DNA from: Spirogloea muscicola | Taxonomy: Eukaryota > Streptophyta > Zygnematophyceae > Spirogloeales > Spirogloeaceae | Reading direction: 5' to 3' | Length of the DNA: 34,615 nucleotides | Assembly: GCA_009602725.1 (NCBI GenBank) | Contig: WELB01000073.1 | Coordinates: 85,622 to 120,236 of the forward strand | Shown: positions 1 to 34,615 of the stretch, in pieces | Numbering within the stretch: position 1 is the first letter of the stretch | Layout: the number at the start of each line of letters is the position of its first letter | Notes under the pieces: model-generated | Seen by the model: the letters and a program-made list of their open reading frames with translations, nothing else | The model's database searches: none | What the model was told of the DNA's origin: nothing | Translations under genes and position numbers: made by a program

Positions 1-150
1 CCCCCCCCCCCCGCCTTTTCGCCGCCCCTCCGCTTCCTCCCACCCCCCCCCGCCCTTTCCCCGTTCTCTCTCCCTTCACGGCCTGTCACCCTCCCTCGCT
101 CAATACAGGCTCCATTTCCTCCCTCCTCTCTCACCAAGAAGAAAAACAGA
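1..150. other. C-rich low-complexity leader
   Basis: The first 150 bases are strongly pyrimidine-rich on the plus strand, beginning with an uninterrupted run of C and continuing with C and CT tracts. The minus strand therefore carries several G-runs that could form G-quadruplexes. No coding frame is credible here. It ends where a retroelement remnant begins at 151. Confidence 0.6.
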
Positions 151-730
151 AGCAAGCGCGGCCAGATTAACTGGTGGCTGGGAGAGGCCAGCCCAAAAGA
201 ATGGACAAGGTCTGAAGGAGTCGGAGTGTTAGGACTGAGACAGCAGTAAGCCAACTCTCAGTAACCTCTCGTCAGTAGATGCAAATCTGAATAGCTAGCA
301 GGGCGGAAAGACGTCGCCCTGACGGAAGCCGGAGGCCGCCGCCAGAGCGCGGCCTGCGCGCAAGCTAGGGACCGCTGCAAAGAGAAAAGCGCGCCCATAG
401 AAAAGAGGGGCTGGCCAAGCCAGCCCAAAAAAGAATGGACAATGTCCGCTGCAAAGAGACGGCCAGGCGCATCCGGAAAACTTGGGCGAGGGACCCGGCG
501 ACATGGAAGCCAGACTGCTCGCCCTGCTGCCCGAAGAAGAAAGGGCTCGCCCATTCAGGATAGGGGCTGGAAAAGCAGCCCAAAAAAAACAAAGTACGAG
601 AAGGGGGCCAGGGGAAGCGTGAAGGAAAACAAGCACAGCAAGAAACAAAGCAGCTACGTATTACTCAGTAACCCCCTCAGGTCAGAGAAGCTAGGCTCCT
701 GGAAGTGGGTCCCCTGGCCAGAACCAGAGG
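151..730 (-). mobile_element. Nested LINE-like 3'-end remnants
   Basis: Two or more fragments of the window's retroelement family lie here in minus orientation. The 151-380 part is nearly identical to 34371-34612. It starts at the same sharp boundary (AGCAAGCGCGGCC on the plus strand) also seen at 33771 and, degraded, at 12011. Read on the minus strand, 555-258 ends in a frame closing on Y-S-D-L-H-L-L-T-R-G-Y and a stop, the family's conserved C-terminus. Upstream, 395-580 carries the conserved G-S-L-A-Q-V-F-R-M-R-L-A-V-S-L-Q-R stretch, interrupted by a short tail-only insertion. A second tail with the GGCTGG/CCAGCC hairpin lies at about 540-660. Its coding end at 665-720 matches 8547-8610. 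No reverse transcriptase domain is present. The element ends about 160 bases before the hydrolase start codon. Confidence 0.75.
372..458 (-). mobile_element. 61-bp tail-only insertion with 13-bp target-site duplication
   Basis: Bases 385-445 consist only of the 3' tail of the retroelement family: the GGCTGG/CCAGCC hairpin followed by the AAAGAATGGACAATGT motif. They are inserted in the middle of an older copy's coding part. The insertion is bracketed by a perfect 13-base direct repeat, CCGCTGCAAAGAG, at 372-384 and 446-458. Removing the insertion and one repeat rejoins the conserved frame (S-L-Q-R before, leucine- and alanine-rich continuation after). This is the signature of target-primed reverse transcription of a very short RNA or of an extreme 5' truncation. 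Confidence 0.7.
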
Positions 731-887
731 CCCCGCACCACCCCCCGCCCTCCCCCCTTCCCTCTCCATCTCTCCCCACGCGCCCCGCCCTCCCCGCTGA
801 TCGCCTACATGGCTCCCACGCTCTTCAGCCCTCCCCGTCCCTGCTGAGCCATCAGGCCCCCAGCCATCCAACCTCCAGCCGCCCAGC

Positions 888-2948
888 ATGGCCCTCCCGG
901 CCGACAAGCCCGCCGGAGAGGCCATCCTGTCGGGCTCGGCGGGCGACGCTGGTCGTGGCAGCTCCACGACGCCGTTCGGCGTCCCCGAGGACGAGTACTA
1001 CCGCCGCTACGGCGTCAAGAACGCTAAGGCGTTCATCACCAACAGCCGCGGCATGAAGCTCTTCACGCAGCACTGGCTCCCAGGTAAAGATGAGGGAGCC
1101 CAACATGGGACTGACCCCCGACTGACGCTTCTCTGCTGCATTTGATCAATGGGGTGGATGGTGGGTAGACGAGCGAACTGCGATCGGTGCAAGGGTGCTG
1201 GCATTGCTAAGCTGATCTTGTCAAGCTTGCATGCTTGTGGCCAGGCTGCCTCCGCAAGCCGATGCAGCACCTCTGCTTGTGCGCCGTTTGATGCCAGAAA
1301 GCCAGTGTAATGGCATCGCCCTGCCTGCAGCACATATTGACTCCCTCGTTTTCGAGCTCATCATTGTGCTTTGTTGCGCCTGCGGCTTGTGGGTGCCAGA
1401 GAGTGGCACCCCAAAGGCGCTCATCTTTGCCTGCCATGGCTATGGCAACGATACAAGCTGGATCTTCCAGGTTCCGTGGCCGGCTGGCACCCTCACAGCT
1501 TATAACACCTCCAATTTGCATGTCCTTTTTCACCATTTTCCTCGTCACAGTGGCCAACATCGAGGACTACATTGATTGGAGTAAGCTGAACACTAAGGTA
1601 CACGTAGCTGCCGTCTGTGATGCAGGGGACATGCGTGCGCTTTGCTTCCCATGGTTACGGCGTGTTTGGCATCGACTATGAGGGTCACGGCCGATCAGAA
1701 GGCCTGCGATGCCATATTGAGCACTTTGACACCATCATCGACGACTGTGAGGCACACTTCAAGTCTGTGCAGGAGCGGCCCGAGTACACCTCGCTGCGCC
1801 GTTTCCTATACGGCGAGTCTCTGGGAGGTGCGGTGGAGCTCCTCATCCTGCGCCGCGAGCCCGACAGATGGCACGGCGTCATCTTCTGCTCGCCAATGCT
1901 GCGAATCTCAGACAGCATGAAGCCAAATTGGCTGCTCTTCCAGATCCTGCAGGCTGTCGCCCGGGTCGCTCCCAAGGCTGCAATTGTGCCCTCCAAAGAC
2001 ATCCTAGCGTATGTTCATTTACTTCCTGAAGTCCCGAGCAGTTTCCATTGGCAGTGAGCAGCTCAGCGCACTGCTTCAACTTATTGAGTTGCTGGGTCAA
2101 TCAGCTTGTCCGCTTCGCTTGCTTCAGTCTCCTCGTATTTTGAGGTGTCAAATCATCTGAAGTGCTTCTGATATCTAGGTTGGAGGCTGTTGTTCCTGCA
2201 TCAACTAAATTGTGCAAGCTGCCAAATCTACTGTGCAGTCAATCATTCCGAGACCTCAGTAAACGGAAGCTGGCATACGACAACCCCAACCGGTACCTGC
2301 TGAAGCCTCGGCTAGGGACGTCCTTGGAGCTTCTCAGAGTCACAGCCGACATCAGCAGGTTGACTTTGAGGCCTTCATGGCACAATACGACCTGCTGAAT
2401 GTCACGGACGTGAGCTGGAGCTTCTTCGTTTGTATCACAGATGTCCGGCTCATGCTGATGCTCACTGGGTGCACTTGTCCTTTGTCATTCCTATTCCCCC
2501 ACTTGGGCAATGGCTCAAGCAGAATATGAAGGTTTCTGTTGTCTATGCATTGACATGTTACTCCTGGCTTCATCTCAGCAAGCTGTCAGAAGTACAGACG
2601 CCATTCCTCATTCTTCATGGCGAGGACGACACAGTAACTGGTGGGTTCTGGTGAAGAACACCCAGCTTCTGATCACAAGTGATGCTTCACTGTGCATAAT
2701 AGCAGCTCCCTTCCTTGATTATCTTCTTTTGTGCTGGAGCATCTTGTGATTGTTGACTGTCACGAGCAACTGCAGATCCGGCTGTAAGCAAGGAGATGTT
2801 TGAGACAGCAGTGAGTCAAGACAAGACACTGAAGCTCTACCCCAAATGCTGGCACCAGATTCTGGCAGGAGAGCCAGACGACGCTGTCGAGGTAGCATTC
2901 AATGATATATTCACATGGCTCGAAGCTCGCACCAGAGCCACCTCGTAA
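888..2948 (+). CDS. Alpha/beta hydrolase, monoacylglycerol lipase / caffeoylshikimate esterase-like
   Basis: Six exons give a continuous frame of about 334 residues: 888-1083, 1400-1470, 1626-2008, 2239-2358, 2579-2640 and 2776-2948, all with GT-AG introns and compatible phases. The protein is a serine hydrolase of the plant MAGL/CSE family, which cleaves monoacylglycerols, lysophospholipids or caffeoyl-shikimate. Visible motifs are the oxyanion-hole H-G-Y-G (exon 2), G-I-D-Y-E-G-H-G-R-S (exon 3), the nucleophile elbow G-E-S-L-G-G (exon 3), the acid H-G-E-D-D-T-V-T (exon 5) and the catalytic histidine in Y-P-K-C-W-H (exon 6). So the triad is intact and the length is normal. The start at 888 fits the conserved Y-Y-R-R-Y-G-V-x-N-A start of the domain and no signal peptide is seen. 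The substrate cannot be decided from sequence. A retroelement remnant lies just upstream of the promoter. Confidence 0.92.
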
Positions 2949-4605
2949 CACCTAAATAGGAAGCAATATGATACTGTATAATAAGAACAGCGAAATTTCC
3001 GTGTACTTATTTGACATGCTGGGAGGAAGTGCTATCATTAATAGTCTCACAGGTCAAAGGCTTGACCACCATTTATGCAACGTACTTCCTTTGGAGCTTT
3101 GGTGCCAACTTGAGATTGCTACAGACAAGCCACACTGTCGCCTCTCTTTGCCTCTCTGAAGGCCATGACAGAAGGCATCCGTACTGGATGTCATACTTGA
3201 CTCTTGCTTATGCGCTCACACATGACCTCAACTTGCGGAGATTGTTCTGTTGCTCTTGCTGACTTGCGAGAGTGTCACAAGCTGGCGTGGTAGTCGTAAT
3301 TCAATTTTCTGGAGTGCCTGCTTGAATTCATGCACTAGATTCGCCCAAGATGGCTTTCTTGATGTTGCACTGTTGGTGGACAACTCCTGCATTGCTCTAG
3401 CATTTCTCCCTGTCAACAGTAGTCAGAGTAACAGGCTTGAGATTAGGATTACTGGTCAATCGGGTTGAGTAATTGCTCTTTGGTATGTGCATTGCCAGTA
3501 TGAACAGTACAAGTTGGCTCCCCCTCACACACACGCAACCTAATATGCTCACATTCTCTATCCTACTGCAGTCTGCTGCAAACAAGCCCCTCGCTCCTCA
3601 GCCAGGAAGTCAGATAAGCAAGAGGCTCGGGCTTCTAACCTGATTGGCATTCTGCAGCAACTGCACATATCCAACTTCAAGCGGCCTTCATGGCTCTTTT
3701 TAGTCCAATGGGACATTTAGGGCCCTCCTCATGCCTGATCAGGCCAAGACAGGACAAACATGGTGGTCACTGCTCGCCTATATCAGGATATGGCAATATA
3801 CTATGGTCTTCAGTGGGGTGTAACTTAGCAATAATTGACATACAAAGACAGTACAAGGGCTGTCGACCTAAAGCAGCTGCCTCGTCTTGCACAGAATGAC
3901 TTGCTAGATACAGGCTCACTGAGTGATAGGCCATGGAAATGGACTGACTTAGCCTTGACAATGCTCGTCCTCTGTCCGCACATCAAGGAGCACAGAGTCA
4001 ATATTGTACATTTCATCACGTAAGTGCCTCGCATCCATCTGCTGAATGGCTACAAAAGCAAGAGTGCATACAAATCAGATCGTTGTCAACCTGTTCAATA
4101 GACAAGGGTATGCTGGACAAATATTCGACTGTCTGTGTAACACACTCTCTTTCCTGCTTGCATTCTTTGTGCAGAAACTGGTCAACTAGGAGGCCTTTGT
4201 GATGCTGACTCTACCCGAGTGTCAAGTGCTCAGGTTGCTGGGCTCATGCATTCTAGTAGTTGCTCACAAGGTGCTTGCTCATAGGCCAACAGAACAGGCC
4301 CAACATCCTCGTTCAACGGCAGATGCACACCTAGAGCTTCAAGAACGAGGTTAATGTGTGCTTCTAATAGGCATCTGACGTCCACAGCTACGAAATCTTG
4401 TTCAGCCATAGCCTGACGTCCAGCGCGGTGAACTTTGGGACTTACACCAGAGCTGAAGGTTCAGGCTTAAGCATAGATGAAAGCCTCATCTGACTTGAAG
4501 GAAAGACCACACAAAGCTCCACTGACTGGAAAAACAGGCGGTGATGATGACCATTGCGGAGACATCACCTGGCAAAGACAGCACCTCCAGGACGATATGA
4601 GCACA
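2949..4605. other. Intergenic region, no gene seen
   Basis: This 1.6-kb stretch follows the hydrolase stop codon and precedes the 3' end of the small minus-strand gene. It contains only short open frames without recognisable motifs or convincing splice-linked exons. Presumably it holds the 3' untranslated regions of the two convergent genes. I see no repeat-family fragment in it. Confidence 0.5.
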
Positions 4606-5126
4606 TCAACTGAGCTCACCTGGCGACTGTGTGGCTGCTCCTCCAAAACTAATGAAGGGGTCTTCTGAGAGTGACTCGTCGTCCTTGCCGTCGTCCTCGA
4701 AGACGTAACCCTCCCCTTCCTCCTGTGCCTGTCCACGAAGCTGCAGCTTGATGGTTCCAAGGCCTAACAAGTAGCACTCAAAAGCTCTCTCTTCAGCTCA
4801 ACTCATAGTAACATATGTCAGTCCTCCAAACGGGCGACAAGGAACCCCCGTACCAGCCGCAGGACGTCGTCCACGGACACAAAGCTCTCCTGGCTGGCAG
4901 CAGGGCTGCCTGCTGGTTGCTGCCCCTCTGGCTGCGCAGCCCGTCTCAGAGCCAGCATCCGCCTGCGTCGCCCGCTTCTCCGCGACGGTACCGGGCTTAG
5001 CGACCCCGAGCGGGGGACGCCCGTCCAGGCCCGCCATGAAGGCGGCAGGCAGTCCTGCGGCTGTGGCTTGCTCGGCCCGCTAAGTCCCACGGAGATGGCA
5101 CAGTAGCAACACCCCGCGGCCGCCAT
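4606..5126 (-). CDS. Small hypothetical protein, two-exon model
   Basis: I do not recognise this protein. The proposed model has a first exon 5126-4832 and a last exon 4763-4606. The join completes an arginine codon at F-L-V-A-R and continues into L-G-T-I-K-L-Q-L. The GT donor (GTTTGG) is weak, while the acceptor (TTGTTAG) is ordinary. The second exon encodes an acidic segment (E-E-G-E-G, E-D-D-G-K-D-D-E, S-E-D-P-F) and ends at P-G-E-L-S-stop. The first exon contains a hydrophobic helical patch V-D-D-V-L-R-L-V-R-G-F-L-V-A. It may start at 5126 or at an internal methionine (M-L-A-L-R-R), because the upstream part is arginine/proline-rich and may be untranslated. It is divergent from the GT92 gene across a GC-rich interval. 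The coding status is uncertain. Confidence 0.35.
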
Positions 5127-5812
5127 GTCAGAGCCCTGGTCGCGCCGCTGCCAGCCGCCGCCGCCGCTTCCGCCGCCGCCGTCACCGCCGCCGCCGCCGC
5201 CGTGCCGACTGGCACAGTGTAAAGAGCGGACCTGTGTGGGATACGGAGCCTGGGTCGTATTCTTTGTGGCCCCTTTCGGCCGACGGCGACAGCCCCGCCG
5301 TCGGGGGAGAAACAATCCGGTCCGATGCCAGATCTGCGCAAGCACCGGCCCGCGCCGCCGCCCAACCCGGGACTTCGAACCGAGCGGGCCGCAAGCCCCC
5401 GGTTGTATTCCTTCCTCTCCCCATGCTCCGCAGCTCCCGCCCCCGCCGCCGCGCCCGCGCCGCGCCCGTCGGCCCGGCAGCGGCGCCGCTCGCTGCCGCA
5501 ACCTGCACGGCGGCGTCTGCGCAGACGGCAGGACTTCGCGGACTGTCGTTGCATACGATCGCAGCGGCTCCTGGCTTCGTCGCGATGCTGAGGTGTGCCT
5601 GATCAGGCGGGGTTGCTGCGCTGCCCCTGGAAGTCGTCGCGCCCTGCGTTCTCAAAGCCCGCCTGCTGCCTTGGAGACTGGCTGGCTCAAACAATGAGAG
5701 CAGAGGAAGGCCAGTTCATGCGGACCTCCGTTTCTCGAAAAGCGCCGGCGTGTGTCGTGCCTGGAAGGAGGCCTCTTCCAAATGAGGTGCCAAGCGATCG
5801 AATGCTTGTCTG
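5127..5812. promoter_or_regulatory. GC-rich divergent promoter region with CCG repeats
   Basis: This GC-rich interval separates the minus-strand small gene from the plus-strand GT92 gene and probably contains both promoters and 5' untranslated regions. Six-frame reading gives long arginine-, alanine- and proline-rich open frames on both strands. These are typical products of GC-rich noncoding DNA and none resembles a known family. An imperfect CCG trinucleotide tract occupies 5155-5204. Confidence 0.5.
5155..5204. repeat. Imperfect (CCG)n trinucleotide tract
   Basis: About fifty bases made almost entirely of CCG units with a few interruptions. It lies in the GC-rich interval between two divergent genes, close to the likely start of the minus-strand gene. 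Comparable tracts lie upstream of eIF3g (9261-9317) and inside the ORF at 12625-12676. Confidence 0.9.
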
Positions 5813-8010
5813 ATGGTGACGTTGGAGGGCATGGGCCCCTTATGGCGGTCTCCTCTTAGGAGCGAGTGGCGCCTGCTCCTCATCCTCCTCTTCTTGGCCT
5901 CCATCTTTGTCAGCCTCAATGCTGATTTCTTTGGAGGTTGGAATGACTGCCATGCCCTTCTTCTCAGAAACTGTAGTCTTAGTTGATCCATCTCGGCATC
6001 AACATTATGGACGGGCAACTGACTAGTATCGTTATCATTGTTGGTCGCACTCTGCCTAGTGTGGTCGAAGCAAGCTGAGGTTGAGTATCTCTCTCTCTCA
6101 TCTAGAGCTGAAAGTGGAAGTTAAGCTGATTGCAGAAGACGTGGTTGTTTCCTACAGGTTTGGTCGTACAAAAGCGAGCAGTGAGGGAATCAGATCAGCC
6201 AATTGGAGAAGGTGCCCACGTTCGTGACCCTGTGGTCCGAGAAGTTGTCTACTTCAGTGACCAGCTCATTCTCAAAGTGAGGGCAGACAACAGGAGCCTG
6301 GTGCCGAGCATAGAGAACGTCAAGTGTGTATTTGACGGAAGGATATATTCTGAGGTCTACGAGATTGAGGATGACTGGAGCACACGCTGTGCTCTACCAC
6401 CACAAGGTCTGCAGCCATCAAGCCTTCTATCTTGCTCTGATCAACTTTTCCAAGGGCACATGGTTTGCTAAGTAGAAATTGTTTCATCTTAATCAATGAG
6501 GTACATGCCAGAAGTACTGAGTCGCCATTATACCACCTAATTGAGGGGGACTCTTGCTATTTTGATAATTGGGTACCTTGCTATTCTTGATACCTGGTAG
6601 CCTTTAATTTATTCCACCGGTCATGCTCAGCTGTAGTTTCTGTAGTTGACATGGTCCTAGCTGATTGAAGGAGTTCTTACAGGAGAGGGCTTCTGTATCT
6701 GATATTTCTGCCATGCAGATACCTTGGAGACTCTTGTTAAGAAAGTGGTTACTCTTGAGGTTGGTGACAAGCGGTTGCGATCAGTCACAAAGCTACCGAA
6801 GGTGCCGAACTGGAGAAAAATTGTCTATGAGATTGTGATACTGAAGGAGGAGGTGCTCTTGTTTGTCAAGGGACTCACGAATGTGAAAGACAAAAAGCCA
6901 AGCCTAGAGAGGCTAAAGTGCATCTTTGCCAACACGATCAGGACGGAGGTGGTGGGTGCCTGCATGGAGAATGTGAGGTGCTCTCTGCCTCCTATGCAAG
7001 CCAGGGAGTACTTGTACAAGAAGTCCATCTCAGTGGAGGTGAACAAGAAGGTGTTGCGATCCATTGTCAGGTATTTGCAGCCACTTTGGCAGAGCGATAG
7101 TAGCAATACCATAAATGCAGACAACCGCCAACTGATTGGAGAGAAGAAGCACAAGATCTGCGCCTGCACCATGCTCTGGAATGGAGCAAAGCTCTTGAAG
7201 GAGTGGGTGATGTACCATGCTTTCTTGGGGGTTGAGAGGGTGCTGTTGTACGACAACAACAGCGACGACGACCTGCAGGAGGAGGTCGACTCCCTCCACC
7301 TGTACAATGTCTCAAGGCATCCATGGCCATGGCAGAAGACGCAGGAGGCTGGCTTTGCTCATTGTGCAATCAGAGCTGAGGCGGAGTGTGAGTGGATGGC
7401 CTTCATTGACATTGACGAATTTATCTACCCAAAGGAGCTGCTCGCTGGGCCCCTGCCAGATGGCTATGCCACCACCTTGAGTGCTCTGTTGGGTCAAAGT
7501 GCGAAGGAGCTGAAGGCTGGCCATCAGCTCGGCGCTGTGATGCTCATGTGCCACAACTTTGGGCCTTCTGGCTTAAGTACGTTGCCCAGGAGTGGCCAGA
7601 GCGTTAATTATGTCTGTCGACTTGACAAGCCTGAGAGGCACAAATCCATAGTGAGGCTGGATGCATTGGACCCAACGAGGTGCACCAGGGTCCATCACTT
7701 TGATCTGCAGCAAGGGTACGAGTCTTACCTGTGGCCCACGCCTGATGTAGCTTGCATCAATCACTACAAGTTCCCTGTATGGGAAGACTTTAGGAGCAAG
7801 TATCACAGAAGAGTTGCCACATTTGTCAAAGATTGGACTGAGAAGGTCAAGGTAGGAACTAATAGAGATAGGGTGGCAGACCTCGGTACTGAGGCAGTAG
7901 AGCCTGAGGATTGGCCGCACAGATTCTGTGAGGTGACTGATACCTCCCTTAGAGAGTATGTACTTGATACATTCACAGACCCCAGGACTGGCAATTTGCC
8001 TTGGACTTGA
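5813..8010 (+). CDS. Glycosyltransferase family 92 (DUF23) type II membrane protein
   Basis: Exons 5813-5936, 6106-6406 and 6719-8010 encode about 570 residues. The first exon carries a short basic cytoplasmic N-terminus and one hydrophobic signal anchor (L-L-L-I-L-L-F-L-A-S-I-F-V-S-L), as in Golgi glycosyltransferases. The large last exon contains the GT92 domain: K-I-C-A-C-T-M-L-W-N-G-A, E-W-V-M-Y-H, L-L-Y-D-N-N-S-D-D and the metal-binding-like I-D-I-D-E-F. The family includes plant beta-1,4-galactan synthases (GALS), so a cell-wall or glycoprotein galactosyl transfer is likely, though donor and acceptor are unproven. Between anchor and catalytic domain a module ending in R/K-C-x-L-P-P occurs twice. 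Splice phases agree at both introns, but the second exon changes frame once between about 6157 and 6230. This needs an unseen tiny intron, a sequence error or a real mutation. Confidence 0.85.
6226..7077 (+). repeat. Duplicated N-terminal module within the GT92 protein
   Basis: Two consecutive protein modules align along their length. The first (6226-6400) contains R-E-V-V-Y-F-S-D-Q-L, S-I-E-N-V-K-C-V-F, Y-S-E-V and R-C-A-L-P-P. The second (about 6778-6990) contains Y-E-I-V-I-L-K-E-E-V, S-L-E-R-L-K-C-I-F, R-T-E-V and R-C-S-L-P-P. A strand preceding each module (L-K-V-E-V-K-L, L-V-K-K-V-V-T-L) recurs a third time just before the catalytic domain (Y-K-K-S-I-S-V). The intron at 6407-6718 falls between the modules. 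Plant GT92 galactan synthases carry an N-terminal carbohydrate-binding region. A similar role for these modules is inference. Confidence 0.7.
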
Positions 8011-8345
8011 AGCGGCACCATCTTCCATTCACCAATCTTCTGCATTGCAGCACTTCTCAACTTCTCTGGGATGTACATGAGGCTACTTTCTGTGTAGGCG
8101 CTTTGGGAGGAAGACTGACTGTCTAATTACAATCAAACAGCACCCCTTGCTTGTAGTGCAATATTTGATACAAACAAATGAGGAGGGCGTTAATCAGCCA
8201 ACAGTAGCGGCAATTGCTTTGTAGAAGCGATGTGTGGGCAGTAGGCTTGCTGCTGAAGACTGTTGTGCAGGTACGCTCGACTACTTAGAGCACCAGCTCT
8301 CAGTGCTAGGGAGCACCTTCTGAAGGCATCGTAGTTGGGTAGCAA
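8011..8345. other. GT92 3' flank, no gene seen
   Basis: The interval after the glycosyltransferase stop codon holds the probable 3' untranslated region. I see no coding exon or repeat-family match before about 8346, where a retroelement tail begins. Confidence 0.5.
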
Positions 8346-8985
8346 TTAATAAGGGGGCGAGGGCTGTAAAGAAAATGGCTCTCCCAACGGGGGCAAGGGC
8401 TGTGATAAGGAGAAGGGCTCGCCCATTGAGGATAGGGGCTGGAAAAAGCCAGCCCAGAAAAGAATGAACAAAGGACGAGAAGGGGCCAGGGGAAGTACGA
8501 AGAACAACAAGCACAGAAAAGAAACGAAGCAGCTACGAAGCACTCAGTAACCCCTGCTAAGCAGCCTCAGGTCAGAGAGACTGGGTTCCTGGAAGCGGGT
8601 CCCCTGGCCAGAGCCAGAGGCAGCAGCGAGGGCTCTGCCTGCACGCAGGTGCAGCGCGCGGGCCATAGACCTCTGCAGCGAGACGGCCAAGGCGCATGCG
8701 GTACACCTGCGCTAGCGACCCTGCTGCATGTGATAAGCCAACCCTAAGAATTGAAAAGGTTCGAGGGGGCCAACTACGAAGGGGCCATAAGCGCTAGCTC
8801 AGAACTGGGGCAGGATGAAACCACTCAACAACTAGGAGTGAGGAGCCTCAAATCCGACAGACGAGCAGTCGGCAAACAATGCCCTTGCCGACAGCCAGAG
8901 GCTGCAGCGAGAGCACGGCCAAGAAGGTGGTCAGAGGCCGTGCATTCGCAGCCCAACAGCGCGAAGCTCCACCAGAAAGGCGAAG
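8346..8985 (-). mobile_element. Nested LINE-like 3'-end remnants upstream of eIF3g
   Basis: Minus-orientation fragments of the same family. At 8346-8490 are two tail variants in tandem, the second with the GGCTGG/CCAGCC hairpin. At 8547-8720 the minus strand reads the conserved coding end (A-V-S-L-Q-R-S-M-A-R-A-L-H-L-R-A-G-R-A-L, then S-L-S-D-L-R-L-L and a stop). From about 8730 another tail of the type seen at 34270-34360 follows. Its own degraded coding end is at 8825-8940 (minus strand I-S-D-L-R-L-L-T). No reverse transcriptase region is present, so all copies are 5'-truncated. Confidence 0.7.
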
Positions 8986-8992
8986 GGCCGCG

Positions 8993-9040
8993 AGTAGCCG
9001 GGTAGCCAAAACGGGTAGCCGGGTAGCCGGGTAGCCAAAA
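8993..9040 (+). repeat. Short tandem GGGTAGCC repeat array
   Basis: Units of GGGTAGCC repeat about five times. They are interrupted by two AAAA insertions that make a higher-order unit ending in GGGTAGCCAAAA. The array sits at the upstream edge of the retroelement remnants and about 340 bases before the eIF3g start codon. It could be a simple satellite or the junction tail of an inserted element. Confidence 0.8.
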
Positions 9041-9260
9041 CATTCATGCTCACATACAAAACATTGACGTCTGGTGGTTGGGACCTGGAAGTGCCTAATC
9101 ACGAAACCTCTGAGCCCCTGCACCCACCCCAGACTTGCGCCGGACTAAGCCCCCGGCAACGACGTCCCGTCAGGTCTGTGCCCGTCCCATCAATGCCCGA
9201 GACGAAGCCCACGTAGACCCCAAAACTTGGTCTCCGGACCCCCGACCCCCCCGCCGCAAC

Positions 9261-9277
9261 CGCCGCCGCCGCCGCCG

Positions 9278-9317
<40 letters not shown>
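9261..9317 (+). repeat. (CCG)n tract in the probable eIF3g 5' leader
   Basis: Nearly pure CCG repeats end about 60 bases before the eIF3g start codon at 9377. The tract is therefore in the core promoter or the 5' untranslated region. As RNA it would be a CCG run. The complementary strand is a CGG run with hairpin and quadruplex potential. Confidence 0.9.
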
Positions 9318-9376
9318 TGCGCTCTGTGCTACAGCCGCCGGGCCTCGTCCGCTGCTGACAGCCGGGGGCAGCAGCC

Positions 9377-11257
9377 ATGGGGGCTCGCAAGGACTTGTTC
9401 CGGTGGGGTGACGCGGCGGACGACGATGAGGGCGGCTTGGACAACGTCCTGCCCCCCACGCAGGCATGGCGGCCCCCGTCCTCTTACCTCCGCTGTCTAG
9501 CTCGCTCTGCCAGAGGTTGCCGCCAGAGGTTGCCGCCACCCACTGGCCAGACCATTGTCTCATGGCATGGGGGCCACGAGGAGCTGGCGTGGTGAAATAC
9601 CACCCTTCGCTATGCACTTACTTCACCTTTACCAGAGCCCCAACTTCTGAAGCAAGCGCTTGCTGGTGCTCTCAGGTCATCGGGCCGGACGAGAAGGGCA
9701 TCAAGATTGTGATTGAGTACAGGAGGTGCGTGCTTGCACCTTCACTCCTTTCACCATCTGTGCTACTTCCGCAGGTTGCCTTCCATTTGTCAGATGGAAT
9801 CAGAAGATGGGATCAGTACACCACTGATAGTAAATTCGTGGCTTACTTACTGTACGAGGCTTTGTCATCGTGGCACCTTTGGCAGGAACGACGAGGGGCA
9901 GAAGATCAAGGTGACCAAGCGCATCCGCGTGAAGAAGCAGGTGAAGAAGCTCAGCCCGTCGGTCATCCGCCGGCGGCAGCTCAAGAAGTTCGGTGATGCC
10001 TTCGGGCAGGGCGCGTCAGAGAACATGACCATGGTGTCCACCGAGGAGATCTTCCTGGAGCGCACCAACAAGCAGACAGGCAAGCAGGAGGAGCAGAAGG
10101 CGCCGGACCTAGCCACGTTGGGCAACGCGTCACTCATCATCTGCCGCATCTGCGGCAAGAAGGTCAGCGAGCCCAACCTGACACGTTGGTCATGCTGGCG
10201 TGTCTGCTAATTGCGGCGCTCAGCTTGCCAAGGGCGCCCTGGCAAACAGTGGGAGCTGCCATGCCCGCTTACTTGTGCTCATTCACCTGGTCGTCTGCAC
10301 TTACACTTCTGATGTCCTGCATCGAGCACCTATCCAGAGTCCATATCGCTCGTTCAAGTTTGAGAACCTGCACTGAGCTCCTTATCCTGGAGGCCATGGG
10401 AACCTGATGCTGAGGATCATCCCCACAAAGAGAGCATGCAATCTCCCTGTAGGAGTTGCGTTCAAAATTCGGTCGGTGGCTTATGACATTAGCCACCTGT
10501 TGGTGGACTCAGGGAGATCACTGGACGTCAAAGTGTCCTTTCAAGGACCTGGCGGCATCCAGGGGCTTCACGACGGGCGAGAAGCCGCCAGACGAGAACG
10601 ACATGGGGTCGATGTCTTCGGCAGCGGCCAAGGGTGGCTCCTCGTACGTGCCACCGTCCATGCGTGCAGGAGGCCGCTCAGAAGGTGAGAGCATGCGCAT
10701 GCGTGGACGGGACGAGAACTCCATCCGGGTCACAAATTTGTCGGAGGACACTCGGGAGGCGGATCTTCAGGAGCTCTTCCGAGGGTTCGGCCCAATCTCC
10801 CGCATCTATGTCGCTTTCGATCGGGAGACTGGGCTCAGCAGAGGCTTTGCCTTCATCAATTTCATCAACAGGTGGGTGGCCTGACGCCAAGTTTGCTCCT
10901 AAGTATAACTGGCGCATGAACATATTGTCCGTATCCTTGCAACTTGCAGCTGTGAAGCAGGCATACTACTCGTGGGCCTCTGGAGCAGCATGAAAGGCCA
11001 CTTTATCAATAGCTGGCCCTCAGAGTTTGCCTCTTTCTATGTTGACCAGGACCAGCTTGTAAGGTGACAAGCAAAGCTGTATGTAGATTGACGGCATAAG
11101 AGCCAGGGTCTGTAGTACTCACACTTTACCCTGCAATATATGGTGCAGAGAAGATGCTCAGTTGGCCATCAACAAGCTAGACGGTTACGGGTACGACAAT
11201 CTCATTCTGCGGGTTGAGTGGGCAACACCACGTGCTGACCGCCCTGGAGGCGGTTAA
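9377..11257 (+). CDS. eIF3g: Eukaryotic translation initiation factor 3 subunit G
   Basis: Five exons (9377-9463, 9676-9725, 9886-10162, 10513-10871, 11149-11257) join in phase to a 293-residue protein, a normal length for eIF3g. This RNA-binding subunit of the eIF3 complex acts on the 40S ribosome in scanning and reinitiation. The N-terminus has the acidic W-G-D-A-A-D-D-D-E motif and L-P-P-T-Q, then V-I-G-P-D-E-K-G-I-K at the exon 1/2 join, a hallmark of the family's eIF3g N-domain. A CCHC zinc knuckle follows (C-R-I-C-G-K-K-G-D-H-W-T-S-K-C), split by intron 3. The C-terminal RRM shows RNP2 (I-R-V-T-N-L) and RNP1 (R-G-F-A-F-I-N-F). It ends A-D-R-P-G-G. Intron 1 appears to use a GC donor (CAG|GCATGG), as no nearby GT keeps the conserved junction. 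Confidence 0.97.
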
Positions 11258-11879
11258 GCTTACTGTAGCAGGTCAATCCACGCTACACATCAGATGCGCG
11301 GGTTCCCGGGCTGCCTGTACCCTGCCTGCTTAGAGGACAGTGTCGCTTGGGGGCCGACCCGCATGTGCACACTTTGTTGCGGGTGTATGGACAAACCTTT
11401 GTCACTCTTCGCTTGTGCTTTTGGGGTGAGAGCACTGACTCTGAGAGACATAAGGAGGACAATCAGGCGTGATTTCAGATTGTACGGCTGCAAGAAGATC
11501 ACAGCAGCCATATGGGTGCCCTCGTGGATTGTCTGGTTGATCTATGAGGTTCTCTCATGTCATCCATGGAAGACTGGCCTAGAAAAATGGCGGACCAGTA
11601 CCTTAGATGGATGTTTCATGTCATGCAGCATGAAGTCGTCCAACCCCTCAGGAGCATGTATGGATTGAACGCACCTCTGTCACCTATGGTAGGAAAGTGG
11701 CGCGCATGGGGGTAGGATGGCAGCAATGAGGTATGAGTGACTGGATGAATTTGGTCATGACGCGAAAGCGTAGATTGCAGCTCCAGATCAAGCTGCCGCT
11801 GTGGAGTATGACAAACCTGTGTGACTATCCTGGTTGACGCATGAGTGGCGGCAGCAAGGTGCAGTAGGCGCAAAATGGT
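11258..11879. other. Intergenic region downstream of eIF3g, no gene seen
   Basis: This holds the probable eIF3g 3' untranslated region and intergenic DNA. Short open frames occur on both strands but none has recognisable motifs or splice-linked neighbours. Confidence 0.5.
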
Positions 11880-12110
11880 CGCTTGTCCGCCCCTCCGGAC
11901 CTTGTTCAGCCCCTTTGGGCTGGCCTCTCACAGCGATCGTCTTCCTTGTGAAGTGCTGCTTTGCACCGCCCTCTTGGAAGAGCCACTGTGAGCTTCTTGG
12001 CCCCATATGATAAGGCGAGCACGGCCAGATTAACTGGTGGCTGGGAGAGGCCAGCCCAAAGCAATGGACAAGGTCTGAAGGAGCCGGAGTGGTAAGGACT
12101 GAGATATGAT
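11880..12110. mobile_element. Facing pair of retroelement 3' tails (inverted repeat)
   Basis: At 11896-11936 the plus strand reads a family tail (CCGGACCTTGTTCAGCCC, then TTTGGGCTGGCCTCTCACAG). At 12017-12090 the complementary orientation of the related tail appears (CTGGGAGAGGCCAGCCCAAA, then ATGGACAAGGTCTGAAGGAG). The two tails are in opposite orientations about 100 bases apart and form an imperfect inverted repeat. The right arm matches the copies at 151, 33771 and 34371, including its terminal boundary. Either two elements landed tail to tail, or this is a foldback derivative. Confidence 0.65.
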
Positions 12111-12447
12111 AGCATACACTGTCACCACCAACAGACCCGAATCCAGGACTTCCAACACTGGCGGATGAGGTGCGCTATGCAGTCCGCTAAGCGGCAGGTG
12201 CCATGGAGGGGGAAGTGTGCAGATTACCCTGCTAGCAACGAAGTGGCCGCGCTTGAAAGCAACGTCCACGGGGCAGTGGGACTCGCTGGCTCGACTGGCT
12301 ACACTACGCTTCCTGGCTTTGAGCTTTCCTTCGTTCGACCCAGGCGTTGTTGACGGCGGTGTGGTGGCTGAGTTGGACGCCACGAGGCGCTCCACCCGCC
12401 CGCGGCGGCAGTCGCGGCGGGCGTCGCGGCGGGCGCTCCGCCGGCCC

Positions 12448-12906
12448 ATGCGCGCCGCCGCCACCGCCNNCGGCATGGGCGCCTTCGACGGGCCGCGGAT
12501 GCTGACGGTGCAGGAGTTCGAGGACGCGGTGCCCGCCGTCGCAGAGCGCGGCCTCGTCGTGTTCTTCCCCAAGCTCCTGGAGGACAGCCAGGACAGCCGC
12601 CGCCCCTGGCTCGAGGCTGAGCTCCGCGGCGGCGGCGACGGCGGCGGCGGCGGCGGCGACGGCGGCGGCGGCGGCAATGCAGCGGAGCCCCCGCCAGCTG
12701 TGGAGCAGTTCCGGCTGTGCATGAGCGGCGACGCGGTGGCCATCCTGGCGACGCCAGAGGCCGCCGCCGCCGCGGCGCACCTCTCGCCGCTGTCGCGCGG
12801 CGGCGACCCGGTCGTGCTGGAGCGCTGGACCGAGACGAGCAAGACCCGGCTGCGGTTCCGCGCGCCCTACCAGCGCATCCTCGACCTCGACATGCACAAG
12901 CGCTGA
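12448..12906 (+). CDS. Hypothetical GC-rich ORF with Gly/Asp run
   Basis: I do not recognise this protein. From an ATG at 12448 (another is at 12475) a frame of about 152 residues runs to a TGA at 12904-12906. The frame is open further upstream through an Arg-rich stretch, so the true start or an upstream exon is unresolved. It contains L-T-V-Q-E-F-E-D-A-V-P-A-V, G-L-V-V-F-F-P-K-L-L-E-D-S-Q, a GGC-encoded run of Gly with two Asp (12625-12676), then Q-F-R-L-C-M-S-G-D-A-V-A-I-L-A-T-P. It ends R-A-P-Y-Q-R-I-L-D-L-D-M-H-K-R. The non-repetitive parts have ordinary protein composition and the GC content rises sharply relative to flanking DNA. Opposite-strand frames look like low-complexity shadows. 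Two undetermined bases lie at 12469-12470. A real gene is plausible but unproven. Confidence 0.42.
   Translation: MRAAATAXGMGAFDGPRMLTVQEFEDAVPAVAERGLVVFFPKLLEDSQDSRRPWLEAELRGGGDGGGGGGDGGGGGNAAEPPPAVEQFRLCMSGDAVAILATPEAAAAAAHLSPLSRGGDPVVLERWTETSKTRLRFRAPYQRILDLDMHKR
12469..12470. other. Undetermined bases (NN)
   Basis: Two N positions within GC-rich DNA of the hypothetical ORF. They may hide a small gap, so the reading frame across this point cannot be trusted fully. Confidence 0.99.
12625..12676 (+). repeat. GGC trinucleotide tract inside an ORF
   Basis: About fifty bases of GGC units interrupted by two GAC. On the plus strand they encode glycine runs with two aspartates in the hypothetical protein at 12448-12906. 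Confidence 0.9.
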
Positions 12907-13969
12907 CGCCAGCGCCACCGTCACAGGCCCCCCGACTCGCCCAGTGGCCTCCCTGCCGCCATGCACACCACATTGGCTGCCAAGCCGGCGCCCATTTGGC
13001 GAGGCAAAGATCCCTCCTTCTCTGAACGGTGCTGGTGACCCTCTCAGCAAGAAGGTCTCGTTGGTACGAGTGCAAAGGCCACGATGGAGCAACAAAAGCA
13101 GCATTGAGTGTGCAAGGCGCAATTGTTGCTCAAGCCCAGCTGAGCAATTTGATGTCCTATCAAAGAGGCCTCTCTTTCCAAAATGCTGGAGTGGTTGCCT
13201 GAGTGTTGAGTAAGTGGTCTCTGGAGCTAGGGTGAGGTGACCCAGCCACTGCGCTTGGAGCTCAGCTTTCGTGGCCACTAGCAGCAAGGACAGTTGAGCA
13301 TTCTGCCTCTCACTCGAAGCTCTGGCAGACATAGTGACTCAAGGTGGCTGGCGCTAGCTGCTCTGCATAAGCAACCACCTGTTTGCTATATGACTGCTGG
13401 CAGGCCATCCCTGGCCTGCCAGCATCATCCTACTCTGTATCTTCAAGCTGCAACTTAGTCAAGTTAGTAATTAGCAGTACTTCTGTAAGAGCATAATGCA
13501 CTTTTGTTTGCTGGCTGCAGCTCAGCCAGCTCACAATTGCAAACAGTCACGAAGATGGATCTGGACTGCCTAGACCGGAGAATAATGTAGTCGCTGTGCC
13601 TGCATGTCTTTGCTCGTTAGTGCAGAGTCTTCGGCTTCTCACATGTGTTGTGGATAAGCTCGAATGGAGCAAGATTATTATTTACAGTTGTCCTGCTTGT
13701 CTTGAGAGCACCTACATTTCTTAGCTGTTTGCTCCCAAAAGGTGCACAAGCCCATGCAGGAAGTGCCATGAGGCCGAAGCTGTCAAATCCGGCTTTTGGA
13801 AATCTTGCCTGATGATAAGAATTCCAGAAGCAATTGCCTGGTAACGAGAATTGCAGAAACATCTGAAATATGTATATCTGCATTTGGAGTTTCCAGTTGG
13901 GGAGGATGCAAGCCATGCCACCTTCTGAAGGCCTCGATTTGACCAAGAGTTAAGCAGCCCCGGTCTTGC
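12907..13969. other. Convergent intergenic region with a strong hairpin
   Basis: This interval lies between the GC-rich ORF and the 3' end of the dihydroxyacetone kinase gene. I see no coding exon. It contains a perfect 13-bp stem-loop at 13395-13424. Confidence 0.5.
13395..13424. other. Perfect 13-bp stem-loop
   Basis: The arm TGCTGGCAGGCCA at 13395-13407 is the exact reverse complement of 13412-13424, with the loop TCCC. It lies between two convergent genes, about 490 bases after the plus-strand ORF and 550 after the minus-strand kinase stop. It could be in a 3' untranslated region of either, or a small foldback sequence. Confidence 0.85.
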
Positions 13970-16900
13970 CTATACGGAGTACCGTGCGGGCTTGGAGTTA
14001 GCAGCAACGGCAGTAGCTGCTGCTGTGAGCCAGGCTGCTGCAGCCTTGGCACCGGGATCGGGCACCGCATGCAGCACCTCTGGCGGTACATAGCTTGATC
14101 TTCCCGCCTGGACACATACTCGAGGACTTGTCTTACATGAGAATGCAGTGGATGGGCCACTCATGCTTCTACACTTCTCAGTTTGCCAGCGTCTGTTCTT
14201 CGGGACCCACATGCACGCAACACAGCGACGACTGGAATAGTGCTTCATGCACAAGGATAAGGTGCCGTAGCCGTGAGAGAGATATATGCTTTTCCTATGG
14301 AGGCTGTCAGGCTGATAAAAGGCTATCTGCTCCCACAGCGAAAGGTCGTCTGCAGAGATCTTGAGAGCTTGGACGCGTACCTGAGCCTGGAGTCCCTTGG
14401 TTGCCTCTGCTCCAGCTTCTGCAGCATCTGCAGCAGCCAAGAATGCTGTGATGGGCCCTTCACCAGCCGCTAGTCTCTGAAATAATTAAGGCGCCAATGA
14501 TCAGTGGTCACGAATAGCACAGGAAGTGAAAGTAAGTACCGGATGGGCCAGGAGCACACGAGCCTATCCATTAATTGTTCTACAAGCAAAAGCAACGAAG
14601 ACGTCACAGCTAGCCTATGCCTGCATTCTACGTCACAAAAAGAAGAAGACATAGCTTGGTGAGTAATGGCTTTGAAGAACCTCTCTGAGCGTTGTCGAGG
14701 CTGGGATAAGCGCATCCAATATTGTTCTGTATCCGGCCTGAGCCCCACCGTAGACTCCAACTGCCCTCACTGCTGCCTCAAGCGCACTTGACCCTGACGA
14801 GGCCGTACAACACTGGGTGGTCATCAGCTGGAAAATATTCACGCACCATATGTTTGACATTATGTTAAACAGGAGTAAACGACAATCTGAGGCCTATGAT
14901 CTGTCAACTTCATAGCACCAGTAGAAGCTGTTGGTAACATGACATAAGGTGAACAATTCTTTCTGTGAAAGTGTTCCCTATCTCAACCTGCTGCAGTGGG
15001 GTGTCTTCACACCCTTTCATGAGCTACTTGGCCAAACGCTGTCTACCATGCGAGTACAAGTGAGAGACTTAGGTGCTGCTTGGAAGGGTTTGCTTACAAT
15101 GTGAAGCTGATGTTTGCCCTTTAGGCACATCGCGCAGGTGTGCATATGCTGCTCGACAGAATATGTCGTATCTGTAATAGACATCCTGATGTTGGTGTCA
15201 ATCAGGGTCTACCACCACCCACATCGTGGAAAGGATGCAGGCAAGTTGGTCAACGATTAGAAAAGGTTGGCTCCTGTGACACTGATGATGCATGGGACTC
15301 TTCTGAGAGAGTCCTGAAGCGACTACCAGAGTATGCAATAGGGTAGCAGCTGTAGAAAATGAGCAACTAGAGCTGTATCATGCTCACAGGACACCACTGG
15401 TACCACCCATTGCAAGACGGATGGAGTCCCCAATGCCTTTAACCGTGGCAGCTGGACTATTGAGGGAGTAGCTGTGAAGCATCAAAGCACCTTCTGTCAG
15501 TGACGCTGATAACGCCAGACAATCATAGACGCTAATAGCTACAATGAATATGTTGGAGATGTGTCCACAAGACTCCAAGTTTTATCTCAAGAAAGCAAGG
15601 TTCAAGCCTCCAGGAGCAACTGGACAGCTATACCATGTAATAGACTGCAAACAACATGCTTAGGCAGCCTGTTCCTTTCAGTCTTGTCCTTCATGCCAAG
15701 GTCAGACCTTGACAAGCTGTCAAGAATTGCGTTAGCGCCTTTGCTGAGCTGCACGGTGCACAGGAGGACAAGTAACACAATATGACAAACACGTCTAGAG
15801 TTGTCTTGTGGTCATCACATGCAGACACATTCATGAGGGTGAGATTACGCAAGTCTATCCAGGCAACTCCGTCGATCATGCAATTTCATACCCAGTACTT
15901 CTTGCGGCAATGAGAAGTTTGCTCACCGTGCTCCCGCAATCACCATCGCCAACTTTGCTATCCCAATCATTGAGGGATGGAGCTATTTCAAGGATTGCCT
16001 CTGCTGCGGACCTAATTGCGGCTTCGAGAAGTCGACCTTGATCTGTCAGCTCCTTAGGCCTCTCACTTGACTGTTGACAACACCAAGTTCATCACAATTT
16101 ACAAGAGAAACATTGATGATGTGCCAATGATGAATCTCTTACAGATAGCTAGAGCTGACTGATAGACTCCATTGACTGGGGAAAAGACCTTGTTTGGCAA
16201 CTAGAGGTACTGTTAGACCTCCTCTCCATTCCTCAACATATGCACTACTTTCTCCAGCTCCTCAAGGATGGGACCATTCAGATACCATGTGTGTGACATT
16301 CTGGGGCAATTGCATCAAGCCTAACGCCAATTCCAGTGAGAAAAGTACATCTGTGCAACGTGGATGTAAGAATTGAATTCATACTGACTTACAGGTTCAT
16401 CATCTGCAGGAGCAGGGGGAAGAGGGATGGGAACGGTAGTGGGAGGTCGTGGCCCTGAAAGTGAAAACATGTGGTGTTAAGATATCAATGCTTCCCAAGT
16501 GCTTCTAGTGGCCAATTCTGAGTAGCGTGCAAGTGAAATTGCTCCGGCTTACAGTTGCACTACTTTCCAACATAGAAATGACTGGTGGTTTCTGCCTATC
16601 GTTAGCTTACCAGAGCAAGCTACAGGCCAAGCAGGTGCTGAAGTTGGGGCATCCAGTCGCTGCAAGACACCATCATCTACTCTCAGCACAGTGATTGATA
16701 TGCCTGCATCATACAAATGCACACTGGCCTGAATATATCCTTAAGTTGTGCTGTCCATGACTTGTAGGCCCGATCGACCTCAAGTCAGTGACACAAGCGA
16801 TTTTCTTAATTGTGACATGCATGCTGTAGTCTGTGATTGGCTAACCTTGGGACGTCTACTGCTTTACCCAGCTTAAAACTATATTTCCATGCTCAAGGGT

Positions 16901-19900
16901 TCTTTTCAATTGAAGATTCCAACAAATGCATCACATCCTCCAAAAGCTGAGTTGCAACCTCAATGCACTTTGCAGAGGTAACCACATGTGGAGTACACGA
17001 ATATTCGTATGTAAGCTGCTATTCCAGGCACGCATGGCGTCTCTACAGAAGACAAAAGATAGATAATTGATAACTCACCAGCCATGTCTAAGGATGTCAT
17101 CAAAGAACCAACGAAGACGCGCTCCACTAAGAAACCATGCTCCACTTGCAGCTCTGCAACTGCTTTGCCAGCGCATATCATGAGCTCCATGAGGGGAGTC
17201 GCGCCCATCCTGGTACACAGAACAACGGAGATGACCATGAGGGGGCTGCCCTGAATGAAAGACTGCACTGTTTTGACATTGTTCCAGAGCAGTGCCTAAG
17301 CTCACATAGACTTGGGGTATCTGCCTAATGCTCGTCTTGTGTAAATGCGATGGCAACAACAAATGGAAAGCAAGAGCAAACAGTGATGTGACCTCTACTG
17401 CCATGAGAGCCTCATGTCTGCATACCCATTGACAAGAAGTGCCACTTTGCTGCCAGCTTTGATTGCAAGGTACCCAGTCTCCTGGCATGCACAGCTTTCA
17501 AGGATGTTGAGCAAAGCTTCACTATGTGATAGTCAGGAAACGTAAGAGTCATGCAGAAACCATGAGCGTCCGAGCACTCTTTGTATGCTGTACCAAAGCA
17601 GCTACTCAGTACTGGCTCCTTGTGAGGACAGCAATGAGCATCACAAGAAGTATGCAAGAAGCAGCAATAGCTGGTACCTACAGGGGATAGAATCTGCTTG
17701 AGCATGTGCGTGACAACAACATCTGCAGGCTGAAGCTCGGTCACTGCTAGTCCTGGCTCACCATGCTGTGCAGAAGGACAACACAATTTACACGTTAACA
17801 ATGGCTGACAACCTTGTGCTGTCTAGTCTGTTCAAACTGAATTGCTCCCAAATGAATATTTGCTAGAGTTGCAGTCATTAATACTTACTAATAAATTCAT
17901 CGTCATGAACACTCACAATGCCTTGGCCCAATTCCATTTGGTCGGGTCCAAGTCGGTCAGGGTTGATGCCACCTGGCATGGAGCCACTAGAAAGGCCCAC
18001 GACAGCTGTTCCCATCAACGTGGCAAGATGACGTGCTTCACCTGCCACATCAGCAAGGCTCAGTCCTGCCTCTGCTGCAGCTCCTGCCCCCTGTCAGGAT
18101 GGAAGGTGGATAGGAAGTAAGTATATTTAAACAGTTTCGATGATGTACTTGAAAACACCAAACATGTCCATTGTAACATCGAAATGTAAACTGCATGGCA
18201 GACTATTTACAGCAGCCACCAGTCACACACGAACTAACAAGACCTTCTGGTGCTCACCTTATGGACAAACAATGTGCCTGCAAGACCTCTGCGACCAGCG
18301 AGGCCGCGGGGTGGAGGCAGGGCACAATCATCGGCAACAATGACCATCTACAGCTCAAGACATTGCAGCATTCCCTCTTCAGTGCAACAAGCCAAGAACA
18401 ACGTCTAAATGTAAAACTGCAGTATGTAGTCTGCCGATTCAAACATGCAAACTTGGACGGATGAGTGGAGTTCTTCAAAGACAAATTGTCGACTTAGCAA
18501 TAGAAGCTGACCTCAATCTTGTAGCCCTCTGCTTTGGCTTGCTCTGCAGCAAGTCCAAAGTTCAACCTGTCCCCTGTGTAATTCTGGGCAGGATGTAAAG
18601 AGCCAAGTCAGTTGTTATACAAATGTTCAGCACCGCCAGGCTTATGTAAGCAAGAAAGGGGAGATGTATCACAGCTTGGCTTATGCAATGCAGGAGCTTG
18701 AATTTTTACGGTCAGCAAATATGATCTTCCCATTGTAGAGAAGACCAGCGAAGTGATGAGCCTGACTCTGACAGAACTTTTGACAGGACTTTCAGGTGCG
18801 CACAATGTTCACATACCTTTACAATCAGTAGACAACCTGGAGGTCCAGTCACGGCTCTGATTGCCTGTGTCAGGGCAGCAGTACGATTGAATGTCATTAC
18901 ACCCCCATTGCTAATGTGGCACCACTTACTGGAGGACGTCGGGACATATTTGCAAGCATATACGAATTTCTTATAGACATGGTTTATATTGCAGCATAGC
19001 TGCTCTGTACTGCTGGGTTGATCACTAATACTTTGCAAATGTTTGAAAAGCTGAGTGGCAGTGATGTCAAGCTCACTGCAAGCACTGCATTGGTCGTAGG
19101 AGAGGTGAAAACATCTCCACAAACAGCTGCTGTGAGCATACCCTTACCAACAAAGCCTGCATGAGCTGGCTCATGCCCTGCCCCACCTCCTGAAAAATGT
19201 CACCATCTCAGATCTGAGTCCAGTGCTTAGGGGAATTTCACAGCTGGCCCCTGACAAGAAGATATGTTCAGGTCCACTTGTACATCCTTTTCTCAAGCTT
19301 GCTGCTTATGCTGCATGCATCTATGTCAGCGCCTGCCCAGAAGATGCACAAGACCGACCTGAAATAAGTGCAACCTTGTCATTGCTTTTTCTTTCAATAT
19401 CTGCTCTCAACACCACCTTGACCTGCACAAAAGTGGCGGTCTAATCAAGCTAGAGGATACTTCTCAGCGAATATGAAAAGCATAGACCAATCAAGGAAGC
19501 CTGTCAAAGCTCTATTCAAGTATAGAGACCGCCAGCTGATTGCAGTTGCAGTCTATATCAGACCTCTGGAAATCCATCCAAGTACTGCAGATGTGGGTAC
19601 GTCTCAACAAGCCCTTCAATCATCTCCACAACGACATCTGAGCATATTCAGTAAGTCCAGGTCTGTAAGTCTCAAGTGACACCTCCAACTCCCGAAGCAC
19701 TGGAAATTGAAGGTGGCTTCCTTTGCTTAGATGACATGAGCTATATCACGCAGCCAAGACATGAAGTCAACCTTTACTGACTTCTATGAAACACACACAC
19801 CCTAAGAAGTAGACTATCAATTGCAAGACCTCCCGGAGAAAACCTGCTGACGAAATGCCATCTTCTGCAGTATGGAGCTGAAAGCACTTTGCAGACAACA

Positions 19901-19963
19901 GAGTGCAGTTTTAGGGGGGACCTCACTAGCAGGGTCATTGATGAGCTTCTTGCCGCCCACCAT
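13970..19963 (-). CDS. DHAK: Dihydroxyacetone kinase (fused DhaK-DhaL, ATP-dependent)
   Basis: Twenty exons join in phase to 590 residues. Exons, 5' to 3' on the minus strand: 19963-19927, 19637-19564, 19422-19359, 19189-19077, 18864-18817, 18583-18512, 18347-18258, 18090-17917, 17765-17682, 17481-17426, 17209-17079, 16703-16611, 16454-16393, 16052-15927, 15748-15708, 15471-15388, 15171-15129, 14827-14681, 14476-14381, 14107-13970. The enzyme phosphorylates dihydroxyacetone to DHAP with ATP, and relatives also act on glyceraldehyde or cyclise FAD. The DhaK half shows [26 protein letters not shown] and the substrate-binding histidine in G-I-H-G-E-P-G. A Pro-rich linker follows. The DhaL half shows the nucleotide/Mg loop [15 protein letters not shown] and D-A-L-I-P-A-S. 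All key residues are intact and no targeting peptide is obvious. Confidence 0.97.
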
Positions 19964-20289
19964 GCCAGCTGACGGGCCCTCCTACAAGCAGGCGCCTCCC
20001 GCCGGTCACGACATCGCGTGTCGATCACGTCATGAGAAGCGAGGCGGCGCAGGCGACAGCGGCTGCCGCGAGCCGGCCCGGGGTGCCTGAAAGTGCGGCC
20101 AGCAGCTGGCGGCCCCCGCGCTCCTCCGAGCCTCACGGTAGCAAGGGCTCGTCGAGCTAGCGGGGTGCGCGGGGCTGGCTGGCCACAGCGCCGCGGCGTG
20201 GCGAGCGCCAGCGGCGCGCAGGCAGCAGCTGCTGCTGCTCCAGGCCGGGCTGAGCCGTCGCTGTTGCTCCCTCTCTCTCAACGCTGGTC
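19964..20289. promoter_or_regulatory. GC-rich promoter region of the dihydroxyacetone kinase gene
   Basis: The GC content rises sharply upstream of the kinase start codon and falls again near 20290, where a retroelement fragment begins. Open frames in it are Ala/Arg/Gly-rich shadows. The region is the likely core promoter and 5' leader. No clear TATA element is seen. Confidence 0.45.
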
Positions 20290-20600
20290 GAGCCTTCGTT
20301 GGTGGCACAAGGGCTTGTCAGTTGCCGTCCGGAACTCGGGCATCAGTTAGCGGCCTTTATGTGCTACTCGTGCTTACTGAGCCTTCTCTCTGAGTGAGCC
20401 AGCTTAGCAGCACGTGATGTGCATCTGTCAATGTGCTGGCCTTGGTACTTGGCCACTCAGGCCCTCCACCACTCGAAACGCACTCCATTTCCTCATCTCC
20501 TTCAAACCTTGTCAAATCTTCTCGGGCTGGCTTATCACAGCCCTAGCCCCCATTGGAAGAGCCACTTCTCTTTCACAGCCTTTGCCCCCATACGAAAGAA
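20290..20600 (+). mobile_element. LINE-like 3'-end fragments, plus orientation
   Basis: At 20320-20500 the plus strand matches the reverse complement of 32890-33055. It has a degraded coding end (TTGCCGTCCGGAACTCGGGC, then GTTAGCGGCCTTTATGTGCT), then the 3' segment around TTGGTACTTGGCCACTCAGG and CCCTCCACCACTC. This tail subtype also occurs at 22090-22170. At 20505-20600 a second tail follows with CTTGTCAAATCTTCTCGGGC and repeated GCCCCCATTGGAAGAGCCAC-type units, matching 21836-21910. The fragments lie about 330 bases upstream of the kinase start codon. Confidence 0.7.
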
Positions 20601-21540
20601 ATTGCTCGCTTACAGAGAAGAGGGGCTGGCAAATCCAGCCCAAAAAAGAATGGACAATGTCCAAAGCCAAAGAAAGAGGAGCCGGAAAAGGAGTACTCTA
20701 CAAAACACTGCAAAACACATGGACGATGCAGAGGGAAGCTCAGTACCCACGAGTGGGCAACATCAGGTCTGAGTAGCTCGCTGCAGGGAAAGAGGCACTC
20801 CGCCGAGACCCAGAGGCGGCGGCCACAGCACGGCCAGCTCACGTGTGGACGGCGTGAGCAAGGGATCGTTGAAGCGACACCGTCAGGCGCATGCGGAAGA
20901 CTTGGGCGAGCGAACCGGCGGCGTTGAAGCCGGGCATCGCCCCTGGCAGACACGGCCGCCGGTCAATGGCCTGGCGGGCAAGCCGCTGAAGGAGATCCAG
21001 CCAGCGGCTGCCAAAAGCCCCGTGTACATCCATCGCCAGGGCCGCGAATTCATCAACCGGGTGATCAGCATAATTTCGCTCCTTGCCCCGGGCCGCCAGG
21101 CCGACCGCGTGCCCTGCAAACGACGCGGATCTGGTGGGATTGGCGGAGTCGATGCAGTCAGTTGTCACCACATCGGCGATGATGCGGGGACAGCCGCCTG
21201 GCGGGATGAAGAAAGTGCTCGCCCGTAGAGGAGGAGCTAGCAAAGCCAGCCTACAAAAGAATGGACAATGTTCGAAGCCCTAGAAAGAGGAGCCGATGGC
21301 CACCAGGTCGGTGCGTCGTGTATGGGGCTGGCCGTCCTCGCCCAGCTGGATGGGCATTGTTGAGGAGTTCTCCACAGCCACCTTGAAGCCAGCCTCCATG
21401 AACACCCCCTGCATACCATCTCGCAGGAGATCGTGGGAAGCGGCCCGCTCGCCCCCGTGTGCGCAACGGAGCATATGCGCAGCCAGCTCCGCAGGTTCAG
21501 CGTGACGGGCACCGCACTCGCACTGAGTGACGCCCATCGG
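20600..21540 (-). mobile_element. LINE-like 3' end with endonuclease-like domain, minus orientation
   Basis: This is the longest contiguous copy of the family's C-terminal coding part. On the minus strand, 21540-21290 encodes C-E-C-G-A-R-H, A-H-M-L-R-C-A-H-G-G, H-D-L-L-R-D, E-A-G-F-K-V-A-V-E-N and R-R-T-D-L-V-A. The frame is broken by a tail-only insertion at about 21206-21295 and resumes at 21205 with I-I-A-D-V-V-T-T-D, later G-S-L-A-Q-V-F-R-M-R-L-T-V-S-L-Q-R. The tail with the hairpin at 20623-20641 follows. The Cys/His cluster followed by E, R-x-D and D-V-V-x-T-D/E fits the CCHC plus PD-(D/E)XK endonuclease arrangement at the C-terminus of some site-specific LINEs. That is inference from motifs. 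No reverse transcriptase is present. Confidence 0.7.
21206..21295 (-). mobile_element. Tail-only insertion inside an older element copy
   Basis: These roughly 90 bases match the tail at 26158-26246: AAGTGCTCGCCC, the hairpin arms around GCTAGCAAAGCCAGCC, AAAAGAATGGACAATG and AAAGAGG. They separate two halves of the same coding domain, D-L-V-A on one side and I-I-A-D-V-V on the other. I could not identify a clear target-site duplication. Confidence 0.6.
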
Positions 21541-21544
21541 AGAG

Positions 21545-21935
21545 CCACTTCTTCTGGTGAGCCGGCTGACTTCAACGCCGCCGGCTCGTGGGCTCAGGTA
21601 TATCGTATGCGCTTGTCCGTCTCCCTCCAGCGGTCCATGGCCCACGCCTTGCATCTGCGTGCTGGCCGTGCTCTCGCTGCGGCCTCCGGCTTTCGTCAGG
21701 GGGATAATTTTCCGGCAGCTAGTCTGTCGGATGTGAGGCTCCTTACTCGTAACTACTGAGTGGTCCATCGTCCCCAGTTCTGCCATAGCCTCTTCAGGCC
21801 CCGCAGTCGCTGCTTAGCTCGTAGTTTGGCCCCTTCGAACCTTGTCAATTCTTTTCGGGCTGGCTTCTCACAGCCCTTGCCCCCATTGGGAGAGCCACTT
21901 CTTCTCACTTCTTCTCAGGCGGGGTGCCCGACCGA
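21545..21935 (+). mobile_element. LINE-like 3'-end remnant, plus orientation
   Basis: The plus strand at 21558-21759 encodes the family's coding end: E-P-A-D-F-N-A-A-G-S-W-A-Q-V-Y-R-M-R-L, S-V-S-L-Q-R, L-R-A-G-R-A-L-A-A-A-S-G-F-R-Q-G-D, and finally S-D-V-R-L-L-T-R-N-Y and a stop. The tail follows with GGCCCCTTCGAACCTTGTCA, CGGGCTGG and GAGCCACTTCTTCTCA. It is nearly identical at protein level to the minus-strand copy at 33840-34020 and lies in opposite orientation to its neighbour at 20600-21540. Confidence 0.75.
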
Positions 21936-22059
21936 CGACCGTGCAGGTTGGAGCATAGACGGCCTTGTGTGGCGGCAATTGACGCTGGGGGAGCAGGCGG
22001 CAGGCCCGCCCGCACGGGACGCCGCCCCTAGGGCCCTACCGTCGCGTCCTTTGCCTCCC

Positions 22060-22280
22060 TTTCAATTTTATGCGAACCGCGCGCCTTTTCTCTCGCGTCT
22101 CGAGGGAAGGAGTGTGTATAAAGTGATGGAGGGCCTGTGTGGCCAAGTACAAAGGCAAGCACGTTAGCAGAGTATATTGAGGGGAGGAGCGAGAGCGAAC
22201 GCGACCGGAGCGCATCAAGTTAAGGGAGATTGTTTAAGCTCCTCCGAAGGGGGCGAGGACTGTGAAAGCCAGCCCAAATT
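22060..22280 (-). mobile_element. LINE-like tail fragments
   Basis: The segment 22095-22170 contains GGAGGGCCTGTGTGGCCAAG, shared with 32918-32945 and, inverted, with 20440-20470. At 22235-22290 a degraded second tail follows (GGGGGCGAGGACTGTGAAAG, then CCAGCCCAAATTGAAAG). Only tail sequence is recognisable. Confidence 0.55.
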
Positions 22281-23368
22281 GAAAGAAACAGCTCGTATCC
22301 CTAGGTGGTTGTGAAGATATTGGTCAAATGAAGTCCCGTACGAGGTCTGTGATGTTCAGGCCGAGGCTTGCAGTTGGACTTGAGTTTGACATCTGTGATG
22401 ATGGCAGAAGACATCCGTGATGATGGCAGAAGTCACAAACAACCTAGGAACAGGTGGGACGACCACATCCGAAACAGAGTGCTTGATGTCAGAAAAAGTG
22501 GTTGAAAATGATGTCAGGTAGGAGAGTAAGAATTTCTAACGTTCGCCAAAAGAGATTCGCTTGTTAGCTTTTTTCCGTTCATCTTGCCTAGACATTCATG
22601 TGAAGCTGATGGTCCAAGAAAGTCGGAATGCGATTGTACTTTTGCTTTGGTGAAGCGACAAGGTGGGGGCAAGTGGGAGAGCTATACCCAGAAATTTTCA
22701 GCAGTCCCAACCACATCATGCAGGGACTGTCTTAGTGTGTGTTAATCTTAAGCATTCATCAGTGTTACATAGTCGGCTGGTAGACATGTAAGAAGTAACA
22801 CAATGTGCTCTAAAATAATATGTGCTTAGGAGGGAGTGGGATGTGGAGTCGCACTGAAAATTTGACATACCTCTGAACATACCTGTCAAACTTGCTGGGA
22901 CATCTAGCATTCGCTTAAATCAAGTTAGATACATGATAGCAACTCCTTAAGGATCTGCCTAGCCAGTGGATCTGCGAAAATTGGGTGGTTTGACATGACA
23001 GGCATAGGCCTGTATGAGCACAGCATAGCTTGGAGCACGATCAGCACCATAGCTAGCACAAAGAATGAACCCGTTTCGGACTTGAGCTAAGTTTGATACC
23101 AGACCATGTGGAAGCTAGTGGAAATTTCCAGGACAGAATGGAACACAACTCTTGTACACGCACACTTCCCTGCACAAGCAGGTCTGTGGCCAGGTCTGTT
23201 GAGGCTAAGTAGCCCTCTTATTGCAGGTGAAGCAAATTTACCTCAAACACTCTACATTCTTATTCCTGCACAAGCACCAAGAATGCAAGGCCGGGTGCCG
23301 GATGTGGAGGGTGGCAGCAAGTCACCGCTTGTGTGGACACCTATCTAGAAGCTGGCCAGCTGGAGGGC
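22281..23368. other. Intergenic region, no gene seen
   Basis: I find no convincing exon here. A 22-base unit is tandemly duplicated with two mismatches at 22390-22411 and 22412-22433 (core GTGATGATGGCAGAAG). The rest includes the probable 3' untranslated region of the Root_cap-type gene that ends at 23369. Confidence 0.5.
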
Positions 23369-25136
23369 TTACACGACTGTCTCAATGACAGCAGCAGCGG
23401 CCATCTCTGCACCAGCTTCTGCCTGCTGCGGAGCAATGTAACGGGAGAATTTGCAGTCCGCCGACAGGATAGCCGACGACTCATAATCAGCTGCCTTGCC
23501 ATCAAGGAAACCCTCACCCTCCTCACCATCAGCAGCCAGGCGGTGGCCCATAAGCTCAGCAAGGGCAGTGTACTTGATGGCACGCTCTGCATGGTCATTG
23601 CGATAAGTTTGACCGAGGACACCGTGAATGTCTTGGGTATACTTAATATCCATGAGGTCAAAATTAATGTGGACCATGGAATCATCCTTGGTCTGCACAA
23701 AGGCATGCACCTAATTATTGCTTATTGACGGATGTGCAACACACAATGACTATCAGTCTGATTGAAGATTACGAACAGATATTGATAGGAGAAGAAATTA
23801 CGAGTAACAAATTAGCGACCTGCTGCTATTTCACAGGAAGTAATGGCACCTGGAGGAGAGGGTGGGCGGCGCGGAGACGGATCTCAGCATTAATGACACC
23901 GGGAACAACGAAGCGGAAGAAGTCCACGTCATAAGGACCCTTCTTCTCATAAGCAACAAAGCTGAAAGTAGTCTCTCCGAAAGCGGCAGTCTCACCAAGC
24001 TGCAGCAAATAAGACCAAAGTCAGAATGTGAGGGATACACAGCAATGAAGTGTGGACACCTTACCCTCCAGTATTTGAGGTAATGAAGGAAGTCAATGCA
24101 CTTATATTTTGCAGCATAGAAGTTGCTGGCAAGAGAGATGTTTGTTACCTGAGGAACGGAGACCTCCTCGCCATTGACGCTGACAGCTGAAAGGAAGCCA
24201 GCACCACGGGAAGAGTCCTTGGCACCGGAGCGAGCAGTGAAGACGGCGCTATTCTGAACACCAGCGGCGTTCCACATGATGCCAAGCTCACGGATCCAAG
24301 TTCGAATGGCCTTTCCATTCTTGAAGGCAGAGGCACCAGCAGTGCGCTCATCATAGTACCCATTGACCTTCATCTTGATGTGAACATCCTTGTCGGAGAT
24401 GAGACAGAAGGTCTTGTCGGGGATGCCTTTGAAGTCGAAACGAGTGCCGTGGGCACCTATGAAGTGCGGGTCATCCTGCACCTCCGGATTACAGGTGCCA
24501 CCCAAGAAGTAGGGGAACTCGCAGTTATCAGCAACAATGGGGCCCAAGGAGCAGACTGAAGCGGGGAGGGCATAGCATAGGCTGTGCTGGAGCTCGAATT
24601 GCCAGTAGACGGCGCCAGGGGTCACACTGCAGAATGTAATGCAGGTCATTGTGACATTAGACCACCTCGCTGCGAGGGTGGGGATGCTGTTAAAGCTTAC
24701 GTCTACCACAGACATGAGAGCTCCAGTTGGTCAATGGGGCTGTAACAGCCGAGAACTGACAAAGCTGTGTGATCCCGGTGGAATGCAAGTCTGGAAGTAT
24801 CGATGATCATCAGGTTCAGGAAAGTGCCTGACCGGGCAAAGTTGCAGCAGTCAGCCACGGTGAAAGTGCTGTGCTTCTTGGCGATGGCGTACTGATCAAG
24901 GATGGGCTGGTGGAACTTGGCCTTGAAGAAGTTGGTGCCGCAGGTGGTGGCAGTGCAGGACTGGCCGGGCGCGGTGAAGGCAGGGCACGAGCCCTCGTGC
25001 TTGTCGGAGAGGCTGGAGTCGGCCACCACCCATGTGGACTCGTCCATCGACACCGGCCGGTGTAGAAGGGCAGGGCTGCCGCAGCCTGGACGAGGCAGGC
25101 CGCCGCCAGGAAGAGGACCGCAAGAGTGGACGCCAT
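23369..25136 (-). CDS. Secreted Root_cap / LEA-related domain protein
   Basis: The exons, 5' to 3' on the minus strand, are 25136-24833, 24626-24149, 23999-23850 and 23710-23369, with compatible phases after the first exon. A signal peptide is visible at the start (M-A-S-T-L-A-V-L-F-L-A-A-A-C-L-V-Q-A). The body is Cys-rich and contains D-D-P-H-F-I-G-A-H-G-T-R-F-D-F-K-G and F-C-L-I-S-D-K-D-V-H-I-K-M, then V-H-G-V-L-G-Q-T-Y-R and I-L-S-A-D-C-K-F-S-R-Y. This is the layout of the plant Root_cap/LEA-related family (distantly von Willebrand D-like), whose function is poorly known. An extracellular or cell-wall location is inferred from the signal peptide. Within exon 1 the signal-peptide frame and the downstream frame (M-D-E-S-T-W-V-V-A-D) differ by one base near 25050-25070, so a base may be missing or the gene mutated. 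Confidence 0.85.
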
Positions 25137-25293
25137 GGCTGGCACTGCGGCTGCCGCTGCCGCACTGACGGCCGCTGGTGCTAGCTGGGAAAGCGGCGGC
25201 GCGGGGGAAGTAGATGGGACGGGAGAGGAGACTGCAGGCTGGAACGGGGGGGAGCTGGAGCGATGGTACGATCACAGGAACGGGGGGGTGGGG

Positions 25294-25302
25294 TACTTAT
25301 AG
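25294..25302 (-). promoter_or_regulatory. Candidate TATA box of the Root_cap-type gene
   Basis: On the minus strand CTATAAGTA lies about 160 bases upstream of the start codon at 25136, in otherwise GC-rich DNA. Spacing and orientation fit a core promoter. No transcript evidence is available. Confidence 0.45.
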
Positions 25303-25374
25303 TGGGAGGGAGGTTGGGAGGCGGGCCCGCGAGTCCCGGGCGGGCCCCGTCCTGCGGAGCCAGTCGGGGCACCC

Positions 25375-25500
25375 TAAAAAATCTCTGACCTGCCCGGCCT
25401 CCGGAGGGCAGGCTCGTAATTTGAATCCCCATAGATCCCGCCGCGAACTGCGCTGCTAAGGCATTGGCAGTGAGAAGGCCAGCCCAAAGAATGCCCGTGG
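25375..25500 (-). mobile_element. Degraded retroelement fragment in the Root_cap-gene promoter
   Basis: This segment ends with GGCCAGCCCAAAGAATG, the tail motif in minus orientation. It abuts directly, at about 25495, the plus-orientation copy that follows. Its left part is not clearly assignable. Confidence 0.4.
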
Positions 25501-25960
25501 CGATGGATGTACACGGGGCTTTCGGCAGCCGCTGACTGGATCTCCTTCAGCGGCTTGCCCGCCAGGCCATTGACCGGCGGCCGGGTCTGCCAGGGGCGAT
25601 GCCCGGCTTCAACGCCGCCGGTTCGCTCGCCCAAGTCTTCCGCATGCGCCTGGCGGTATCGCTTCAACGCTCCCTTGCCCACGCCGTCCACACGCGAGCA
25701 GGCCGTGCTATGGCCGCCGCCTCTGGGTCTCGGTGGAGTGCCTCTTTCCCTCCCTGCAGCGAGCTACTCAGACCTGATGTTGCTCACTCGTGGGTACTGA
25801 GCTTCCCTCTGCATCGTCTATGTGTTTTGCAGTGTTTTGTAATGTAGTCCTTTTCCCGGCTCCTCTTTCTTTGGCTTTGGACATTGTCCATTCTTTTTTG
25901 GGCTGGATTTGCCAGCCCCTCTTCTGTGTGGGCGAGCACTTTCTTCAAGAATGTACAAGG
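25496..25960 (+). mobile_element. LINE-like 3'-end remnant, plus orientation
   Basis: The plus strand encodes the coding end, first V-H-G-A-F-G-S-R-like sequence shared with 20930-21040, then G-F-N-A-A-G-S-L-A-Q-V-F-R-M-R-L-A-V-S-L-Q-R. It closes on S-D-L-M-L-L-T-R-G-Y with a stop at 25798-25800. The tail runs through GGACATTGTCCATTC and the hairpin at 25900-25918, ending with GGGCGAGCACTTTCTTCAAG. It is the inverted counterpart of 20600-21000 and of 26150-26360. Confidence 0.75.
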
Positions 25961-26149
25961 TCTGAAGAGACCCACCCCCTTTGAACCCCAGCCTTGTTTG
26001 ACACATCTCGTCCTTCATTCAACGGCATTGTAACGGGCCCAGCTAACCAACTAGGCTGAACAATTGCCAACAGTATTGGTCTGATGAACATACTGTGAAC
26101 TGACACAGATACCAACAAAGGACCGGTCATGTACATTGCAAAGTAACAC

Positions 26150-26360
26150 CCTGCTCAAAGAAAGAAAGTGCTCGCCCATAGAGAAGAGGGGCTGGCAAAG
26201 CCAGCCCAAAAAGAATGGACAATGTCCAAAGCCAAAGAAAGAGGTGCCGCATAGGATCACACCAGAAAACACTACAAAACACCAGACGATGCAGAGGGAA
26301 GTTCAGTGCCCGCGAGTGAGCAACATCAGGTCGGAGTTGCTCGCTGCTCCACCCTGGATC
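26150..26360 (-). mobile_element. LINE-like 3'-end remnant, minus orientation
   Basis: The segment contains the tail with the perfect hairpin GGGCTGGC/GCCAGCCC at 26189-26207, then the inverse of the coding end. The minus strand reads a terminus like S-D-L-M-L-L-T-R near 26320-26340. It is complementary to 25750-25955, giving arms of roughly 190 bases separated by about 190 bases. Confidence 0.7.
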
Positions 26361-26906
26361 CGTGAAAGCCACAAAGTCAGGGAGTTTCTTGAGCCACCTT
26401 GCCCCCAGGCACTTGTTGCTGCAGATGCAACCTACGTGTGTTGCATCCGCCCTCGCCTGGCTTACACAGCCAATGCTATTATTGGCCTGGTGCTCCACTC
26501 TCTTCCTGTGTAGAACCAATATCCAGCCTCCGTGTCTCATCACAGGCGCATGCTCCTAACAAGCAGGTTAAGATTGTCACACTCAACCCAACAAATTACC
26601 ATGCCCAGTCCTCTGGCGGCCTCCTGGTAGCTACTGAGTGCTGCTGCTCCGTGCTTGGCAAGGGGCAGTACAGGTGCCAGACACGTGGGCCTGCATGCAT
26701 CCTCTGCAGGCCATTGTATGGTGGTGCAGGCTGGGTGTAGATGGCAATGCGTCCGTGTGACACTCTGAAGCAGCCCATGAATCTTAGGCTGCAGGTGCTA
26801 TGACTTACAACCGTCAATCAAAGATTGAGAACGCAAGTGGCAGGCTAACTGCAGATTCACGTAGCTCTCCTGCAAATTTGGCAACACTTGAAGAGCTCAG
26901 GGACCT
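26361..26906. other. Intergenic region, no confident gene
   Basis: A plus-strand frame from about 26543 to 26740 is open but unrecognised and has no clear splice partners. The region is the likely 3' flank of the p24 gene. An 8-bp perfect stem with an 8-base loop lies at 26424-26447 (arm GATGCAAC). Confidence 0.45.
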
Positions 26907-28568
26907 CTATGCGCGGCCCGGACCCGAGCGCTTCTCAAACAATCGCCTCAGGATCAAAACTTGCAGGGTGCTTGCACCGACTAGAGTTACCGCCTCCGCC
27001 AGCGCATACCAGACCACGCGTTTGCTTGTGCTCTCAATTGCTGCACAGAAGAAATAAGAGAGGGCCATGAGATCCTCTGCCTGAAGATATCTCTCTATCA
27101 ACCATAGCATACTCACATTGGCTGCGATCATTCTCTATGCAGGCCTGGTGACCGGCACTCCTCAGTAAGATGCTCACTTTGTCGATGACGAGCTTCTCGA
27201 GATCTGTAGTATTCTTGGTCTGAGATGACCAGGGTTGCAACATTTACTATGGAGTGAACTGAGTACACAAGGGGATTGAAGTCCTCTGAGACAAGAGGTC
27301 CAGCGGGTCCCGATGAAAGAATGCAACAAAGCATCAGTAGTCTTCTTGAGCAGCAAGCCACTGGCATCAAAAGCAGACAATACGAGCAAGCCTCCAAGCC
27401 AAGTAGACCTTTCAACAATGCGATGCAAGGTAGCTTGGAAGTGAGAGACACACGGCCTTAAAGCAGGAGCTCAATTCCTTTCTGTGCCGACCAAGACCGC
27501 CACAAGACTGCCACAATGCTTTCCCATTGAGGGTCTCATGGGGACATGAGCTTCCCATATGGTCGTCGAGTTCCTTACCATCTTTGGCAACTGTACGTCG
27601 TTCCAACTCGTGCCCAAGTGTGACATGGAAGTCGACCGACTCAGGCATATGGGATTTGTTGATTATGCAGAACTTGTGCGGGCCTGCCCTTGGAGCTCGG
27701 AACTGAAAGCGGTCTTCGCTCTTGCCTTGTATGTTGTATATGTGGTTTCCAGCAGGGCCAGAGACCTGAATTCAGCAGGACTACTGTAAGACAACTGGGG
27801 TATACACCAGGTTGTCCAGTACCTTATACACCAAAGCTAGACAACAAATGGAAGCACTAAGAACAATTTTCTGCTCAAAGGCAGTCTTGGGGCAAACTTT
27901 CTCCTGCAAGACACGACTGAGTAAGTGCCACTCATCTTGGAGAACAAATGTCCCAGTGACGACTGTACCATCACATTTTACGCAATTGGACTCTAAATCC
28001 TGGACTGTATGCTGGCTGCAGAGCAATAAGGCAAGCTACACATATCATGCTTTTCTAAGTCCCGTAAGTAGGGGGTGGTTGACGGTCTCCGTTGCTAGTC
28101 AATGCCCTAATCGTGCAACTGAGGACGACTCCTAACATGTACTAACAGAAGACCCCACCGTCATGTCAATCGCTGCGTGGACATCCCTCCAGGAACTGTC
28201 GTAGTCGTAGACCACAACCGAGCCTGTCACAACGTCCCCTTCATCAGGAACATCCTGAACATGGCAAGACGAGTTAGTAAGCTGAGATGGAGATGGGATG
28301 TCTGTCCACACCAGGGCAGGCATCATGGTAGGTCCTCGTTGTATGGAAGGTCAGACATGAACAACGTGTGCTCGTTCCATCCGATTAAGCTCCTGGAGCA
28401 TGCCATGCCCGGCTCTCGTCTCACCAGCTCCAGACACTCCTTCTGATCCACGGTGAAGCGATATGCCACAGCCGGCGCCGTCCAGGCCGCCGCCAGCGCG
28501 GCCACCAGGGCAGCAGCGAGGAGCTGATGGCGGCGGTGAGCCGCGCCGCGCGCCCCGGACGCGACCAT
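26907..28568 (-). CDS. p24/TMED (emp24/GOLD) ER-Golgi cargo receptor
   Basis: Five exons, 5' to 3' on the minus strand, are 28568-28425, 28254-28159, 27765-27579, 27285-27178 and 27040-26907. They join in phase to 222 residues, typical for p24 proteins, which cycle in COPI/COPII vesicles and sort lumenal cargo such as GPI-anchored proteins. The N-terminal signal peptide (A-A-A-L-V-A-A-L-A-A-A-W) is followed by the GOLD domain starting Y-R-F-T-V-D-Q-K-E-C-L-E, then G-D-V-V-T-G-S-V-V-V and the second conserved cysteine in H-K-F-C-I-I-N. P-E-S-V-D-F-H-V-T-L-G-H follows, then the coiled-coil segment with Q-E-Y-Y-R-S-R-E-A-R-H-R-Q and a single transmembrane span. The tail reads L-R-R-L-F-E-K-R-S-G-P-G-R-A, without a classical C-terminal KKXX signal. 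The gene is divergent from the PIN-domain gene. Confidence 0.95.
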
Positions 28569-28749
28569 GGCGGGCGCCACGGGCGCCGCCGCTCCCGACG
28601 CGACGGCGCTCCTCGTGCTGGCCCTCNGCCGCCGCCGAGCCGCGCCGTCGAGCGCCGTTGCCGCTGAGCGGCTGCATTCTGTCGCAGCCGCTGTCTGGCC
28701 GGCCTCGCTTTTGAATGCCGCATTAAGCGCGGCGGACTGCGGCGCGGTG
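28567..28749. promoter_or_regulatory. Shared divergent promoter / leader
   Basis: The p24 start codon (28568-28566, minus) and an ATG on the plus strand (28567-28569) overlap in one CCATGG. The plus frame stays open from there into the PIN-domain gene. Its first 60 codons are compositionally biased and contain an undetermined base at 28627, so I treat this interval as the shared promoter rather than coding. The alternative longer start remains possible. Confidence 0.5.
28627..28627. other. Undetermined base (N)
   Basis: A single N in GC-rich DNA between the divergent p24 and PIN-domain genes. The plus frame is open on both sides if it counts as one base. Confidence 0.99.
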
Positions 28750-31104
28750 ATGAGCCCGTGGGACACCTTGGCGGCCGCGCCCGGCCCCGGAGCCGCGCGG
28801 ATGGACGCGTCCGCGGCCGCCGCCGTGTTCGACCGGGAGCTCGAGGCGCTGATGTTGGAAGTCGCGAAGATTGACATGCAGATGGCCAACAAGCGTAGTG
28901 AAGCTCCCGCCGCAGTAGACTCGGCTTCTGCAGTCAGCGGGACGGATTCAGTGGCGGCGGCCTCCTCGGAGGCTCTCTCGAATGTGGAGGTCCCTTTGCA
29001 GGCTGCGGGGACTGACTTGGGCAGTCGCAGCCTGCTGGATAGTTGGTTCGAAGGGCCTCACAGTGACAGCGCATTTGGAAGCTCCAAGGATGCGGTAACG
29101 TCGGAGGCCGCTGGCGCAGCTGGGTCTGCTGTAGCAGGGGCGCGCAGTGGCATTGGCTACAAGACGCCGCAGCTGCGTGAGCAGGGGGTCCGACAGGCGG
29201 GGAGCGAGAGGGCCCTCCATGCCAACGTGAAAGCCAACGTCCTGAAGCACTGCGAAAAGGGGCGGCGGAGCTGGCAGGCGTTTCTGGCTGGCCCTGCAAG
29301 CAGCGACGACCTCAGCAGCTCCTCAGAGGAGGAGCTGACGAGGGAGGCCGAGGCAACGGGCACAGCCGATGGGAAGACGGAGTCAGCGGAGGTCAGCAGC
29401 TTGCCCAGCTGGCTGTTCGGGCAGCGCGTCAAGTTCGGCTTCAAGCCGAAGCCCACTGCGGGATCGGTACCCGAGAAAGAGAAGCCCAAGCCTGGTAAGA
29501 GCAGATCCGTGTGGACCTCGACCATGTCGCTCTTGAAGGAAGCCCACTCGTCGACTGCTGCGGCAGAACGAAGCAAGGGGCCCTCTTCTGATGCTGCAGG
29601 GCTGTGCAAGCAAGGGGTATCTGCTCCGGTGGCAGCTGGCACCAACGATCATACCAACAGCTGCAATGACCCAGAACAAGATTCTCAATCGAGAAGACGG
29701 GAGGCAACCCCAGAGCAACTGCAGGACTGCCAGCTACCGCAGATTTTCCCAGTAATACAGGCGTCTCAAGTCCACTTTCCGCCAATACACATGCTTCATG
29801 AAGCAAGTATATCCCACCAATGGTCGTGCACGAGCCAAATGTCCCCAGAGACACCAGGCCCAAGCCCGGCTTCAGACCTCCTAGAGAGAAGAATGGACAG
29901 GGGTGGCGGACCATTTCAAGTACTCTATGCAATTGTGGACACCAATATCTTCTTGGACCCAGAAGAAGTTGCCGCTCTTGAAGCGATAATAGCTTGGGGC
30001 TTACATGGTGTAACTCCCATGAGCAGTCCAGAGAGAAGCTTGTTGGGCAACTTCAGGCAGAGTGCTTGCTTGCTGGCTCAAGAGAAAATAAGGTTGCTGT
30101 TGCCGAAAGCAGGTGAGTGTCACATCTATGTCTGTGATAGGTTGCTTCAGGAACAGAAGCAGCTCTGCATTCCACGCAGGACACATCCAGCGAGTAGCTT
30201 AATCATGTCTCATCTCTCCTGGCCTGTGCAGTCATCCAGGAGCTAGATAGCATGAAGCGGCTAGATGAACCGAAGGGCCACCTTGCTCGTAAGACCCTGA
30301 GGTCAGTACTTGATGTACTTCTCTCTCTGTGTGTATTTGTATCCCAGATGTAATAGAGCTGCTGCTAGTCATTGGCAGTACATTTGTATTGCAGAGAGCA
30401 TGCAAATGGCGTGTTAGCATATTCTGACTCACTCTGATGGTACCTTTATCACGATGGGAACTCTTGCCAGATTCTTAATGCAAGCAGAACGCGTACAGGC
30501 ACCCTGGCTAAGATGTCAATGCTATGGGGAGACCGTCAGTGTAAGCTGCAGCAATGCCATGCAAGCAGATTGCAGGGTCTGACGTAGTCAGGTGCTTGAT
30601 TTGTGAACAGCTTGACAGGTGAAGCTCGTGTGATATTTCCCGATGTTTTCTGAGTGGTAAGCCTTGCTACTCCTTGTCTCACTTGACGTCTTGACATCGT
30701 CATGCATTGTGCAGCTGGATGGCATAAACAAGTCTCCACTGCGGGCAGATTATTCTGCCGATGATCTGATCCTGGCCTGCGGTCTGTACTATTCAAGGAC
30801 TGTATGCCCTGGAAGGGTTGTGTTATTGACTTCAGATGTTGCTCTCCAGCTTAAGGTAAGGAAGCCTAGAAGTTTGCTAAGTGCATGCCTCGCCACCTTG
30901 ACTGATATCAGCACTATAGAAGTCTCTGAAAGAATTGGAAATGGTTACATGTGTCAAGTATTGCCATTTCATCCCGTGCAGAGTCTTGGAGAAGGGATTC
31001 AAGCCCTCAAAGCAACAGAGCTGGTCACACAGAGAGATTGGCATGCCAGTCGCATGGAGCACGACAAAGGGGGTCATAACGGGCTCAGAGAAACTCCTTG
31101 GTGA
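28750..31104 (+). CDS. PIN-domain protein, SWT1-like putative endoribonuclease
   Basis: Exons 28750-30112, 30232-30301, 30471-30540, 30715-30855 and 30982-31104 join in phase to about 588 residues. The first exon encodes a long, mostly disordered Ser/Ala/Glu-rich region. It starts with a helical segment (F-D-R-E-L-E-A-L-M-L-E-V-A-K-I-D) and reaches the PIN domain only near its end. The PIN domain shows A-I-V-D-T-N-I-F-L-D (first acidic residue), V-I-Q-E-L-D-S-M-K-R, L-A-R-K-T-L-R-F-L, then A-D-D-L-I-L-A-C and V-V-L-L-T-S-D-V-A-L (acidic catalytic residues), ending E-G-I-Q-A-L-K-A-T-E-L. This order matches SWT1-type nuclear RNA-surveillance PIN endonucleases. Other PINc families are possible. 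The start at 28750 is a choice, with 28567 and 28801 as alternatives. A perfect hairpin starts within the stop codon. Confidence 0.88.
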
Positions 31105-31141
31105 TGAGAAGGCAGTCAACAAAGTTGACTGCCTTCTCATC
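31103..31141 (+). other. Perfect 18-bp stem-loop overlapping the stop codon
   Basis: The left arm GATGAGAAGGCAGTCAAC at 31103-31120 begins at the second base of the PIN-gene TGA. Its exact reverse complement occupies 31124-31141, leaving an AAA loop. The RNA of the PIN gene would carry a very stable hairpin exactly at the end of translation. The arms contain no long homopolymer and no U-rich tract follows. Confidence 0.92.
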
Positions 31142-32419
31142 TCTTATGCTCAGAGTCCATGCTCAGAGTCAAGATTTGGCATGTATTGTCATGAGGAGGT
31201 TATATATGACAACAGCCATCTGAGCATTGGCCCGTACTGACTGGACAAGGGCACATAGGCCTATGTATCAGCCTGCTGATGCTTGTGAAAGCTCTGAACT
31301 GTGTCAGCAACAAGGCCCACAATGCAATGGCACACTCCAGCTAATGAGCTGCTGAGCGCAATTTCTGGTCCTTGCTCCTGCTGCATCGTGGGCAAAGAGA
31401 TGCAGTAACGAGACAGACCTCTGGCAGCCCTGCAGATTGTTGAAGGTGCACATGACGTGGAAGGGATGCCTGCTCACCAAGCCTCTATCTAAGGAGAGCA
31501 TGGTTTGTAAATAGGATGGGCCTTCTGCAGCTGTGTACACAGGCACCAAAGCTCCATGCACTGGGTCATGCAGAGAAGCCTGATATAAAGCTGCAACAGT
31601 GCAAATTGTGGTCGTTAAGCTGCACACTGCACATTGTTGTTGATAAACAGGACATGTCGCTACATGACCTTCTGCTTCCTTACATTGTGCTGCAAAGCGC
31701 GGAGTGCTATACATGGCCACCTTGGTTTGAGGCAAAAGGCACATCCCTGTAGTCAAACTTGGACACAACTGTAGGCAGGGTCGTTGTTGAAAACACAAGC
31801 TTGCTGTCCACCGCCAAGTTTGGAACCCTGTTTCGACTGTCCAACTTTAAGGCATTTCTTCACGGAAAACCCCCTTCTGCGTTAGCAATTTCAGCCTTGC
31901 TCGTAAATCCTTTGGCTAATGTCTACTCTGGACCAGCTTGGGCTGCACCATTGATATACCACAGTCTTACGTGGAACTGCTCAGAGGGAGGATTTGCAGG
32001 GCAGACAATGTTTTATTGTAGCCGGTTGCTGTGCCTTGGCTTCATTACTTTCGCCTGCCCCGTCTTATCTGCCTGCCTACAGTCACCAAGAGAGCAGCAA
32101 GGCAGCTTCTGATCCCTCAGTGTGCTTTCGTCAAGGCACACAAGGCAAGCCTGCCTTGGCCGCCACACTTGCTCCCGTCTGGGAGGACTCTAGCTCAGAT
32201 TACATAGTCAATCCATTCGGATTGACTCAAAAGTCCCATCAGCCCCTTGTCACTATACGCTCCCCCATTTGATTGTTAGTATGATCCCATTGGCGCCTTC
32301 TGTTGGCGCCTGCTGTTGTATGAGTTCGCCAACCCGCCACTGCAACTTTCAGCAAAATCATTTCCCTTTGCAACTGTTAAGGAAGTCGGTTTTCTACGAG
32401 ATGGTTGCTTTGAACATTC
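31142..32419. other. Intergenic region, no confident gene
   Basis: Open frames here (for example 31759-32112 plus, 31304-31798 minus) lack recognisable motifs and splice-linked neighbours. Short symmetric sequences occur, including a direct repeat of TGCTCAGAGTC at 31148-31171 and a perfect 9-bp stem-loop at 32206-32227 (arm AGTCAATCC, loop ATTC). The first part is probably the PIN-gene 3' untranslated region. Confidence 0.45.
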
Positions 32420-32560
32420 CTTTGGGCTGGCCTCTCACAGCCAACGAACAATTTGGCCACGCTCTCTATTTGAACATTGGCTAACCGGTGAACTGAAGGA
32501 GTTTACCAAACAGGAAAGTTTAGAAATTTGGGGGCCAGCCTAAATATCTGGACAGGTCCC
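32420..32560. mobile_element. Facing retroelement tail fragments
   Basis: At 32421-32470 the plus strand reads CTTTGGGCTGGCCTCTCACA and then ATTTGGCCACGCTCTC, the tail type seen inverted at 33771-33820. At 32528-32562 a degraded tail in the opposite orientation follows (GGGGGCCAGCC, then ATCTGGACAGGTCC). The arrangement resembles that at 11880-12110. Confidence 0.55.
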
Positions 32561-32879
32561 AGAGGCCGGGATAGCACTATCTAAGCAAGTGGCTACTAGG
32601 GATGGGTGCTCAGTAGCCCCTTGTCTGCAGCCGCAAGTCAGAGTAGCTTCACCAAAGAGGCAATCGCTGAGGGCCACACCAGGGACTTGACTGCTCTTGG
32701 GCAAGCAGCACCAGCACACAGGGCTAATCAGAGCAACATACGTTACTGGCAGAAATCGAAGCAGCGACACACATGAAGAAAGAAGAAATGAAGCTCTTCC
32801 AGCCACTCCATCTTTAAATTTTCGGTGCTGAAAGTTAGTCAGAGTGGCGGGCTTGTGCGGCCGGGATGTGCCTTGGCGG

Positions 32880-33680
32880 CGGGCGTTGACGTAACAAATG
32901 GTGGAGTGTGTATCAAGAGATGGAGGGCCTGTGTGGCCAAGTACAAAGGCACGTTGACAAATGTACGTCACCTGCTGCTAAGCTGACCCGCTCAGTAACC
33001 ACGAGTCAGCACGTAGAGGTCGCAAACTGATGCCCGAATACCGGACGGCAATCGACAAGCTCTTGAGGTACCAACTAAGGCTCGTCTAGCTTCTGATGCA
33101 ACAAATGAGCCTGAGCTCGCTGCAGACAAGCTGACACACGACGTCGCAAAAATGACAAGTAGGCTGCCGGAATGCCCATTTGAGCTGGAAGCATATCTGC
33201 ACGTCGAGCATGTCCCAAACTTGCAATATTCTCCAGTAGGGTTGGAAGCGAGGACCCATGCAACCGAAGGTGTCAATTGCCGCCGGTAGGAGGTGATCGC
33301 TGCGGGGGTAGTCAGAGTAGTGTCGGAGCTTTCTCTGCTCAGCACCTCCCACTGCGTTGCCAGCAATGTGCGTCGATGCAGGACTTGTGTCTGCCTCCGT
33401 CACCACCACATCAACCAAGGCTCGTGGGCCTCCGCCAGGTTGTTCACCCACAATGTCCAGGGTGCGACGGTGATGGCGTCCCTGGGAATCCGTGGTGATG
33501 GACATTATACTGCTCACTTCCACAATGGCGCGGTAGCCGGCTTCGCGCATCAGGTCCGCCGGGGCGTCCTGTAGGAGATTATGGACGCCCACCACCTCAG
33601 GGCCTGTGGGACACCGCAGCATGTGGTTGGCAAATGGCAGGGCGGGGGGCGCCCCTATTTCAAAAATACACCAAAAAAAA
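32880..33680 (-). mobile_element. LINE-like 3' end, divergent subfamily, minus orientation
   Basis: The minus strand encodes H-M-L-R-C-P-T-G, H-N-L-L-Q-D, E-A-G-Y-R-A-I-V-E and R-R-T-L-D-I-V, then R-A-L-V-D-V-V-V-T-E-A-D and R-K-L-R-H-Y-S-D-Y (about 33640-33280). In an adjoining frame it closes on C-D-L-Y-V-L-T-R-G-Y and a stop at 32992. The tail with GGAGGGCCTGTGTGGCCAAG follows to about 32890. The layout is the same as in the other copies but the sequence has diverged, so a separate subfamily is likely. The frame is shifted at least once near 33360. Confidence 0.7.
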
Positions 33681-34252
33681 ACAAACACACGGGTTGCTGG
33701 CCAACTTGTAGAAGGTGAAGGTGAAGAAACCAGCGCTTCCGAATGGACTGTGGCTGTGAAGGGGTGAAGAAGCAAGCGCGGCCAGATTGACTGGTGGCTA
33801 GGAGAGGCCAGCCCAAAGAGGCCAGCGGCAGCAGACAGACTAGCTGCCGGAAAACTATCCCCCTGACGAAAGCCGGAGGCCGCAGCGAGAGCACGGCCAG
33901 CACGCAGATGCAAGGCGTGGGCCCTGGACCGCTGGAGGGAGACGGACAAGCGCATACGATACACCTGAGCCCACGAGCCAGCGGCGTTGAAGTCAGCCGG
34001 CTCACCACGCCTACGGGACACAGCTTGGCGGACTGCGTGGCCCGCCTCCTCCGACGAGCGTTTGGCGCTCCTGGAATCAGAAGAGTCAGTCGTGACAACG
34101 TCGCCAAGGAGCCGAGGCCCCCCGCCGAGCGCGCTGGCGACGAGATCGGCGCGCCGGGTGTGGAGGCGGCCATCCGCCCCAGCGGTCGGAGGCATGATGC
34201 TGGTATTCTCGAGCGCCAGAGTGTAACCGGCCTCCACGAATATGCCAAACAT
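33086..34252 (-). pseudogene. 388-codon open frame spanning two retroelement copies
   Basis: The longest minus-strand frame here is not a single gene. Its upstream part (34252-33840) is the coding end of one copy (E-A-G-Y-T-L-A-L-E, R-R-A-D-L-V-A, G-D-V-V-T-T-D, G-S-W-A-Q-V-Y-R-M-R-L, ending F-P-A-A-S-L-S). It then reads through that copy's tail (33830-33680). It continues into a second, divergent copy of the same domain from about 33660. Both domain copies repeat the order E, R-x-D, D-V-V-x-T in one frame. This is best viewed as a chance in-frame fusion of two 5'-truncated elements. Confidence 0.7.
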
Positions 34253-34370
34253 GTGGGGTTGAGCTTAGAAGAAGTGGCACTCCAAATGGGGGCAAGGGCT
34301 GTGAAAAGCCAGCCCGAAAAAGAATTGACAAAGGTTCGAAGGGGCCAAATGATGGAGGGGCCTAAAAAGG
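33680..34370 (-). mobile_element. LINE-like 3'-end remnants, minus orientation
   Basis: This carries a coding end with tail (33771 boundary AGCAAGCGCGGCC, hairpin region 33795-33815) and, upstream, its domain up to about 34255. At 34262-34350 a different tail type follows (AAGTGGCACTCC, GGGGGCAAGGGCTGTGAAAA, CCAGCCCGAAAAAGAATTGA, GGTTCGAAGGGGCC), the inverse of 21836-21905. Several copies are therefore stacked head to tail. Confidence 0.7.
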
Positions 34371-34615
34371 AGCAAGCGCGGCCAGATTAACTGGTGGCTG
34401 GGAGAGGCCAGCCCAAAAGAATGGACAAGGTCTGAAGGAGTCGGAGTGCTAAGGACTGAGACAGCAGTAAGCGAACTCTCAGTAACCTCTCGTCAGTAGA
34501 TGCAAGTCTGAGTAGCTAGCAGGCGGAAAGACGTCGCCCTGACGGAAGCCGGAGGCCGCCGCCAGAGCGCGGCCTGCGCGCAAGTGGACCGCAAAAGCTA
34601 GGGACCGCTGCACAG
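34371..34615 (-). mobile_element. LINE-like 3' end, near-identical to the window start, cut by the window edge
   Basis: It begins at the shared boundary AGCAAGCGCGGCC and is nearly identical to 151-380, with a few substitutions and small indels (for example an extra stretch AGTGGACCGCAAA near 34583). The minus strand carries the conserved coding end, S-D-L-x-L-L-T-R-G-Y-like, at about 34484-34515. It continues beyond the window. Confidence 0.8.

Follow-up and report, generated by a model that had tools for sequence, protein, structure and literature searches.

How did a segment of only 61 bp, made of nothing but the 3' tail of a LINE, come to interrupt an older LINE copy, and does such a tail move as an independent short unit or is it the remnant of a much longer element? 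This question is raised by a locus of Spirogloea muscicola (contig WELB01000073.1, positions 85,622 to 120,236; "the window" in the following denotes this whole analysed stretch of 34,615 nucleotides). We were able to confirm the insert and its perfect 13-bp target-site duplication claimed in the initial annotation: exactly 61 bp (385-445, minus strand) separate two perfect copies of CCGCTGCAAAGAG at 372-384 and 446-458. The first two bases of the right copy (CC, 446-447) also continue the LINE sequence, representing a microhomology at the 5' junction, so that the insert measures 61-63 bp and the duplication 11-13 bp. The insert is the 3'-terminal tail of a 5'-truncated copy of the A-type LINE subfamily and is identical to the terminal 61 nucleotides of the 39 other exact copies scored. 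Its host is an older, likewise 5'-truncated LINE copy of another subfamily (151-520, minus strand, ends approximate and placed by eye), having the 3' tail GCAAGCGCGGCC... and a reading frame ending in ...LLTRGY*. Beside the host lies a third LINE 3' tail, a 5'-truncated copy of the GGGCTCGCCCATT...GGATAGGGGCTGG type (531-727, minus strand, ends also approximate and by eye). Excising the insert in silico and joining the flanks to the empty site places the upstream part of the host (...GSLAQVFRMRLAVSLQRSLA) and its end (...ASYSDLHLLTRGY*) in one frame, in which they do not lie with the insert present. The rejoining of the host frame proposed earlier holds for these two parts, but the approximately 20 residues between them have no match in the family and, already within the older copy, seem to lie out of frame.

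The whole-genome search (153 Mb, 471 contigs) yielded 891 candidates for the 61-bp unit, of which 40 were scored, all 40 being exact 61-mers. In the plus reading all of these have the same first base after unrelated flanks, the 30-nt flanks at the LINE 3' end being pairwise identical in at most 19 of 30 positions, and 39 of the 40 continue at the other end into the same LINE sequence, the window copy alone stopping there. A common end combined with a variable other end identifies the minus-strand reading as a LINE 3' end with the common end as its 3' terminus, supporting the LINE connection suggested from the window. The end of the LINE reading frame is found farther along the same sequence in one copy (L161). 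Copies were collected by their termini. The terminal 14-mer has 223 exact copies in the genome and its reversed control none; type A (AAAAGCGCGCCCATAGA) occurs 83 times genome-wide and type G (AAGAGCGCGCCCATAGA) 127 times. All 83 type-A occurrences were fetched and two with the same key (L047 and L086) merged, resulting in 82 analysed, and for type G the first 74 of the 127 in contig order were analysed. Five of 161 distinct fetched copies, starting with neither AAAA nor AAGA, were dropped before counting, 20 interrupted copies were excluded next, and L006 and one L091 copy were restored after inspection. Early length estimates from unrestricted local alignment ran into adjacent repeats and were replaced. 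The 156 analysed copies comprise 86 that are 5'-truncated, 20 interrupted by later insertions and 50 in which the LINE sequence reaches N or exceeds the retrieved stretch.

Among the 86 truncated copies the 5' ends are scattered, lying 21 to 330 nt from the 3' terminus. No 5' base is shared by more than three copies, and uniform placement gives at least three in 60% of trials (P 0.60). Copies shorter than 70 nt, referred to as short copies below, make up 28 of the 136 uninterrupted ones, and 12 of the 136 are shorter than 43 nt, thus being too short to contain the whole hairpin of the tail. Three of these 12 (L106, L107 and L141) are possibly interruptions that escaped recognition, as related copies carry an interruption at exactly this site. 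The clearest very short copy (L054) has 24-27 nt, i.e. about 25 bp, and a 12-bp duplication GGCAGATACGAA. Inserts of this size show that the inserted DNA need not include the hairpin. In a second tail family (GGGCTCGCCCATTGAGGATAGGGGCTGG), for which the first 20 of 185 copies in contig order were inspected by eye, four copies (L166, L171, L176 and L183) diverge from the family within about 80 nt and two (L172 and L174) are interrupted. The subfamily of the window copy is not alone in leaving very short pieces.

Target-site duplications were scored allowing one penalised mismatch, with a threshold of at least 7 and with flanks swapped among the 86 truncated copies as control. This threshold is reached by 28 of the 86 copies compared to 212 of 3,402 sampled swapped pairs (6.2%) and 482 of all 7,310 possible ones (6.6%). 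The window copy has the top score of the 86 copies, i.e. 14 (13 bp and one further matching base); 12 of the 7,310 swapped pairs score at least 14, those listed lying in repeated or purine-rich sequence, and its own flank scores at most 8 against the other 85 ends. Absence of flanking duplications from other tail-only copies, named in the initial annotation as a sign against an independent unit, was partly seen: eight of the 28 short copies reach the threshold, three of them in purine-only sequence, and 20 have no duplication scoring at least 7. Of 20 copies with a usable duplication, 12 show a 5'-junction microhomology of at least 2 nt with 1.25 expected, a count that is inflated because long duplications were selected; not counting the shared bases towards the duplication leaves 11 qualifying copies, four of which have such a microhomology with 0.7 expected. 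At the opposite junction, purines account for nearly all bases adjoining the LINE 3' end in the plus reading of the 156 copies, with G at position -1 in 78% and A at position -4 in 73%. Such a bias would point either to a 3' terminus that is pyrimidine-rich and variable or to a preference for certain targets. At the break of two copies (L111 and L049) the tail contains a segment that is inverted or folds back on itself (e.g. CAAGAATGCTTTGGCTTTGGACAATG in L111), a trace expected from twin priming or template switching.

The LINE itself can be described from longer relatives. Three copies with closely related tails contain single stop-to-stop frames of 1,433 aa (L162, 1170-5468), 1,418 aa (L163, 1185-5438) and 1,393 aa (L165, 1226-5404), which are uninterrupted and by eye very similar to each other; the family may have been active recently. 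We scanned the protein of L165 (P0001), alone of the three, against Pfam and found a reverse transcriptase domain (RVT_1, E-value 2.4e-13, residues 667-893), showing for one of the long relatives with a comparable 3' end that it encodes this enzyme. The type-A copy L161, taken at 6 kb, consists of N at 3,658 of 6,001 positions where the reverse transcriptase would lie, and the domain is thus known from the sister copy only. RVT_1 is the only match of the L165 protein in Pfam at E-values up to 1, no apurinic-type endonuclease domain and no match within the C-terminal 294 aa being found, and no PDB sequence matches it. Of the 18,296 rough candidates obtained with an 87-residue query from the C-terminus, 150 were scored and listed. 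By eye, the protein contains two finger-like motifs and endonuclease motifs, and near its end the series RADLV...ITDVV...KEKKY.

Taken together, we consider it very probable that the insert is an extreme 5'-truncated LINE copy, derived from an RNA ending in a structured tail and made by target-primed reverse transcription, since the 3' terminus is common to the copies and the 5' ends are scattered. This corresponds to the second of the two possibilities initially offered. According to this model, the LINE protein would bind the folded 3' tail of its own RNA and nick the host, here the older LINE copy; reverse transcription would be primed at the 3' end of the RNA and stop after about 61 nt, and the cDNA end would be joined to the far side of the staggered cut via the 2-nt CC match, presumably by end-joining, resulting in the 13-bp duplication. 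On the observed side of this mechanism are the common 3' end, the scattered 5' ends, the duplications, the junction microhomology and the near-full-length relatives, one of them with a reverse transcriptase. Counting against it, a duplication is recognisable in a minority of the truncated copies and of the short ones, and the 5' ends are mildly clustered (10-nt scan, p 0.016), truncation thus not being perfectly uniform. The window insert represents the short end of an ordinary process rather than a new mini-element. In this LINE family such very short pieces occur commonly; they can be interpreted as traces of reverse transcription that was aborted early, and are easily overlooked or mistaken for mini-elements.

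The mild clustering leads to the structure of the tail. The predicted fold of the sense RNA (-23.8 kcal/mol, z -3.71) consists of an inner hairpin with an 8-bp stem and a 3-nt loop (GGGCTGGC-CAA-GCCAGCCC; 408-426, minus strand) and a 7-bp outer stem with its predicted 3' arm AUGGGCG at 392-398 and its predicted 5' arm UGUCCAU at 435-441 (both minus strand), the 5' arm ending 57 nt from the 3' end. As the opposite strand folds with a similar z of -3.15, the fold alone does not reveal the strand. For covariation, 102 distinct complete tails were reduced to 27 differing by more than 5 edits, of which nine with inserts or missing parts were dropped, leaving 18; in the resulting alignment one family's tail (t2) is out of register. 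In the outer stem 83 of 102 cells are paired with three double-change cells in two pairs, the pairing being reached four times and the double changes 28 times in 500 permutations; slid versions of the stem have 39-61 paired cells, and one of them has six double changes. The inner stem has 123 of 143 cells paired and zero double changes, its pairing being reached by 500 of 500 permutations. Judged from these alignments the tails are conserved and covariation is weak, and we rejected covariation among the 18 tails as proof of the RNA fold. The window yielded no match to known RNA families or tRNAs.

Eleven of the 86 truncated copies end at 57-66 nt, a range that is suggestive in coinciding with the 5' boundary of the predicted outer stem (nt 57) or lying immediately beyond it. 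This raises the possibility of a truncation hot spot set by the tail, in which the enzyme would tend to dissociate from its template upon passing out of the folded tail with its bound protein, or in which 5'-degraded RNAs shielded by the bound protein would serve as templates, in both cases resulting in many inserts of 57-66 nt. The 10-nt scan against uniform ends mentioned above refers to this interval, which was, however, chosen after the fact; a 10-nt interval at 189-198 equally holds 11 copies and one at 160 holds 10, and 16 further truncated copies end earlier, at 21-54, before the tail domain is complete. Hence, we regard such a hot spot as unlikely. Rather improbable is also the more general notion of the folded 3' tail as a boundary with a stop or RNA protection just past it, according to which many inserts would be complete tail domains with a length of about 57-66 nt, scattering preformed binding sites of the LINE protein across the genome. 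Provided that the cluster immediately beyond the fold is genuine, the lengths of the inserts would indicate the point at which the enzyme releases its template.

A SINE-like origin would imply that the LINE mobilises in trans a discrete tail RNA of about 61 nt, arising by transcription or by processing. SINEs with LINE-derived tails carry the LINE tail at their 3' end, which the window insert has in common with them, and the insert holds the complete predicted fold of the tail. Six of the 86 truncated copies leave the family at 61-65 nt (L043, i.e. the window copy, L044, L056, L068, L102 and L118), one of them (L102) breaking at the same AATGT/CC as the window copy. However, the 5' ends form no single-base peak and equal clusters occur elsewhere, there is neither a fixed 5' end nor a discrete length, and the 12 pieces lacking a complete hairpin, three of them possibly interrupted copies, are shorter still. 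Neither strand of the 61 nt contains a match to the polymerase III consensus sequences used, one each for the A box and the B box of an internal SINE promoter, and the insert has no body of its own. In addition, the short copies mostly carry variants of the long copies: over the length compared, an exact match to the tail of one or more long copies exists for 9 of 12 short type-A and 10 of 16 short type-G copies, the remaining ones being 1-4 bases off the nearest long copy, and the tail of the window copy represents the commonest haplotype of long type-A copies (41 of 66 over 54 nt). Within these tail sequences no sign of a separate short lineage with its own variants was seen. We therefore rejected the SINE-like unit, for which the scattered 5' ends, the missing A and B boxes and the still shorter inserts without a hairpin leave very little probability; the idea of an independently moving tail, including the promoter and the fixed 5' end that were to be looked for, is not borne out.

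An origin other than the insert's own reverse transcription, i.e. gene conversion or a break repair in which a nearby LINE tail was copied as filler, would fit the host being itself a LINE copy and the many short copies lacking a clear duplication, such as the one inside another tail (L047), and is scarcely credible given the perfect 13-bp duplication of the window copy and the 3' end common to copies with unrelated flanks. The type-A tail of L047 and L086 is found at the same point of the hairpin of another family in two places, which would represent either a single insertion that was copied afterwards or two events joined where hairpin sequence is shared.

Extreme 5' truncation of a LINE, our preferred reading, can be compared to known systems. 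Human L1 carries a poly(A) tail, and in contrast to it the window LINE family has none, ends in a folded tail, leaves pieces down to about 25 bp and is suggested to use a different class of endonuclease. Dualen elements carry two endonuclease types, an apurinic-type one in addition to the restriction-like one, which distinguishes them from the L165 protein, in which no apurinic-type domain was found. For 5'-truncated human L1 insertions, PMC2912911 describes short target-site duplications, variable 5' ends and 5'-junction microhomology, as also observed here including the CC of the window copy. Copies of R2 are often 5'-truncated to different lengths according to PMC7650587. R2 and R2-like LINEs with a restriction-like endonuclease share with the window family the single long frame, the reverse transcriptase and a KX2KY motif following it (PMC7650587 and PMC5678591), the motif corresponding by eye to KEKKY after RADLV...ITDVV in the L165 protein. 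The knuckle CX2-3CX7-8HX4C given in PMC5678591 differs in spacing from CECGARHADPAELAAHMLRC, which by eye reads C-X1-C-X12-H-X3-C. The window family inserts at dispersed sites compared to the one rDNA site of R2, and its endonuclease is a candidate based on motifs recognised by eye. In R2-type elements a single ORF encodes zinc fingers at the N-terminus, followed by the reverse transcriptase and an endonuclease at the C-terminus. Dualen LINEs are reported in green algae (PMC8226300). Nothing in the literature searched was recognised as the window element, tail-only inserts as such lying outside the scope of this search.

Elsewhere in the window, a hairpin-like pattern has 19 matches on both strands with up to 3 mismatches compared to 2.8 expected. 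Further LINE tails with a similar hairpin were located by eye at 12015-12110, 20610-20700, 21205-21300, 22240-22280, 25850-25945, 26160-26255, 33768-33815 and 34370-34460, the one at about 33768-33815 possibly being another tail-only insert. A reading frame at 6703-8007 matches glycosyltransferase family 92 with an E-value of 2.5e-30.
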